In this document: positions 1 through 64,000 of the stretch, piece after piece
How the letters are laid out: every line of letters begins with the position of its first letter
Position numbering within the stretch: position 1 is the stretch's first letter
From: Hyphomicrobiales bacterium
GTDB lineage: Bacteria; Pseudomonadota; Alphaproteobacteria; Rhizobiales; Rhizobiaceae
Reading direction: 5' to 3'
Assembly: GCA_900471605.1 (NCBI GenBank)
Contig: UCEY01000043.1
Location: forward strand, 124,001 to 188,000
Length of the DNA stretch: 64,000 nucleotides
The notes under the pieces: model-generated
The model's database searches: none
Told to the model about the DNA's origin: nothing
Seen by the model: the letters and a program-made list of their open reading frames with translations, nothing else
Made by a program: the position numbers and the translations under genes

Positions 1-24
1 TCTCGTCACTGCGGGGTGACGCGC

Positions 25-1659
25 ATGCGATACGGGACGTTCGAACTTGGCGAGGCGGAAGGCGTGGTTCTCGCCCACAGCATAAGGCTCCCCGCGGGCC
101 GCATGCCGAAAGGGCAGATGTTGTCGGCGGATGATATCGCGCGGCTTTCGGAAGAAGGCGTCCAATCCGTGGTTGCAGTCCGGCTCGAACCGGGCGACAT
201 GCTGGAGGACGACGCCGCGCAGGCGATTGTCGAGGCGATCGCGCCGGACAATCTGCGTTTCTCGGAGGCGACTACCGGCCGCGTCAACATTTATGCCAAG
301 GTTGATGGGCTGTTCATCGCCGACAAGTCGGTGGTCGATGCGCTGAACCGCATCGACCCGGCGATCACGCTTGCCTGTCTTGCCGACCATGTGGCCGTGC
401 GCGCCGGCGACATGGTGGCGACCGTCAAGATCATTCCGCTTGCCGTGAGCGGCGCAAAGGTCACTGCGGCGGCGGCGCTGCTGGCGGAATCGGTCGCTTT
501 CGAGGTAAAGGCCTTCCGTCCCCGCGCGGTGACGCTGATCGCGACCGAACTTCCTTCGCTGAAGGTGTCGGTCATGGACCGCACCGCCAAACTGCTGGAG
601 CAGAGGCTGGCGCCATCCGGTAGCCGGCTAATCAAGGAGATCCGGATTCCGCATTCCGCGACCCGGCTCACTGAGGTTCTTCAACGCCTTAACCTCGACG
701 AAACTGATGAGCCGGCTATGATTATCGTATTCGGCGCCTCGGCGGTGGCCGATCCGGAAGATGTCATTCCCGCCGCCATCCGCCGCGCGGGCGGCGAGGT
801 GGATCACGTCGGCATGCCTGTCGACCCGGGCAATCTCCTGGTGCTCGGGCGGATCGGCACTGTCCCGGTGCTGGGCGCGCCCGGCTGTGCCCGCTCGCCG
901 AAGGAAAATGGTTTTGACTGGGTGCTGAACCGGCTGATGGCGGGCGAGACGCCGACCTCCTTCGACATTACCGGCATGGGCGTCGGAGGATTGCTGATGG
1001 AAATCCCGACCCGGCCAAGGCCGCGCGATGCCATGGGCGGAAAAGCGGCGACGCTGTCGGTCGGCGCGCTGATGCTCGCGGCCGGCCAGGCGCGGCGCAT
1101 GGGCAAGGACGGGCCGCACAAGCTGCTCGCCGAGTTCGACGGCGTTCCGCTCGTCCGCCGCACCGCCGGAATACTGCTGGCATCCGAGGCCTCGCCCGTC
1201 GTCGCGGTGACCGGCCATCGCCGCGACGAGATCGAGATGGCGTTGTCCGGCTTGGGGCTGCGCTCCCGTTTCAATCCGGACTACGGCTCCGGCATGGCAA
1301 GTTCGCTGGTTTCCGGCTTTTCAAGCCCTGAACTGGCCGGGAAGGACGGCATTCTGGTCATGCTGGCCGACATGCCGGGCGTCACCACGGAGCACCTGAA
1401 CATGCTGATCGCGGCCTTTCGCCAGGCCGGTGGCGGTGTCGTGGTCCGTTCTGTCTCGGATGGAAAACGCGGCAACCCGATCATCCTTCCACGCATAGCT
1501 TACGATGCCGTATTGCGGCTGGAAGGCGATGTCGGTGCCCGCGCGATCATCGAAAACTCGGGGCTCTCGGTGATTGACGTGGACATCGGGCCTGCCGCGC
1601 ATCTGGATGTCGATACACCCGAGGCGGTGACGGCCGCAGGCGGCGTTTTGAGAAGGTAG
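25..1659 (+). CDS. Molybdopterin-binding / MobA-like nucleotidyltransferase fusion protein
   Basis: A two-part molybdenum-cofactor protein of about 544 residues. The first ~330 residues resemble the MoeA/MoCF molybdopterin-binding fold. From about residue 350 the protein has the MobA-like NTP-transferase signature LMLAAGQARRMG, followed by a GSGMASSL segment and an LVMLADMPG metal-site segment. In the family such enzymes attach a nucleotide (usually CMP) to molybdopterin for xanthine-dehydrogenase or CoxL-type enzymes. The target enzyme is not in this window and may lie to the left. An in-frame GTG at 16 would add three residues; I prefer the ATG at 25. The next gene starts 4 bp after the stop. 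The domain assignment is firm, but the exact nucleotide substrate is inferred. Confidence 0.85.
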   Translation: MRYGTFELGEAEGVVLAHSIRLPAGRMPKGQMLSADDIARLSEEGVQSVVAVRLEPGDMLEDDAAQAIVEAIAPDNLRFSEATTGRVNIYAKVDGLFIADKSVVDALNRIDPAITLACLADHVAVRAGDMVATVKIIPLAVSGAKVTAAAALLAESVAFEVKAFRPRAVTLIATELPSLKVSVMDRTAKLLEQRLAPSGSRLIKEIRIPHSATRLTEVLQRLNLDETDEPAMIIVFGASAVADPEDVIPAAIRRAGGEVDHVGMPVDPGNLLVLGRIGTVPVLGAPGCARSPKENGFDWVLNRLMAGETPTSFDITGMGVGGLLMEIPTRPRPRDAMGGKAATLSVGALMLAAGQARRMGKDGPHKLLAEFDGVPLVRRTAGILLASEASPVVAVTGHRRDEIEMALSGLGLRSRFNPDYGSGMASSLVSGFSSPELAGKDGILVMLADMPGVTTEHLNMLIAAFRQAGGGVVVRSVSDGKRGNPIILPRIAYDAVLRLEGDVGARAIIENSGLSVIDVDIGPAAHLDVDTPEAVTAAGGVLRR

Positions 1660-1663
1660 GCGA

Positions 1664-1990
1664 ATGGACAATCGCGACATCGAGGAAATGTTCGAAGGGC
1701 TCGGGCCTGTTTCGATCCGCCGCATGTTCGGCGGCAAAGGCATCTATTACGATGGTTTGATCGTCGCCATCGACCTGCGCGGCGAGATCATGCTGAAGGC
1801 CGATGCGGTGAGCGCGCCGGAATTCGAAGGCGCCGGCGCCAAGCAATGGTTTTATGAGGGAAAGAAGGGCAAACCCGTGCTGATGCCCTACTGGTCGGTG
1901 CCGGAGGACGCGTTTGACGATCCCGACGAGATGCGGAAATGGGTGCGACTCGCCTTCGAGGCCGCCGTCCGTTTCAACGCGAAGTCCTGA
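1664..1990 (+). CDS. TfoX/Sxy N-terminal domain protein
   Basis: A small cytoplasmic protein of 108 residues that is essentially one TfoX N-terminal domain. It shows the typical opening (IEEMFEGLGPVSIRRMFGG), then GIYYDGLIVAI and a KPVLMPYWSVPE segment. Enterobacterial TfoX/Sxy also has a C-terminal domain and activates competence genes. That second domain is absent here, as in many alphaproteobacterial single-domain homologues, whose role is unknown. It starts 4 bp after the molybdenum-cofactor fusion gene, so the two are probably co-transcribed. A hairpin with a T-rich flank at 2136-2159 lies downstream. Confidence 0.85.
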   Translation: MDNRDIEEMFEGLGPVSIRRMFGGKGIYYDGLIVAIDLRGEIMLKADAVSAPEFEGAGAKQWFYEGKKGKPVLMPYWSVPEDAFDDPDEMRKWVRLAFEAAVRFNAKS

Positions 1991-2135
1991 GTTCGTCCTC
2001 AAGTACTAGATTTAGCATCTTGATTGGCAGGCTATGAAGCGCCTACCGTCCGCTTCGTATTGAGGGACGTGGACTGCCTTATCTTTCGATCGGGGGCCCG
2101 TCCGGAAATTCTGTCAAAATGATTTCATCAAGTCG

Positions 2136-2159
2136 GCCGCTTCGGTTCTCCGAGGCGGC
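2136..2159 (+). terminator. Probable intrinsic terminator after the TfoX-like gene
   Basis: A ten-pair stem (GCCGCTTCGG against CCGAGGCGGC, one G-T pair) closes a four-base TTCT loop and is followed by a T-rich stretch on the plus strand. It lies between convergent genes. The T-rich flank is on the plus side, so it best serves the TfoX-like gene. Confidence 0.6.
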
Positions 2160-2171
2160 TTTCGTTTGATT

Positions 2172-2585
2172 TCACCTTGGAAGATGGGCAAAGGCTCTGG
2201 CGGAAAAGGCCGAAAGCGGCTGCGGCGGATCGTTCGGGTCGAACCAGCCGATATCCGATAATTTGTCCGGCTCCGTGAGCGAGGGCTCGCCGGTGAAATC
2301 ACGGGTGACGTAAATCAGCGAGATCCAGTGCTGCCCGTCGGCCTCGATGATCTCTTCCGCCATGCAGAGAAAGTCGACCTTGCCGATCTTGAGGCCGGTT
2401 TCCTCTTCCGCCTCGCGGCGGGCGGCCTCGGACGAAGGCTCCATCGGATCGACCTTGCCGCCGACAATGTTCCAGAAGCCCGCTTCCGGCGCCTTCAGCC
2501 GACGGCAAAGCAGAACCTTGCCGTCGTCGCGAAGGATAACGAGCCCGGCGCCGACGCCGGGGAAATCAATGCCGGGTTTTGCCAC
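2172..2585 (-). CDS. Nudix hydrolase
   Basis: A 137-residue Nudix-fold protein. The Nudix box is intact: GG at about residues 42-43, then GKVDPMEPSSEAARREAEEE ending in TGL, matching the GX5EX7REUXEEXGU pattern that binds the catalytic metals. Family members hydrolyse nucleoside diphosphates linked to other groups. The substrate cannot be read from the sequence, although the small size and the LCRRLKAPEAGFWNIVGG segment resemble MutT-like NTP-cleaning enzymes. It starts 10 bp after the stop of the upstream RNA helicase gene on the same strand, so the two probably form an operon. Confidence 0.9.
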   Translation of the reverse strand: MAKPGIDFPGVGAGLVILRDDGKVLLCRRLKAPEAGFWNIVGGKVDPMEPSSEAARREAEEETGLKIGKVDFLCMAEEIIEADGQHWISLIYVTRDFTGEPSLTEPDKLSDIGWFDPNDPPQPLSAFSARAFAHLPR

Positions 2586-2595
2586 GGACGTTTTT

Positions 2596-4143
2596 TCAGG
2601 CCTTTGCGGCGTTGGCGACGATCAGCATGAAAGCCGGGATGTCGTCGCCGAAGCCGACCGGGGTCGGGCCGTCGTCATGGTCGCGGTGATAGCGCTGGCG
2701 ACGCTCGCGATTGTCGTCGTTGGCGGGTGCCGGGCTTGGCCGCGTGTGCCGGTTGCCACCATTGTTCTGGGGCTTCCTGTCTGCCTTGCGCTCCGGTTTC
2801 ACGTTTTCCACCCTAGCTTCCACAAATGCCTCTTCGACTGCTTCAATCGGATTATCTTGGATCTTCGTGTCAGCCTTGTGACTCGAATCCCCGCGTCCAG
2901 AATCGGCACGTGCCGAATCGCTTCGTCTGCCGCGGCCGCGCTCCTTATCACGATCGCGACCCTTGCGGCCACCGCGTTCGTTGTCATGGCTTTCCATGGG
3001 GGCGGGCAGGGCGGAGATGTCGCCGTTCAGCCATTCGATCTTCTCGTTGATGAGCTTTTCGATGGCGTCGAGATATTTGGTGTCGGAGCGGGTGACGAGG
3101 GTGAATGCCCGGCCCGAGCGGCCGGCGCGTCCGGTCCGGCCGATGCGGTGGACATAGTCTTCCGCATGGATCGGTACGTCGAAGTTGAAGACATGGCCGA
3201 CATCCGGCAGATCGAGGCCGCGCGCGGCGACGTCGGACGCGACCAGAAGCTGGATATTGCCGTCGCGGAAATTCTGCAGCATCGTCGTGCGGGAGCGCTG
3301 GTCCATGTCGCCATGCAGCGCGCCGACCGAGAAGCCGTGCCGTTCGAGCGAACGGAAAAGATCCGCCACGTCGACCTTGCGATTGCAGAAGATGATCGCG
3401 TTCTTAAGGTCTTCCTGGGCCTTGATGAGATCGCGCAGCACGGCGCGCTTCTCGTAATCCTTGTTGTGCGAAGCCACGAGCCGCTGCGTCACCGTCTTGG
3501 CGGTCGAGGAGGGCTTGGCGACCTCGATCCGTTCCGGGTTCTGCAGGAAGCGGTCGGCGAGCTTCTGGATTTCCGGCGGCATGGTCGCGGAGAAGAACAG
3601 CGTCTGGCGGGTGAACGGGATCATCTTGGCGATCCGTTCGATATCCGGAATGAAGCCCATGTCGAGCATGCGGTCGGCTTCGTCGATGACGAGGATTTCG
3701 ACGCCGGTCATCAGAAGCTTGCCGCGTTCGCAATGGTCGAGCAGCCGGCCGGGCGTGCAGATCAGCACGTCGGCGCCGCGCTCGAGCTTGCGGTCCTGTT
3801 CCTCGAACGATACGCCGCCGATCAGGAGCGCAACGTTGAGCTTGTGGTTCTTGCCGTATTTCTCGAAGTTTTCGGCGACCTGGGCCGCGAGTTCGCGAGT
3901 GGGCTCGAGGATCAGGGTGCGCGGCATGCGGGCGCGGGCGCGGCCCTTTTCCAGAAGCGTCAGCATCGGGAGAACGAAGGAGGCCGTCTTGCCCGTGCCG
4001 GTCTGCGCGATGCCGCAGATATCGCGGCGCTGCAGCGCATGCGGGATTGCTCCCGCCTGGATCGGCGTGGGGATCGTATAACCCGCGTCTGTGACAGCGG
4101 AGAGGACTTTCTGGCTCAGGCCAAGATCAGCAAATGTGGTCAA
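2596..4143 (-). CDS. rhlE: DEAD-box RNA helicase, RhlE type
   Basis: An ATP-dependent RNA helicase of 515 residues. All core motifs are visible in order: Q motif (TPIQAGAIPHAL), Walker A AQTGTGKTASF, PTRELAAQV, TPGRLLD, DEAD (VIDEADRMLDMGF), SAT, VASDVAARGLDLPDV and HRIGRTGRAG. After about residue 385 comes a low-complexity tail rich in Arg, Lys, Asp and Glu, typical of RhlE-like proteins and probably used for RNA binding. Likely roles are ribosome assembly, RNA decay and cold adaptation. The apparent start is TTG (TTG ACC ACA TTT), just before the conserved FADLGL opening. No good Shine-Dalgarno sequence is visible, so initiation may be weak. The Nudix gene follows after 10 bp. Confidence 0.93.
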   Translation of the reverse strand: MTTFADLGLSQKVLSAVTDAGYTIPTPIQAGAIPHALQRRDICGIAQTGTGKTASFVLPMLTLLEKGRARARMPRTLILEPTRELAAQVAENFEKYGKNHKLNVALLIGGVSFEEQDRKLERGADVLICTPGRLLDHCERGKLLMTGVEILVIDEADRMLDMGFIPDIERIAKMIPFTRQTLFFSATMPPEIQKLADRFLQNPERIEVAKPSSTAKTVTQRLVASHNKDYEKRAVLRDLIKAQEDLKNAIIFCNRKVDVADLFRSLERHGFSVGALHGDMDQRSRTTMLQNFRDGNIQLLVASDVAARGLDLPDVGHVFNFDVPIHAEDYVHRIGRTGRAGRSGRAFTLVTRSDTKYLDAIEKLINEKIEWLNGDISALPAPMESHDNERGGRKGRDRDKERGRGRRSDSARADSGRGDSSHKADTKIQDNPIEAVEEAFVEARVENVKPERKADRKPQNNGGNRHTRPSPAPANDDNRERRQRYHRDHDDGPTPVGFGDDIPAFMLIVANAAKA

Positions 4144-4352
4144 AGGGAATTCTGTTTCCGTTCCGGTTCTTCGCGAACACTATGGGAGTCGGCGCATGCC
4201 GGCCGACAACTGGCCCGCGACATAGGACCAAAATGTCCAAAAGTCAAGGAAAGCAAGGCGATTGGCCGCCGGATTGGTGAATGAAGATATTCACCGGCCA
4301 AGCCGGCTACCGGTCAGCCGGCGAAGGATTGTCTTTTGACAGGGAACCGACC

Positions 4353-5708
4353 TCAATTGAGGTAGGTCGTCAGCTTCATGCCGGCATTGAGGAAGTGGGC
4401 CGGATCGATCGGATTGCCGTCGCGGCGCACCTCGTAATGGACATGCGGGCCGGTCGAGCGGCCGGTGGAGCCCGCCCTTCCGATGACGTCTCCGGCGGCG
4501 ACCTCGTCGCCCTCCTTCACCAGGATCCTCGACATGTGGCCGTAGCGGGTGGTGATGCCCTGGCCATGGTCGATCTCGACCATGTTGCCGTAGCCGCTCG
4601 TCGGGCCCGCGGCGATGACCTTGCCGGCGCCCGTGCTTTTCACGTCGTCGCCGGTGGACGCCTGGAAATCGATGCCGGCATGCAGCGCAAGACGGCCGAG
4701 GAAAGGATCGATGCGGTTGCCGTACCGGCTGGTGACCGGGCGGCCGGGCGCGGGATTGCCGAAGGGCAGGTCTCGCGCCGTCTCCCGCACGCTTTCCAGC
4801 CGGCTGAGTGCGGCGTCGAGCTCGTCGAGCGATGCATCGAAGGCGCCGACATTGGTCTGCGGCGCGACATAGGGTCCGCCGACCCCCTCGGCCGCTGGGT
4901 CAGCTGCCTTGTCGAGCGAGGCGACCTCGACACCGGTCCGCTTCAGGATCGCGGCGATCGCGTCCGCGGTTTCCGAAGCCCCTGTCGTCAGGTTGGCGAT
5001 CTTGGCCAGCTGTTCGTTCTCGATGGTCTTCAGAGACAGTGTCACCTTGGAGAAGACCCGGTCGGCGCGATCGGCGATGTTTTCCCGCAGCGGCGCATAA
5101 CCGAGCGCAGCGGGCGCCTGGAGCGGCGCGGCGGAAGTCTCGCCGGAGAGCAGCTTCTCGATCGCCTGGATGCCGCCGCCGCCACCGCTAAGCGAAGCCT
5201 GGCGTTCCCTGGCCGGTGGCTGAAGTGCCGTCGGTGCCGGTGTTTCCGGAGCGGTAAGGCCGGATTCCTCGGCGCGGTTCAGAAGCGAACCCAGCTTGCC
5301 ATGGCGGGAAAAGAGGGCGTTCTGCTGTTCCAGCAGCTTTTCGACCTTCTGTTCGACCACCTGCTGGTCTAGCAGCTGGCGCGAGGTGATGCGATCGAGC
5401 TGCGCGCGCAAGGCCGCGATCCGGTCTTCGTAGTCGTATTGCATGCGGGCCTGTCGCGCCATGGTCGCACCGATCAGGTCGTCCCGGATCACCAGATAGG
5501 AGGTGGCGCCGAGATAGCCGATCGCGAAAACGCCGAGAAAGCAGAAGGCCAGTGCCGCCATCCAGGGCCGCACCGTCATGTGGCGGATCTTCTCACCGCT
5601 GGCGAAAATGAGAACGTGCTGAGGCGCCCGCTTCCCAAATACCCGGTTTTCGGTTCCCTTCGCCACGCGGATCTCCCGGAGATGCGACTCGTTCAGCCGC
5701 TGTTCCAT
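4353..5708 (-). CDS. Membrane-anchored M23 (LytM) family metallopeptidase
   Basis: A 451-residue envelope protein: short cytoplasmic N-terminus, one membrane segment near residues 47-70, a coiled-coil stretch (about 80-140, with EDRIAALRAQLDRI and VVEQKVEKLLEQQ), a Pro/Ala-rich linker, then a C-terminal M23 domain from about residue 315. Zinc ligands are visible as the HxxxD of LHAGIDF and the HxH of GPHVHYEV, so the peptidase looks catalytically competent. M23 proteins cut peptidoglycan crosslinks. In Sinorhizobium a membrane-bound M23 protein, RgsM, is needed for polar wall growth; this could be its counterpart, but that is inference. It lies 50 bp downstream of the ferritin-like gene on the same strand. 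Confidence 0.9.
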   Translation of the reverse strand: MEQRLNESHLREIRVAKGTENRVFGKRAPQHVLIFASGEKIRHMTVRPWMAALAFCFLGVFAIGYLGATSYLVIRDDLIGATMARQARMQYDYEDRIAALRAQLDRITSRQLLDQQVVEQKVEKLLEQQNALFSRHGKLGSLLNRAEESGLTAPETPAPTALQPPARERQASLSGGGGGIQAIEKLLSGETSAAPLQAPAALGYAPLRENIADRADRVFSKVTLSLKTIENEQLAKIANLTTGASETADAIAAILKRTGVEVASLDKAADPAAEGVGGPYVAPQTNVGAFDASLDELDAALSRLESVRETARDLPFGNPAPGRPVTSRYGNRIDPFLGRLALHAGIDFQASTGDDVKSTGAGKVIAAGPTSGYGNMVEIDHGQGITTRYGHMSRILVKEGDEVAAGDVIGRAGSTGRSTGPHVHYEVRRDGNPIDPAHFLNAGMKLTTYLN

Positions 5709-5758
5709 TGGCGGGATTACACATGGATATGGTTAACGAACGCTTTAATTCGGGGCGT

Positions 5759-6586
5759 TCAGGCGTAGCTGGTGGAGGTCAGCGACCGGTAGAACGACGG
5801 CGTCAAACCGGCTTCCGCGCGGGCGATATCGTTGAACGGCGCCTTCAGCGCGCCGCGGAAATTGGCTCGGACCAGCTGCTGGAACGTCGCCGCCGGATCC
5901 TTGCGCTCGCGGGCGCAGAGGAAGCGGAACCATTTGGCGCCGATCGCCACATGGCCTTTCTCGTCATTGTAGATGACGTCGAGGATGTCAGCGCTTTCGA
6001 GGTCGCCGGTCTCGCGCATCTTGGCCTGCAGCGACGGCGTCACGTCGAGCCCGCGCGCCTCCAGAATGAGCGGCACGACGGCGAGCCGGGCGGTGAGGTC
6101 GTTGCGGGTCGAATGGGCGGCCTGCCACAGCCCGTCATGGGCGGGCATGTCGCCGTAGTCGGCGCCCATGTCGTTCAGCCGGGCCCGTACCATGCGAAAA
6201 TGTTTCGCCTCCTCGAAGGCCACCTGCATCCAGCCGTCGAAGAAGGAGTTCGGCACCGGCTCCGTCGCAAACCGGGCGACGATGTCGAGCGCCAGGTCGA
6301 CCGCGTTGAGCTCGATATGGGCAATCGCATGCAGCGTCGCGATCCGGCCGCTCGTGGTGTGCAGCGACCGCTTGCCGACCGCCTTGGGCGGCACCAGCTC
6401 TGGCTTTGCCGGCCGGCCGGGACGCTCGGGCAGGGGCGGATCGAGCGGAGAGCGCAGCGAGAGCCGCCGCTCGAACCAGCGGGTGGCGGTCTCCTGCGCG
6501 AGCCGCGTCTTGATGTCGAGATCGGCCGACAGGATCGCCGTCGTGGCGCCGCCCCGAAGCGACGTGATCGAAAACTCGCCCGCCAT
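5759..6586 (-). CDS. Ferritin-like domain protein (DUF455)
   Basis: A 275-residue soluble protein of the DUF455 ferritin-like family. The helical region carries spaced acidic and histidine residues suited to a di-iron site (for example LHAIAHIELNAVDLALDI, FEEAKHFRMV and YNDEKGHVAIG). Members are related to di-iron enzymes, but no general reaction has been established. The gene begins 14 bp after the Bcp peroxiredoxin stop on the same strand, which suggests co-transcription and possibly a link to oxidative stress. That functional link is inference. Confidence 0.85.
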   Translation of the reverse strand: MAGEFSITSLRGGATTAILSADLDIKTRLAQETATRWFERRLSLRSPLDPPLPERPGRPAKPELVPPKAVGKRSLHTTSGRIATLHAIAHIELNAVDLALDIVARFATEPVPNSFFDGWMQVAFEEAKHFRMVRARLNDMGADYGDMPAHDGLWQAAHSTRNDLTARLAVVPLILEARGLDVTPSLQAKMRETGDLESADILDVIYNDEKGHVAIGAKWFRFLCARERKDPAATFQQLVRANFRGALKAPFNDIARAEAGLTPSFYRSLTSTSYA

Positions 6587-6600
6587 GGATTGTCTCCTGC

Positions 6601-7068
6601 TTACAGCGCCTTGAGGCTTTCGAGCACCTCCTCGGCATGGCCCGCGACTTTCACCTTCGGCCAGATCCGGGCGATGCGTCCGTCCGCGCCGATCAGGAAG
6701 GTCGTGCGTTCCACGCCCATATAGGTGCGGCCATACATGCTCTTCTCCTTCCAGACCCCGTAGAGATTGGCAAGGGCAGTGTCCTCGTCTGCCGCAAGGA
6801 TGACCGAAAGGCCATGCTTCATGGCGAACTTGTCATGCTTCTTGACGCTGTCGGGCGACACGCCGATCACCGAAGCGCCGGCTTTTTCGAATTCCGGCAA
6901 AAGGCCCGTGAACGCGATCGCCTCCTTGGTGCAGGCCTCGGTATCGTCCTTGGGATAGAAATAGAGGACGACGGGTTTTCCCGAAAACGTCTTGAGGGAA
7001 ACGGTGCCGCCGCCGTCGCGGGGCAGTTCGAAGTCCGGTGCGATATTGCCGATCGTCAAGTCGCCCAT
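6601..7068 (-). CDS. bcp: Peroxiredoxin, Bcp/PrxQ type
   Basis: A 155-residue thiol peroxidase. The thioredoxin-like fold has the motif FYPKDDTEACTKEA, with peroxidatic Cys46. In E. coli Bcp a resolving cysteine sits five residues later; here residue 51 is Ile and the protein has no other cysteine, so it should work as a 1-Cys enzyme using an external thiol. The start is placed at ATG 7068 because the conserved opening MGDLTIGNIAPDFELP begins there; reading further upstream gives non-conserved sequence. It is the first gene of a minus-strand set with the ferritin-like and M23 genes, divergent from the large AsmA-like gene. Confidence 0.92.
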   Translation of the reverse strand: MGDLTIGNIAPDFELPRDGGGTVSLKTFSGKPVVLYFYPKDDTEACTKEAIAFTGLLPEFEKAGASVIGVSPDSVKKHDKFAMKHGLSVILAADEDTALANLYGVWKEKSMYGRTYMGVERTTFLIGADGRIARIWPKVKVAGHAEEVLESLKAL

Positions 7069-7195
7069 GGATTTCCTTTCTTTCGCCGGTATCTTGAGTG
7101 ATATTCGCCGCAATCGGTATATAGTCGCCCGGGCGACGTCCAGAGCCGTCGCGCCCGGCACCAATGCGAATGCAGAAAGATGAGTTCTCAGCCTG

Positions 7196-10100
7196 ATGTC
7201 GGAAATTCGTGGAGAAAGGGTCAGTTTCAGCCGGAAAGAAATCACTCCGCTGCATGAATTGCCCTCCGCGCAGGTCGAGGATCCGATCATCGTGAGCTGC
7301 CCGCCGCCAGGCCGGCGCGGCAGACGATTCGGCAAGAGCGTCCTGTTTTTCCTTCTATTGGTGTTTTTTGCGATCGGCAGCGCGGTTTTCGCGATCGAAG
7401 GCGGCATGGTCGACAGCACGCTGTCGTCGCGTGCCCAGAACGCGATCAACGATGCGATCGGTCCGCGCTACGTGGCAAGTGTCGGCTCGACCGCCATCCG
7501 TTTCGATTCGGGCTTGCGTCTTGCGCTGGAGGCCCGCGACGTCGATATCGTCGAACAGGCGACCGGCGAACACTTGAGCCGTGCGGGCGCCATGCGCATG
7601 GCGATCGATCCGCTGGCGCTGCTCGGCGGGCGCATCTCGATCAAACATATGGAGGCGGAGCATATCCGTCTGGACACGGCGCAGTTACCCTCCGGCGATC
7701 CGTTGCCGATTTCGGAAGTTCGCATCGATGCCATGCCGGCGCTGCTGGAAGAGATCTTCCAGCGCCTCGACGAAGCCCGGGCGCTGATCGAACGAACCGG
7801 GACCGGTTCCGTCAGCATAGCCGGTATCGAAATCCTGCTGCCGGCGGCACCCGGACGCAAGCCGATCGTGCTGGTCGTCGACGATATCGATCTGACGCGC
7901 AGCGCCGAAGGCGAGGTCGTGATCAACGGCGCGATCAGCCTCAACGGCCGCAAAGCCGTTCTCGTGGCAGCGTCCAAGACCGTCGAAGGCGTCACGTCGT
8001 CGCTTTCGGCCAAGCTGACCGGTCTCGAAGTGACGTCCTTCATGCTGCAGAAAACCGAGGACGGCCAGCCGCGCGAGGGGATCGAAGGTTCCCTCGATCT
8101 CGATCTTTCGGCGGTCCGCTCACGCGAGACCGTCAAGCCGGCGATCACGGCGACGCTTCGCCAGTCACCCGGCCATTTCTATTTCGACGGCATCCAGCAG
8201 CCCTTGAGCGGCGCCAATATCAACATTGCCTACGACTTCTCGAAGAATTCGATCGAGCTGCGGAAATCCGAAGTGCGTTTCGGACCGACGATCCTGCCGT
8301 TCACGGGCGCGATGATCGATCTCAACCGGCTTAACGCGGACGACAAGCGTCCGGGTTTCGGCGTCGATGTCCTGATCAGCGGCGGAACGGCCGTCGGCGC
8401 CTCGGCAAGCGAGCAGCCGGCGCGCTTCGACCTCAAGGCGAACGGGCGTTACCTCTCGGCCGACCGCGAGCTTCAGTTCGATGAAATGGCCGTTTCCAGC
8501 CCTCTCGGCCGCATGGCCGGTGCCCTGAAGGTGCGGTTCGGCAACCAGTCTCCCGAGATCAGCTTCGGCGCGCAACTGCCGCATATGGAAGTGACCGGCG
8601 TCAAGCAGCTCTGGCCGTTCTGGATGGCCCGCAAGCCGCGCGACTGGGTGATGGACAACATGTTCGGCGGCACCATCACCAACGGTTCGATCGCCGTTTT
8701 CATTCCGGCCGGCCGGATGAAGGGACCCGGCATTCCGATGGAGCTCGACAAGAACGAGCTGCAGATCGGCTTCGACCTTGCCAATGCCCGCATCAATCTG
8801 CCCGGCGACGTCCCCCCCTTGCGCGATATCGACGGGCGCTTCGATTTGAAGGGCGAGGTGATGCAGGTCGATGTCGCGCGCGCCTCCTCCTTCTTCCCGT
8901 CGGGCCGGTTCGTCGCCGTTGAAGGCGGACGGTTCTCGATACCGTCGACGTACGCCAAGCCGCTGATGGCCGATCTTTCGCTCAAGATCGCGGGACCGGC
9001 CGATGCGGTGACGGAGCTTGCGAACTTCAAGCCGATCAATGCGTTGAAGGGGACGGAGTTCAAGCCGGAGGATTTTTCGGGCCAGGCCCGCGTCGACCTC
9101 AAGGCCCGCATGGGTCTGATCCTGGCCCACAAGCCGCCGAAGCCGACCTGGTCGGCCCATATCGAGCTCGACGATGTCGGTCTTGGCCCGCAGTTTTCCG
9201 GCCGCAGGATCGCCGGCCTGGACGGCACGCTCGATATCGACACCCAGACGGCGCGGCTTGCCGCCAAGGGGACGATCGACGACGTGCCGGCCGACATCAC
9301 GCTGATCGAGCCGGTCGATCCGGCATCCCCGACAAAGCGCGAGCGGATCATCAAGACCGTGCTGAACAACGACCAGCGCGAAAAGCTCGCTCCCGGTCTG
9401 TCCGACGTGATCGACGGCACTGTGACGGCGCAACTGACCCGTATCGATGAGGCCCGCCAGGCGGTTTCGCTCGATCTCAGCCGTGCGACCCTTTCCGTGC
9501 CGTGGCTTGGATGGACCAAGGGCGGCGGCATTCCGGCCAAGGCGCAATTCGAGCTCGCGGGCACGGGCGAACATACCGATATCCGCAATTTCGAACTCTC
9601 CGGCGACGGTTTTGGCGCACGCGGCAGCCTGGCGCTCAACGGCGGCAGCCTGACGTCGGCGGACTTCTCGCATATGCAGCTTTCGCCCGCCGACAATTAT
9701 GCCGTGAACGTCAAACGCACCAAGGGCAGTTTCGACGTTTCGATCAGCGGCGGCGTCGTCGATATGCGCCCCGTCGTCACCAAGATCCGCGCGGGCGGAA
9801 AAAGCGGCGGCGGCGGAGCCAAGCGCGGTAACGACGACACGAGCAACGCCACGGTGCGCGGCAAGCTCGAACGCATGATCGGGTTCAACGACCAGACGCT
9901 CTCGAACGTGTCGTTCCTGTTCTCGAGCCGCGGCGGCACTATTTCGACGGCCGATTTTTCCGGCTCGACGGAAAGCGGCCAGGCTGTCGTCAGCGAGATG
10001 AATGCGGGCGACACGATCTCGATCACCAGCGGCGACGCCGGCGCGATCATCCGCTTCATGAACCTCTACGAAAACATGCGCGGCGGGCTGCTGAACCTGC

Positions 10101-10600
10101 GGCTGAAGGCGCAGGGCGACGCCTGGAGCGGCGCGATCGATCTGCGCAACTTCTCGCTGGTCAACGAAGCCAAGCTTCAATCGCTTGTCGCGACGACGGA
10201 CCAGGAGGGGCGCAGCCTGAACACCGCGACGAAGAAGAATATCGACGTCAATTCCGCAAAATTCCAGCGCGGTTTCGCGAGTCTGCTCTACCGCAACGGC
10301 TCGTTTGCGGTGGAAAACGGCGTGCTGCGGGGAGAACAGATCGGGGCGACCTTCCAGGGCCTGGTGCGCGACGCCAAGGGCAATATGGAAATGACCGGCA
10401 CCTTCATGCCGGCCTATGGTTTGAACCGGCTCTTCGGCGAACTGCCGCTGATCGGCGCCATTCTCGGCAACGGCCGCGATCGCGGCCTGCTCGGTATCAC
10501 CTTCAAGCTCGAAGGTCCCTTCGAGAAGCCGAGGCTCACCGTCAACCCGCTGTCGCTGATCGCCCCCGGCATCTTCCGCCAGATCTTCGAGTTCCAATAA
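7196..10600 (+). CDS. Large AsmA-like / DUF3971 envelope protein
   Basis: A very large (1134-residue) protein with a short basic cytoplasmic N-terminus, one membrane anchor near residues 46-66 (VLFFLLLVFFAIGSAVF), then a long periplasmic part made of repeating beta-rich segments. It matches the DUF3971 / AsmA-like C-terminal group that includes E. coli YhdP. Known AsmA/YhdP/TamB proteins form beta-groove bridges that move phospholipid between inner and outer membranes; that role is inferred here from fold and size. The protein ends in a conserved AsmA-like C-terminal block (GYGLNRLF-like, seen as AYGLNRLFGELPLIGAIL). A strong bidirectional hairpin overlaps the stop. Confidence 0.85.
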   Translation: MSEIRGERVSFSRKEITPLHELPSAQVEDPIIVSCPPPGRRGRRFGKSVLFFLLLVFFAIGSAVFAIEGGMVDSTLSSRAQNAINDAIGPRYVASVGSTAIRFDSGLRLALEARDVDIVEQATGEHLSRAGAMRMAIDPLALLGGRISIKHMEAEHIRLDTAQLPSGDPLPISEVRIDAMPALLEEIFQRLDEARALIERTGTGSVSIAGIEILLPAAPGRKPIVLVVDDIDLTRSAEGEVVINGAISLNGRKAVLVAASKTVEGVTSSLSAKLTGLEVTSFMLQKTEDGQPREGIEGSLDLDLSAVRSRETVKPAITATLRQSPGHFYFDGIQQPLSGANINIAYDFSKNSIELRKSEVRFGPTILPFTGAMIDLNRLNADDKRPGFGVDVLISGGTAVGASASEQPARFDLKANGRYLSADRELQFDEMAVSSPLGRMAGALKVRFGNQSPEISFGAQLPHMEVTGVKQLWPFWMARKPRDWVMDNMFGGTITNGSIAVFIPAGRMKGPGIPMELDKNELQIGFDLANARINLPGDVPPLRDIDGRFDLKGEVMQVDVARASSFFPSGRFVAVEGGRFSIPSTYAKPLMADLSLKIAGPADAVTELANFKPINALKGTEFKPEDFSGQARVDLKARMGLILAHKPPKPTWSAHIELDDVGLGPQFSGRRIAGLDGTLDIDTQTARLAAKGTIDDVPADITLIEPVDPASPTKRERIIKTVLNNDQREKLAPGLSDVIDGTVTAQLTRIDEARQAVSLDLSRATLSVPWLGWTKGGGIPAKAQFELAGTGEHTDIRNFELSGDGFGARGSLALNGGSLTSADFSHMQLSPADNYAVNVKRTKGSFDVSISGGVVDMRPVVTKIRAGGKSGGGGAKRGNDDTSNATVRGKLERMIGFNDQTLSNVSFLFSSRGGTISTADFSGSTESGQAVVSEMNAGDTISITSGDAGAIIRFMNLYENMRGGLLNLRLKAQGDAWSGAIDLRNFSLVNEAKLQSLVATTDQEGRSLNTATKKNIDVNSAKFQRGFASLLYRNGSFAVENGVLRGEQIGATFQGLVRDAKGNMEMTGTFMPAYGLNRLFGELPLIGAILGNGRDRGLLGITFKLEGPFEKPRLTVNPLSLIAPGIFRQIFEFQ

Positions 10601-10626
10601 AAAGGGCCGCTCGCGGCGGCCCTTTT
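10600..10626. terminator. Bidirectional intrinsic terminator
   Basis: A perfect eleven-pair stem (AAAAGGGCCGC with GCGGCCCTTTT) closes a five-base TCGCG loop. The A run and T run at its ends make it a terminator in both directions, serving the converging AsmA-like gene and tyrS. Confidence 0.9.
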
Positions 10627-10650
10627 CGATGTGCTATCGATGCGCCCGGT

Positions 10651-11904
10651 TCAGGCCGGGCGAACGAGGATGTGCTTCTTCTTGCCGAGCGAGAGCTTGA
10701 TCACGCCGTCGCCGGTGATCTCGCCGGTGCCGATCATCATGCGCTCGTCGCTGACCGGCTGGTCGTTGATCCGCACGGCCCCGCCCTGGACGTGACGGCG
10801 CGCTTCGCCGTTCGAGCCGGCAAGGCCGGCGCGCACGACGAGCGACAGCAGGCCGATTCCGGCTTCGAGATCCGCGGTCGGCACATCGACCGACGGCAGG
10901 TTGTCGGAAAGCCTGCCTTCCTCGAACGTCGTCCTGGCAGTCTCGGCCGCGGCGTCCGCCGCTTCCCGGCCATGCACGATGGCGGTCGCCTCGGTGGCGA
11001 GGATCTTCTTCGCCTCGTTGATTTCCGAGCCGCCGAGTGCGCCCAGCCGGGCGATCTCGGCGAGCGGCAGACGGGTGAAGATCTTCAGGAAGCGGGTGAC
11101 GTCCGCGTCTTCGGTGTTGCGCCAGTACTGCCAGAAATCATAGGGGCTGAAGACGTCTTCGTTGAGCCAGACGGCGCCCGAGGCGGTCTTGCCCATTTTA
11201 GCGCCCGAACTGGTCGTCAGAAGCGGTGTCGTCAGGGCGTAGAGCTGCGGCGTTCCCATCCTGTGGCCGAGATCGACGCCGTTGATGATATTGCCCCACT
11301 GATCCGAACCGCCCATCTGCAGCCGGCAGTCGTAACGCCGGTTGAGTTCGACGAAGTCGTAACCCTGCATGATCATGTAGTTGAATTCGAGGAAGGAGAG
11401 CGACTGCTCCCGGTCGAGCCTCAGCTTGACGCTGTCGAAGGACAGCATCCGGTTGACCGAGAAATGGCGGCCGACATCCCGCAGGAACTCGACATAGTTC
11501 AGCTTCAGAAGCCAGTCGGCGTTGTTGACCATCAGGGCATCGTTCTTGCCTTCGCCGAAGCGCAGGATACGCGAGAAGATCTTCTTGATGCCTTCGATAT
11601 TGGTGTTGATCGCTTCCGGCGTCAGCAGCCTGCGCTGTTCGTCCCGGAACGACGGGTCGCCGACCATCGACGTGCCGCCGCCCATCAGCGCGATCGGCCG
11701 GTGACCGGTCTCCTGCAGCCAGTGCAGCATGGTGGCCGAAATCAGGTTGCCGATATGGAGGCTGGTCGCGGTCGCGTCGTAGCCGACATAGGTGGTGACG
11801 ATTTCCTTCGAAAACAGCTCGTCGAGACCGGTCTCGTCGGAGACCTGGTGGATGAAACCGCGCTCGTCGAGCGTGCGGAGGAAATCGGACTTGAACCTGG
11901 ACAT
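10651..11904 (-). CDS. tyrS: Tyrosyl-tRNA synthetase
   Basis: Charges tRNA-Tyr with tyrosine in the cytoplasm. The 417-residue length and layout match bacterial TyrRS. The class I signature is visible as SLHIGN near residue 51, the Tyr/ATP pocket as [12 protein letters not shown] and [10 protein letters not shown], and the KMSKS loop appears as AKMGKT. A C-terminal S4 RNA-binding domain follows ([18 protein letters not shown]). Start at ATG 11904. It is a single-gene unit, divergent from the GGDEF gene across a 271 bp spacer. Confidence 0.97.
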
Positions 11905-11970
11905 GATCTAACTCTGGCAGGGTGAGGTTTGGGATATGTGGCCGCGCCTCTAGCACTGTTTTTGCCGGTA

Positions 11971-11987
11971 ATCACTTCAAAAGTGAT
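11971..11987. promoter_or_regulatory. Perfect 17-bp inverted repeat in the tyrS / GGDEF intergenic region
   Basis: ATCACTTCAAAAGTGAT has seven-base arms around CAA. It sits 67 bp upstream of the tyrS start and about 190 bp before the cyclase gene, in a divergent promoter region. Size and symmetry suit a dimeric regulator, but no known consensus was recognised. The remaining spacer (11905-12175) shows no gene. Confidence 0.35.
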
Positions 11988-12175
11988 GCTGGCTGCTATC
12001 AACGTGCCGAATGCACCTCGGAGGATCGCGGCGTTCTGCAATTTCCGCGCGATAAAATCGGCCGGTACGCCACCAATGTTTTAGGCATTAACGATTTCTT
12101 GTTTCGTGGGCTTTTAACATCTACGCCGGGACACGGTAACCGGGTGGCGTGCAGGTCTGCTGCATTGATGGGCTG

Positions 12176-13363
12176 ATGAACGGGGCTGCCTTTTTTCTCG
12201 CGGTGAATTTTATCATCGCCATTTGCTTCGGCGCGGTTTTCGCTGTGGTTTCGACGCGCAGCCGCTCGCGAACGGCTGCGCTGTGGTTTGCCGCCGCCTT
12301 TACCGTCGCTTCGCTGTCGGCAGTCTGCGAACTACTGGTCGCCTATACCAGTCTGACGAAATTCTGGGCGATCGGCGCCTTCGCATCGGTGCTCGGCGGC
12401 ATGATCCTGCTGAGGATCGGCATCGGAGAACTCTATGGCCGGAAGGTCGCGCCCGGCCGGGCCGGCTGTTTCCTGCTGGCGAGCATCGTTGTCGACCTGC
12501 TGATCTACGATCTGCCGCGCGGAACGGCGGCGCATGCCTTTTCCTACCAGACGCCATTTGCCCTGATGCTGCTGACGAGCGCCGCGGCCGTGTTTTCGTC
12601 CACCCGCCGGCTGGCGATCGACAGGGCGCTCGGCTATCTGCTGGTGGCGACAGGCCTGCATTTTTTCGCCAAGGCGAGCCTTGCGGTGATTGCCGGGGCC
12701 GGCACGACCGCCAAGGATTACATCGGCACCAATTACGCGCTGATCTCGCAGAGTTCGACGGCCGTTCTCGTGGTCGCCGTCGGGTTGACCCTGCTGTCGG
12801 TTCTGGTCCTGGAGATCATGGCGGACGAGCGCAGCAATTCCGAAAAGGATACGCTTTCCGGTCTCGCCAACCGTCGCGGCTTCGAGAATGGCGTCAAGGC
12901 CGCGATGGCACTGGCGCCCAAGGGCGGGCACGCGGTGATCATCTGCGATCTCGACCATTTCAAGCGCATCAACGATACCTATGGCCATCACGGCGGCGAT
13001 CTGGTGATCCAGGCTTTCGGCGATCTGTTGCGGACACGCGCCGCCAAGAACGCCGTGGTCGGCCGTATCGGCGGCGAGGAATTCGCCATCTTCCTGCCCA
13101 ATACGACGCTCGACATGGCGACGCTGTTTGCGCAGGCACTGCGGGGCGGGACGATGGAGATAACCGTGAGCGCGCTCCCGTCCTCCTTCGCGGTCACCGC
13201 GAGTTTCGGCGTGGCGGAGCTTGCGCCGGGAGACGCTCTTGCGGGCGCCATGCGGGACGCCGATGCGGCTCTCTACCAGGCCAAGCGCTCCGGCCGCAAT
13301 CGCGTCAAGCAGGCACGGCCCGCCGGCTATCCGGAGCCGGCAGCGATCAACGCCCACAAATAA
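12176..13363 (+). CDS. Membrane diguanylate cyclase (GGDEF)
   Basis: A 395-residue protein. Roughly the first 205 residues form six or more hydrophobic segments with no recognisable sensory domain; a GGDEF domain follows from about residue 225. The active-site motif reads RIGGEEFAIF, with the usual DLDHFKRINDTYGH metal/substrate region, so it should make cyclic-di-GMP from two GTP. The usual inhibitory I-site (RxxD, five residues before the GGEEF) is not present: the equivalent residues read RAAK, so feedback inhibition at that site is unlikely. I chose ATG 12176, where the first membrane helix begins (MNGAAFFLAVNFIIAI); an upstream GTG at 12149 is possible. A bidirectional terminator follows. 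Confidence 0.92.
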   Translation: MNGAAFFLAVNFIIAICFGAVFAVVSTRSRSRTAALWFAAAFTVASLSAVCELLVAYTSLTKFWAIGAFASVLGGMILLRIGIGELYGRKVAPGRAGCFLLASIVVDLLIYDLPRGTAAHAFSYQTPFALMLLTSAAAVFSSTRRLAIDRALGYLLVATGLHFFAKASLAVIAGAGTTAKDYIGTNYALISQSSTAVLVVAVGLTLLSVLVLEIMADERSNSEKDTLSGLANRRGFENGVKAAMALAPKGGHAVIICDLDHFKRINDTYGHHGGDLVIQAFGDLLRTRAAKNAVVGRIGGEEFAIFLPNTTLDMATLFAQALRGGTMEITVSALPSSFAVTASFGVAELAPGDALAGAMRDADAALYQAKRSGRNRVKQARPAGYPEPAAINAHK

Positions 13364-13364
13364 A

Positions 13365-13388
13365 AAACGGCCGCCGAAGCGGCCGTTT
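13365..13388. terminator. Bidirectional intrinsic terminator
   Basis: A ten-pair perfect stem, AAACGGCCGC with GCGGCCGTTT, closes the four-base loop CGAA, with A and T runs outside. It separates the convergent GGDEF and alpha/beta hydrolase genes. Confidence 0.88.
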
Positions 13389-13408
13389 CCAACTGTCTTT
13401 CGAAAAGC

Positions 13409-14086
13409 TCAGCGAATGCGCTTGGCGGCCGGTTCCGGCACCAGTTCGCCATTGAGGCGGCGATCGAGGTAATCCTCGCATTCGGCCATCAGCGTTTCCA
13501 CCTGGCCGTTGAAGAAGTGATTGGCGCCCTCGACCGTCCGGTGGGTGATCAGGATGCCCTTCTGGGTCTTCAGCTTTTCCACGAGGCCGTTGACGTCCTT
13601 TTCGGGCGCGACCTTGTCGCTGTCGCCGTTGATGATCAGGCCGGATGACGGACAGGGGGCGAGGAACGAGAAGTCGTAGATATTCGGTTGCGGCGCGATC
13701 GACATGAAACCCTCGATCTCCGGTCGGCGCATCAGAAGCTGCATGCCGATCCAGGCGCCGAAGGAATAACCGGCGACCCAACAGCTCTTCGAATCGGGAT
13801 GCAGGCTCTGGACCCAGTCGAGCGCCGACGCGGCATCCGAAAGTTCGCCTGCGCCGTGGTCGAATTCACCCTGGCTGCGACCGATGCTGCGGAAATTGAA
13901 CCGGAGTGTTGTGAAACCGCGCTTCTGGAACATGTAGAAGAGCTGGTAGACGATCTGGTTGTTCATCGTGCCGCCGAACTGCGGATGCGGGTGCAGGACG
14001 ATGGCGATCGGGGCGCTCTTTTCCTTGGATGGCTGATAACGACCTTCAAGGCGGCCGGCTGGGCCGTTGAAAATGACTTCGGGCAT
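13409..14086 (-). CDS. Alpha/beta hydrolase
   Basis: A 225-residue soluble alpha/beta hydrolase. The oxyanion region HPHPQFGGTMNN and nucleophile elbow GYSFGAW (GxSxG) are visible, with an acid (INGDSDKVAP) and a late histidine (VEGANHFFNG) completing a plausible Ser-Asp-His triad. The family includes small esterases and dienelactone-hydrolase relatives; the natural substrate is unknown. The start is set at ATG 14086 (MPEVIFNGPAG), which begins the conserved part; an upstream start at 14116 would add ten unconserved residues. It is divergent from the suf operon, so its promoter region overlaps the Irr-box-like array. Confidence 0.85.
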   Translation of the reverse strand: MPEVIFNGPAGRLEGRYQPSKEKSAPIAIVLHPHPQFGGTMNNQIVYQLFYMFQKRGFTTLRFNFRSIGRSQGEFDHGAGELSDAASALDWVQSLHPDSKSCWVAGYSFGAWIGMQLLMRRPEIEGFMSIAPQPNIYDFSFLAPCPSSGLIINGDSDKVAPEKDVNGLVEKLKTQKGILITHRTVEGANHFFNGQVETLMAECEDYLDRRLNGELVPEPAAKRIR

Positions 14087-14171
14087 CGGTACTCCGGTCA
14101 ATATGTTCAGGTTCAAACGAGTTCGCGTCGAGTTTGACTTGACGAATGCGCTCAGCTTTTCTAAAACTCAG

Positions 14172-14188
14172 TTTAGAACCATTCGAAA
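14172..14188. promoter_or_regulatory. Candidate Irr box (iron control element) before the suf operon
   Basis: TTTAGAACCATTCGAAA differs by one base from the symmetric TTTAGAA-N3-TTCTAAA pattern reported for Irr (iron-responsive Fur-family) sites in alphaproteobacteria. A further TTCTAAA half-site lies just upstream at 14159-14165, giving three half-sites in 30 bp. A possible sigma-70 -35 (TTGACG, 14139-14144) with a weak -10 inside the first half-site would put the transcription start in the box, a position suited to repression. Irr and RirA control of suf genes is established in rhizobia; its application here is inferred from the motif and position. Confidence 0.6.
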
Positions 14189-14325
14189 CTTTGGGCGACA
14201 TCCAAATGCGCGCCCGATGCGATGTCTCATAAGGCAAGGCTGACGGAAATTTCAAGGAAAATGCGGGTCCCCCGTCCGCCTATGTGTAATTCAACATCTA
14301 TCTAGAAACGGAAGCCGATCAGGCA

Positions 14326-15492
14326 ATGGCGCTGAACCGCACATATCTGGACTGGAACGCGACGGCGCCCTTGAGCGCGCCGGCCCGCGCGGCCATGCTG
14401 GAAGCGCTGCAATTGCCCGGAAATGCCTCCTCGGTGCATGGCGAGGGCAGGGCGGCGCGCGCGGCAGTCGACAAGGCGCGCCGGCAGGTGGCGGCGCTGG
14501 TTGGCGCCGATCCGGCGCATGTGACCTTCGTCAGCGGTGCGACGGAGGCCGCCAATCACGTGCTGACCGCTGATTTTCGGATGGGCCGGGCGCCGTTGGC
14601 GGTCAGCCGCCTCTTTGTTTCCGCAATCGAGCATCCGGCGATCCGCGAGGGTGGCCGTTTCGATCCGGTTCAGGTGACCGAAGTGCCGGTGACGCCGGCC
14701 GGTATCGTCGATCTGTCGGCGCTCGAAGCGCTGCTGGCTGCGCATGATCGCAGCACCGGCATACCGATGGTTGCCGTCATGCTGGTCAACAACGAGACCG
14801 GCATCATCCAGCCCGTGGCGGAGGCGGCCGCGATCGCCCACGCCCATGGCGGCCTGATGGTCGTGGACGTTGTTCAGGCTGTCGGACGCATTCCGGTGGA
14901 TATCAATGCCCTCGACGCCGATTTCCTGATCCTGTCGTCGCACAAGATCGGCGGTCCGAAAGGCGTCGGAGCGCTGGTCTCGCGCGGCGAGGTGCTGATG
15001 CCCAAACCCCTGATCCGCGGCGGCGGTCAGGAAAAGGGGCACCGCTCGGGCACCGAGAATTTCCACGCGGTGGTCGGTTTTGGCGCTGCGGCCGAGGCGG
15101 TGCGCGAAAATCTCCGCGAGCGCAACGCGTCGATCGAAGAGCTTCGCAACCGGCTGGAAGCGGGAATGCACCAGGCCGCCCCCGATGCCATCATCCATGG
15201 CGAAACAGTTTTGCGCGTGGCGAATACCTGCTTTTTCACTTTGCCGGGGCTGAAGTCGGAAACCGGCCAGATCGCTTTCGATCTCGAGGGCATCGCGCTG
15301 TCTGCCGGCTCCGCGTGTTCCGCGGGAAAAGTTGGCGAAAGCCATGTTTTGACGGCCATGGGGCAGGATCCCAGGCTCGGGGCGCTGAGGATTTCGCTCG
15401 GGACCGACACGACACAGGACGACATCGCGCGGGCGCTTGTCGCCTTCGCCAAGATAGCCGGCCGGCGAAAACCGGCGGGCGAGGCGGCATGA
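14326..15492 (+). CDS. Cysteine desulfurase, IscS/NifS type (first gene of the suf operon)
   Basis: A PLP enzyme of 388 residues that takes sulfur from cysteine and passes it on as persulfide. The PLP lysine lies in SSHKIGGPKG, and the mobile active-site cysteine loop reads LSAGSACSAGKVGESHVL, the long-loop (class I, IscS/NifS) form. This differs from the second desulfurase in the same operon (SufS, class II). It opens the suf operon, 149 bp before sufB; that gap holds an imperfect spacer with a short hairpin. Rhizobial suf operons commonly carry both desulfurase types. The separate jobs of the two enzymes are not known from the sequence. Confidence 0.92.
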   Translation: MALNRTYLDWNATAPLSAPARAAMLEALQLPGNASSVHGEGRAARAAVDKARRQVAALVGADPAHVTFVSGATEAANHVLTADFRMGRAPLAVSRLFVSAIEHPAIREGGRFDPVQVTEVPVTPAGIVDLSALEALLAAHDRSTGIPMVAVMLVNNETGIIQPVAEAAAIAHAHGGLMVVDVVQAVGRIPVDINALDADFLILSSHKIGGPKGVGALVSRGEVLMPKPLIRGGGQEKGHRSGTENFHAVVGFGAAAEAVRENLRERNASIEELRNRLEAGMHQAAPDAIIHGETVLRVANTCFFTLPGLKSETGQIAFDLEGIALSAGSACSAGKVGESHVLTAMGQDPRLGALRISLGTDTTQDDIARALVAFAKIAGRRKPAGEAA

Positions 15493-15602
15493 CCGCTTCC
15501 AAAATTGCGCAAGTGCAAATTTCCGCTTGCCAAAAGGTGTGAAAACCGCCTTCTGGCGCCTACATGAGGGTGACGACTGTCCCCCCGGAATGATGACAAG
15601 AA

Positions 15603-15624
15603 TTGCCGGAATTTGAACCGGCAA
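15603..15624 (+). other. Small inverted repeat just upstream of sufB
   Basis: Arms TTGCCGG and CCGGCAA enclose eight bases and end 16 bp before the sufB start. A TTGGAGTAAG ribosome-binding region follows. It could mark an RNA processing or stabilising hairpin between the desulfurase and sufB. The function is not shown. Confidence 0.4.
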
Positions 15625-15640
15625 GATTTGGAGTAAGAAC

Positions 15641-17110
15641 ATGGCTGCCGTGCAGGAAACAATCGATCAGGTTCGCCAGATCGATGTGGACCAGTACAAA
15701 TACGGTTTCGAAACCGTCATCGAAGTGGACAAGGCGCCAAAAGGTCTTTCGGAAGAGATCATCCGTTTCATCTCGGCCAAGAAGCAGGAGCCGGATTGGA
15801 TGCTGGAATGGCGTCTCGACGCCTATCGCCGCTGGCTGACCATGGAAGAGCCCACCTGGGCGCGCGTCGAATATCCGAAGATCGACTTCAACGACCTCCA
15901 TTATTACGCCGCGCCGAAAAGCAGCGCCGGCCCGAAGTCGCTTGAGGAAGTCGACCCGGAGCTGTTGAAGGTCTACGAGAAGCTCGGAATTCCGCTGCGC
16001 GAACAGGAAATTCTCGCCGGCGTCGAGACGCCGCGGGTTGCCGTCGACGCCGTCTTCGACTCGGTCTCGGTCGTCACCACCTTCAAGAAGGAGCTCCAGA
16101 AGGCCGGCGTGATCTTCATGTCGATCTCCGAAGCGATCCGCGAATATCCGGAGCTCGTGAGGAAATATCTGGGCTCGGTCGTTCCGCAGTCGGACAATTT
16201 CTACGCCACGCTGAACTCTGCCGTCTTCACCGACGGGTCCTTCGTCTTCGTGCCGAAGGGCGTGCGGTGCCCGATGGAACTGTCCACCTATTTCCGCATC
16301 AATGAGAAGAATACCGGCCAGTTCGAGCGCACGCTGATCATTGCCGAGGAAGGCGCCTACGTATCCTACCTCGAAGGCTGCACGGCGCCGCAGCGCGACG
16401 AGAACCAGCTTCACGCCGCCGTCGTCGAACTCGTCGCCCTCGACGATGCCGAGATCAAATATTCGACGGTGCAGAACTGGTATCCGGGCGATGCGCAGGG
16501 CAAGGGCGGCATCTACAATTTCGTCACCAAGCGCGGCGATTGCCGCGGCGCCCGTTCGAAAATCTCCTGGACGCAGGTCGAGACCGGTTCGGCGATCACC
16601 TGGAAATATCCGAGCTGCATCCTGCGCGGCGACGATTCTCGGGGCGAGTTCTATTCGATCGCCGTGTCCAACGGCTACCAGCAGATCGACTCAGGCACCA
16701 AGATGATCCATCTCGGCAAGAACACCTCGAGCCGCATCATCTCCAAGGGCATTTCCGCCGGCAATTCGAACAATACCTATCGCGGTCAGGTTTCGATCAA
16801 CCGCCGGGCCGCGAATGCGCGCAACTTCACCAATTGCGATAGTCTTCTGATCGGCGACCAGTGCGGTGCCCATACGGTGCCCTATATCGACGTAAAGAAC
16901 GCATCGGCGCAGATCGAGCACGAGGCGACGACGTCGAAGATCTCCGAGGACCAGAAGTTCTACGTCATGCAGCGCGGCATTCCCGAAGAGGAAGCCATTG
17001 CGCTGATCGTCAACGGCTTCGTCAAGGACGTCATCCAGCAGCTGCCGATGGAATTCGCTGTCGAGGCCCAGAAGCTGATCGGCATCTCGCTCGAGGGGAG
17101 CGTCGGCTAA
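15641..17110 (+). CDS. sufB: Fe-S cluster scaffold subunit SufB
   Basis: The central scaffold subunit of the SufBCD complex, which builds iron-sulfur clusters in the cytoplasm. At 489 residues it has the expected SufB size, with a helical N-terminal part ([15 protein letters not shown]) and the long beta-helix core ([51 protein letters not shown]). The C-terminal ENG-like block appears as [18 protein letters not shown], where SufC docks. GGAG at a good distance precedes the ATG. It is followed by an unusual 515 bp gap to sufC containing the GIY-YIG element. Confidence 0.97.
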
Positions 17111-17122
17111 ACGCTTGAAAGA

Positions 17123-17151
17123 CGTCATCCTCGGGCTTGTCCCGAGGATCT
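17123..17151 (+). repeat. Left palindromic end of the GIY-YIG element
   Basis: Begins 13 bp after the sufB stop. It is an exact reverse complement of the right end, with an internal nine-pair stem and a CTTGT loop. An RNA copy would form a stable hairpin in the sufB-sufC message. It also overlaps spurious in-frame TTG start sequence before the nuclease gene. Confidence 0.9.
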
Positions 17152-17172
17152 GCGAAGGCCGACGGGATAGGA

Positions 17173-17514
17173 ATGACCGGGTTCGTCTACATGATGTCCG
17201 ACAAGCCACGGGGTGTGATCTACACCGGCGTCACGAGCGATTTGCAGGGACGCGCATGGGAACACCGCAATGAGATACAGAAGGGCTTCACTCAGAAATA
17301 TAAGGCTAAAAATCTGGTGTGGTTCGAGACTCATCCGAACATCGTGGCGGCGATAAAGCGCGAGAAGTCCTTGAAGCGCTATTTGCGGGAATGGAAGATC
17401 AAGCTCATAGAAGATTTCAATCCGACTTGGATCGACCTTTATGAGCGAATAGACGAAATCGAGAATGTCTATCGACCCCATCCGAATACGCGGTCGTGGG
17501 GCGATTACAATTGA
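17173..17514 (+). CDS. GIY-YIG family nuclease, bracketed by inverted palindromes
   Basis: A 113-residue protein consisting of one GIY-YIG domain. The signature is visible as FVYMM (Tyr6) and VIYTGVT (Tyr17, Gly19), then Arg27 and His31 (RAWEHR) and the metal-binding Glu64 in AIKREKSLK, so the active site looks complete. It has no DNA-binding extension of the kind seen in homing endonucleases and resembles the stand-alone UPF0213/YhbQ-like group. Codon use looks more AT-rich than in sufB and sufC. ATG 17173 is preferred; an upstream TTG at 17137 lies in the repeat. Its place inside an operon, framed by identical inverted palindromes, suggests it belongs to the repeat and not to Fe-S assembly. 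Confidence 0.88.
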   Translation: MTGFVYMMSDKPRGVIYTGVTSDLQGRAWEHRNEIQKGFTQKYKAKNLVWFETHPNIVAAIKREKSLKRYLREWKIKLIEDFNPTWIDLYERIDEIENVYRPHPNTRSWGDYN

Positions 17515-17520
17515 AGGCTT

Positions 17521-17549
17521 AGATCCTCGGGACAAGCCCGAGGATGACG
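17521..17549 (-). repeat. Right palindromic end of the GIY-YIG element
   Basis: Begins 6 bp after the nuclease stop and is the reverse complement of 17123-17151 over 29 bases. The stem arms are ATCCTCGGG and CCCGAGGAT with an ACAAG loop. It could act as a transcript-stabilising or attenuating hairpin before sufC. Confidence 0.9.
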
Positions 17550-17625
17550 GATCAGAAAACGGACCGCTGCCTCAAGCGGTCACAGAAGGCGGCCCTTGAA
17601 CCCGCTGTATGAACAGGAAGACAAG

Positions 17626-18381
17626 ATGCTTGAGATCAAGAACCTGCACGCCCGTATCGCCGAAGACGGCACCGAAATCATCCGCGGCCTGAACCTGACC
17701 GTGAAGGCCGGCGAAATCGCCGCCATCATGGGGCCGAACGGGTCCGGCAAGTCGACGCTTTCCTATATCCTGTCGGGCCGCCAGGATTACGAAGTCACCG
17801 AGGGCGACATCCTCTATAACGGCGAGAGCATTCTGGAGCTCGACCCGGCCGAGCGCGCCTCTAAGGGCATCTTCCTCGCCTTCCAGTACCCGCTCGAAAT
17901 TCCGGGCGTCGCCACCATGCAGTTCCTGAAGGTCGCGATGAACGAACAGCGCAAGGCGCGCGGCGAAGCGGAACTGACGACGCCGGACTTCATGCGCCGC
18001 GTCAAGGACGCTGCCGAAAAGCTGAAGATCGACCAGGCCATGCTGCGCCGTCCGCTGAACGTCGGTTTCTCCGGCGGCGAAAAGAAGCGGGCCGAGATCC
18101 TGCAGATGGCGCTGCTCGAGCCGAAGCTCTGCATCCTCGACGAGACCGATAGCGGCCTCGACATCGACGCGCTGAAGATCGTTGCCGACGGCGTCAACGC
18201 GCTGAAGTCGCCGGATCGCGCCACGATCGTCATCACCCACTATCAGCGCCTGCTCGATTACATCGTGCCGGACACGGTCCACGTTCTCTACAAGGGCCAG
18301 ATCATCCGCTCCGGCGACAAGGCGCTCGCGCTCGAGCTGGAAGAGAACGGCTATGCCGATATCATCGGAGAAGCGGCTTAA
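17626..18381 (+). CDS. sufC: Fe-S cluster assembly ATPase SufC
   Basis: The ABC-type ATPase that drives the SufBCD scaffold. It has 251 residues, with Walker A GPNGSGKST, Q-loop FLAFQYPLEIPG, signature FSGGEKKRAEI and Walker B CILDETDSGLD; the D-for-P change in the Walker B region (DETDSGLD) is typical of SufC. The start is at ATG 17626, preceded by AGGAAG; an upstream TTG at 17596 lies before the ribosome binding site and is unlikely. It ends 25 bp before sufD and is separated from sufB by the GIY-YIG element. Confidence 0.97.
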   Translation: MLEIKNLHARIAEDGTEIIRGLNLTVKAGEIAAIMGPNGSGKSTLSYILSGRQDYEVTEGDILYNGESILELDPAERASKGIFLAFQYPLEIPGVATMQFLKVAMNEQRKARGEAELTTPDFMRRVKDAAEKLKIDQAMLRRPLNVGFSGGEKKRAEILQMALLEPKLCILDETDSGLDIDALKIVADGVNALKSPDRATIVITHYQRLLDYIVPDTVHVLYKGQIIRSGDKALALELEENGYADIIGEAA

Positions 18382-18406
18382 GCGGCCTGAAGGGAAGGAT
18401 GTTGTC

Positions 18407-19681
18407 ATGAACATGCAGACGACAAGCCGTCTCACGGCTGCCGAAACCGCGTTGGTGGAAGCCTTCGGCGCCCAGATCGGCGAACTGCCCGGCAATGGCG
18501 CCGTCATCGGCACGCGTGACCGGCTGCTGGACGAGCTCAAGAAGGCCGGCCTGCCGACCCGCCGCATCGAGGCCTGGCATTATACCGACCTCAAGAACCT
18601 GATGCGCAGCGTCCCGGACGCGGCGCAGGTTTCTGCCATCGATCCGATCGCGCCGCTGGTCGAGGGGTCGAAGGTCCTCTCGATCCTTCAGGGCGAGGCA
18701 GATGCGAAGGCCGCCGTGGACGGCGTCGAGATCGAACTCTTCAAGGACAGGCTCGCCGACGGTTCGGCCGCTGCCGGCCTGACGGCGCTCGACAAGGACG
18801 ATGCGATCGGCCGTATCAACGGCAGCTTCGTGCGCGATGGTTATGCGCTCACCGTTCCGGCCGATACGGAATTGGACGCGCCGATCGAACTACAGGCCCT
18901 GCATGCCGCGGGTCAGGTGCATACGCGCTTCCCGGTCTCGTTCGGTGCCGCATCCAAGGCGACGATCATCGAACGTCACCGGTCGGTGACGGAGGGTGCG
19001 GCGCTGGTGTCCTCGATCAGTGACATCACGCTGGAGGACGGCGCCGACATCACATGGATCATCCTGCAGCAGCAGGCTGCAGAGGATACCCATCTCGGCC
19101 AGATCCGGGTAAAGCTCGGCACCAAGGCCAAGCTGCGCCTGTTCGTCATCAATGCCGGCGGCAAGCTGGTGCGCCAGGAACTGCGCATCGACGTGGTCGG
19201 AGAAGGTGCGGAACTGATGCTGCGCGGCGTCAACCTGCTCGGCGCCGAAAGCCACACGGATGTCACGCTGGTGCTCGGCCACAACGTGCCGCACACCAAT
19301 TCGACGGAGATCATCCGCAACGTCGTGTTCGACCGCGCCAACGGCGTGTTCCAGGGCATGATCCGGGTCGCTCCGGATGCCCAGAAGACCGACGCCAAGA
19401 TGTCCTGCAACACGCTTCTGCTGACCGACGACGGCGGGTTCTCGGCCAAGCCCGAACTCGAAATCTTCGCCGACGACGTGGTCTGCGGCCATGGCGCGAC
19501 GGTTGCCGATATCGAGAGCAGCCATCTCTTCTACCTGATGGCCCGCGGCGTTCCGGAAAAGAAGGCCCGTGCCATGCTGGTCAACGCTTTCGTCGCCGAG
19601 ATCGTCGAGGAGCTCGAAGAAGAAAAGCTGGTCGAGGCACTGGAAGGCGTCATTTCGGCTTGGCTTGAAAAGCACGCCTGA
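18407..19681 (+). CDS. sufD: Fe-S cluster assembly subunit SufD
   Basis: Partner of SufB in the scaffold complex, 424 residues. It has the SufD N-terminal helical region with a RIEAWHYTDLKNLMR block, a beta-helix core, and the C-terminal block FADDVVCGHGATVADIESSH followed by LMARGVPEKKARAMLVNAFV, where SufC binds. ATG 18407 follows a GAAGGA ribosome binding site; earlier in-frame starts would overlap sufC. The gene ends 60 bp before the second inverted-palindrome element, which fills part of the 202 bp gap to sufS. Confidence 0.96.
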   Translation: MNMQTTSRLTAAETALVEAFGAQIGELPGNGAVIGTRDRLLDELKKAGLPTRRIEAWHYTDLKNLMRSVPDAAQVSAIDPIAPLVEGSKVLSILQGEADAKAAVDGVEIELFKDRLADGSAAAGLTALDKDDAIGRINGSFVRDGYALTVPADTELDAPIELQALHAAGQVHTRFPVSFGAASKATIIERHRSVTEGAALVSSISDITLEDGADITWIILQQQAAEDTHLGQIRVKLGTKAKLRLFVINAGGKLVRQELRIDVVGEGAELMLRGVNLLGAESHTDVTLVLGHNVPHTNSTEIIRNVVFDRANGVFQGMIRVAPDAQKTDAKMSCNTLLLTDDGGFSAKPELEIFADDVVCGHGATVADIESSHLFYLMARGVPEKKARAMLVNAFVAEIVEELEEEKLVEALEGVISAWLEKHA

Positions 19682-19741
19682 GGGAATCACAGTGTCCCCG
19701 CCAAGTTGGGGCCGCTGACTGACTAAGGCCATGCCACTTCG

Positions 19742-19828
19742 CGTCATCCTCGGGCTTGTCCCGAGGATCCCAGCCGGTTCAAAAAAGGTAGGCGTGGACA
19801 GATCCTCGGGACAAGCCCGAGGATGACG
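19742..19828. repeat. Short inverted-palindrome pair, likely non-autonomous copy of the GIY-YIG element
   Basis: Two 28 bp ends (19742-19769 and 19801-19828) are exact reverse complements of each other and match the ends of the 17123-17549 element. Only 31 bp lies between them, with no gene. Each end folds alone (nine-pair stem, five-base loop), or the two can pair to give a 28-pair stem. The composition resembles rhizobial RIME-like intergenic elements, which also have two palindromes, but identity with a named family was not tested. Confidence 0.85.
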
Positions 19829-19883
19829 TGGAGCAAGCGGCAAGGCTGCGATAAACCTTCTGCGGTAGCTCCTTGAGAGCGAC

Positions 19884-21143
19884 ATGAAAGGGTCTGAAAT
19901 GGACCAGACGACACCGGTTACTGCCTACGACGTCGAAGCCATCCGGCGGGATTTCCCGATCCTGTCGACCATGGTGCACGGCAACAAACCGCTCGTGTAC
20001 CTGGACAACGGCGCCTCGGCCCAGAAGCCGCAGGTGGTGATCGACGCGATCAGCCACGCCTATTCCAACGAATATGCAAACGTCCATCGCGGCCTGCATT
20101 TCCTCTCGAATGCGGCGACCGACGCCTACGAGGCGGCGCGCGAAAAGGTGCGCCGGTTCCTGAATGCCGGCTCGGTCGACGAGATCGTCTTTACCAAGAA
20201 CTCCACCGAGGCGATCAACACGGTCGCCTATGGCTGGGGCATGCCGAACATCGGCGAGGGCGACGAGATCGTGGTGACGATCATGGAGCATCATTCCAAC
20301 ATCGTTCCCTGGCATTTCATCCGCGAGCGGCAGGGCGCCAAGCTGGTCTGGGTGCCGGTCGACGACGACGGCGCTTTCCATATCGAGGATTTCGAAAAGA
20401 GCCTGACCGAAAAGACCAAGCTCGTCGCGATCACCCATATGTCGAACGCGCTCGGCACCGTGGTCCCGGTCAAGGAAGTCTGCCGCATAGCCCATGAGCG
20501 CGGCATTCCGGTCCTCATCGACGGCAGCCAGGGGGCCGTGCACATGCCGGTCGATGTCCGTGACATCGATTGCGACTGGTACGTGATGACCGGACACAAG
20601 CTCTATGGCCCATCGGGCATCGGCGTGCTCTACGGCAAGGCAGATCGTTTGCGCGAGATGCGCCCGTTCCAGGGCGGCGGCGAGATGATCGTCGAGGTCA
20701 CCGAGGATATCGTCACCTATAACGACCCGCCGCACCGTTTCGAGGCCGGCACGCCGCCGATCGTACAGGCAATCGGGCTCGGTTATGCGCTCGATTACAT
20801 GGAAAAGGTCGGCCGCGCGGCGATCGCCCGCCACGAGGCGGATCTGGCGGCCTATGCAGTAGAACGCCTGCGGGCCATCAACTCGCTGCGCATCATCGGC
20901 AACGCGCCGGGCAAGGGCGGCATCTTCTCCTTCGAGCTTGCCGGCATCCACGCCCACGACGTGTCGATGGTGATCGACCGCAAGGGCGTTGCGGTGCGCG
21001 CCGGCACCCATTGCGCCATGCCGCTCTTGAAGCGCTTCGGCGTTACCTCCACATGCAGGGCATCGTTCGGCATGTATAATACCCGTGCCGAAGTGGATGC
21101 GCTGGCCGACGCGCTCGACTACGCCCGCAATTTCTTTGGCTAA
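19884..21143 (+). CDS. sufS: Cysteine desulfurase SufS (class II)
   Basis: Second cysteine desulfurase of the operon, 419 residues from the first ATG. The PLP-binding lysine is in MTGHKLYGPSGIGVLYG and the catalytic cysteine in RAGTHCAMPLLKRFG, the short-loop SufS form that needs a sulfur acceptor. No sufE or sufU partner lies in the window. A second ATG at 19899 with AAAGGG six bases upstream is an equally good or better start. The conserved region begins at VEAIRRDFPIL in either case. The SufT-like gene follows 23 bp later. Confidence 0.95.
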   Translation: MKGSEMDQTTPVTAYDVEAIRRDFPILSTMVHGNKPLVYLDNGASAQKPQVVIDAISHAYSNEYANVHRGLHFLSNAATDAYEAAREKVRRFLNAGSVDEIVFTKNSTEAINTVAYGWGMPNIGEGDEIVVTIMEHHSNIVPWHFIRERQGAKLVWVPVDDDGAFHIEDFEKSLTEKTKLVAITHMSNALGTVVPVKEVCRIAHERGIPVLIDGSQGAVHMPVDVRDIDCDWYVMTGHKLYGPSGIGVLYGKADRLREMRPFQGGGEMIVEVTEDIVTYNDPPHRFEAGTPPIVQAIGLGYALDYMEKVGRAAIARHEADLAAYAVERLRAINSLRIIGNAPGKGGIFSFELAGIHAHDVSMVIDRKGVAVRAGTHCAMPLLKRFGVTSTCRASFGMYNTRAEVDALADALDYARNFFG

Positions 21144-21166
21144 TTTCTTGTTGAGGGAGCCTTGTC

Positions 21167-21547
21167 ATGGCTGTCGACGAAACGGAACTGAAGTGGGATG
21201 CCCGGGAAGGGATCATCCAGTCCGCAATCCCGGCCGATGAACTGGCGCGCCTGAGCGACGACATCATCGGAGCGCTGAAAACGGTCTACGACCCGGAAAT
21301 CCCGGCCGATATTTTCGAACTCGGCCTGATCTACAAGATCGACATCGAGGACGACCGCATGGTCAAGATCGTCATGACGCTGACCGCACCCGGCTGCCCG
21401 GTTGCCGGCGAAATGCCGGGCTGGGTGGAAAACGCCGTCGGCGCCATCGAAGGCGTGTCCGGCGTCGAAGTCGAGATGACCTTCGATCCGCCGTGGACGC
21501 CGGAGCGCATGTCGGAAGAAGCGCAGGTCGCCGTCGGCTGGTATTGA
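21167..21547 (+). CDS. sufT: SufT-like DUF59 / MIP18 family Fe-S maturation protein
   Basis: A 126-residue protein with a DUF59 (MIP18) domain: YDPEIPADIFELGLIYKI near the middle and LTAPGCPVAGEMPGWVENAV with the conserved cysteine. SufT-type proteins help mature or deliver Fe-S clusters. In alphaproteobacterial suf operons this gene commonly lies between sufS and sufA, as here. The N-terminal ~40 residues are an extension before the domain. The exact client proteins are not known. Confidence 0.88.
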   Translation: MAVDETELKWDAREGIIQSAIPADELARLSDDIIGALKTVYDPEIPADIFELGLIYKIDIEDDRMVKIVMTLTAPGCPVAGEMPGWVENAVGAIEGVSGVEVEMTFDPPWTPERMSEEAQVAVGWY

Positions 21548-21624
21548 TCCGTTTACGGACGGGCATTACATTTACATCGTGAAACACCGGACCTTGAATC
21601 CGTGTGCGGAAGGAGAATGAGCCG

Positions 21625-22014
21625 ATGGGCTTTGCCATTATGACCATGACCGATGCCGCCGCGGCTCGCGTCAGGCAGATCGTCGCCAATTCCGGACCGG
21701 AGGCCAAGGGCCTGCGGGTCGGGATCAAGAAGGGCGGCTGTGCCGGCATGGAATATACCGTCGATCTCGTCACCGAGCCGAACGCCAAGGACGACAGGAT
21801 CGAGCATGACGGCGCCGCCGTCTGGATCGAGCCTTCGGCGGTCCTCTATCTCCTCGGCACCCAGATGGATTTCGAGGTGACGCAGATGCGTTCCGGCTTC
21901 ACCTTCGTCAATCCCAACCAGACGTCCGCCTGCGGCTGCGGCGAGTCGGTCGAGTTGAAGCCTGCCGATCTCGCAGCGCTTGCCAAACAGCGCGAAGCCG
22001 AAGCCCGCGTCTGA
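21625..22014 (+). CDS. sufA: A-type Fe-S cluster carrier SufA
   Basis: A 129-residue A-type carrier that takes a cluster from SufBCD to target proteins. The three conserved cysteines are visible in KKGGCAGMEY and in SACGCGES near the C-terminus. ATG 21625 is preceded by AAGGAGA at good spacing; a GTG at 21604 lies before that ribosome binding site and is rejected. It is the last gene of the suf operon and converges with gntR, with only 6 bp between stop codons and no obvious terminator hairpin. Confidence 0.94.
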   Translation: MGFAIMTMTDAAAARVRQIVANSGPEAKGLRVGIKKGGCAGMEYTVDLVTEPNAKDDRIEHDGAAVWIEPSAVLYLLGTQMDFEVTQMRSGFTFVNPNQTSACGCGESVELKPADLAALAKQREAEARV

Positions 22015-22020
22015 TCTCCC

Positions 22021-22644
22021 TCATGAATCGGTAAGATAGGCGAGGAGCGTTTCCATCGCTCTTCGCGTGGCCTCCGCGTCGCCTGATCTGATGGCCCGGA
22101 TGACGGCGACATGCTGCGTAACCGCCTGATCCATCCGTTCGACTGAAGCGGTCGAGAACCACCGCCGCCGGGAATGGGTCTGGAGCGGCGCCAGCGCCGA
22201 CATGAGGAACCGGTTGGGGCAGGCGTCTTCGAGGATCTCGTCGAAACGTTTGTCGGCTTCCAGAAAGCCGGCGATGTCGCCGGTCGCCGTTGCGGTGCCC
22301 ATTGCCTTGGCGCAGTCGAGCAGGGCGCTGCGCTGTTCCTCGCCGGCGTGTTCCGCAACCAGCATCGCGGCAACCGGTTCGAGCTGGCGCCGCACCTGCA
22401 TGATGTTTTCGTGGTCACTCTCGACGAGCTCGGTGATCTGCAGGCCGACGCGCGGGCGCACCCGCATCAGGCCTTGCCATTCGAGTTTCTGGATCGCCTC
22501 GCGCACCGGCGTGCGGCCCTGGCCCGCGAGGCCGATCAGCTGCTTTTCCGTAACCAGCGCGCCGGGTTGCAGCTCCATGGTGACGATCAGGTTTTCGAGC
22601 CGGCGAAACGCCTGCCTGCTGAGCGGTTCCGCCTCGGATGCCAT
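22021..22644 (-). CDS. GntR family transcriptional regulator, FadR/FCD subgroup
   Basis: A 207-residue regulator. The N-terminal winged helix (LENLIVTMELQPGALVTEKQ, then GRTPVREAIQKLEWQGLM) binds DNA, and the all-helical FCD C-terminal domain senses a small organic acid in known relatives. The ligand is unknown. Two identical palindromes upstream (22659-22668 and 22706-22715) suggest autoregulation. The efflux genes end 125 bp upstream on the same strand, but the operators sit between, so gntR probably has its own promoter. Confidence 0.92.
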   Translation of the reverse strand: MASEAEPLSRQAFRRLENLIVTMELQPGALVTEKQLIGLAGQGRTPVREAIQKLEWQGLMRVRPRVGLQITELVESDHENIMQVRRQLEPVAAMLVAEHAGEEQRSALLDCAKAMGTATATGDIAGFLEADKRFDEILEDACPNRFLMSALAPLQTHSRRRWFSTASVERMDQAVTQHVAVIRAIRSGDAEATRRAMETLLAYLTDS

Positions 22645-22658
22645 GCAACTGCCCTCCC

Positions 22659-22668
22659 TGATATATCA
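22659..22668. promoter_or_regulatory. Operator-like palindrome TGATATATCA (gntR-proximal)
   Basis: A perfect ten-base palindrome 15 bp upstream of the gntR start, identical to the second copy at 22706-22715. The centres are 47 bp apart. AT-rich palindromes of this size are typical FadR/FCD-type GntR targets. Binding by the adjacent regulator is inference. Confidence 0.6.
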
Positions 22669-22703
22669 CAAAGTGCCATGTCGTCTTCGGAATAGCAAGC
22701 AAA

Positions 22704-22717
22704 GCTGATATATCAGC
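22704..22717. promoter_or_regulatory. Operator-like palindrome GCTGATATATCAGC (gntR-distal)
   Basis: A 14-base perfect palindrome containing the same TGATATATCA core as the proximal site. Two equal sites flanking a promoter would allow looping or cooperative repression of gntR. The site is also close to the 3' end of the efflux permease gene, but no gene starts to the right of it. Confidence 0.6.
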
Positions 22718-22769
22718 GAGACGTATACACTGTTGCGGACGGCGCGATGGGAGGCCCGCGCGCCCCGGC

Positions 22770-23975
22770 TCATTCGTGGCGGAGCGCCTCGATCGGGTTG
22801 AGCTGAGCCGCGCGCCTGGCCGGGAAATAACCGAACACCATGCCGATCGCCGCGGAAAAGGCGAAGGCGAGCAGGATGATCGTCGGGCTGGCGACGAAGG
22901 GCACGCCGAGGACGCTCACGACGCCATAGGCAAGCGCCAGGCCGGTCACGATGCCGCTGACACCCCCGAAGATCGACAGCATCACCGCCTCGACGAGGAA
23001 CTGCGTCAGCACCTGCCGTTCCAGCGCGCCGATCGCCAGCCGAATGCCGATCTCGCGGGTACGTTCGGTCACCGAAACCAGCATGATGTTCATGATGCCG
23101 ATGCCGCCGACCAGCAGGCTGACGGCCGCGACTGCCCCGAGCAGGCCGGTCAGCAGCACGGTCGTGCCGGTCATCGCGGCAGCGATCTGCGACATGTCGT
23201 TGACCGAGAAGTCGTCGTCGCGGCCGATGGCGATCCTGCGCCGCTCGCGCAGCAGGCTTTCGACGTCCGACTGGATCTTGCTGGTCGCCACGCCGCCCTG
23301 TGCCGAGAGGATGATGCTGCTGATCGTCGTCGTCCCTCCGATTCGCCGCTGGTGCAGCTTCAGCGGCATGATGACGGTATCGTCCTGGTCGTCGCCCATG
23401 CCGGACTGGCCCTTGGCGGCGAGCACGCCCACGACCGGGCAGGCGACATTGCTGACGCGAATGTTCTGCCCGATGGGATTTCCCGCCCCGAACAGCTCCT
23501 TGCGCAGGGTCTCGCCGACAATGCAGGCGGCCTGGCTGCCGCGGTCCTCGTTGGCGAGGAACGGCCGACCGAGCGACAGGTCCCAGTCCTGGGCGATCAG
23601 ATAGTCGTTGTTGGTGCCGATCACGCTCGACGAGTGGTTGGCGCCGCCGGCGATCACCGTCGCCGTGCCGCGGTTCACGGGCGCCACGGCGCGAAGCCCT
23701 GTCACCTGTTCCCGGATCGCCAGCACATCCTTGTCGTTGAAGCGCTTGGCCTCGCTGCTGGCGCGTCCCGGCCCCCATTGGCCGGGGCGGACGAACAGCG
23801 TGTTGGTGCCGAGGCGCGACAGCTCCGCCTGAACCTTTGCCGTCGTGCCGTTGCCGACGGTGACCATGGCGATCACCGCCGCGACGCCGATCACCACGCC
23901 GAGCACCGTCAGGAAGGAGCGCAGCATGTTGCGGCTGATCGCCCGCCAGGCCAGTTTGGCGGTCTCAAAGAACAT
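22770..23975 (-). CDS. MacB-like ABC exporter permease
   Basis: A 401-residue inner-membrane subunit: one N-terminal transmembrane helix (VLGVVIGVAAVIAMVTVG), a large periplasmic MacB-PCD domain, then three C-terminal helices (for example LVGGIGIMNIMLVSV and AIGMVFGYFPARRAAQLNPI). In E. coli MacB the ATPase and permease are fused; here they are split, and the ATPase gene overlaps this one by 11 bp. The system should use the adjacent adaptor for tripartite export of a peptide, lipid or antibiotic. No outer-membrane TolC gene is present in the window. Confidence 0.92.
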   Translation of the reverse strand: MFFETAKLAWRAISRNMLRSFLTVLGVVIGVAAVIAMVTVGNGTTAKVQAELSRLGTNTLFVRPGQWGPGRASSEAKRFNDKDVLAIREQVTGLRAVAPVNRGTATVIAGGANHSSSVIGTNNDYLIAQDWDLSLGRPFLANEDRGSQAACIVGETLRKELFGAGNPIGQNIRVSNVACPVVGVLAAKGQSGMGDDQDDTVIMPLKLHQRRIGGTTTISSIILSAQGGVATSKIQSDVESLLRERRRIAIGRDDDFSVNDMSQIAAAMTGTTVLLTGLLGAVAAVSLLVGGIGIMNIMLVSVTERTREIGIRLAIGALERQVLTQFLVEAVMLSIFGGVSGIVTGLALAYGVVSVLGVPFVASPTIILLAFAFSAAIGMVFGYFPARRAAQLNPIEALRHE

Positions 23976-24681
23976 GGTCGTGCTCCTTCACCTGCGACTG
24001 ATCGGAGGCGAGATGGCCGTCGACGAAGCGCAAGAGCCGCTTGCCGTAGGCGGCGATGTCCTCCTCGTGGGTGACCATGATGACGGTGATGCCGTTGTCC
24101 CGGTTGAGCCGGCTGATCAGTTCCATGATCTCGATGCTGGTCCTGGTGTCGAGATTGCCGGTCGGTTCGTCGGCGAGCAGAACGGCGGGATCGGTGACGA
24201 TGGCGCGCGCGATCGCCACGCGCTGCTGCTGGCCGCCGGACAGTTCCTGGGTCGTATGGCCTTCGCGGCCCTTGAGGCCCACCTGTTCCAACGCGACGAG
24301 CGCACGCTTGCGCCGCTCGCGCTGATCCATGCCGCGATAGACGAGCGGCAGCTCGACATTTTCGACCGCCGATGTGCGGGCAAGCAGGTTGAACCCCTGG
24401 AACACGAAGCCGAGCATGTGGCGCCGCATCAGCGTCAGCTGCGCGCGGTCGAAACCGCTGGTCGGGATGCCCTGGAACAGGTATTCGCCGGAGGAGGGGA
24501 TATCGAGCCCGCCGATGATGTTCATCGCCGTGGATTTTCCCGAGCCGGACGGCCCCATGATCGAGACGAATTCGCCGGCCGCGATCGACAGGTCGACACG
24601 GTCGAGGGCTCGGATCGTCGCTTCGCCGTGGCCGTAGAATTTCGAGACCTGCCTGAAGGCGATGATGGGAGGAAGTGTCAC
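23965..24681 (-). CDS. MacB-like ABC exporter ATPase
   Basis: A 238-residue ABC ATPase of the LolD/MacB class: Walker A GPSGSGKST, Q-loop FVFQGFNLLARTSAVENVEL, signature LSGGQQQRVAIARAI, Walker B VLLADEPTGNLD and H-loop VMVTHEEDIAAYG. The start is GTG 24681 with AGGAGAGCTCCG before it. It lies 11 bp after the adaptor gene and overlaps the permease gene by 11 bp, so the three are a translationally coupled efflux unit. Confidence 0.95.
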   Translation of the reverse strand: MTLPPIIAFRQVSKFYGHGEATIRALDRVDLSIAAGEFVSIMGPSGSGKSTAMNIIGGLDIPSSGEYLFQGIPTSGFDRAQLTLMRRHMLGFVFQGFNLLARTSAVENVELPLVYRGMDQRERRKRALVALEQVGLKGREGHTTQELSGGQQQRVAIARAIVTDPAVLLADEPTGNLDTRTSIEIMELISRLNRDNGITVIMVTHEEDIAAYGKRLLRFVDGHLASDQSQVKEHDHVL

Positions 24682-24692
24682 CGGAGCTCTCC

Positions 24693-25979
24693 TCAGGTCG
24701 CCCGGGCGACGGCATCGGTGATCAGGAGATCGCCATCCTTTATCTCGCCGGATTTCAGCACCGTGAACTGGCCGTCGGTCGGACCGGTCTCGACCTGTAC
24801 CCGCGTCGGCACGCCCGCACGCAGAACCCAGACGGCGCGGGCCGCACCAGAGGCATCTTCGCTGCCGCGATTGCTGCGCGGACGTGGCGGCGCAAACAGC
24901 CGGGTGAGGAAATTCCCGCGGCTGCGCGCCGTGGCCGGCGGCGCATATCGCAGCGCCGCGTTCGGTATCAGCAGCGAGTCGGTGACCGACTGGACGGTGA
25001 TGTCGGCGGTTGCCGTCATGCCTGGGCGCAGCAGCAGATCGGCATTGTCGACCGTCAGGATCGCCTTGTAGGTGACGACATTGGAGACGGTTTCGGACGC
25101 GAACCGCACCGCCTCGATGGTTGCCGGGAAATTGCGCTCGGGATAGGCATCGACCGAGAATTTTGCCGTCTGGCCTTCCTGGACATGCCCGACATCCGCC
25201 TCGTCGACTGCCACCTGCAGCTCCATGCGCTTGAGGTCGCCGGCAATGGTGAACAGCACCGGCGCATTGAGCGAGGAGGCGACGGTCGCCCCCGGATCCA
25301 CGTCGCGGGTGAGCACGATGCCGTCGATCGGCGAAACGATCCTGAGCTTCGAAAGATTGACCTCCGCCAGTCGCAGGTTGGCCTCCGCCGACAATACGGC
25401 AGCCTCGTTGATGGCCTTGGTCGCGAGCGCCGAATCGTATGCGTATTTCGCCGCATCGAGTTCCTGCTGGGTCGAAATGCGATTGCTGACGAGGCCTGTC
25501 AGGCGGTCGAAGGAGTTTTTGGCCGAGGCCGCCTCGGCTTCCGCCTTCAATACGTTGGCGCGTGCCGAAGCCAGCTGGGCGCGGGCGCTCTGCACATCCG
25601 CTTCCTGTTTGTTGGTATCGAGTTCGGCAAGGACATCGCCCTGCTTGACCGTGCTGTTGTAGCTGACATTGACCCTGCGGACGGTCCCGGACAATTCGCT
25701 GGATATGTCCACCTGATCGGTCGGCTGAACCGAGCCCGTCGCGGTGACGATGACCGACAGTCCGCCGCGCTTGGTCGGCTGCGTCGTGTAGTCGTAGCGC
25801 GGTCCGCTGCCGCCGGAATAGCTGTATGCGCCGACGACGGCGGCAACGAGCGCGATGAAGACCGTCGGCCAGATCCAGCGACGCTTTTTGCGCCCCCCTC
25901 CCGACTTGGCCAGGATCGCGGCGAGGTCGGGCGCGTCGCCGGTCTTTGCTGCCGGGTCGGGTGTGTTCTGCACGTTCAA
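24693..25979 (-). CDS. MacA-like periplasmic adaptor (HlyD/RND family)
   Basis: A membrane-fusion protein linking the MacB-like exporter to an outer-membrane channel. It has an N-terminal cytoplasmic tail, one anchor helix (WIWPTVFIALVAAVVGAY), a lipoyl-like domain, a long helical hairpin (ADVQSARAQLASARANVLKA on one side), then beta-barrel domains. I place the start at TTG 25979, because AAAGGA lies seven bases upstream and gives 428 residues; upstream TTG 26009 is possible. A Pro/Arg-rich insertion near residues 355-385 (APPRPRSNRGSEDA) is unusual and may be a loop. The efflux operon reads adaptor, ATPase, permease. Confidence 0.9.
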   Translation of the reverse strand: MNVQNTPDPAAKTGDAPDLAAILAKSGGGRKKRRWIWPTVFIALVAAVVGAYSYSGGSGPRYDYTTQPTKRGGLSVIVTATGSVQPTDQVDISSELSGTVRRVNVSYNSTVKQGDVLAELDTNKQEADVQSARAQLASARANVLKAEAEAASAKNSFDRLTGLVSNRISTQQELDAAKYAYDSALATKAINEAAVLSAEANLRLAEVNLSKLRIVSPIDGIVLTRDVDPGATVASSLNAPVLFTIAGDLKRMELQVAVDEADVGHVQEGQTAKFSVDAYPERNFPATIEAVRFASETVSNVVTYKAILTVDNADLLLRPGMTATADITVQSVTDSLLIPNAALRYAPPATARSRGNFLTRLFAPPRPRSNRGSEDASGAARAVWVLRAGVPTRVQVETGPTDGQFTVLKSGEIKDGDLLITDAVARAT

Positions 25980-26191
25980 CGGTCTGTCCTTTGCTGGATA
26001 GGGATGCAACCGGGGCTAAATCTCCCGCTTCGCCGTGATGTGGCGCAAATCCGCCGGAAGCATGGTCGGCGGATGAGTTTCTTCAAGTCTCTCAATCACA
26101 TGAAACCCGATCGCATGAAACTTAAATATCGGTAACCTGCATCGCCGCAAGAATACGCGAAGCTTCATCATGATTTAATGGCCGGCCTGTA

Positions 26192-26201
26192 GTAGTACTA
26201 C
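26192..26201. promoter_or_regulatory. Palindrome GTAGTACTAC upstream of a small secreted-protein gene
   Basis: Part of the symmetric-looking string TGTAGTAGTACTACAC, 29-42 bp before the start at 26230. This places it at about the core promoter of that gene. It could be an operator or a promoter element. No matching consensus was recognised. Confidence 0.3.
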
Positions 26202-26229
26202 ACCCAATCAAGGGTAGAGGGGCTGTGTC

Positions 26230-26571
26230 ATGGTTAAGAAATTTTGCGGATTAGCCGCCGCTTTTGTGGCTATTCTGGTGTCAGCGGGTGCCTCCCACGC
26301 CGCGGACGATCTTGTGTTCACCCTGATCAACAAGACAAAGGGTACGCTCGAGCGCTTTTATACCTCTCCGGAAGGCGTGGATAACTGGGAGGAAGACGTT
26401 TTCGGCGATGACGTGCTGGAGCCGGGCCAGAGCGTCAAGATCACCATCCGCGATGGCCGCCGCGCCTGCAAATACGACTTGCGCTTCGAATTCTCCGAGG
26501 ATTCCAAACTCGAAGACATGGAAGACACGCAGGACATCTGCAAGATGGACACCTACACCCTGCATCAGTAA
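26230..26571 (+). CDS. Small secreted protein of unknown function
   Basis: A 113-residue protein with a clear Sec signal peptide (basic VKK, hydrophobic stretch, cleavage near ASHAA) and an acidic mature part of about 88 residues. Two cysteines late in the mature part (RRACKYDLRF and TQDICKMDTY) could form a disulfide in the periplasm. I recognise no enzyme motif. It lies divergent from the efflux adaptor and 85 bp upstream of a DUF2171 gene. A possible operator lies just upstream. Confidence 0.8.
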   Translation: MVKKFCGLAAAFVAILVSAGASHAADDLVFTLINKTKGTLERFYTSPEGVDNWEEDVFGDDVLEPGQSVKITIRDGRRACKYDLRFEFSEDSKLEDMEDTQDICKMDTYTLHQ

Positions 26572-26656
26572 TCGATCGGGTAGCGGGCGTTTCACGAAGA
26601 GCATGCATCGATATCTCCAGTCATGCGTTGTCGGAACGCAGAAAAGGAGATTTCCC

Positions 26657-26917
26657 ATGATCGATGCTGCGAAAATCAAGGAACATGCCGAAGTCATCGG
26701 CGCGGACGGTGTTCATGTCGGAACGGTCGACCGCGTCGAAGGCAGCCGTATCAAGCTGACCAGGAAGGACAGCGGTGAGGGCGGCCATCGGGGCCACCAT
26801 CACTTCGTCCCGCTTGAACTTGTCGCCGATATCGAAGGCAACAGGGTTCGCCTGTCGGCCGATGGCAATGTCGCGGTGACATTCGAAGAGGAAGAGGGCG
26901 GCAAGGCCGTTCATTGA
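26657..26917 (+). CDS. DUF2171 domain protein
   Basis: An 86-residue soluble protein matching the DUF2171 pattern: IKEHAEVIGADGVHVGTVDR, then RIKLTRKDSGEGGHRGHHHF and PLELVADIEGNRVRLS. Its short beta-rich fold resembles the PRC-barrel type, and members are often linked to stress, but no reaction is known. AAGGAGA at 26645-26651 gives a good ribosome binding site for ATG 26657. It ends 15 bp before a strong terminator. Confidence 0.85.
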   Translation: MIDAAKIKEHAEVIGADGVHVGTVDRVEGSRIKLTRKDSGEGGHRGHHHFVPLELVADIEGNRVRLSADGNVAVTFEEEEGGKAVH

Positions 26918-26931
26918 TTGGCTGGACATAA

Positions 26932-26963
26932 AAAGCCGGTGCCTCTCAAGGGGCGCCGGCTTT
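26932..26963 (+). terminator. Intrinsic terminator after the DUF2171 gene
   Basis: Twelve-pair stem (AAAGCCGGTGCC with GGCGCCGGCTTT, one G-T pair) and an eight-base loop. The A and T ends allow use from both sides, and the small minus-strand gene at 26995-27174 ends just beyond it. Confidence 0.8.
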
Positions 26964-26994
26964 CCGTTTCAGATCACACCTTGAGGTGTCCGGC

Positions 26995-27174
26995 TTATTG
27001 AATGGTACCGGGAACGCCGAAACGTTCCGGCAGGAAGGCGGTTTCAGCCGGAGAACCGCTGAGCCGGTCTGATTTCGCAGCCACGCTGGGGCCGGCCGGA
27101 TGCATCAGAAGGGCGACGACCAACCCGCCGGCGATGGCGGATCCCAAGGCAATCAGGACATTTTGGGTGCGCAT
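26995..27174 (-). CDS. Small membrane-anchored protein of 59 residues
   Basis: A short gene. Its start ATG has a strong upstream GAGGAG ribosome binding site at 7-8 bases' spacing. The product has one N-terminal hydrophobic stretch (VLIALGSAIAGGLVVALLM), which could be a membrane anchor or uncleaved signal, then a polar tail rich in Ser, Pro and Glu. Nothing in the sequence identifies a function. It shares the terminator at 26932-26963 with the convergent DUF2171 gene. The gene call rests on the ribosome binding site, the open frame and its fit between neighbours. Confidence 0.6.
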   Translation of the reverse strand: MRTQNVLIALGSAIAGGLVVALLMHPAGPSVAAKSDRLSGSPAETAFLPERFGVPGTIQ

Positions 27175-27266
27175 GGCAACACTCCTCTATTGCCTGACAA
27201 CACCCGGGAGATGGGAAGGTTCCGGCCTGCGCCGGAACCCTGAAATCAATGCTGCGTGAACGGCAG

Positions 27267-27845
27267 TCAGGCCTTTTCGCGCGCCGTCTTGAGCGCCGTC
27301 GCCCACCACGAAAGATCGTCGAGCATTGTCTTCACGCCGGGTTCCAGATGGGTGAGTTCCGCAAGCGCCTTGCCCTGCTGCCAGACCGCGAAGAAATCGG
27401 CGCCCTGAATGTGGACGCCCGGGCGCGTCGGGACCATCTGGAGCTCGACCGCGATCGTGCGAAAATGTTCGACCGCGCGTGCGCCGCCGACGCTGCCGTA
27501 TCCGACTGCCGCTGCCGGCTTGCGGTTCCATTCCGGATAGGAATAGTCGAGCGCGTTCTTCAGCGCCGCCGTGATCGAGCGGTTGTATTCGGCGACGACG
27601 AAGATATAGCCGTCGAACTCGGCGACCTTCTTCTGCCAGCGGCGGCCGACTTCGCTTTCGGTGGGAACCCAGGCGTTCGACGCCTTTTCGTTGAAGAATG
27701 GCAGCGGGAAATCGCGCAGGTCGACGATCTCGAAATCCATGTCGTCGCGCTTCGACGCGGTGTCGTAAATCCACTGTGCCGGCTTGTCGCCGAAACGGAC
27801 GTCGCGCGTGCTGCCGATGATGATCGCAATCTTTGGCTTGGCCAT
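27267..27845 (-). CDS. NAD(P)H-dependent FMN reductase family protein
   Basis: A 192-residue flavodoxin-like oxidoreductase. The FMN phosphate loop is visible as IIGSTRDVRFGDKPAQW, and the isoalloxazine-side motif as VAEYNRSITAALKNALDY, both typical of the NADPH-dependent FMN/azo/chromate reductase family. It probably uses FMN to reduce quinones or similar acceptors in the cytoplasm. The physiological substrate is unknown. It is transcribed on the minus strand, 92 bp upstream of the 59-residue gene. Confidence 0.9.
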   Translation of the reverse strand: MAKPKIAIIIGSTRDVRFGDKPAQWIYDTASKRDDMDFEIVDLRDFPLPFFNEKASNAWVPTESEVGRRWQKKVAEFDGYIFVVAEYNRSITAALKNALDYSYPEWNRKPAAAVGYGSVGGARAVEHFRTIAVELQMVPTRPGVHIQGADFFAVWQQGKALAELTHLEPGVKTMLDDLSWWATALKTAREKA

Positions 27846-27965
27846 GAAAACCTCTCGTAGTGGGAAATTGTATTTGGACGGGACCGCAGGATTATGGCGG
27901 CGAGGCCGGAACGGTCAAGCGGCTCCGAAGGCCGCCGTCAAGAGATCGACCGCGTCATGCGCTCT

Positions 27966-28091
27966 TCAGTTCCGGGCCGAGAGTTCCATGGGAGAAGCCA
28001 TGATTTCGCCGCCGCCGAGTGACTGGTCGGCATATTTGAAAGCCAGGATGCTGAGTACCGAAACGATCATGACGATGAATATAATGCGCAT
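27966..28091 (-). CDS. Very small membrane protein of 41 residues
   Basis: A short frame whose ATG is preceded by AAGGAGCATCCAT, a good ribosome binding site. The N-terminal half (MRIIFIVMIVSVLSILAF) is a single membrane helix and the remaining residues are polar. Nothing in the sequence assigns a function. Small inner-membrane peptides of this form are common in rhizobia. The call rests on the binding site, the helix and the clean open frame. A symmetric GCAAACGTGTTTGC lies about 20 bp upstream. Confidence 0.55.
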   Translation of the reverse strand: MRIIFIVMIVSVLSILAFKYADQSLGGGEIMASPMELSARN

Positions 28092-28254
28092 ATGGATGCT
28101 CCTTCGGCCGAGCAAACGTGTTTGCACTCGTTAAGGTTCCGGCATCGATTTCATCAGAGGACGGTAATTCATCCCTGGGTTTTGGTTAAAATGAGATTGA
28201 CTCTACCGTCATCGCTCGCCTGACTTTCGAAAGGCCTCTCCCATCTAAGGCGGC

Positions 28255-28560
28255 ATGACTGAATCTCAAAGGACGTGGATCAAGGCGGCCGCCGAAGCCG
28301 GCAGCTATCGGCGGATGTATTTTCTCGCGGCCGAAATCGCGGTCGGCGAGACGGCGTCCCGCGAGTCGAGAGCCGCCGCGCGCCGGGTTGTCCGGGTGCT
28401 TGAGGATGTGGTGGACAGGCCGATCGCCGACGCGCTCGTTCTGGCTCGGGCGAGGAAAAGGTTTGCCGAACTGGTCGCTGCCTTGGAATGCGTCTCGCAA
28501 GGCGAGCGGCCAGGCGCGAACCAGGAACGCCGCCCGGTCGCGAAAACGGGGCGGCGTTGA
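28255..28560 (+). CDS. Hypothetical protein of 101 residues
   Basis: A helical, Ala/Arg-rich soluble protein with no recognised domain. Its start ATG is preceded by a weak AAGG. The later residues (GANQERRPVAKTGRR) are basic and disordered. It sits divergent from the 41-residue gene and convergent with degP, 21 bp from the degP stop. The frame is open and the codon pattern is plausible, but there is no further support. Confidence 0.55.
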   Translation: MTESQRTWIKAAAEAGSYRRMYFLAAEIAVGETASRESRAAARRVVRVLEDVVDRPIADALVLARARKRFAELVAALECVSQGERPGANQERRPVAKTGRR

Positions 28561-28581
28561 TGGACGAAGAAGGGGCAGAGC

Positions 28582-30123
28582 TCAACCGATCGAGAAGGGA
28601 ACCGCGACGAAGGTCTGGTTCTCGCCGCGCTGGATGAGCAAGAGGACCGACTTGCGCCCCGACTTGCCGGCTTCGGCAACCGCCGCCTTGGCTTCCTTGG
28701 CGGATTTTACCGGCTGCTGGTTGATCGAGACGATGATGTCTCCGGGCTGCAGGCCTGCGTCGGCGGCCGGCTTGTCGGGAGCGACGCTTTCGATCACGGC
28801 CCCGTTTTCCCGGCGCGGCAGGTTCAGGGCCTGGCGGATGTCGGGGGTGATGTCGGCAAGGCCGATGCCGATGGTCGGCACCCGCTGGGCGCCCTGCATG
28901 GACTTGTCGCCCTTGTCGGCGGACGCCTGCTGCTGGTCGGGCTGGTTGCCGCCGACGGTGATGCTGAGATTGCGGCTTTCACCCTGGCGCCAGACGGTCA
29001 GGCCCTCCTTGGCGCCGGGCGTCAGGTCGGCCACCATGCGCGACAGGTCGCGCGGGGATTTGATCGCCTGGCCACCGAGCGCGGTGATGACGTCGCCCGT
29101 CTGGACACCGGCCTTGGCAGCCGGCGTGTCGTCGTTGACATTGGCGACCAGCGCGCCTTCCGGCTTGTCGAGGCCGATGGCGCCCGCCACATCCGCCGTC
29201 ACCGGCTGGATCTGCACGCCGATGAAGCCGTGTTCGATCGAGCCGTCCTTCATCAGCTTGGCGACGACCTTCTGGGCCTGATCGGAAGGGATGGCAAAGC
29301 CGACCCCGACGCTGCCGCCATTCGGCGAATAGATCGCGGTGTTGATGCCGACCACCTTGCCTTCGAGATCGACCAGCGGGCCGCCGGAATTGCCATGGTT
29401 GATGGGCGCGTCGATCTGGATGAAGTCGTCGTAGGGACCGCTGTGCAGATCGCGTCCGCGGGCCGAAACGATGCCGGCCGTGACAGTCGTGCCGATGCCG
29501 AAGGGATTGCCGATCGCCAGAATCTGGTCGCCGGCATTGAGCTTGTCCGAATCACCCCAGGCGATGGTCGTGAGCGGCTTGGGCGCCTTGATCTTGATGA
29601 CGGCGAGATCGGATTTCGGATCGGCGCCGATCAGCTTGGCCGGAACATCGGTGCCGTCGTCGAGCGTCACCTTGATGTCGATCGCGTTGTCGATCACGTG
29701 GTTGTTGGTGACGATGTAGCCGTCCGCCGTGACCACGAAGCCGGAGCCGAGAGCCTCCGCGCGCGGCGCCTGGCGCTGCTGCGGCATCTGGCGAGGCACG
29801 GGGATGCCCTGCTGGCCGAAGAACTGCCGGAACTGCTCGTCGAACGGCGAATCGTCGCCGGAGGACGAACCGTCGTCGGAAGCGACGTTCTGCGCCTTCA
29901 TCGTGGTGGTAATGGTGACGACCGCCGGCTTGTCGGCCGAAACGATCGGCGCAAACGAGCCGCCCGGAGCGACGACGCCGGAAACGGAGCCGGCAGCGGC
30001 CGTTGCCATCGTTGCCGCATGCGCCGCATTGGTGCCCTGGATGACCGGAATGGCGAGCGGGACCGCAACGATGGCGGCGCCGAGAAGTACTGCGATCCGA
30101 TGTCTGCGAAGGATATTGGACAT
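28582..30123 (-). CDS. Periplasmic serine protease/chaperone, DegP (HtrA) family
   Basis: A 513-residue envelope quality-control protease. The N-terminus has a signal or anchor (RRHRIAVLLGAAIVAVPLAI). The catalytic triad is His142 (TNNHVID), Asp172 (PKSDLAVI) and Ser246 (GNSGGPL). Two PDZ domains follow: GFIGVQIQPV onward, and GIGLADI onward near the C-terminus. It degrades or holds misfolded periplasmic proteins. ATG 30123 follows AAAGGAAG and is preferred over an in-frame start at 30153. A long gene-free leader (30124-30751) lies upstream, so stress control may act there, but no sigma-factor site was certain. Confidence 0.96.
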   Translation of the reverse strand: MSNILRRHRIAVLLGAAIVAVPLAIPVIQGTNAAHAATMATAAAGSVSGVVAPGGSFAPIVSADKPAVVTITTTMKAQNVASDDGSSSGDDSPFDEQFRQFFGQQGIPVPRQMPQQRQAPRAEALGSGFVVTADGYIVTNNHVIDNAIDIKVTLDDGTDVPAKLIGADPKSDLAVIKIKAPKPLTTIAWGDSDKLNAGDQILAIGNPFGIGTTVTAGIVSARGRDLHSGPYDDFIQIDAPINHGNSGGPLVDLEGKVVGINTAIYSPNGGSVGVGFAIPSDQAQKVVAKLMKDGSIEHGFIGVQIQPVTADVAGAIGLDKPEGALVANVNDDTPAAKAGVQTGDVITALGGQAIKSPRDLSRMVADLTPGAKEGLTVWRQGESRNLSITVGGNQPDQQQASADKGDKSMQGAQRVPTIGIGLADITPDIRQALNLPRRENGAVIESVAPDKPAADAGLQPGDIIVSINQQPVKSAKEAKAAVAEAGKSGRKSVLLLIQRGENQTFVAVPFSIG

Positions 30124-30751
30124 GAAGGTCTTCCTTTCTGCTTTTGTCTGCATGTCCCGGCGCCGGGAGGCGGGCGCATTCAGGGCATGAGGGATCGACG
30201 CCGCCCGAGAGGCGGGCGACTGATCGGTTGGATTTTGAAGGTTGCGAGGCTGAAAGCGGTTTCAGAGCAAAGCCGCTGCTTCAGACGGCCGGATCACCGG
30301 GAGACAGGCGAAACAACCCGGGCTCCATACGATCGAAAGCGATCGCCGGGCGGTCCGGTGAGGTGCCAGACCGGGCAGGGCGCCGGCGGCACCGTGGAAT
30401 ACTGGTTTGTCGGAACAGTTGAGCGCATGTGAGGGCTCCACCTTTGGTGAACGGTCCTGGAACTGCCCCTGCCGTCGCGACATCAACTGGTCGCCGGCAG
30501 CATTCAGTCTTGCAGATAGAAATACGCCCCGAAGCGGCGCAGGTCAGCTTAATAATAAATAAGGTTCCAGCGCCGCGCTTTGCCGAATTTTGGGCCCAAT
30601 CCTGCGCTCCAGGCCAGGGCGTTGCTTGCGCAGATATTGTTTTTCAATGACTTGCGGGAATTCGGGTTACTTCAACGCAGCCCCGGATTGCCGTGTAAAC
30701 GTGACGCGGTTGTAATGAACGGGTTCAGCGGGAAAGATGAGGAAATTTTAA
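30124..30751. other. Gene-free 628-bp region between degP and tRNA-Lys
   Basis: Holds the degP promoter on the minus strand and the downstream flank of the tRNA gene. I found no supported gene on either strand: the frames are short, lack good ribosome binding sites and have poor coding character. An AT-rich stretch near 30548-30563 and small GC-rich hairpins near 30200 are the only structure. No ECF or heat-shock promoter could be named with confidence. Confidence 0.6.
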
Positions 30752-30827
30752 TGGTGAGAGCGCAGGGATTCGAACCCTGGACCTACTGATTAAAAGTCAG
30801 TTGCTCTACCGACTGAGCTACGCTCTC
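30752..30827 (-). tRNA. tRNA-Lys (anticodon TTT)
   Basis: A complete cloverleaf of 76 bases including the encoded CCA. The acceptor stem GAGAGCG pairs with CGCTCTC, the D arm and T arm (CAGGG-TTCGAAT-CCCTG) are normal, and the anticodon loop CTTTTAA gives TTT. The discriminator base is A, as expected for lysine. It stands alone between degP and ccdA. No integration scar was seen next to its 3' end. Confidence 0.97.
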
Positions 30828-31033
30828 CCGTGGCCGCGGTGAGCGCGTCCTTGAAAGTGCGCGGAACATAGGCAGGTGACCTCTTGCGGTCAACCCGCAA
30901 AAACAGCAAAAATGCGGCTATCTGACGCTTTTCCATGGCCGTGCGAAAAGGTGATTGGCATTCGCAGCGTCAGGCCATTACCTCAAGTGCCAAGACGCGG
31001 GCTTCCGGAAAGGCCCGCCTTCCGGAGCCAGAC

Positions 31034-31789
31034 GTGTCGATTGCCGAAATATCACTGCTGAGTGCGCTTCTTGCCGGCGCATTGTCGTTTCTCTCCCCTT
31101 GCGTGTTGCCGCTCGTGCCGCCCTATCTCTGTTACATGGCCGGCATTTCGGTCGACCAGTTTCGCGGCGGAGGGGCGGCGGTCGTCGATTCGGGAGGCGG
31201 GACACGCCGCGCGGTGCTGAAATCGGCGCTGTTCTTCACGCTCGGCTTTGCGACCGTCTTCGTGGCGCTCGGGGCCGGCGCCTCGACGATCGGCGTGCTC
31301 TTGCGCCAGCATCTCGATCTCCTGTCCAAGCTCGGTGGCCTGATCATCATCGTCATGGGCCTGAATTTCCTGGGCGTCTTCCGGATCGGTCTTCTTGCAC
31401 GCGAGGCGCGCTTCCAGGGTGGCGGGCAGCCGGCAACGCTTTCCGGCGCCTATGTCATGGGGCTTGCCTTCGCCTTCGGCTGGACGCCCTGCATCGGTCC
31501 GGTGCTGGGCGCGATCCTCGGCGTTGCCGCATCCCGCGATACAGTCGGCGAAGGGGCGGCGCTGCTCGCCATCTATTCGCTCGGCCTTGCCGTACCGTTC
31601 TGGATCGCCGCCGGTTTCTCCGGCGCCTTCATGCGGTTCCTCACCCGCTTCCGTCGTCATCTCGGCCTGGTCGAGAAGGTCATGGGCGTCTTCCTGATTC
31701 TGACCGGGCTCGCCTTCATCTTCGGTTTCGTCACATCTGCCGCGATCTGGTTCCAGCAGACCTTTCCAATCCTCATGCAAATCGGCTAA
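31034..31789 (+). CDS. ccdA: Cytochrome c biogenesis protein CcdA
   Basis: A 251-residue membrane protein that carries reducing power from cytoplasmic thioredoxin to the periplasm for cytochrome c and thiol repair. It has six predicted helices and the paired redox cysteines Cys23 (SFLSPCVLPLVPPY) and Cys153 (GWTPCIGPVLGAIL). The GTG start at 31034 opens directly onto the first helix; earlier in-frame starts would add unconserved sequence. A carrier gene follows after 44 bp. No ccm genes are nearby. Confidence 0.94.
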   Translation: MSIAEISLLSALLAGALSFLSPCVLPLVPPYLCYMAGISVDQFRGGGAAVVDSGGGTRRAVLKSALFFTLGFATVFVALGAGASTIGVLLRQHLDLLSKLGGLIIIVMGLNFLGVFRIGLLAREARFQGGGQPATLSGAYVMGLAFAFGWTPCIGPVLGAILGVAASRDTVGEGAALLAIYSLGLAVPFWIAAGFSGAFMRFLTRFRRHLGLVEKVMGVFLILTGLAFIFGFVTSAAIWFQQTFPILMQIG

Positions 31790-31833
31790 CGGAAAGCGTC
31801 TTCTCATACACCCGGTCAGCGGGCAGGAAACCG

Positions 31834-32796
31834 ATGGCCGACATCATTGCATTGCTGCTGCCTTTCTTCGGTCTGATCTTCATCGGATATCTTGCCGCGA
31901 GAGTGACGAAACAGCCGGCCGAAGCGCTCGGCTGGATGAATACGTTCATCATCTACGCGGCCCTGCCGGCGTTGTTCTTCAAGCTCGTGTCGCGCACCCC
32001 GGTCGAACAGCTGACCCGCGCCGACTTCATCTTCGGCGAAATCGGCGCGACCTACCTCGTCTTCCTCGTCGTCTTCCTGATCGGCTTCTTCATCCGCCGC
32101 AATTCCTTTGCCGATTGCACCATCCAGTCCTTTGCCGGCGCCTACGGCAATATCGGCTATATGGGGCCGGGCCTGGCGCTGCTCGCTTTCGGCGAGGCGG
32201 CGGCGGTGCCGGTGGCGTTGATCGTCTGCTTCGAGAACGCCGCCCATTTCATCGTCGCACCGGCAATGATGGCGGTTGCCGGTGGCGACAAGCGCCCCGC
32301 CGGAGAGGTCGTTGCCGATATCGTGCGAAAAGTCGTGCTGCACCCGTTCATCATCTCGACGGTGCTCGGCTTCTGCTTCGCGGCATTTGCAGTGCAGCCG
32401 CCGGCTGCCTTCCAGCGCCTCATCGACTACCTCGCCCAGGCGGCCGCACCCTGCGCGCTGTTTGCCATGGGGGTGACGCTGGCGCTGAGGCCGATCAAGC
32501 GGGTGCCGGTGGAGATCGGCTATATCACCGTCTTCAAGCTGATATTCCTGCCGATGACCACCTATGTCGTCCTGTCGCTGATCGGCAATTTCGATCCCGT
32601 CTGGATCTATTCGGCGACGCTGCTGTCGGCGCTGCCGACGGCGACCAATGTTTTCGTCATCAGCCAGCAATACGGCGTCTGGCAGGAAAGGGCATCCGCC
32701 AGCATCCTGATCATCACCGTCGCGTCGGTGGCAACGCTGCCGGTGCTGCTCTACCTCATCAACTCCGGCACCTTACCGCCGGATCTCTTTCCGTAA
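31834..32796 (+). CDS. AEC family transporter (auxin efflux carrier type)
   Basis: A 320-residue inner-membrane carrier with about ten hydrophobic segments in the two-half layout of AEC proteins. The central GAYGNIGYMGPGLALLAFGE and the later ALPTATNVFVISQQYG blocks are the family landmarks that line the substrate path. Bacterial members carry malate, malonate or similar acids. The substrate here is unknown. Its 3' end overlaps the convergent monooxygenase gene by 24 bp. Confidence 0.9.
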   Translation: MADIIALLLPFFGLIFIGYLAARVTKQPAEALGWMNTFIIYAALPALFFKLVSRTPVEQLTRADFIFGEIGATYLVFLVVFLIGFFIRRNSFADCTIQSFAGAYGNIGYMGPGLALLAFGEAAAVPVALIVCFENAAHFIVAPAMMAVAGGDKRPAGEVVADIVRKVVLHPFIISTVLGFCFAAFAVQPPAAFQRLIDYLAQAAAPCALFAMGVTLALRPIKRVPVEIGYITVFKLIFLPMTTYVVLSLIGNFDPVWIYSATLLSALPTATNVFVISQQYGVWQERASASILIITVASVATLPVLLYLINSGTLPPDLFP

Positions 32797-33975
32797 GGCG
32801 TCGACGACGGCGCGCAGGCCCCGGCCGGGCTCGATGCCTTCCCGCATCAGCAGGTTCCGCAGCGGCGGCGCGCTGGTGAGGATGTGCAGGCCGGCGGCGC
32901 GCAGCATCTGCACGGGCAGGAAATCCGACAGCAGCGATCGGTTGAGAAGATCGACGCCGACGGTGCGGCTGACGATGTCCGGCCCGCGGCGCCGGTTGAA
33001 GCGGTCGCCGGCATCGCCCGGGATCGGACGTTCGCCGGTGGCGACGAGCAGTTCCGAAAGCGCGATGATGTCGCGCAGTGACAGGTTGAGGCCCTGCGCT
33101 CCGATTGGCGGAAAGGCATGCGCAGCCTCGCCGATCAGCGCCAGCCGGCCCTTGCCGAACCGCTCGGCCATCAGGCTGGAAAGCGGCCAGGCCTGCGGCG
33201 TGCCTTCGACTGTCACCTTGCCAAGCATCGACTGCATGCGGTCCTCGACGAGCCGCGAGAGTTCTCCGGCCGGAAGTCCGAGCATTCGCTGCGCCTCGTC
33301 CGGCTTCACCACCCAGACGAGACTGGAGCGCAGGCCGGGCAGGGGAACCTGGGTGAACGGTCCACTTTCGGTGTGGAATTCCGTGGAGACATTGCCGTGC
33401 GGCAGGGTATGGGCGAAATTCAGCACCAGTGCCGACTGCGGATAGGACCAGCGGCGCACGCCGATGCCGGCGGTTTCGCGTGCCTTCGACTGGCGGCCGT
33501 CCGCACCCACCACGAAATCGGCGCTGGCGATCGTGCCGTCCGACAAGGTCAGCATCACTCTTTCGGCCGAGAAATCGAAGGTTTCGACGGTCTGCGCCAC
33601 CTTGGTGATATTAGGCTCGGCGGCCACCGCAGCATCGAGCGTTTCCGAGAGTGCCCTGTTTGGAATGTTGTAGCCGAAGGCGTAGAGGCCGACATCCTGC
33701 GCCCGGAACTGCGCCGTCGGGGCGCGCAGCAGCCTCTTGGTGCCATCGATGATCTGCATGACGGAGAGCGGCGCCGCCGACGGCGCGATAGTCTCCCAGA
33801 GACCGAGCCGTTCGAGGAAGCGGATCGAATGATCCATCAGCGCAGTGGTGCGTTCGTCGGTTTTTTCGGAAAGGGGCGCGATCATCGCCACCTTGCGTCC
33901 CGCCCGTGCGAGCGCCAGCGCGGCAACCGATCCGGCAAGCCCCCCGCCCACCACGGCGATCTCGAAATGCTCCAT
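32773..33975 (-). CDS. UbiH/COQ6 family FAD monooxygenase
   Basis: A 400-residue flavoprotein hydroxylase probably used in ubiquinone synthesis. The FAD Rossmann motif VVGGGLAGSVAALALARAG lies near the start, the DG motif appears as VVGADGRQSKAR, and the second FAD motif as LALIGEAAHAFPPIGAQG. The start is placed at ATG 33975 (MEHFEIAVVGGG); an upstream start at 33996 is possible but adds seven unlikely residues. Which ring position it hydroxylates cannot be told from the sequence alone. It is divergent from pcs across a 187 bp spacer. Confidence 0.9.
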   Translation of the reverse strand: MEHFEIAVVGGGLAGSVAALALARAGRKVAMIAPLSEKTDERTTALMDHSIRFLERLGLWETIAPSAAPLSVMQIIDGTKRLLRAPTAQFRAQDVGLYAFGYNIPNRALSETLDAAVAAEPNITKVAQTVETFDFSAERVMLTLSDGTIASADFVVGADGRQSKARETAGIGVRRWSYPQSALVLNFAHTLPHGNVSTEFHTESGPFTQVPLPGLRSSLVWVVKPDEAQRMLGLPAGELSRLVEDRMQSMLGKVTVEGTPQAWPLSSLMAERFGKGRLALIGEAAHAFPPIGAQGLNLSLRDIIALSELLVATGERPIPGDAGDRFNRRRGPDIVSRTVGVDLLNRSLLSDFLPVQMLRAAGLHILTSAPPLRNLLMREGIEPGRGLRAVVDALRKEIRR

Positions 33976-34162
33976 GTCCGTCGTCCTGCTCTGCAAGTGT
34001 CCTTACCGATTATCTAGAACGTCAGCCGACGGATATCCATGGGACACGGCGGCGCAGCATAGAAAAAGCAAGGCTTTATGCCGGCCGGCAGGGCGAAGTT
34101 GGTTGCAATGCGCGAGGAATGGCCGCATACCTCGCCGGATGTGGGAAAGGCGGGACTGACGC

Positions 34163-34891
34163 GTGATCAGACGAATCTTCAATTACAGAAAAGTCCCGTA
34201 CGCTGAAATCCGCGCCTTTTCGGTCCATCTCCTGACGGCATCCGGATCGTTCCTGGCCTTCCTCGGCGTGGTCGCAGCGGCCGAGCATCGTTTCGTCGAC
34301 ATGTTCTGGTGGCTGGGTCTGGCGCTTCTGGTCGACGGCATCGACGGGCCGATCGCGCGCAAGGTGCGGGTCAAGGAAGTGCTGCCCAACTGGTCGGGCG
34401 ATACGCTCGACAATATCATCGACTACGTGACTTACGTGTTGCTGCCGGCGTTCGCGCTCTACCAGAGCGGCATGATCGGCGAGCCATGGTCCTTTGTGGC
34501 CGCGGGCGCGATCGTCGTATCGAGCGCGGTCTATTATGCGGACATGGGCATGAAGACGGACGAGTATTTTTTCTCCGGCTTTCCGGTCGTGTGGAACATG
34601 GTGGTCTTCACGCTTTTCGTCATCGATGCGAGCGCCACTGCGGCTCTGGTGGTGATCTCGGTCTCGGTCATTCTGACCTTCCTGCCGATCAACTTTCTGC
34701 ATCCGGTGCGCGTCAAGCGGCTGCGTCCGCTCAATCTGGCGGTCTGCCTCGTCTGGTGCGCACTCGGCGGCTATTCATTGCTGCTTCATTTCGCGACGCC
34801 GGCCTGGGTCGTCTACGGGGTCGTTCTGAGCGGCATCTATCTCTATTGCATCGGCGGCGTGCTCCAGCTTTTCCCCAGTCTTGGAAAATAG
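34163..34891 (+). CDS. pcs: Phosphatidylcholine synthase
   Basis: Joins choline to CDP-diacylglycerol to make phosphatidylcholine directly in the membrane, a route typical of rhizobia and a few other host-associated bacteria. It has 242 residues with about seven hydrophobic segments. The CDP-alcohol phosphotransferase motif is visible as DGPIARK, followed after a short spacer by GDTLDNIIDYV with its aspartates. The start is GTG 34163. The gene is monocistronic, 167 bp before the ABC importer operon. It supports the Rhizobiales assignment. Confidence 0.96.
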   Translation: MIRRIFNYRKVPYAEIRAFSVHLLTASGSFLAFLGVVAAAEHRFVDMFWWLGLALLVDGIDGPIARKVRVKEVLPNWSGDTLDNIIDYVTYVLLPAFALYQSGMIGEPWSFVAAGAIVVSSAVYYADMGMKTDEYFFSGFPVVWNMVVFTLFVIDASATAALVVISVSVILTFLPINFLHPVRVKRLRPLNLAVCLVWCALGGYSLLLHFATPAWVVYGVVLSGIYLYCIGGVLQLFPSLGK

Positions 34892-35058
34892 TTGGACGTT
34901 CCCGGACCCCCATGTCTTTACTGTTGTGCGAAGCAACAAAAAAGGTATCAATATCAGTCGAATGTCCGGGGTGATCGCCGGATGTCGGCTAAATCAATAC
35001 ACTGTGCAGCCGTGAAAACCTCGCAGAAGGTGAGGCCCGCAGTGAACGAGGGGGTTCA

Positions 35059-36633
35059 GTGACGTTATCCGAAGGTCCGGCGGCCGTTCCGCTTCTGTCG
35101 GTTCGAGGTTTGACCAAGCTTTTCGGCAGCTTCGCGGCTTGCAACGCGATCGATTTGGATATTGCACCCGGTGAAATCCACGCATTGCTCGGTGAGAACG
35201 GCGCCGGCAAGTCGACGCTGGTGAAAATGCTGTTCGGCGTGCTGCAGCCGAGTGCCGGCCAGATCCTCTGGGAGGGCGCACCGGTGACGATAGTCTCGCC
35301 CGGCGAAGCCCGCCGTCTCGGCATCGGCATGGTCTTCCAGCATTTCTCGCTGTTCGAGGCTCTGACGGTTGCCGAAAACATCGCACTGTCGCTCGACCCG
35401 AAGATTTCGCTGGCAAGGATCTCGGACGAAGCGGCGTCTCTCTCGAAAGCCTATGGCCTGCCGCTCGATCCCAAGGCGCATGTGGCGGACCTGTCGGTCG
35501 GCGAACGCCAGCGCATCGAGATCGTCCGGGCGCTGCTGCAGAACCCCAAGCTGATCATCCTTGACGAGCCCACGTCGGTGCTGACCCCGCAGGAGGCGGA
35601 CCGGCTGTTCGAGACGCTGTTCAAGCTGAAGGCCGAGGGCCGTTCGGTTCTCTATATCAGCCATCGGCTGGAGGAAGTGCGCCGCATCTGCGACCGCGCC
35701 ACCGTTCTGCGCCATGGCAAGGTCACCGGCGCCTGCGATCCGAAGCAGGAGACGCCGGCCTCGCTCGCCCGCATGATGGTCGGTTCGGATGTCGCCGAAG
35801 TGCATCGCGATGCCGGAACCGTACTCGGCGACATCCGTCTTGAAGTCGGCAATCTCTCGGTGCCGGCCCGCACGCCCTTTGCCGTGGCGCTCAGGAACGT
35901 GTCGATGAAGGTCCGCGCCGGCGAGGTGCTGGCGATTGCCGGTGTGGCCGGCAACGGCCAGGGCGAGCTATTCGACGTGCTTTCCGGCGAATATCCGGTC
36001 GCCGGGGACGAAGCGATCCGCATCCGCGGCAAGGCGGTCGGTCGCACCGGCATCAACGGCCGCCGGCTGCTCGGGGCCGGTTTCGTGCCGGAAGAGCGCC
36101 ACGGCCATGCCGCGGTCTCCGCCATGGCGCTGTCGGACAATCTTCTCCTTGCCCGCAGCCAGTCGGACAGGAAGGCCTTTCTTTCGGGCGGTGCGTTTTC
36201 GGTCATCCGCTTCGACGCGATCCGCTCCGCCACGCGCCGCATCTGCGAGGTGATGGATGTCCGCAAAAGCGGCGAGGACCCGCAGGCGAGCTCGCTCTCC
36301 GGCGGCAATCTGCAGAAATTCATCGTCGGACGCGAGCTCGACCGGCAGCCCGCCGTGCTCGTCGTCAACCAGCCGACCTGGGGCGTCGATGCCGGTGCCG
36401 CGAGCCGTATCCGCCAGGCGCTGATCGACCTTGCGAAAGCGGGCTCGGCAGTGGTGGTGATCAGCCAGGATCTCGACGAGATCTTCGAGGTGGCGACCAA
36501 TATCGCCGTTATCTCCGAAGGCCGTCTTTCCGAGCCGCATCCGGCCGGCACGCTGACGCTGGAGCGCATCGGCCTCCTGATGGGCGGTATCCACGAAAGC
36601 CATTCCATTCCGGAGGCGGCGCATGCGCATTGA
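35059..36633 (+). CDS. BMP-type nucleoside ABC importer, ATPase
   Basis: A 524-residue double ABC ATPase, as in sugar- and nucleoside-import systems. The first domain is complete: Walker A GENGAGKSTLVKML, signature LSVGERQRIEI, Walker B LIILDEPTSVLTPQE. The second has a degenerate Walker A (GVAGNGQGELFD, no lysine) but a signature LSGGNLQKFIVGREL and a Walker B with Gln in place of Glu (NQPTWGVDAG), normal for this family. Start GTG 35059 with GAGGGGG upstream. It overlaps the first permease gene by 11 bp. The binding protein at the end of the operon identifies the family. Confidence 0.94.
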   Translation: MTLSEGPAAVPLLSVRGLTKLFGSFAACNAIDLDIAPGEIHALLGENGAGKSTLVKMLFGVLQPSAGQILWEGAPVTIVSPGEARRLGIGMVFQHFSLFEALTVAENIALSLDPKISLARISDEAASLSKAYGLPLDPKAHVADLSVGERQRIEIVRALLQNPKLIILDEPTSVLTPQEADRLFETLFKLKAEGRSVLYISHRLEEVRRICDRATVLRHGKVTGACDPKQETPASLARMMVGSDVAEVHRDAGTVLGDIRLEVGNLSVPARTPFAVALRNVSMKVRAGEVLAIAGVAGNGQGELFDVLSGEYPVAGDEAIRIRGKAVGRTGINGRRLLGAGFVPEERHGHAAVSAMALSDNLLLARSQSDRKAFLSGGAFSVIRFDAIRSATRRICEVMDVRKSGEDPQASSLSGGNLQKFIVGRELDRQPAVLVVNQPTWGVDAGAASRIRQALIDLAKAGSAVVVISQDLDEIFEVATNIAVISEGRLSEPHPAGTLTLERIGLLMGGIHESHSIPEAAHAH

Positions 36634-37711
36634 ACTCCAGAAGCGCGCCAACGTCTCGACGCTGTTCTCGATCATTTCGCCGCTGCTGGCGCTTCTGCTG
36701 ACGCTCGTGTTCGGCGCCATCATGTTCTGGCTGCTCGGCAAGAGCCCGCTTGGCTCGCTGTACATCTATTTCGTCGAGCCTTTGCTGGAGGTGTGGTCGC
36801 TGCATGAGCTGGCGGTGAAGGCGGCTCCGCTGATCCTCATCGCGGTGGGCCTTGCGGTTTGTTATCGGTCCAACAACTGGAACATCGGCGCGGAAGGCCA
36901 GTTCACCATCGGGGCGATCACCGGTTCGATCCTGCCGGTCCTTTATCCCGAGTGGCATTCCTGGGCGATCCTGCCGATGATGATGGTCATGGGGGTGATC
37001 GGCGGCGCGCTCTACGCGGCGATCCCGGCACTGCTGAAGACCCGTTTCAACACCAACGAAATCCTGACCAGCCTGATGCTCGTCTATATTGCGGGGCTGT
37101 TTCTCGACTGGTTGGTACGCGGGCCGTGGCGGGATCCCAAAGGTTATAACTTCCCGGTCACCAAGAGCTTCCAGGTCGAGGCGGTGCTGCCGGAGATACT
37201 CGACTCGGGCCGGGCCCATTGGGCCTTCATCTTCGCGATCGTCGCGGCCATGGCGCTTTGGTTCATGATGCGCTTCATGCTCAAGGGCTTCGAGGTTTCC
37301 GTGCTCGGCCAGTCGGAGCGGGCAGGGCGTTTTGCCGGCTTCTCCGCACGTCGGATGGCGTGGTTCTCCATGCTTCTTTCCGGCGGGCTCGCGGGCCTTG
37401 CCGGTATTTCGGAGGTCTCCGGTTCGATCGGCCATCTGCAGCCTTCGATCTCGCCCGGTTATGGCTTTACGGCGATCATCGTCGCCTTCCTCGGTCGCCT
37501 CAACCCGCTCGGCATCATCGCCTCCGGCCTGGTACTGGCGCTGACCTACCTGGGTGGCGAGGCGGCGCAGGCGGCCCTGCAGATTTCCGACAAGGCGGCG
37601 AGGGTGTTCCAGGGCATGCTGCTCTTCTTCGTGCTTTCTTGCGATACGCTGATCCACTACAGGATCCGGCTGATCCTTGCGGGTGGGAAAACGGCGGAGG
37701 CTAGAGCCTGA
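36623..37711 (+). CDS. BMP-type nucleoside ABC importer, permease 1
   Basis: A 362-residue inner-membrane permease of the BPD_transp_2 family with about nine helices. The conserved NNWNIGAEGQFTIGAITGSI segment and the later GFTAIIVAFLGRLNPLGI segment are typical. The start overlaps the ATPase gene by 11 bp, and the stop shares one base with the next permease start (TGATG), so translation is coupled throughout. It forms the channel with permease 2. Confidence 0.94.
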   Translation: MRIELQKRANVSTLFSIISPLLALLLTLVFGAIMFWLLGKSPLGSLYIYFVEPLLEVWSLHELAVKAAPLILIAVGLAVCYRSNNWNIGAEGQFTIGAITGSILPVLYPEWHSWAILPMMMVMGVIGGALYAAIPALLKTRFNTNEILTSLMLVYIAGLFLDWLVRGPWRDPKGYNFPVTKSFQVEAVLPEILDSGRAHWAFIFAIVAAMALWFMMRFMLKGFEVSVLGQSERAGRFAGFSARRMAWFSMLLSGGLAGLAGISEVSGSIGHLQPSISPGYGFTAIIVAFLGRLNPLGIIASGLVLALTYLGGEAAQAALQISDKAARVFQGMLLFFVLSCDTLIHYRIRLILAGGKTAEARA

Positions 37712-38637
37712 TGTTCGAGGCGATCCTTCTTACCGTCATCACCGCGTCGACACCGCTCGTCGTTGCCGCACTCGGCGAACTGGTGACCGAGCGCTCGGGC
37801 GTGCTCAACCTTGGCGTCGAGGGCATGATGATCATGGGCGCGGTGTGCGCCTTCGCCGCCGCGCAGCTGAGCGGGTCCCCCTATGTCGGCATCCTCGCGG
37901 GCATTTTCGGTGGCGGGCTGTTCTCGCTGCTCTTCGGCTTCCTGACGCTGACCCTGGTCGCCAACCAGGTCGCGACCGGTCTTGCGCTGACTATCCTTGG
38001 CCTCGGGCTGTCCGGCCAGATCGGCGAAGTTTTCGTCGGCCAGCCCGGCATCAAGCTGCAGCCGATCGTCTTTCCGATTCTCTCGGACATTCCGTTCTTC
38101 GGCCGCGTCCTTTTCAGCCAGGACCTGATCTTCTACCTGTCGGTCGCGCTCGTTGTCGGCATCAACTGGTTCCTGTTCAGGAGCCGCACCGGCCTCAAGC
38201 TGCGGGCGATCGGCGACAGCCATTCTTCCGCCCATGCGCTCGGCATCAACGTCATCCGCACCCGTTATCTGGCTGTCATGTTCGGTGGAGCCTGCGCCGG
38301 GCTGGCGGGTGCGCAGCTTTCGCTCGTCTACACGCCGCAATGGGTGGAAAACATGTCGGCCGGTCGTGGCTGGATTGCGCTCGCCCTCGTCGTTTTCGCC
38401 TCCTGGCGACCGTGGCGGATTCTCGCAGGCGGCTACCTGTTCGGCGCCGTCGGCATCGGGCAACTGCATGCACAGATCGTGGCGCAAAATCTCGGCATCG
38501 TCATCCCGTCGCAATTCCTGTCCGCACTTCCATATGCGGCGACTATTGTCGTGCTGATCATCATTTCGCATAATCGTCGCACGACGCTCATCAATACGCC
38601 GGCTTCGCTCGGGAAACCCTTTGTCCCCGACCGGTGA
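37711..38637 (+). CDS. BMP-type nucleoside ABC importer, permease 2
   Basis: A 308-residue membrane permease, BPD_transp_2 family, paired with permease 1. It shows the conserved SGVLNLGVEGMMIMGAVCAF block near the start and the helix GRGWIALALVVFASWRPWRI late in the protein. It starts on the last base of the previous stop codon. The substrate-binding protein gene follows after 47 bp. Confidence 0.94.
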   Translation: MFEAILLTVITASTPLVVAALGELVTERSGVLNLGVEGMMIMGAVCAFAAAQLSGSPYVGILAGIFGGGLFSLLFGFLTLTLVANQVATGLALTILGLGLSGQIGEVFVGQPGIKLQPIVFPILSDIPFFGRVLFSQDLIFYLSVALVVGINWFLFRSRTGLKLRAIGDSHSSAHALGINVIRTRYLAVMFGGACAGLAGAQLSLVYTPQWVENMSAGRGWIALALVVFASWRPWRILAGGYLFGAVGIGQLHAQIVAQNLGIVIPSQFLSALPYAATIVVLIIISHNRRTTLINTPASLGKPFVPDR

Positions 38638-38684
38638 CCGCGGAACCAAAAACAAAACGTCTTCAAGCCAATAGAGGTTAGGAA

Positions 38685-39758
38685 ATGAAGAAACTGATTA
38701 TCGCCCTTGCCGCATCGGCCGCCCTGATGGGCGGGTTCTCGACCGGCGCCCAGGCCCAGGAGAAGAAGAAGGTCTGCTTCATCTACGTCGGTTCGAAGAC
38801 GGATGGTGGCTGGACGCAGGCGCATGACCTCGGACGCCAGCAGCTCGACAAGGCGCTTGGCGACAAGGTTGAAACGAAGTTCCTCGAAAACGTTCCGGAA
38901 GGCCCGGATGCAGAGCGCGCCATCGAGCGGTTCGCCCGCGAGAAGTGCAGCCTGATCTTCACGACCTCGTTCGGCTTCATGGATGCGACCGTCAAGGTCG
39001 CGGCGAAATTCCCGGACGTGAAGTTCGAGCACGCGACCGGCTTCAAATCCGCTCCCAACCTCGCCACCTACAATTCCCGCTTCTATGAAGGCCGCTACAT
39101 CCAGGGCCAGATTGCCGCCAAGATGTCCAAGAAGGGCGTCGCCGGCTACATCGCCTCGTTCCCGATTCCGGAAGTGGTGATGGGCATCAATGCCTTTGAA
39201 CTCGGCGCCAAGTCGATCAACCCGAACTTCAAGCTGAAGGTCGTCTGGGCCAATACCTGGTTCGACCCGGGCAAGGAAGCCGACGCCGCCAAGGCGCTGA
39301 TCGACCAGGGCGTCGATATCCTCACCCAGCACACCGATACGACCGCTCCGATGCAGGTCGCCTCCGAACGCGGCATCCTCGCCTTCGGCCAGGCGTCCGA
39401 CATGATCGCCGCCGGCCCGAAGACGCAGCTGACCGCGATCGTCGATACCTGGGGCGCCTATTACATCAAGCGCACCAAGGCGCTGCTCGACGGCACCTGG
39501 AAGTCCGAGCAGATCTGGGACGGCCTGAAGGACGGCATCCTCACCATGGCGCCCTATACCAACATGCCGGACGACGTGAAGGCGATGGCCGAAGAGACCG
39601 AAGCCAAGATCAAGTCGGGCGAACTGCATCCGTTCACCGGCCCGATCAACAAGCAGGACGGTTCGGCCTGGCTGAAGGCCGGCGAAAAGTCGGACGACGG
39701 CACGCTGCTCGGCATGAACTTCTATGTCGAAGGCGTGGACGACAAGCTGCCGCAGTGA
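38685..39758 (+). CDS. BMP family substrate-binding protein
   Basis: A 357-residue periplasmic binding protein that supplies ligand to the importer. The signal peptide (KKLIIALAASAALMGGF) is cleaved near AQAQE, with no lipobox, so it is soluble. The mature part begins KKVCFIYVGSKTDGGWTQAH, characteristic of the BMP/Med family that binds purine nucleosides or related compounds. The actual ligand is unknown. AATAGAGGTTAGGAAATG gives a clear ribosome binding site. A terminator lies about 100 bp downstream. Confidence 0.94.
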   Translation: MKKLIIALAASAALMGGFSTGAQAQEKKKVCFIYVGSKTDGGWTQAHDLGRQQLDKALGDKVETKFLENVPEGPDAERAIERFAREKCSLIFTTSFGFMDATVKVAAKFPDVKFEHATGFKSAPNLATYNSRFYEGRYIQGQIAAKMSKKGVAGYIASFPIPEVVMGINAFELGAKSINPNFKLKVVWANTWFDPGKEADAAKALIDQGVDILTQHTDTTAPMQVASERGILAFGQASDMIAAGPKTQLTAIVDTWGAYYIKRTKALLDGTWKSEQIWDGLKDGILTMAPYTNMPDDVKAMAEETEAKIKSGELHPFTGPINKQDGSAWLKAGEKSDDGTLLGMNFYVEGVDDKLPQ

Positions 39759-39763
39759 GGAGT

Positions 39764-39802
39764 GGTCGGCGTAGCCGACGAAACGATCCAGTGATCGTTT
39801 CG
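39764..39802. repeat. Pair of adjacent palindromes downstream of the BMP gene
   Basis: GTCGGCGTAGCCGAC is followed directly by a perfect ten-pair hairpin (CGAAACGATC and GATCGTTTCG around CAGT, 39779-39802). Together they are more structured than expected for a 3' flank. They may be a copy of an interspersed rhizobial repeat, but only one copy is in this window. A normal terminator lies farther on at 39858-39882. Confidence 0.55.
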
Positions 39803-39857
39803 AACGACGAACGCCCGGAGCCTGAAGCGACGGGCAGCGATCGGGTAAAAGGAAATC

Positions 39858-39882
39858 AAGGGCGCTTTCGGGCGCCCTTTTT
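39858..39882 (+). terminator. Intrinsic terminator of the nucleoside importer operon
   Basis: Eight-pair stem (AAGGGCGC with GCGCCCTT) with a six-base loop, followed by a run of T. It ends the importer operon before glmU. Confidence 0.85.
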
Positions 39883-39966
39883 GTTTCGGCCAAACATAAG
39901 GCGTTTATCGCACTTCAATCACCTTGCTGATATGAAGCGGCAAATTGCCTGAGAAGGAGAATCCCG

Positions 39967-41340
39967 ATGAGCCGTTCCTGCCTTGCCGTCATCCTCGCCG
40001 CTGGCGACAGCACGCGGATGAAATCGTCGATGTCTAAAGTGCTGCATCCGATCGCGGGCCGGCCGATGATCGCCCATGTGATGGCGGCCGTGGCATCGAC
40101 GGGCGTTACCGAAGCGGCGCTGGTCGTCGGTCGCGACGCGGATGGGGTTGCCAGGGCCGGCGCTGTCGAGGGCGTTTCCGTGGAAGCCTTCCCGCAGACG
40201 GAGCGCCGCGGCACCGGCCACGCCGTGCTGGCGGCGAAGGACGCGATCGCGCGGGGTTACGACGACATCCTGGTCGCTTATGGCGACGTGCCCCTGGTCA
40301 CCTCCGCTCCCTTCGCCGAGGCGCGGGAAAGGCTGGCGGCCGGTGCCGATGTCGTGGTGATCGGTTTTCATACCGACAAGCCGACCGGCTACGGCCGGCT
40401 CCTGGTCGAGAACGGCGAACTGACCGCCATCCGCGAGGAGAAGGATGCGACCGAGGAGGAGCGCAAGGTCACCTGGTGCAATAGCGGCCTGATGGCGATC
40501 GACGGCCGCAAGGCGCTGTCGCTGCTGGAAAGCATCGCCAACCACAATGCGAAGGGCGAATATTACCTGACCGACGTCGTCGAGATCGCCCGTGCTCGCG
40601 GCGGCAAGGTCGTGGCGGTCGATGCGCCGGAAACGGAGGTCGCGGGCTGCAACAATCGCGCCGAACTGGCCGTGCTCGAAAGGCTCTGGCAGGAGCGCCG
40701 CCGCCACGAACTGATGGTCTCGGGCGTCAGCATGATCGCCCCGGAAACCGTCTTCCTTTCCTACGATACGCAGATCGGCCAGGACGCGCTGATCGAGCCG
40801 AACGTCGTCTTCGGCCCGGGCGTGACGATCGACAGCGGCGCGGTGATCCACGCGTTCTCGCATATCGAAGGCGCCCATGTGAGCGGCGGTGCGACCGTCG
40901 GGCCTTTCGCGCGGCTCCGCCCCGGCGCCGATCTTGCTGCAGGCTCCAAGGTCGGCAATTTCTGCGAGGTCAAGAATGCCCGGATCGACGAGGGCGCCAA
41001 GGTCAACCACCTGACCTATATCGGCGACGCCTTTGTCGGCGCCCATGCCAATATCGGCGCCGGCACGATCACCTGCAATTATGACGGCGTCAACAAACAC
41101 GAAACGCGAATCGGAGCCAACGCCTTCATCGGTTCCAATTCGTCGCTCGTCGCCCCCGTTGCGATCGGCGACGGTGCCTATGTCGCATCGGGAAGCGTCA
41201 TCACCGAAAACGTCCCCGCCGACGCGCTGGCGCTTGGCCGTGCCCGCCAGGAAGTGAAGCCGGAGCGCGCGAAAATCCTTCGCGAGCGGGCGCTCGCCTT
41301 CAAGGCCGCCAAGAAGGCCCGGAAGGAACCCGGCCATTAA
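39967..41340 (+). CDS. glmU: Bifunctional UDP-GlcNAc pyrophosphorylase / GlcN-1-P acetyltransferase
   Basis: Makes UDP-N-acetylglucosamine for peptidoglycan and lipopolysaccharide. At 457 residues it has both domains: an N-terminal uridylyltransferase ([20 protein letters not shown]) and a C-terminal left-handed beta helix of hexapeptide repeats ([20 protein letters not shown] and later repeats) that carries the acetyltransferase. AGGAG precedes the ATG. It is followed by glmS after 120 bp; the two genes supply successive steps of the same pathway. Confidence 0.97.
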
Positions 41341-41460
41341 CGTTTGCGCGTTACTTTCCGACATCGAAAGTGACCGGCGGGCCGATTGCGCAAAACCCGC
41401 AATCGGCTAGGAATTCGCCCGGGTTTCAGGAAGCGTTCAACGAAGCGAAGAGGGTCGTTC

Positions 41461-43287
41461 ATGTGCGGGATTGTCGGGATCGTCGGAAATTCGCCGGTGG
41501 CGGCGCGTCTGGTCGATGCGCTGCGAAGGCTCGAATACCGCGGTTATGATTCCGCCGGCGTCGCGACCGTCCACGAGGGCCGCATGGATCGCCGCCGCGC
41601 CGAGGGCAAGCTCTTCAATCTCGAAAAGAAGCTGGACGCCGAGCCGTTGCCCGGCACGATCGGTATCGCCCATACCCGTTGGGCGACCCATGGCGTCCCG
41701 AACGAGACTAACGCCCATCCGCATTTCGTCGATGGCGTCGCGGTCGTCCACAACGGCATTATCGAGAACTTTTCCGAGCTGAAGGACGAGTTGCTCGCCG
41801 AAGGCGCGGTCTTCGAAAGCCAGACCGACACCGAAGTCGTCGCGCATCTGCTCGCCAAATATACCCGCCAGGGCCTCGACCACCGCGCCGCCATGCTGGC
41901 GACGCTGAACCGCGTTTCCGGCGCCTATGCGCTGGTGGTGATGTTCGAGGACGACCCGGGCACGATCATGGCCGCCCGTTTCGGACCGCCGCTGGCGATC
42001 GGCCATGGCCGCGGCGAAATGTTCCTGGGGTCCGACGCGATTGCCTTGTCGCCCTTCACCAACGAGATCACCTATCTGGTCGACGGCGACTGCGCGATCA
42101 TGACCCACAGGGGCGCCGAGATCATCGACTATGATGGCAAGCCGGTGAAGCGGCAGAGCCAGATCTCCCAGGCCGCGGCTTTCATGGTCGACAAGGGCAA
42201 TCACCGCCACTTCATGGAGAAGGAGATCTACGAGCAGCCGGAGATCATCTCCCATGCGCTCAGCCATTATATCGATTTCGCCGCCCATACGGTGAAAGCG
42301 AACGATACGGCGATCGATTTCGGAAAGCTCTCTGGCCTCGCAATCGCCGCCTGCGGCACCGCCTATCTGTCCGGCCTGATCGGCAAATACTGGTTCGAGC
42401 GTTATGCGCGCCTGCCGGTCGAGATCGACGTCGCCTCCGAGTTCCGTTACCGCGAACTGCCGCTGTCGCCATCCCAGGCAGCGCTGTTCATTTCCCAGTC
42501 GGGCGAGACCGCCGATACGCTGGCCTCGCTGCGTTACTGCAAGGACAATGGGCTGAAGATCGGCGCTGTCGTCAATGTCAAGGAATCGACCATCGCCCGC
42601 GAATCGGATGCGATTTTCCCGATCCTCGCCGGCCCGGAAATCGGCGTCGCCTCCACCAAGGCGTTTACCTGCCAGCTGGCAGTGCTCGCCGCACTCGCGA
42701 TCGGCGCCGGCCGCGCCCGCGGCACGGTGACGGCGGGCGACGAGAAGGCGATGGTCAGGCACCTCGCCGAAATGCCGCGGATCATGAGCCGGGTGCTGAA
42801 CGACATCCAGCCGCAGATCGAGTCGCTGTCGCGCGAGCTGTCGCGCTTCAAGGACGTGCTCTATCTCGGCCGCGGCACCAGCTTCCCGCTTGCCATGGAA
42901 GGCGCGCTGAAGCTCAAGGAAATCTCCTATATCCACGCGGAAGGTTATGCCGCCGGCGAACTCAAGCACGGGCCGATCGCGCTGATCGACGAGCATATGC
43001 CGGTAATCGTCATCGCACCGCATGACCGCTTCTTCGAAAAGACCGTTTCCAACATGCAGGAAGTGGCGGCGCGGGGCGGCAAGATCATCTTTATCACCGA
43101 TGAAAAGGGGGCGGCGGCCTCCAAGCTTCCGACCATGGCGACGATAGCACTGCCGAATGTCGACGAGATCATCGCGCCGATGATCTTCTCGCTGCCGATC
43201 CAGCTTCTGGCCTATCATACGGCGGTGTTCATGGGCACCGATGTCGATCAGCCGCGCAATCTGGCGAAATCCGTCACGGTGGAGTGA
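41461..43287 (+). CDS. glmS: Glutamine-fructose-6-phosphate aminotransferase
   Basis: First enzyme of amino-sugar synthesis: glutamine plus fructose-6-P gives glucosamine-6-P. The mature N-terminus is the catalytic Cys2 in MCGIVGIVG, which fixes the start at ATG 41461. It has 608 residues: a glutaminase half (RWATHGVPNETNAHPH) and two SIS sugar-isomerase domains (FISQSGETADTLASL; GRGTSFPLAMEGALKLKEIS), ending in LAKSVTVE. No glmS ribozyme-like leader is expected or seen in this group. It follows glmU. Confidence 0.97.
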   Translation: MCGIVGIVGNSPVAARLVDALRRLEYRGYDSAGVATVHEGRMDRRRAEGKLFNLEKKLDAEPLPGTIGIAHTRWATHGVPNETNAHPHFVDGVAVVHNGIIENFSELKDELLAEGAVFESQTDTEVVAHLLAKYTRQGLDHRAAMLATLNRVSGAYALVVMFEDDPGTIMAARFGPPLAIGHGRGEMFLGSDAIALSPFTNEITYLVDGDCAIMTHRGAEIIDYDGKPVKRQSQISQAAAFMVDKGNHRHFMEKEIYEQPEIISHALSHYIDFAAHTVKANDTAIDFGKLSGLAIAACGTAYLSGLIGKYWFERYARLPVEIDVASEFRYRELPLSPSQAALFISQSGETADTLASLRYCKDNGLKIGAVVNVKESTIARESDAIFPILAGPEIGVASTKAFTCQLAVLAALAIGAGRARGTVTAGDEKAMVRHLAEMPRIMSRVLNDIQPQIESLSRELSRFKDVLYLGRGTSFPLAMEGALKLKEISYIHAEGYAAGELKHGPIALIDEHMPVIVIAPHDRFFEKTVSNMQEVAARGGKIIFITDEKGAAASKLPTMATIALPNVDEIIAPMIFSLPIQLLAYHTAVFMGTDVDQPRNLAKSVTVE

Positions 43288-43379
43288 TATCCACCGGCTT
43301 TTCCTTGCATCGCAACATCGCATCCGGCATTGTCGCAACAGATGATTGCGGCAATGCTTAGGGTGTGCAGGGAAATCGA

Positions 43380-44075
43380 ATGAGCGACAGTCCAGAGCGA
43401 ATATCGCTGGCCGGCCGCCTCAGGAACAACTTCCTAACCGGCCTGATCATCTGCGCACCGCTCGCCATCACCATCTGGCTCACCTTCACCTTCATCGACT
43501 GGGCCGATAGCTGGGTCACGCCCTACATTCCGCAGCGCTACGACCCGCAGTATTATTTCAACATCACCATTCCGGGCACCGGCCTTCTGATCGCGGTGGT
43601 GTTCATCACCATCATCGGCTTTCTCGGCAAGAACCTGATCGGCCGTTCGATCGTCAATGTCGGCGAATCGGTCCTGCACCGCATGCCGCTGGTGCGCACC
43701 GTCTACAAAAGCCTGAAGCAGATTTTCGAGACGGTGCTGAAGGAACAGTCGACCTCTTTCAAGAAATGCGGGCTGATCGAGTTCCCGAGCCCCGGCATGT
43801 GGGCGCTGGTGTTCATTTCCGGCGACGCGCAGGGCGAGATCGCCGCCAAACTCAATGCCGATGGCGAGGAAATGGTCGGCGTCTTCCTGCCGCCGACGCC
43901 GGTCCCGACGGCGGGTTTCCTGATGTTCGTGCCGAAGAGCAAGATCGTCATGCTCGACATGACGCCGGAAGAAGGCGCCAAGCTGTTGATCTCCGGCGGC
44001 CTGATCGCCCCCGACTACAAGCCCGTTCCCGGCGCACCGACCGCGGTCCTGCCGGCGCCGAAAATGCAGGCCTGA
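43380..44075 (+). CDS. DUF502 membrane protein
   Basis: A 231-residue inner-membrane protein of the DUF502 family. It has two hydrophobic segments (NFLTGLIICAPLAITIWLTF and GTGLLIAVVFITIIGFLG), then a cytoplasmic or periplasmic domain with the conserved MPLVRTVYKSLKQIFETVL and FLPPTPVPTAGFLMFVP blocks. The family function is unknown; plant relatives (LCV-like/COV proteins) affect development. ATG 43380 is preferred over a GTG at 43365. It converges with recG, with a single base between the two stop codons. Confidence 0.88.
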   Translation: MSDSPERISLAGRLRNNFLTGLIICAPLAITIWLTFTFIDWADSWVTPYIPQRYDPQYYFNITIPGTGLLIAVVFITIIGFLGKNLIGRSIVNVGESVLHRMPLVRTVYKSLKQIFETVLKEQSTSFKKCGLIEFPSPGMWALVFISGDAQGEIAAKLNADGEEMVGVFLPPTPVPTAGFLMFVPKSKIVMLDMTPEEGAKLLISGGLIAPDYKPVPGAPTAVLPAPKMQA

Positions 44076-44076
44076 T

Positions 44077-46182
44077 CTATCCGGCTCTCAGGAAGCGGAT
44101 CGCCTCGTCGCGGCGATGGAGATAGAGCAGCACGCGCATGTTCTGGCCGCGCTCGCTGTTCAGTTCCGGATCCCGCTCCAGCAGATAGGCCGCATCCTTG
44201 CGGGCGATCTCCAGGAGGTCCGCATGTGCCTCCAGGCTGGCGATCCTAAAACCCGGCGTGCCGGACTGACGGGTGCCGAGCAGCTCGCCTTCGCCGCGCA
44301 GTTTCAGGTCTTCCTCGGCGATCAAAAATCCGTCCTCGCTGTCGCGCAGGATCGAAAGCCTGGCATGGCCGGTTTCGCTGAGCGGTCCCTTGTAGAGCAG
44401 GATGCAGGTCGAAGCCTCGTCGCCGCGCCCGACGCGGCCGCGCAACTGGTGGAGCTGGGCGAGCCCGAATCGCTCCGCATGCTCGATCACCATGATCGTC
44501 GCGTCCGGAACATCGACGCCGACCTCGACCACGGTTGTGGCGACCAGGAGCCGCAGCTCGCCGGCCTTGAAGGCGGCCATCACCGCATCCTTCTCCGGCC
44601 CGCTCATGCGGCCGTGGATAAGGCCGACATCGCGGCCAAGCTCCCTGGCGAGCACCGCATAGCGTTCCTCCGCAGACATCAGGTCGGAAACTTCGGATTC
44701 CTCGACAAGCGGGCAGATCCAATAGGCTTTTTTTCCTTCGCCGATCGCCCCTCTGAGCCGGGCAACGATATCGCCGATCCGCTCGGTCGGGATGGTGACG
44801 GTCTGGATCGGCTTGCGGCCGGCCGGTTTTTCTGTGAGCTTGGAGACGTCCATGTCGCCGAAGGCCGCGAGTACCAGCGTGCGGGGAATGGGCGTCGCCG
44901 TCATCACCAGCATATGCGGGGAAATGCCCTTGGCGGTGAGCCGCAGGCGCTGGTGCACGCCGAACCGATGCTGCTCGTCCACCACGGCGAGCATCAGATT
45001 GTGATAGTTGATCGCATCTTGGAACAGCGCATGGGTGCCGATGACGATCTGCGCTTCGCCGGAGGCGATCCGCTCGATGATCTGGTCGCGCTCGCGGCCC
45101 TTGGTGCGGCCGGTCAGCACCTCGACCGTCACGCCGGCAGCACCGGCAAGCTTCGAGATCGTCGCAAAATGCTGGCGGGCGAGGATTTCGGTCGGCGCCA
45201 TCAGCACCGCCTGGCCGCCGGCCTCGACGGCCGCGGACATGGCGAGCAGCGCCACCAGCGTCTTGCCGGCCCCGACATCGCCCTGCAGCAGGCGCAGCAT
45301 CCGGTCTTCGGCGGCCATGTCCCTGATGATATCCCCGACGGCCACTTTCTGGCTCGGCGTCAGCGAGAAGGGCAGGCCTGCGATGATCCTTGCGGCCAGA
45401 TCGCCCTTCACCCGGATCGGTTGGCCCGGAACCTTGCGCACCTTCTGGCGCACCAGCGACAAGGACACCTGGCCGGCGAGGAATTCGTCATAGGCGAGCC
45501 GGCGGCGGGCAGGGGATTGCGGATCGATATCCGCCGCGTCGCGCGGATCGTGAAGCCCGCGAAAGGCCTCCGCCACCGACGGGAAACCCTGGCGAGCTGT
45601 CAGCGCCGCATCGGCCCATTCCGGCAGTTCCGGCAGCCGGGCGACCGCGCCGTCGATCGCCCGGCGCAGCACTTTCGGCGTCAGGCCGGCCGTCATCGGA
45701 TAGACCGGTTCGACCAGCGGCAGGTTCTCCGCTTCGGAGGCTTTCACAATGAAATCCGGATGCACCATCGAAGGCCGGCCGTTGAACCAGTCGACCTTGC
45801 CGCTCACCATCACCATCTCGTCGACCGGCAGCGATTTTTCCAGCCAGTTGCCCTTGGCGCGGAAGAAGGTGAGCGCCAGTTCCCCGGTATCGTCATGCAG
45901 GAAGACTCGATAGGGCATGTTGGATTTGCCGGGCGGCGGGGGCTGATGCCGGTCGACCCGCCCCTCGATCGTGACGATCGCCCCTTGCGGCGCAAGCGCG
46001 ATGCCAGGCCGGTGGCGCCGGTCGATCAGCGAGGAGGGGGCATGGAACAGCAGATCAACGACGCGGCAATCGTCCGGGTCATCGCGGCCGGTGACGCGGG
46101 CGATCAGTTCGGCGAGCTTCGGCCCGACACCGGCAAGCGAGGCGACGGGCGAGAACAGCGGATCGAGTATGGCGGGACGCAT
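44077..46182 (-). CDS. recG: ATP-dependent DNA helicase RecG
   Basis: Branch-migrates stalled replication forks and recombination intermediates. It has 701 residues, with an N-terminal wedge/OB domain (TIEGRVDRHQPPPPGKSNMP), Walker A LLQGDVGAGKTLVALLAM, DEQH box (VVDEQHRFGVHQRLRL), TATPIPRTL, and the C-terminal RGRVGRGDEASTCILLY and TRQSGTPGFRIASLEAHADL motifs. ATG 46182 begins the usual family sequence (MRPAILDPLFSP); an upstream ATG at 46212 is possible. It is divergent from sdhE by about 90 bp, so the two DNA-repair genes recG and mfd flank sdhE. Confidence 0.96.
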   Translation of the reverse strand: MRPAILDPLFSPVASLAGVGPKLAELIARVTGRDDPDDCRVVDLLFHAPSSLIDRRHRPGIALAPQGAIVTIEGRVDRHQPPPPGKSNMPYRVFLHDDTGELALTFFRAKGNWLEKSLPVDEMVMVSGKVDWFNGRPSMVHPDFIVKASEAENLPLVEPVYPMTAGLTPKVLRRAIDGAVARLPELPEWADAALTARQGFPSVAEAFRGLHDPRDAADIDPQSPARRRLAYDEFLAGQVSLSLVRQKVRKVPGQPIRVKGDLAARIIAGLPFSLTPSQKVAVGDIIRDMAAEDRMLRLLQGDVGAGKTLVALLAMSAAVEAGGQAVLMAPTEILARQHFATISKLAGAAGVTVEVLTGRTKGRERDQIIERIASGEAQIVIGTHALFQDAINYHNLMLAVVDEQHRFGVHQRLRLTAKGISPHMLVMTATPIPRTLVLAAFGDMDVSKLTEKPAGRKPIQTVTIPTERIGDIVARLRGAIGEGKKAYWICPLVEESEVSDLMSAEERYAVLARELGRDVGLIHGRMSGPEKDAVMAAFKAGELRLLVATTVVEVGVDVPDATIMVIEHAERFGLAQLHQLRGRVGRGDEASTCILLYKGPLSETGHARLSILRDSEDGFLIAEEDLKLRGEGELLGTRQSGTPGFRIASLEAHADLLEIARKDAAYLLERDPELNSERGQNMRVLLYLHRRDEAIRFLRAG

Positions 46183-46272
46183 GGCGCGCAAAATGCGATG
46201 GATTTTGCCCATTTGGCAAGGTGACGAGGGCGGAAAAGCGTCCTATATGAACGGCAAAACAAGGACACCGCC

Positions 46273-46602
46273 ATGACAGGACTATCCCGCACCAGCGCGG
46301 ATCTCGACCCGCGCCGCCGGCGCATCCTCTATCGCTGCTGGCATCGCGGCATAAGGGAGATGGACCTGGTTTTCGGCAGTTTCGCGGAGGCCGAGATCGC
46401 CGCGTTAGGCGACGCGGAGCTCGACGAGTTCGAAGCGATCATGGGCGAGGACGACCACGATCTGCACGCCTGGATCACCGGCGCGCAAGCCTTGCCGGAG
46501 CGCATGAAGACCCCGCTTTTCGCGCGGGTCGCTGCCTATACGCCGGATTTCGATCCCGTCACCAAGGCCTCCCTGGAGGCAAGGCTCGGAAACAAGATAT
46601 GA
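46273..46602 (+). CDS. sdhE: Succinate dehydrogenase assembly factor SdhE
   Basis: A 109-residue helper that promotes FAD attachment to succinate dehydrogenase. The diagnostic motif RGIREMD is at the expected place near residues 25-31 (HRGIREMDLVFGSFAE), followed by ELDEFEAIMGEDDHDLHAWI. The stop overlaps the mfd start as ATGA, so the two genes are translationally coupled; the functional link is not obvious. The recG-sdhE-mfd neighbourhood is common in rhizobia. Confidence 0.93.
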   Translation: MTGLSRTSADLDPRRRRILYRCWHRGIREMDLVFGSFAEAEIAALGDAELDEFEAIMGEDDHDLHAWITGAQALPERMKTPLFARVAAYTPDFDPVTKASLEARLGNKI

Positions 46603-49600
46603 ATTCTGGCCCGATGATTCCCGGTTTCGACGCGAAGAAGATCGCGGCGGCCCAGAGCCCGCTGACCATAGGCAACGTGCCGCCCGGCATGGAACCGCTG
46701 GTTCTCGCCGAGTTGGCGCGCGCCGGCCAGGCGGTCGCCTATGTCATGTCGGATGGGCAGCGGATGCCCGATCTGGAGCAGATGCTCTCCTTCGTGGCGC
46801 CGGAAATCCCGGTCCTGACGCTGCCCGCCTGGGACTGCCTTCCCTATGACCGCGTGTCGCCCAGCGCCGATGTCTCCGCCCGCAGACTTGCGGCGCTATC
46901 GGGCCTGATCTCGCATCGCAAAAAGCCGCATGCGGCGATCGTGCTCGTCACGGTCAATGCGATGCTGCAGAAGATCGCGCCGGCCGAGATCATCGAGAGC
47001 CTGGCGTTCTCGGCCAAGCCCGGCAACCAGATCCGCATGGACGACATTGCCGCGCGGCTGGAGCGCAACGGCTTCGAGCGCGTCGCGACGGTCCGCGAAG
47101 TCGGTGAATTTGCCGTGCGCGGCGGCATTCTCGATGTCTTCGTACCGGGCACCGAAGAACCGGTGCGGCTGGATTTCTTCGGCGACACGCTGGAATCGAT
47201 CCGCTCGTTCGATCCAGCGAGCCAGCGCACGACCGGCCAGGCACGCGTCCTCGACCTCAATCCGATGAGCGAAGTGACGCTGACGCCGGATACGATCAGC
47301 CGTTTCCGCAAGAACTATCTTTCCCTGTTCGGCGCCGCGACCCGCGACGACGCGCTTTATCAGGCGGTTTCCGAAGGCCGCCGTTATCCCGGCATGGAGC
47401 ACTGGCTGCCGCTGTTCTACGACGGGCTGGAAACCGCCTTCGATTATCTCAAGGGTTTTCGGATCGTCACCGACCATACCGCGCGCGAAGCGGCGAACGA
47501 GCGTTCGAAACTCGTCGCGGACTATTACGACGCCCGGCGGGATTCCGGCACTCAGGGCAAGGGCGCTGCCGCACAGGCTGCCCCCTACAAGCCGGTTTCC
47601 CCGGGCCAGCTTTATCTCGACGGCAAATCGTTTGCCGCAGCGCTCGACGCCGTCAACGCGTTGCGCCTGACGCCGTTCAACGAGATGGATGCCGAAGGTC
47701 GCCGGGTGGTGACTTTGGATGCGCATGCCGGTCCGCGCTGGGCGAAAAACCAGACGGAAGACAAGGACCGCGATGAGCGCGTCAACGTCTTCGATCTCGT
47801 GGTCAAGCATATCGCCGACAAGCGTGCAGAGGGCATCAAGGTTCTGGTCACCGGCTGGTCCGCCGGTTCGCTCGACCGTCTTTTGCAGGTGCTGGACGAG
47901 CGTGGCCTGAAGCGTATCCGCCAGATCGACAAGCTCGCCGATCTCGATACGCTGGAAAAAGGCGAGGCGGCGTCGGCGGTTCTGAGCCTCGAGGCCGGTT
48001 TCGAGACGGACAGGATCGCCGTCATCGGCGAACAGGACATTCTGGGCGACCGCATGGTCCGCCGCGGCAAGCGCCGCAAGCGTGGCGCGGATTTCCTCAC
48101 CGAAGTCGCCGGCCTCGACGAAGGTTCGCTGGTTGTCCATGCGGAACACGGTATCGGCCGCTTCGTCGGCCTGGTGACGATCGAGGCGGCTGGCGCACCG
48201 CGCGCCTGCCTCGAACTGCATTACGCTGATCAGGCAAAGCTTTTCCTGCCGGTCGAAAACATCGATCTTCTGTCGCGCTACGGCTCGGATGCGGCGGAAG
48301 CCCAGCTCGACAAGCTCGGCGGCGGCGCCTGGCAGGCCCGCAAGGCCAAGCTCAAGAAGCGGTTGCTCGACATGGCGGACGCGCTGATCCGCATCGCCGC
48401 CACCCGCATCACCCGCCGCGCGCCGGTCCTGACCACGCCGGAAGGGCTTTACGACGAATTCGCTGCCCGTTTCCCTTATGACGAGACCGAGGATCAGGCG
48501 AACGCCATCGATTCCGTCCGCGACGATCTCGGCGCCGGCCGGCCGATGGACCGCCTCGTCTGCGGCGACGTCGGTTTCGGCAAGACGGAAGTGGCGCTGC
48601 GCGCGGCCTTCTTCGCCGCCATGAACGGTGCACAGGTGGCGGTCGTCGTGCCGACCACGCTGCTTTCCCGCCAGCATTTCAAGACCTTTCGCGAACGTTT
48701 CCGCGGACTGCCGATCAAGGTCGAGCAGGCCTCGCGGCTGGTACCGGCCAAGGAACTCGCACAGACCAAGAAGGATCTCGCCGACGGCAAGGTCGATATC
48801 GTCGTCGGCACCCACGCGCTGCTCGGCGCCGGCATCCAGTTCGCCAATCTCGGGCTGCTGATCATCGACGAGGAGCAGCATTTCGGCGTCAAGCACAAGG
48901 AGCGGCTGAAGGAGCTGAAGAGCGACGTCCACGTTCTGACGCTGTCGGCAACGCCGATCCCGCGCACGCTGCAACTGGCCATGACCGGCGTGCGCGAACT
49001 GTCGCTGATCACCACGCCGCCGGTCGACCGCATGGCGGTCCGCACCTTCATCTCGCCCTTCGATCCGCTGGTCATTCGCGAGACGCTGATGCGCGAGCAC
49101 TATCGCGGCGGCCAGAGTTTCTATGTCTGCCCGCGGCTCGCCGACCTGCCGGAAATTCAGGCCTTTCTCCAGTCCGATGTTCCCGAGCTTAAGGTCGCGG
49201 TCGCCCATGGCCAGATGGCGGCGGGCGAACTCGAAGACATCATGAACGCCTTCTACGACGGCAAATATGATGTGCTGCTCTCGACCACCATCGTCGAATC
49301 CGGCCTCGACGTGCCGACCGCCAATACGCTGATCGTTCACCGCGCCGATATGTTCGGCCTGGCGCAGCTCTACCAGCTTCGCGGCCGCGTCGGCCGTTCC
49401 AAGGTGCGCGCTTTCGCGCTCTTCACCCTGCCGGTCAACAAGACGCTGACGACGATGGCCGACCGGCGCCTGAAGGTGCTGCAGTCGCTCGACACGCTCG
49501 GCGCCGGCTTCCAGCTGGCGAGCCACGACCTCGACATCCGCGGCGCCGGCAATCTGCTCGGCGAGGAACAGTCAGGCCATATTAAGGAAGTCGGTTTCGA

Positions 49601-50120
49601 GCTCTACCAGCAGATGCTGGAGGAGGCCGTGGCCGAAGTAAAGGGCGACGACGAGATCACCGATACCGGCTGGTCGCCGCAGATTTCCGTCGGCATCACC
49701 GTGATGATCCCGGAAACCTACGTCCCGGACCTGCATCTGCGCATGGGCCTTTACCGCCGTCTCGGCGAACTCACGGAACTGTCGGAGATCGACGGATTCG
49801 GCGCGGAAATGGTCGACCGTTTCGGCCCGATGCCGACCGAGGTTCAGAACCTCCTGAAGGTCGTCTATATCAAGTCGCTCTGCCGCAAGGCCAATGTCGA
49901 GAAGCTCGATGCCGGTCCGAAGGGCATCGTCGTCACCTTCCGCGACAAGCAGTTCCCGAACCCGGCCAATCTCGTCGGCTACATCGCCAAGCAGGGGACG
50001 ATGGCGAAGATCCGTCCGGACCACAGCGTGTTCCTCACCCGCGACCTGCCGTCGCCGGAAAAGCGGTTGTCGGCCGCGGCTCAGGTGATGACCCAGTTCG
50101 CCGAACTGGCGAAAACATAA
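46599..50120 (+). CDS. mfd: Transcription-repair coupling factor Mfd
   Basis: Pushes stalled RNA polymerase off damaged DNA and recruits UvrA. At 1173 residues it carries the UvrB-homology N-terminal region, the RNA-polymerase-interacting domain (RGKRRKRGADFLTEVAGLDE, then LVVHAEHGIGRFVGLVTIEA), and a RecG-like helicase: Walker A GDVGFGKTEVALRAAF, DEEQ (IIDEEQHFGVKHKERLK), SATPIPRTLQLAM and RGRVGRSKVRAFALF. The C-terminal TRCF domain follows. It overlaps sdhE by four bases. It converges with a DMT transporter gene with no spacer. Confidence 0.97.
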   Translation: MNSGPMIPGFDAKKIAAAQSPLTIGNVPPGMEPLVLAELARAGQAVAYVMSDGQRMPDLEQMLSFVAPEIPVLTLPAWDCLPYDRVSPSADVSARRLAALSGLISHRKKPHAAIVLVTVNAMLQKIAPAEIIESLAFSAKPGNQIRMDDIAARLERNGFERVATVREVGEFAVRGGILDVFVPGTEEPVRLDFFGDTLESIRSFDPASQRTTGQARVLDLNPMSEVTLTPDTISRFRKNYLSLFGAATRDDALYQAVSEGRRYPGMEHWLPLFYDGLETAFDYLKGFRIVTDHTAREAANERSKLVADYYDARRDSGTQGKGAAAQAAPYKPVSPGQLYLDGKSFAAALDAVNALRLTPFNEMDAEGRRVVTLDAHAGPRWAKNQTEDKDRDERVNVFDLVVKHIADKRAEGIKVLVTGWSAGSLDRLLQVLDERGLKRIRQIDKLADLDTLEKGEAASAVLSLEAGFETDRIAVIGEQDILGDRMVRRGKRRKRGADFLTEVAGLDEGSLVVHAEHGIGRFVGLVTIEAAGAPRACLELHYADQAKLFLPVENIDLLSRYGSDAAEAQLDKLGGGAWQARKAKLKKRLLDMADALIRIAATRITRRAPVLTTPEGLYDEFAARFPYDETEDQANAIDSVRDDLGAGRPMDRLVCGDVGFGKTEVALRAAFFAAMNGAQVAVVVPTTLLSRQHFKTFRERFRGLPIKVEQASRLVPAKELAQTKKDLADGKVDIVVGTHALLGAGIQFANLGLLIIDEEQHFGVKHKERLKELKSDVHVLTLSATPIPRTLQLAMTGVRELSLITTPPVDRMAVRTFISPFDPLVIRETLMREHYRGGQSFYVCPRLADLPEIQAFLQSDVPELKVAVAHGQMAAGELEDIMNAFYDGKYDVLLSTTIVESGLDVPTANTLIVHRADMFGLAQLYQLRGRVGRSKVRAFALFTLPVNKTLTTMADRRLKVLQSLDTLGAGFQLASHDLDIRGAGNLLGEEQSGHIKEVGFELYQQMLEEAVAEVKGDDEITDTGWSPQISVGITVMIPETYVPDLHLRMGLYRRLGELTELSEIDGFGAEMVDRFGPMPTEVQNLLKVVYIKSLCRKANVEKLDAGPKGIVVTFRDKQFPNPANLVGYIAKQGTMAKIRPDHSVFLTRDLPSPEKRLSAAAQVMTQFAELAKT

Positions 50121-51059
50121 TTACATATCGGATTTATTGTTCGGGACCGTGACCGCAGCGGCCTGCGGATCGGTCGCGACCGACGCGGGCAAGGGCACGT
50201 CGCGTGCCCGCTCGCGGGCCAGCGTCAGCAGGCCGGAGCCGATGATCAGCAGGATGCCGATCAGCATCGGAAGGTCGATCCTGTCGCCGAAGACGAGATA
50301 ACCGAACAGGATGGCCCAGAGCATCTGGCTGTATTGGGTTGGGCCAATCACGGCGGCGGGCGCATGATTGGCGGCATACATCAGCCAGACGGTGGCCAGC
50401 GCTCCAAGCAGGCCGTATCCGGCGAGCATCGCCCATTGCGACAGGGTCGGCCAGCGGAAGTCGGGGATCATCAGCACGCCGAGGATGACGAGGACGCCAA
50501 GGACACCGGCGCCGTAGAGCGAGATGTTCTTCTCCGACGGCCCGATGGCGCGATAGACGATGATCGAGATCGCCCCGGAAAGCCCCGCAAACACCGCTCC
50601 GACATGCCCGATCGAAACCTCGCGGAAGCCCGGGCGCAATATAACCAGAACGCCGACGAAACCGATGATCACCGCGCTCCAGCGCCGGATGCCGACCGTC
50701 TCCTTGAGGAACACGACCGACATGATCGTCACGAAGGACGGCAGCAGGAAGATCAGCGCGAAGGCTTCCGCCATCGACAGATAGGTGAAGGCCGCGACGC
50801 TGCCGACCGTTCCCATCGCAGCGGAGAAGAAACGCAGCACCCAAAGTGGACGGTTCGTGCTTCTCACCACGTCGAGCCAGCGGTCGCCCGGCTTCATCAG
50901 ATAGGGAAAGCCGGCGAGCATGAAGACCGCGCCGAAAAAGCCCATCTCGTAGGGCGTCAGCGCCCCCTCGATCATCTTGACGCTTGCATCGCTCCAGGAA
51001 TAGGCGGCAAAGGAGGAGAAGGCGAGAAGAACGCCTTTCAGGGTCTGGTCGGTACGCAC
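50121..51059 (-). CDS. EamA/DMT family transporter
   Basis: A 312-residue inner-membrane protein with about ten helices in two EamA halves (for example the helix AEAFALIFLLPSFVTIMSVV before FLKETVGIRRWSAVIIGFVG, repeated in form later as WAILFGYLVFGDRIDLPMLI). The cargo is unknown. It is the third gene of a minus-strand set with FrnE (12 bp away) and the peptide-binding protein, so it may be co-transcribed with them. Confidence 0.88.
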   Translation of the reverse strand: MRTDQTLKGVLLAFSSFAAYSWSDASVKMIEGALTPYEMGFFGAVFMLAGFPYLMKPGDRWLDVVRSTNRPLWVLRFFSAAMGTVGSVAAFTYLSMAEAFALIFLLPSFVTIMSVVFLKETVGIRRWSAVIIGFVGVLVILRPGFREVSIGHVGAVFAGLSGAISIIVYRAIGPSEKNISLYGAGVLGVLVILGVLMIPDFRWPTLSQWAMLAGYGLLGALATVWLMYAANHAPAAVIGPTQYSQMLWAILFGYLVFGDRIDLPMLIGILLIIGSGLLTLARERARDVPLPASVATDPQAAAVTVPNNKSDM

Positions 51060-51071
51060 GCGTTTATCCGT

Positions 51072-51743
51072 TCAGATCATGCCCTTGCGGGCTTCCGCCT
51101 TCAGCTTGGCGATCTCGCGCAGCGCATTGGCAAAGACGTCAGGCGTCTGGGCGCCGCTCACCGCATACTGGCCATCGATAATGAAGAACGGCACGCCGGT
51201 CACGCCCATTTTCTGCGCTGCGTCGATTTCCCCAAGGACGGTATCCTTGTCGGCGTCGCTTGCCAGCAGGCTCTCGATCACCTTGCGGTCGAGGCCGCAT
51301 TTTTCGGCGATATCGGCGAGCACCGCGTGGTCGCCAACGTTGCGGCCTTCCTCGAAATTCGCCTTGAACAATGCGGTCGCCACCTTGTCCTGGATTTCGC
51401 GGCTTTCCACGATCGCCCAATGCAGCAGGCGATGCGCATCGAGTGTATTGGGGCCGACCTTGATCGCCTCGAAATTATACGTGATGCCGACCTCTTCGCC
51501 GAGTTTCTTCAGCATGCCATGGGCACGTTCGACCGCGTCCTTGCCGCCCAATTTGGCGGCCAGATCGGCCTGGTGATCGACGCCTTCGGGCGGATGATCC
51601 GGGTTGAGCCGGTAGGGACGCCAGTTGATATCGACGCCGATCTCGTCCTGAACTTCCGCGACCGCCAGTTCCATCCGCGCCTTGCCGAGATAGCACCAGG
51701 GGCAGACGATATCCGAAACGATGTCGATGGTTACGCGCTCCAT
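51072..51743 (-). CDS. DsbA family oxidoreductase, FrnE-like
   Basis: A 223-residue thioredoxin-fold protein without a signal peptide, so probably cytoplasmic. The CxxC active site is CPWC in DIVCPWCYLGKARM, and the long helical insertion and the GVTGVPFFIIDGQYAVSGAQ cis-Pro region match the FrnE / 2-hydroxychromene-isomerase-like subgroup. It could repair or use thiols of small molecules or proteins. It lies 37 bp after the peptide-binding protein gene and 12 bp before the DMT gene. Confidence 0.9.
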   Translation of the reverse strand: MERVTIDIVSDIVCPWCYLGKARMELAVAEVQDEIGVDINWRPYRLNPDHPPEGVDHQADLAAKLGGKDAVERAHGMLKKLGEEVGITYNFEAIKVGPNTLDAHRLLHWAIVESREIQDKVATALFKANFEEGRNVGDHAVLADIAEKCGLDRKVIESLLASDADKDTVLGEIDAAQKMGVTGVPFFIIDGQYAVSGAQTPDVFANALREIAKLKAEARKGMI

Positions 51744-51780
51744 GGCGGCGTCCTTTCTCCGGTAACCGAAACAGGCTGGA

Positions 51781-53595
51781 TTACTGTGCGCGCTTGTCCC
51801 ACCAGATGTTGAGCTGGTAGCCGTAGAGCGGCAGTTTTTCGGGATAACCGATATACTTGCGCCGCGCCACCCATTGATCCGCGATGTGATAGAGCGGAAC
51901 GAGATAGTGACCGGAAATCAGCATCCGGTCGTAAGCCCGCACCGCCGCCTCGAAATCCTCCTTGCTGCGTACCGTCAGCATCGTCTCGATCAGCTTGTCG
52001 AGATCGGGATCAGCGGTGCCGGCGAAATTGAAGCTGCCGTCGCGATCCCGCGAATCCGATCCCCAGCGCCCGATCTGCTCGATGCCGGGCGACAGCGACT
52101 GCGGATAGGATTTGACGATCATGTCGTAGTCGAAATTGCCGGACCGGGCCTGGTATTGCGCATCGTCGACGGTGCGGATCGACATGTCGATCCCGATCAT
52201 CTTCAGCGTCCGCTGATAGGCGATCGCGAGCTTTTCCTGGTCCTGGCTCTGGGTCATCACCTCGAACGCGAGCGGTCGGCCGGAAGCGTCCGACATCCTG
52301 CCGTTCCGGATCGTGTAGCCGCCCTTCTTGAGCAACTCGACCGCATCGCGCAGTACCTTGCGGTCGGCGCCGGACGCGTCGGTTTTCGGCAGGTGATAGG
52401 TGCCATCGAGGACCGCCGGTTCGATCCGGTTCTTGATCGCCCCGAGGATCTTCAGCTCCCGTTCGTCCGCCGGCTTGCCGAGCGAGGTGAGGGGGGAGTT
52501 CTGCCAAAAACTCTCGGTGCGGGTATAGGCGCCCTCGAAAAGGTTCTTGTTGGCCCATTCGAAATCGAAGGCGAGCGACAGGCCGGCCCGCACGTTGACG
52601 TCGGCAAATAGCGGCCGTCTCGTGTTGAAGACGAAACCGAGCATGCCGGTCGGCAATTGCGGCTTGAACGCATCCTTGACCACATCGCCATTCTGGGCGG
52701 CCGGAAAATCATAGGCACGGGTCCAGTGTGTCGGGCTGCCGTCCGGATAGATGTCGATCTCGCCCTTCTTGAAGGCTTCGAACAGCGTATTGTCCTGCAG
52801 GAAATATTCGACGGTGATCTGGTCGTAATTGTCAAAACCCACCTTGGCCGGAATATCCTTGCCCCAGTAATTCGGATCTCGCTCATAGACGATCCGCTCG
52901 CCCGGCGAGACCGACTTGATCCGGTAAGGGCCCGAACCGACCGGCGGCTTCAGCGTCGACTGGTCGAAGGTCGCTGCATCGATCGCGTGCTTCGGCAGGA
53001 TCGGCGTGCCGGTCGCGAGAATCAGCGGGAATTCGCGGTCGGCCTTTTCGTTGAAGGTAAAGCGGACGCCGCGTTCGCCGACCTTTTCCATTTTCGCGAC
53101 GGGCGCCAGCCGCGACGAGAAGGGAATGCGGGCCTTGTCGCGCAGCAGTTCGAACGAGAAGATCACGTCGTCCGGGGTGACCGGCTGACCGTCCGACCAT
53201 TTCGCCTTGGGATTGAGATTGAACTGGATGAAGCTCCGCTCGTCGTTCCACTCGACGCTTTCCGCCAGCAGGCCGTAGAGGCTGAAGGGCTCGTCGCTGG
53301 AGCGCGTCATCAGCGATTCGTAGAGAAGATTGCCGAAGCCCGGGTCCCAGATGCCGCGCGCCGAGGTGCGCATGCTTTTCAGGATGAATGGATTGAGGCT
53401 GTCGAACGTGCCGACGACCCCATAGGTGATCTTGCCGCCCTTCTTCACGTCCGGGTTCACATAAGGGAAATGCCTGTAGTCGGAAGGCAATGCCGGGCTG
53501 CCGTGCATGGCAATTCCATGCACCGGCTCGGCCAAGGCCGGCACCCCGATCAGAAACGCGGCGATGAGGGGAAGGAAGCGTCGCATGGGACCCAT
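51781..53595 (-). CDS. Extracellular solute-binding protein family 5 (YejA-like)
   Basis: A 604-residue periplasmic binding protein for peptides or similar oligomers. The signal peptide (RRFLPLIAAFLIGVPALA) is followed by a long mature domain with SBP_bac_5 landmarks (RGIWDPGFGNLLYESLMTRS; FNLNPKAKWSDGQPVTPDDV; GFVFNTRRPLFADVNVRAGL). The YejA-like form takes microcin C-type or muropeptide-like ligands; the ligand here is unknown. ATG 53595 has GAGGA ten bases upstream and is preferred over ATG 53586. No yejBEF permease genes are present here, so its transporter must lie elsewhere. Confidence 0.9.
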   Translation of the reverse strand: MGPMRRFLPLIAAFLIGVPALAEPVHGIAMHGSPALPSDYRHFPYVNPDVKKGGKITYGVVGTFDSLNPFILKSMRTSARGIWDPGFGNLLYESLMTRSSDEPFSLYGLLAESVEWNDERSFIQFNLNPKAKWSDGQPVTPDDVIFSFELLRDKARIPFSSRLAPVAKMEKVGERGVRFTFNEKADREFPLILATGTPILPKHAIDAATFDQSTLKPPVGSGPYRIKSVSPGERIVYERDPNYWGKDIPAKVGFDNYDQITVEYFLQDNTLFEAFKKGEIDIYPDGSPTHWTRAYDFPAAQNGDVVKDAFKPQLPTGMLGFVFNTRRPLFADVNVRAGLSLAFDFEWANKNLFEGAYTRTESFWQNSPLTSLGKPADERELKILGAIKNRIEPAVLDGTYHLPKTDASGADRKVLRDAVELLKKGGYTIRNGRMSDASGRPLAFEVMTQSQDQEKLAIAYQRTLKMIGIDMSIRTVDDAQYQARSGNFDYDMIVKSYPQSLSPGIEQIGRWGSDSRDRDGSFNFAGTADPDLDKLIETMLTVRSKEDFEAAVRAYDRMLISGHYLVPLYHIADQWVARRKYIGYPEKLPLYGYQLNIWWDKRAQ

Positions 53596-53732
53596 GACGG
53601 TGAAATCCTCGCTGATTCTCCCGCAAAATAGCGCATGCCAGGAGGCCTACCAACCACCGCCATGCGCAAAAGAATGATCGCCGACGTTAACTCCTTGTCA
53701 AAAAATACGAAAGAAGGACTGGATATCGACGC

Positions 53733-53767
53733 CCGCCCGATGTAACAGGTTGCCCACACGGGCGGGT
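53733..53767 (+). other. Long-loop GC-rich inverted repeat upstream of the IalB gene
   Basis: Arms CCCGCCCG and CGGGCGGG enclose a 19-base loop, about 105 bp before the IalB start. It may be part of a leader or an old terminator. The rest of the 276 bp gap (53596-53871) shows no supported gene. Confidence 0.35.
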
Positions 53768-53871
53768 CATTCAATTGCCTCATTTGACCGACAGGTCACA
53801 GGCAGTAGGACACCCCGAGGGAGTTGACGGCGTCTGCCGTACCCAGCGGATTTCAGGAGACGGATCTCGTT

Positions 53872-54519
53872 ATGATGCTTAAGGCAACCCAAGTTCTGCG
53901 GACGGCGATGTCCGCTCTCGCTCTTTCGGCCGGCGCAATCGCGCTGCCGGTTGCAGCTACTGCACAGGATGCTCCGGCAGCGGCCGCTCCTGGCGCACCG
54001 CCGCTCGGCTGGTTCAAGACCTGCACCAAGCAGGACGACAACGATCTCTGCGTCGTGCAGAACATCATTGCAGCCCAGAACGGCCAGCTGATCACCGCGG
54101 TCGGCCTGATCACGGTCGAAGGCAAGGTCAACCGCAAGATCCTGCAGGTTTCGGTCCCGACCGCGCGTCTCGTACCGCCCGGCATCGTCATGCAGATCGA
54201 TGGCGGCAAGGGCCAGAAGCTCGACTATATCGTCTGCCTTCCGGACAAGTGCACTGCCGAAGTGCCGCTGACGGACGCCATGATCGCCAGCCTCAAGAAG
54301 GGCAGCGAAGTGATCTTCACCTCGATCAACTTCCGCCGCGCTCCCAACCCGATCAAGGTTCCGCTGACCGGCTTCACCGGCGTGTTCGATGGTCCGGCCA
54401 TGCCGCAGGAACAGATTGCCCAGAGCCAGCGCAGCCTGGAAGAGGGCATGCAGCGCAAGGCGGAAGAGACCCGCAAGAAGCTGGAAGACGCCCAGAACGC
54501 TGCAAAGCAGGGCCAGTAA
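53872..54519 (+). CDS. Invasion-associated locus B (IalB) family protein
   Basis: A 215-residue secreted or periplasmic protein of the IalB family, named after a Bartonella protein tied to red-cell entry but widely present in free-living rhizobia. It has a signal peptide ending near PVAATAQD, then conserved WFKTCTKQDDNDLCVVQN and YIVCLPDKCTAEVPLT blocks holding four cysteines that can form disulfides. The final ~30 residues are a charged helix (EEGMQRKAEETRKKLEDAQ). The start is ATG 53872 with AGGAGA eleven bases upstream. A terminator follows. Confidence 0.92.
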   Translation: MMLKATQVLRTAMSALALSAGAIALPVAATAQDAPAAAAPGAPPLGWFKTCTKQDDNDLCVVQNIIAAQNGQLITAVGLITVEGKVNRKILQVSVPTARLVPPGIVMQIDGGKGQKLDYIVCLPDKCTAEVPLTDAMIASLKKGSEVIFTSINFRRAPNPIKVPLTGFTGVFDGPAMPQEQIAQSQRSLEEGMQRKAEETRKKLEDAQNAAKQGQ

Positions 54520-54544
54520 GCTTTTCGCGGAAAGCCCACAATTC

Positions 54545-54569
54545 AAAGCCCGGCCATGTGCCGGGCTTT
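54545..54569 (+). terminator. Intrinsic terminator after the IalB gene
   Basis: Ten-pair perfect stem, AAAGCCCGGC with GCCGGGCTTT, around a CATGT loop. Confidence 0.88.
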
Positions 54570-54588
54570 CTGATTCCGGGGCATGAAA

Positions 54589-54615
54589 AAAGCGCCGGCT
54601 GAAGGCCGACGCTTT
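54589..54615 (-). terminator. Terminator-like hairpin after hspQ
   Basis: AAAGCG and CGCTTT arms with a mismatch and inner CGGC-GCCG pairs. A-rich sequence on the plus strand gives the T run for the minus strand. It lies 21 bp beyond the hspQ stop. Confidence 0.65.
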
Positions 54616-54636
54616 CAAGTTGCTTGGGAGTTGGGT

Positions 54637-54966
54637 TCAGTGGGCCAGTATGATCTTGGGCTTCAACTGGCCGGATGGGCCGCGATCGAAGATCTGGTAG
54701 ACCTGCGGATTGCGCAGTGGAGCATCGTTTTCGTCGTGTTCCAGGTTCTGCTCTGAAACATAGGCGACATATTCCGTCTCGTCATTCTCCGCCAGGAGAT
54801 GATAGAACGGCTGATCTTTGCTCGGCCGGATTTCTGCGGGAATGGAATTCCACCATTCTTCCGTATTGGCGAATTCCGGATCCACATCGAACACGACGCC
54901 GCGAAACGGAAAGACCTTGTGGCGAACCACTTCTCCGATGGTGAATTTAGCGTTGCGTTGTTTCAT
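54637..54966 (-). CDS. hspQ: Heat shock protein HspQ (YccV family)
   Basis: A 109-residue protein with the HspQ/YccV pattern: KFTIGEVVRHKVFPFRGVVF, then FDVDPEFANTEEWWNSI, and HLLAENDETEYVAYVSEQNL. In enterobacteria HspQ binds hemimethylated DNA and acts as a Lon specificity factor. In alphaproteobacteria its exact role is less clear. The C-terminal residues (RGPSGQLKPKIILAH) extend past the core. Confidence 0.93.
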   Translation of the reverse strand: MKQRNAKFTIGEVVRHKVFPFRGVVFDVDPEFANTEEWWNSIPAEIRPSKDQPFYHLLAENDETEYVAYVSEQNLEHDENDAPLRNPQVYQIFDRGPSGQLKPKIILAH

Positions 54967-55060
54967 GGTGCGATGTCCTTTCGCATCCTAATGTGGGAAT
55001 AAAATTCTCCGACATCAAGAGATTAATGCGGACCGGCCCGCATCGTTCCACGGGATAGAC

Positions 55061-55984
55061 TTAAGGCTTAGCCTGCCGCCGCGGCCGGGCCGTCGCCAGG
55101 ACTATGCCGCCGAGAACGAGAACGATACCGGCCGCATGATATGTTTCGAACGTCTCGCCGAGGAAGATCACCGCCATGATGATCGAGACCGGCGGCATCA
55201 TGTAGAGCGTGATCCCGGCCGTCGCCGGTCCGAATGTCCTCACGGTATGCTGGAAGCAGAAGAAGGCGGCAAGCGAGGCGAACAGGATGATGCCGGTTAT
55301 CTTCGACCAGGCCGAAACGGTCGTCGGCAAAAGCCCGCCGTGGAAGATTTCAAAGATCGCTGGCGGCAGCAGCAGGAGCGAACCGGAAAAGGCGATCAGC
55401 CCGAACAGCGTCAACGGCCGGATCGCCTGGGCGGCCGGGCGGCGCAGCAGGATCGAATAGATCGCAAAGGCAATCGCCGCCACCAGCATGCCGAGATCGC
55501 CGATATTGAAATTCAGATGCGCCAATGCGCCGAAATCGCCGCGCAGCACGATCGCCGCGACGCCCGCGAATGCGACCATCATGCCCAGAAGCTCGCGGCC
55601 GCCGATCCGCCGGCCGGAAAACTGCCATTCGAACAGGATGATGAACAGCGACGATGTCGTGTAGATCAGCGTCGCGTTCGAGGCCGTCGTCAGCGTCAGC
55701 GCCCAATAAACGAAGCCGCCGCAGATGCCGATGCTGAGGAAACCCAGCCACAGCCAGAGCCAGGTATGCCGGCGAACGAAGGTCCAGGCGGCCGGCCAGT
55801 CGAGATAAAGCAGCGGCACCATGATCAGCGTCGACCCGGCCCAGCGGATGAAGGCGGTGATGAAAGGCCCGATCTCGCCGATCACCCCGCGCCCGAAGAT
55901 CAGGTTGCTGGAAAAGAAGACGGGCACGAGGACGAAGATCAGCCAGTCGGTCGGGCGCGGCTGCAAAGACTTGGGGGAGGGCAT
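55061..55984 (-). CDS. EamA/DMT family transporter
   Basis: A 307-residue inner-membrane transporter with ten helices and two EamA repeats. The start is placed at ATG 55984 (MPSPKSLQPRPTDWLIFVLV), just before the first helix; earlier in-frame starts add an unlikely Arg/Pro-rich lead. The cargo is unknown. It lies downstream of glnA on the same strand, separated by a hairpin. Confidence 0.86.
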   Translation of the reverse strand: MPSPKSLQPRPTDWLIFVLVPVFFSSNLIFGRGVIGEIGPFITAFIRWAGSTLIMVPLLYLDWPAAWTFVRRHTWLWLWLGFLSIGICGGFVYWALTLTTASNATLIYTTSSLFIILFEWQFSGRRIGGRELLGMMVAFAGVAAIVLRGDFGALAHLNFNIGDLGMLVAAIAFAIYSILLRRPAAQAIRPLTLFGLIAFSGSLLLLPPAIFEIFHGGLLPTTVSAWSKITGIILFASLAAFFCFQHTVRTFGPATAGITLYMMPPVSIIMAVIFLGETFETYHAAGIVLVLGGIVLATARPRRQAKP

Positions 55985-56034
55985 CGGTACACCGGCAATG
56001 GGGCACAAGCCATGAAGACTCGGCGGAATGGCAA

Positions 56035-56057
56035 ACGGCGGGCTTGCGGCCCGCCGT
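56035..56057 (-). terminator. Hairpin terminator after glnA
   Basis: Nine-pair stem (ACGGCGGGC with GCCCGCCGT) and TTGCG loop, 26 bp beyond the glnA stop. The T-rich flank on the minus strand is short, so termination may be partial. Confidence 0.55.
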
Positions 56058-56083
56058 CTCCAGGTCAAAAGGCGCTGATCGGA

Positions 56084-57493
56084 TCAGGCCGAATAATACA
56101 TGTCGAATTCGACCGGATGCGGCGTCATTTCGAAGCGCATGACTTCCACCATCTTGAGCTCGATATAGGCATCGATCTGGTCGTCGTCGAAGACGCCGCC
56201 GGCGGTCAGGAACTTGCGGTCGCGATCGAGGTTTTCGAGCGCTTCGCGGAGCGAGCCGCAGACGGTCGGGATCTTCTTCAGCTCCTTCGGCGGCAGGTCG
56301 TAGAGATCCTTGTCCATGGCCTTGCCGGGATGGATCTTGTTCTTGATGCCGTCGAGGCCGGCCATCAGCATGGCGGCAAAGGCGAGGTACGGGTTTGCCA
56401 GCGGATCCGGGAAGCGCACTTCGACGCGCTTCGACTTCGGACCGGTGCCGAACGGAATGCGGCACGAAGCCGAGCGGTTGCGGGCCGAATAGGCAAGCAG
56501 AACCGGCGCTTCGTAACCCGGGACGAGACGCTTGTAGGAATTCGTCGTCGGATTGGTGAAGGCGTTGATCGCCTTGGCGTGCTTGATGATGCCGCCGATG
56601 TAGAAGAGGCAGCTTTCGGAAAGACCGGCATACTCGTCGCCGGCGAAGGTCGGCTTGCCGTCCTTCCAGATCGACTGGTGCACGTGCATGCCCGAGCCGT
56701 TATCGCCGAAGATCGGCTTCGGCATGAAGGTCGCGGTCTTGCCATAGGCATTGGCGACCTGGTGCACGACATATTTGTAGATCTGGATCTTGTCGGCGTT
56801 GCGCACCAGCGTATCGAACTTGACGCCGAGCTCGTGCTGGGCGGAAGCCACTTCGTGGTGATGCTTTTCGACGACCACGCCCATTTCGGCGAGCACGGTC
56901 AGCATTTCCGAGCGCATGTCCTGCAGGCTGTCGACCGGCGGAACCGGGAAGTAGCCGCCCTTGACGCGCGGACGGTGGCCGAGGTTGCCGGTCTCATAGT
57001 CGGTGTCGTCGTTGGACGGCAGTTCGGACGAGTCGAGCTTGAAGCCGGTATTGTAGGGATCGGCCTTGTACTTGACGTCGTCGAAGACGAAGAATTCCGG
57101 CTCCGGGCCGACGAACACGGTGTCGCCGATGCCGGATGCCTTCAGATAGGCTTCGGCCTTCTTGGCGGTGCCGCGCGGATCGCGGTTATAGGCTTCGCCA
57201 GAAATCGGATCGAGAATGTCGCAGAAGATGACCATGGTCGACTGCGCGAAGAACGGGTCCATGTGGACCGTCGCCGGATCCGGCATCAGCACCATGTCCG
57301 ACTCGTTGATGGCCTTCCAGCCGCCGATCGAGGAACCATCGAACATGACGCCATCGGCGAACATGTCCTCGTCGACCGACGCGATGTCCATGGTGACGTG
57401 CTGCAGCTTGCCCTTGGGGTCGGTAAAGCGCAGGTCCACGAACTTGACGTCGTTTTCCTTGATTTGTTTCATGATTTCGCTTGCGCTCGTCAT
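56084..57493 (-). CDS. glnA: Glutamine synthetase type I
   Basis: Makes glutamine from glutamate, ammonia and ATP. At 469 residues it is the GSI-beta form. Visible landmarks are the metal/ammonia region [20 protein letters not shown], the ATP region [14 protein letters not shown] and the adenylylation tyrosine in [12 protein letters not shown], so it should be controlled by GlnE adenylylation as well as by transcription. It is transcribed after glnB, 72 bp away, with a GC-rich hairpin between them. Confidence 0.98.
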
Positions 57494-57524
57494 ATGACCT
57501 TCCTCGATGTGCGATGACGATGAA

Positions 57525-57547
57525 GCCCCGGCCTTCGGCCTCGGGGC
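57525..57547 (-). other. GC-rich hairpin in the glnB-glnA gap
   Basis: GCCCC and GGGGC arms enclose an inner GGCC-GGCC stem with a GAA loop on the minus strand. Its position between two genes suggests partial termination or message processing that could set the glnB:glnA ratio. The effect is inferred. Confidence 0.5.
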
Positions 57548-57565
57548 GTTTGGATGCAGGGGCGT

Positions 57566-58191
<626 letters not shown>

Positions 58192-58247
58192 CATTGCCGG
58201 CGGCGATGGCGCTTGTTTTCTGACCATCTTTGCGTTCAATAACGCCT

Positions 58248-59729
58248 ATGGATTTGTCGCTTATCTCATTGCTTTTGACGCCTGACGAGATGGCGGCGGC
58301 GGACGCCGCTTCCGCCCGATCCGGCATCCCGTCATTCGACCTTATGGAGCGGGCCGGCCAGGCGGTCGCGGCTGCCGCGCTTCGGCATTTTCCCGGCGCT
58401 TTGCGTTTTGTCGTGCTGTGCGGCCCCGGAAACAACGGCGGCGACGGATATGTGGCCGCCCGCGCGCTTTTCGACGCCGGAGGGGTCGTCGATGTCTATC
58501 ATCTCGGCGATCCGCAGAAGCTGAAGGGCGATGCGAGGCGGGCGCGCGGCCTCTGCCATCGGCCATCCGGACCGCTGGAAGCCTACCTGCCGGCGACCGG
58601 CGACGTGGTGGTCGACGCGCTGTTCGGCGCCGGTCTGACGCGTGACGTGCCTGAGATCGTCGCCGAGGTGATCCGCAAGGTTGCCGAGGCGCAGATGCCG
58701 GTTATCGCCGTCGATCTGCCGTCGGGCCTCTGCGGCCGGCGGGGCGTGCCGCTCGGCGCCGCCTTTCAGGCCGACCATACGGTGACCTTCATGACCCGCA
58801 AGCCGGGCCATCTGTTGCTGCCGGGCAGGTCGCTCTGCGGTGACATCGAGGTTTTCGATATCGGCATTCCAACCCGCATCATCCGCGAGGTTGCCGGCGA
58901 GACGAGGGAAAATGGACCCGACCAGTGGCGAGGCTTTCTGGCCGAGCCGGGAAGCGAGACCCATAAATACCGACGCGGCCATCTGGCCGTGTTTTCCGGA
59001 GAAGCGGGCAAGACCGGCGCTGCCCGGCTTTCGGCGAGTGCGGGGCTGAGGGCCGGCGCAGGGCTGGTGACGGTCGCTTCGCCGGGCGATGCCATGCCGG
59101 TCAATGCGGCCTCGCTGACCGCGATCATGCTGCATCGGGTCGATGAGGTCAAAGACCTGGAGAACTGGCTTGAAACCGCAAAGCTTGCTGCCTTCGTGCT
59201 CGGGCCGGGCTTCGGCATCGGCAAGAAGGCGAGGGAGTTTGCACTCACATTGAAGGATCGACCGCTGGTGCTCGACGCCGACGGCATTACCTCTTTCAAG
59301 GAAAAGCCCTCGGATCTGTTCGATGCCTTTGCCGGTGGCGAGCCTCATCTGGTGCTGACACCGCACGAGGGCGAATTTGCGCGGCTTTTCCCTGACGTCG
59401 CCGCGGATAAAAATCTGGGCAAGGTGGAAAAGGCCATAACTGCCGCCGCCCGCTCCCATGCCGCAATCGTCTACAAGGGCGCCGACACGGTGATCGCCAG
59501 CCCGGACGGACGTGCCTTTATCAATACCAACGGACCGCCGTGGCTGGCGACCGCCGGTTCGGGCGACGTTCTGGCCGGCATGATCGGTGCATTGCTCGCC
59601 CAGGGCTTGCCCGCTTTCGAGGCCGCGGCGGCCGGCGTCTACCTGCATGGCGAAGCGGCAAGGCGGTCCGGCAAAGGCATGACGGCCGAGGATCTCGCCG
59701 CCCATGCCGGCGTCTGGCTGGATCCCTAG
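58248..59729 (+). CDS. nnr: Bifunctional NAD(P)HX epimerase / dehydratase
   Basis: Repairs damaged NADH/NADPH hydrates. The N-terminal YjeF_N epimerase (MERAGQAVAAAALRHFPG; LCGPGNNGGDGYVAARAL) is fused to a C-terminal carbohydrate-kinase-like dehydratase (VFSGEAGKTGAARLSASAGL; WLATAGSGDVLAGMIGALLA), 493 residues in all. ATG 58248 is preferred over a TTG at 58230. It is divergent from glnB. Confidence 0.93.
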   Translation: MDLSLISLLLTPDEMAAADAASARSGIPSFDLMERAGQAVAAAALRHFPGALRFVVLCGPGNNGGDGYVAARALFDAGGVVDVYHLGDPQKLKGDARRARGLCHRPSGPLEAYLPATGDVVVDALFGAGLTRDVPEIVAEVIRKVAEAQMPVIAVDLPSGLCGRRGVPLGAAFQADHTVTFMTRKPGHLLLPGRSLCGDIEVFDIGIPTRIIREVAGETRENGPDQWRGFLAEPGSETHKYRRGHLAVFSGEAGKTGAARLSASAGLRAGAGLVTVASPGDAMPVNAASLTAIMLHRVDEVKDLENWLETAKLAAFVLGPGFGIGKKAREFALTLKDRPLVLDADGITSFKEKPSDLFDAFAGGEPHLVLTPHEGEFARLFPDVAADKNLGKVEKAITAAARSHAAIVYKGADTVIASPDGRAFINTNGPPWLATAGSGDVLAGMIGALLAQGLPAFEAAAAGVYLHGEAARRSGKGMTAEDLAAHAGVWLDP

Positions 59730-59730
59730 G

Positions 59731-60543
59731 TTAGCCGCGGCTCTCCAGGAGTTCGCGCATCGCCATCGCACCGTAAGGCGCATTCACCTTGCCCTCGTGG
59801 ATGAAGAAGGCGAAGACGTCGCGCGGCTCCTTCTTGACCTCACGCTTCCCGTCGATCAGTGGCAGATCATCCGGCACGCCGCCTTCGGACCAGGTCTCCA
59901 GCCTCTTTGCCCAGGCCTTCATATCCGCTTCCGCATAACAGGTCTTGATCTCGTCGGACCCTTTTTGCAGGCGCGCATAAACGAAATCGGCCGTCACATC
60001 CGCGATCATCGGGTAATCGAAATGGTCGGCGCAGACGGGAGCGATATTGTATTTCGAAAGCAGCGCGATGAATTCCGGCACCTTGAACGTGTCGTTGCGG
60101 ACTTCGACCACATGGGTCAGCTTCAGGCCATCCAGCTTGTTGGGCAGCAGTTTCAGAAATGCCTCGAAATCGTCGGCCTCGAACTTCTTGGTCGGCGCGA
60201 ACTGCCAGAGCAACGGCCCGAGATGATCGCCGAGCTCGGTCAGCCCCTGGGTCAGGAATTTTTCGATCGATTCCCCGGCCTCGGCCAGAACCTTGCGATT
60301 GGTGGTGAAACGGCTGGCCTTCAGCGAAAAGATGAAGCCGTCCGGCACTTCGGAAGCCCATTTGGCGAAGGTCTCCGGCTTCTGCGACCCGTAATAGGTG
60401 CCGTTGACCTCGATGACCTTCAGTTTGCCGGCCGCATATTCGAGCTGTTTCTTCTTCGCCAGCTTTTCAGGGTAGAACGTGCCTTCCCACGGCTCGAAAG
60501 TCCAGCCGCCGATGCCCGTGCGGATAGTGCCGGCTTTGGTCAT
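59731..60543 (-). CDS. DUF72 family protein
   Basis: A 270-residue TIM-barrel-like protein of the DUF72 family (IRTGIGGWTFEPWEGTFYPE near the start; EVNGTYYGSQKPETFAKWAS). The function is not established. Its ATG overlaps the stop of the small 88-residue gene as ATGA, so it is translationally coupled. It ends the uvrA - DUF4258 - small partner - DUF72 operon. Confidence 0.88.
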   Translation of the reverse strand: MTKAGTIRTGIGGWTFEPWEGTFYPEKLAKKKQLEYAAGKLKVIEVNGTYYGSQKPETFAKWASEVPDGFIFSLKASRFTTNRKVLAEAGESIEKFLTQGLTELGDHLGPLLWQFAPTKKFEADDFEAFLKLLPNKLDGLKLTHVVEVRNDTFKVPEFIALLSKYNIAPVCADHFDYPMIADVTADFVYARLQKGSDEIKTCYAEADMKAWAKRLETWSEGGVPDDLPLIDGKREVKKEPRDVFAFFIHEGKVNAPYGAMAMRELLESRG

Positions 60544-60806
60544 GATTCAAACCCGTCCTGATCGTTATCGTGAAAACCAAGAGCCGGCGCTCCCGAACCT
60601 CGGTGCGGCACCAGCCGAAAGACGGTGGCGTCGCGGCCGGCGCCGTCGAGATCGCCGGATCTCAGCGCCCGTCTTACCCTGTCAAGCTTGCGGATATCGT
60701 CCAAGCCGACGGTAGGGGACCATTCCCCGCCATCCTCGTGAAGTTCGATATCGACTTCCGCGACATAATTCCCTTCGCGAATGAGCTGCGACGCGTGCCT
60801 TGTCAT
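60540..60806 (-). CDS. Small partner of a DUF4258 protein (antitoxin-like candidate)
   Basis: An 88-residue acidic protein beginning [20 protein letters not shown] and containing GGEWSPTVGLDDIRKLDRVR. I do not recognise a named domain, but short acidic proteins with this EWSP/LDDIRKLDRVRRAL form are commonly encoded next to DUF4258 proteins, which suggests a toxin-antitoxin or regulatory pair. GGAAGGAGG precedes its ATG 60806. It overlaps the DUF4258 stop by four bases (ATGA) and the DUF72 start by four bases. The antitoxin role is inference only. Confidence 0.7.
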   Translation of the reverse strand: MTRHASQLIREGNYVAEVDIELHEDGGEWSPTVGLDDIRKLDRVRRALRSGDLDGAGRDATVFRLVPHRGSGAPALGFHDNDQDGFES

Positions 60807-61132
60807 TGCCGCCTCCTTCCGGTGAAATCCTCGCTCCATCTATCCGGATCCGGCTGGTAGGCGGTAATCAGAACCGCCGGCTCATCCGCCCCCGCCGGAA
60901 TGCCCCATAAAAGATGGATGGGCCGCGCGAATTCGTCAAATTGCAGAATCAGGACACAAGGCCCCTTGTGGTATTCGGGATACTCCTCGACCAGGGTGCA
61001 ATTCCCAATTCCGTCGATCAGGGCCTCGATGAGCAATCCGTCATTTTCCAGTTCCCTCAAGGCATGAAGCGAGACCCTGAACTTTCCGTTCCCGATCAGA
61101 CCCAGCACCCTTGAAAGGATCGTCTCCGTCAC
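60803..61132 (-). CDS. DUF4258 domain protein (toxin-like candidate)
   Basis: A 109-residue protein of the DUF4258 family. The family signature is visible as [34 protein letters not shown] and the final [15 protein letters not shown]. Many DUF4258 proteins are encoded with a small partner and are predicted, but mostly not shown, to be toxins of the RelE-like fold. The start is GTG at 61132. It overlaps the uvrA stop by four bases and is therefore coupled to a DNA-repair gene, which is unusual for a toxin-antitoxin pair. The activity is unproven. Confidence 0.75.
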
Positions 61133-64000
61133 TCCGCCGCTTCCACCTTCTTGGCCGGCCGGCGCTCCAGCAGTTCCTTCAGGAACTGGCCCGTATAGGA
61201 CCGCTTTTCCTTGACGATCTGCTCAGGCGTTCCCGCTGCGACCACTTCGCCGCCGCCGGTGCCGCCTTCCGGGCCGATGTCGATGATCCAGTCGGCCGTC
61301 TTGATGACTTCGAGATTGTGCTCGATGACCACCACGGAATTGCCCTGGTTCACCAGTTCGTGCAGCATTTCCAAAAGCTTGGCGACGTCATGGAAATGCA
61401 GGCCGGTCGTCGGTTCGTCGAGGATGTAAAGCGTGCGTCCCGTCGAGCGCTTCGACAGTTCCTTGGCTAGCTTGACGCGCTGCGCCTCGCCACCCGAAAG
61501 CGTATTGGCCTGCTGGCCGACCTTGATATAGCCGAGGCCGACATCGAACAGCGACTGCAGTTTGTCGCGCACCGCCGGCACCGCCGAAAAGAACTCGACG
61601 CCTTCCTCGACCGTCATGTCGAGCACGTCGGCGATCGACTTGCCCTTGAAGGTGACGTCGAGCGTCTCGCGATTGTAGCGCTTGCCGTGGCAGACGTCGC
61701 AGGTCACGTAGACATCCGGCAGGAAGTGCATCTCGATCTTGATGACGCCGTCGCCCTGGCAGGCTTCGCAGCGGCCGCCCTTGACGTTGAACGAGAAACG
61801 GCCCGGCTGGTAGCCGCGCGCCTTTGCCTCCGGCAGGCCGGCGAACCAGTCGCGGATCGGCGTGAACGCGCCGGTATAGGTCGCCGGGTTGGAGCGCGGC
61901 GTGCGGCCGATCGGCGACTGATCGATATCGATCACCTTGTCGATATGTTCGAAACCATCGATCCTATCGTGCTCGGCCGGGATTTCGCGGGCGCCCATGA
62001 CGCGGCGTGCCGCGGACTTGTAGAGCGTCTCGATCAGGAAGGTCGATTTGCCGCCGCCGGACACGCCGGTGACCGCGGTGAACACGCCGAGCGGAATGGC
62101 GGCGGTGACATTTTTCAGATTGTTGCCGCGGGCGCCAAAAACCTTGATTTCCTTGCCCTTCTTGGGCTTGCGGCGGTCGACGGGAACCGGCACTCCGAGC
62201 TCGCCGGACAGGTATTTTCCAGTCAGCGATTTCGGATTGGCCATCACCTCGCGGGGCGAGCCTTCGGCGACCACCTGTCCGCCATGAATGCCGGCGGCCG
62301 GCCCGATATCGACCACATAATCGGCGGTCAGGATCGCGTCCTCGTCATGTTCGACGACGATGACCGTATTGCCGATGTCGCGCAGGTGTTTCAGCGTCTC
62401 GAGCAGGCGGGCATTGTCGCGCTGGTGCAGGCCGATCGACGGTTCGTCAAGCACGTAGAGCACGCCCGTCAGGCCCGAGCCGATCTGCGAGGCGAGCCGG
62501 ATGCGCTGGCTTTCGCCGCCCGACAACGTGCCGGAATTGCGCGACAGGCTGAGATAATCGAGGCCGACATCGTTCAGGAAGCGCAGGCGTTCGCGGATCT
62601 CCTTGAGGATGCGGACGGCGATCTCGTTCTGCTTGGCGTTCAGCTGTTCCGGCAGCACTTCGAACCAGTCGCGCGCAAGCCGGATCGACATATCCGTGAC
62701 CTGTCCGATATGCAGCTTGTTGATCTTCACCGCGAGAGCTTCCGGCTTCAGGCGAAAACCGTTGCAGGCCGGGCAGGGAGCGGCCGACATGTAGCGTTCG
62801 ATCTCTTCGCGCGCCCAGGCGCTGTCGGTTTCCTTCCAGCGGCGTTCGAGGTTCGGCACGATGCCTTCGAAGTTCTTGACCGTCTTGTAGGAACGGGCGC
62901 CGTCGGCATAGTGGAATTCGATCTTTTCCTCGGTGCCCTCCAGGATGGCCTTCTGAGCCTCCTCGGAAAGCTCGTTCCAACGGCTGGACAGCTTGAAACC
63001 GAAGGCTTTTCCGAGCGCTTCGAGCGTCTGGTTGTAATAGGGTGAGGTGGATTTCGCCCATGGCGCAATCGCGCCGTCGCGCAGCGTGCGGGCGGGTTCC
63101 GGCACGATCAGCGCCTCATCCACCTTCTGCTGCGAACCGAGGCCGTCGCAGGTCGGGCAGGCGCCGAAGGGATTGTTGAACGAAAACAGCCGGGGCTCGA
63201 TTTCCGGAATGGTAAAACCGGAGACCGGGCAGGCGAACTTTTCCGAAAACAGCACCCGCTCGTGCGTCTCGTTGAGCGACTTGTTGGCGGATCCGCCGGC
63301 TGCGGTATCCTCGGCGCGCAGCGGCTTGTCGGCGAATTCGGCGACTGCCAGCCCGTCGGCCAGTTTCAGCGAGGTCTCGAGACTGTCCGCCAGGCGTGCG
63401 GAAATGTCGGAGCGCACCACGAGGCGGTCCACGACCACGTCGATATCGTGCTTGTATTTCTTGTCGAGCGCCGGAACGTCGGCGATCTCGTAGAACTGGC
63501 CGTCCACCTTGACGCGCTGGAACCCCTTTTTCATCAGGTCGGCGAGTTCCTTCTTGTACTCGCCCTTGCGGCCGCGGATCATCGGCGCCAGAATGTAAAG
63601 GCGCGTGCCCTCCTCGAAGGCGAGGATGCGGTCGACCATCTGGCTGACGGTCTGGCTTTCGATCGGCAGGCCGGTTGCCGGCGAATAGGGCACGCCGACG
63701 CGCGCAAAAAGCAGGCGCATATAGTCGTAGATCTCGGTGACCGTACCGACCGTCGAGCGCGGGTTGCGCGAGGTCGTTTTCTGCTCGATCGAAATTGCCG
63801 GCGACAGGCCGTCGATCTGATCGACATCCGGCTTCTGCATCATCTCCAGGAACTGGCGCGCATAGGCCGAAAGGCTTTCGACATAACGCCGCTGGCCTTC
63901 CGCATAGATCGTGTCGAAGGCGAGCGAAGACTTGCCCGAACCCGACAGGCCGGTCATGACGATCAGCGAATTGCGCGGCAGATCGAGATCGATGCCCTTC
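61129..64000 (-). CDS. uvrA: Excinuclease ABC subunit A (UvrA), N-terminus beyond window
   Basis: The damage-sensing ATPase of nucleotide-excision repair. The gene runs off the right edge; about 957 codons are present, continuing upstream of [20 protein letters not shown] through [14 protein letters not shown]. Both ABC signatures, the second Walker A ([10 protein letters not shown]) and the C-terminal zinc finger ([17 protein letters not shown]) are intact. In the first zinc module the usual CxxC reads CPVS, so one cysteine is a serine; the second pair CPTC is intact. Mfd, which recruits UvrA, is encoded 11 kb away. The DUF4258 pair overlaps its 3' end. Confidence 0.96.

Follow-up and report, generated by a model that had tools for sequence, protein, structure and literature searches.

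The window, by which we mean the whole stretch of 64,000 nucleotides analysed here, carries a suf operon in which the gap between sufB and sufC is occupied by a small GIY-YIG nuclease gene together with a palindromic repeat on each side of it (Table 1). A first-pass annotation of this DNA had described a nuclease gene of low GC content, set inside the operon between perfect inverted ends, each of them able to fold alone, and our analysis confirmed that description. The two arms, each of 29 nt and separated by 369 nt, are 100% complementary, and either one alone forms a hairpin with a 9-bp stem and a 5-nt loop. The GC content of the gene is 50.3%, versus 59.1% for sufB, 62.3% for sufC and 62.5% for the window. 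The gene runs from ATG 17173 to its stop at 17514; an in-frame TTG at 17137, located inside the upstream repeat, is not a likely start. In the 7.12-Mb genome to which the window belongs (G000) the gene interior has a single match.

Table 1. Features at and around the nuclease unit of the window
Feature	Position	Strand	Details
sufB, upstream neighbour	15641..17110	+	named from recognised sequence, not from a family search
Upstream CGTC-tagged REP	17123..17151	+	tag CGTC, 9-bp stem, loop CTTGT, tail CTGC; tag points away from the gene
GIY-YIG nuclease gene	17173..17514	+	113 aa, clade A (FVYMMSDKPRGVIYTGVTSDL), probable Ssn-type
Downstream REP	17521..17549	-	inverted copy, 100% complementary to the upstream REP, tag outward
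sufC, downstream neighbour	17626..18381	+	named from recognised sequence; listed frame opens at TTG 17596
Second T-loop REP occurrence	19742..19829		head-to-head pair without a gene, sufD-sufS gap, same operon

The palindrome fits the CGTC REP superfamily as defined in the available part of Di Nocera, De Gregorio and Rocco (2013; PMC3733652), with a CGTC tag, a stem of 8-9 bp with AT at its base and a loop of 4-5 nt. The likeness to the published repeats includes the 9-bp stem, the 5-nt loop and the occurrence of head-to-head dimers; most of the head-to-head pairs inspected in G000 have their tags outward. The tails are different, as most members described in that part of the paper fit CCA, whereas those of the window REPs are CTGC and CTAA. 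The same text places CGTC REPs mostly in alphaproteobacteria and names S. meliloti and A. tumefaciens among other species. When single arms were folded as DNA, the four strands gave energies of -9.8 to -10.2 kcal/mol (z -4.1 to -4.8), with the CGTC tag unpaired in the best structure of three strands and partly paired with the tail in the fourth (17123-17155, plus strand). A search of G000 with the REP pattern, allowing up to two mismatches, returned 31 matches on one strand and 30 on the other, with some palindromes counted on each, and none for a reversed control pattern; the exact T-loop form gave six matches. Rfam at gathering thresholds had no match within positions 15000-21500 of the window. 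In another genome, G060, we noticed 26 and 29 matches to the REP pattern, yet the PF01541 search found uvrC only, as would be expected if the enzyme had been lost after the repeats spread.

The window protein matches the Pfam GIY-YIG family PF01541 (E 1.4e-11, 45 bits against a cut-off of 22.6), and this is its sole Pfam match, that is, the HUH tyrosine transposase domain of RAYT was not among its matches. Residues Y6, Y17, G19, R27, E64 and N83, which we take to be catalytic-type residues of GIY-YIG enzymes, are invariant among 47 sequences. The predicted structure (pLDDT 88.6) lies nearest to the UPF0213 protein 1zg2 (Foldseek E 0.0044) and Slx1 among solved structures, and Foldseek returned no match for the model at E ≤ 0.001. 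Among solved structures, the UPF0213 GIY-YIG proteins (1zg2, 1ywl) come closest in both sequence and fold, with about 22% identity in the fold alignment and that E-value at best. Genes of clade A, to which the window gene belongs, are under purifying selection, with a median dN/dS of 0.08 (17 usable of 120 pairs). NCBIfam had no family match for the window protein, and six of ten members of the nuclease family matched TIGR01453, the group I intron endonuclease family (best E 2.5e-5). A component of a defence system was considered and set aside, PADLOC having no match for the window protein; its matches for other members were weak (homing endonuclease in 2/10, best E 0.002; UzuA in 1/10, 0.0064). 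A suf-specific or Fe-S role was likewise rejected: the clade A gene is absent from 48 of 57 genus genomes and its relatives stand in other contexts, in line with the earlier remark that the gene has no clear part in Fe-S assembly.

The pairing of nuclease and repeat is not confined to this locus. We collected 171 small GIY-YIG loci from 57 genus genomes, 80 genome-collection loci, the best loci of 240 class genomes and 20 loci of three multi-copy genomes, and counted an inverted repeat if it scored at least 16 within 350 bp on both sides. Such a repeat framed 95 of the 171 loci, versus 9 of 617 shifted windows at the same loci, and was not found at the remaining 76. After merging identical proteins 90 of 160 loci were framed. 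By set, the framed loci amounted to 9/9 for clade A of the genus, 18/33 for the other genus loci, 50/80 for the genome collection, 14/29 for the class and 4/20 for the multi-copy genomes. The repeat contained a hairpin at 84 of the 95 framed loci and a GTC-tagged hairpin at 74. None of 13 other GIY-YIG genes (eight genes of other PF01541 families, five uvrC) was framed. In a separate set the figure was 32 of 42, composed of 30/40 testable viral-contig loci and 2/2 plasmid-collection loci.

In G000 itself three PF01541 genes were found: uvrC, the window gene and a gene on contig C79. Inverted REPs of the same family stand on either side of each of the two small genes; on C79 their loops are CTCGA and CTTGG, and a further copy close by has CTTGA. 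Since the one small GIY-YIG gene that the search of G000 yielded besides the window gene is also REP-framed, the framing of the window gene is not chance. The expected excess of GIY-YIG genes beside such repeats was thus borne out, and with it the suggestion that palindrome and nuclease belong together in a layout resembling REPs and their RAYT, with another nuclease family in place of the transposase; it is further supported by the covariation described below. As observations of their own, the pairing of a nuclease between repeats occurs also on contigs classed as viral (L264-L309), and three genomes (G203, G171 and G083; L220-L239) hold 5 to 10 small GIY-YIG copies each, 16 of these 20 loci being without a flanking inverted repeat.

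Nuclease and REP vary together. The distance between REP cores correlates with that between nucleases (Mantel r 0.50 for 84 loci and 0.32 for 50 non-redundant ones, p 0.0005 each). On the nuclease tree, which is built on 97 columns and has many weak forks, the REP core changes 45 times, versus at least 59 in 100 shuffles, and loop length 9 times, versus at least 15 in 100 shuffles; among REPs of the same stem the last loop base changes twice, versus at least five times in 200 shuffles. These Mantel and shuffle figures overstate independence, as REP and nuclease partly share host ancestry.

Within one genus, three nuclease clades correspond to three REP types. Clade A (113 aa) has the loop CTTGT in all nine genus genomes that carry it, clade B (mostly 94-96 aa) mostly the loop CTTGA and a tail that is mostly CCA, and clade C the REP stem TTCCTGTG wherever the repeat was found. 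Outside the genus, clade A has CCTGT once and CTTGC once, and at L092 its REPs lie on one side only. Genomes holding several clades carry a different REP at each (L010 and L009 in G000; L013, L049, L072 and L073 in G010), so the match does not reflect host ancestry only, although ancestry contributes. REP copies that do not flank a nuclease are only moderately commoner in genomes with the cognate enzyme (p 0.014 for the T-loop and 0.026 for the A-loop form, uncorrected for shared ancestry), and exact T-loop REPs are still present in 22 of 48 genomes without clade A.

The sister clades B and C show where the unit begins. Their upstream flanks are diverse: 35 clade B loci, duplicates between collections included, fall into one group of 12, five small groups and 12 singletons, and 18 clade C loci into four small groups and 9 singletons. 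For three pairs of loci in different contexts (L060/L063, L064/L075 and L072/L073, the last with the same protein at two loci of G010) homology starts at the REP tag or within about 15 bp of it. On the right it continues past the downstream REP for about 25 bp in L060/L063 and for about 500 bp or more in the other two pairs. The left edge of the unit is therefore sharp at the REP tag, and the right edge is not. Over all comparisons, homology on the left reached the REP in 146/283 for clade B and 12/43 for clade C and then stopped within 50 bp in 125 and 12 of them, the other left ends (137/283 and 31/43) stopping inside the unit before the REP. On the right the REP was reached in 89/165 and 37/54, with a stop within 50 bp in 69 and 32, and the comparisons not reaching it stopped inside the unit. 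The tags point outward in most cases: among 34 clade B and 17 clade C loci, this holds for the nearest upstream REP in 24/28 and 10/10 and for the nearest downstream REP in 17/20 and 9/13, the remainder having no REP within 250 bp by pattern. Two longer repeats were seen near such units, one of about 350 bp (L075, oriented 2063-2413), without a long open frame, which is matched in several Rhizobium genomes and adjoins some nuclease units, and one of about 400 bp (L009, query 814-1211), with many copies across the genus, near a clade B unit.

The window unit behaves otherwise. All 17 clade A loci (16/16 and one Shinella record) are placed at sufB-sufC, also outside the genus, in Peteryoungia, Pannonibacter and others. 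The divergence of clade A follows that of sufB (r 0.51, p 0.0002), less so that of sufC (r 0.34, p 0.011), and each of the nine genus genomes carrying it, among 57 examined, has one copy. As clade A is found at this one site and diverges with sufB, the window unit looks resident and not recently jumping. The proposal of an intergenic mobile unit is thus supported for clades B and C, found at different loci with a left edge at the REP tag, but not for the window copy.

For this reason we consider it unlikely that the unit is an active transposon, with the nuclease as its own transposase, that recently inserted into the suf operon. Such an element would account for the several to many contexts in which clades B and C occur, bounded on the left by the REP, for the two copies of the same protein in G010, and for a clade C unit that G001 has and G015 lacks, the flanks in G015 being 13 bp apart at the same intergenic site. 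The G001 insert, however, measures 726 bp, which is more than REP to REP; further repeats are layered into it, and in other genomes the site is occupied by a different repeat, so that this comparison was discarded as a source of exact insertion edges. Copies at several loci, as a transposon with terminal inverted repeats would have, are seen in the sister clades but not in clade A. Inspection of the unit ends by eye, not by systematic scan, revealed no target-site duplication, and no fresh insertion of the unit was caught in the genomes compared.

The sufB-sufC gap is an insertion-prone gap in a core operon. In 32 genus genomes it holds the nuclease gene in nine, a REP pair only in two (G012, G018), a decayed palindrome in one (G029), 65-92 bp in eight and other, longer sequence in 12. 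These 12 longer gaps (L024-L030, L034, L035, L038, L039, L041) measure 240-867 bp and several have apparent small open frames, as judged by eye. Two nuclease relatives outside clade A (L103, L175) also lie between sufB and sufC, with other repeats, so it may be that genes of this kind are drawn to the gap or retained in it. Gene-less gaps, which the first-pass annotation proposed to look for as empty sites, do exist in relatives, but the best of them, in G025, may be a scar of loss: it seemed empty, the alignment leaves a possible decayed REP there, and it was not retained as a clean empty site. No proven pre-insertion site for the window copy was found among the genomes compared. The gaps of G001, G002 and G015 hold another type of intergenic sequence and lack the unit, yet over the last ~209 bp of sufB these genomes are 93-94% identical to the window; because of this near-identity without the unit, the allele of G000 and G063 may have been brought in by recombination.

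The same three genomes, together with the constant site of clade A and the gene-less REP pairs of G012 and G018 in this very gap, would agree with a homing-like process, in which gene-less REP pairs are cut by the nuclease and then repaired on the template of a relative's allele, so that the gene is copied into that site. We regard this as still less probable than a recent transposition, given that at many other loci REP pairs have no nuclease with them, that deletion or independent insertion would explain the G012 and G018 pairs just as well, and that the REPs of these two pairs differ from those of the window in loop and tail. It is most improbable, and already largely refuted, that the REPs are merely transcript-stabilising hairpins or terminators around an unrelated small gene, for although their place between the genes of an operon means that they would be transcribed, and a second pair lies between sufD and sufS, this reading leaves the excess at these loci (95/171 versus 9/617), its lack at other GIY-YIG genes (0/13) and the covariation of REP and nuclease without explanation, and no T-run follows either hairpin (by eye, not by terminator scan), the reason for which an intrinsic terminator was rejected.

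A precedent comes from Neisseria meningitidis, in which site-specific GIY-YIG nucleases of single-stranded DNA with a repeated target, named Ssn and NTS respectively, have reportedly been described (about 2025). Ssn nucleases are reported to cleave only single-stranded DNA at their cognate sequence. A homologue with 44% identity, presumably Ssn, lies inside an array of dRS3-like repeats in Neisseria gonorrhoeae, on a chromosome-sized record filed among plasmids. Common to the Ssn/NTS system and the window unit are a small stand-alone GIY-YIG protein and repeats of the CGTC/dRS3 kind adjoining the gene. The window gene differs in being bracketed by a perfect inverted pair with another REP sequence, in an operon of a probable Rhizobium. 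The earlier belief that no system of this type had been characterised is thus probably wrong.

The second parallel is with REPtrons, where, as in our unit, an enzyme gene lies beside tagged hairpins and REPs are spread over the genome, and where REPs are enzyme-specific, as those of our unit may be (available parts of PMC8266576 and PMC2817692). According to the available text of PMC8266576, the TnpA-REP enzymes use both the tag and the hairpin of single-stranded REPs; they are HUH tyrosine enzymes acting on a GTAG tag, in contrast to a GIY-YIG nuclease with a CGTC tag. From the analogy with REPtrons and Ssn nucleases we expect the window nuclease to recognise the single-stranded, hairpin form of its own REP.

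We therefore favour as likely the reading that the REP-gene-REP segment 17123-17549 is a REPtron-like unit, whose Ssn-type nuclease, probably single-strand-specific, recognises the flanking REP, and which has long resided between sufB and sufC. The flanking REP would be the cognate sequence of this small stand-alone enzyme, repeated in the host genome. Recognition of the CGTC-tagged repeat would be most likely when it is single-stranded and folded into a hairpin, during replication or DNA uptake, and the nuclease would bind it and place a nick in the hairpin or close by. Over evolutionary time, cuts of this kind and the host repair or replication that follows them could have spread REPs and head-to-head pairs, and in the sister clades the same process may have carried the nuclease unit to new loci. 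The window unit itself would have been mostly inherited with the operon, while being absent from most species of the genus. More tentatively, and with some doubt on our part, CGTC REPs, which occur in several phyla, might form a second, independently evolved class of REP mobilisation, in which a GIY-YIG nuclease, not an HUH transposase, processes single-stranded hairpins, enzyme and repeat co-diversify, the unit is mobile, and the suf copy has been domesticated and locked to its site.

If the Ssn work covers such units, the window system is known in kind. What appears to be new, as judged from the part of the literature that was searched, is the pairing of CGTC REPs with this family of nucleases, the correspondence of three clades with three REP types in a single genus, the unit edged by REPs and the site-locked suf member. 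Among the papers listed in that search, none was seen to link GIY-YIG to REPs in its title or at the start of its abstract. Both terms occur in the available text of PMC9465073, where they are used apart, and GIY-YIG is not mentioned in the available part of PMC3733652.

These results connect REP biology with the Ssn nucleases mentioned above. They also predict, locus by locus, the hairpin that each nuclease should recognise, and clades A, B and C of one genus provide built-in mismatched controls for the cutting of oligonucleotides. The 2013 description of CGTC REPs stated, in the part available, that they "lack a dedicated transposase" (PMC3733652), and it left the question of what spreads these repeats, from Rhizobium to Neisseria. 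With the nucleases described here, this orphan class of REPs gains a likely partner enzyme family.
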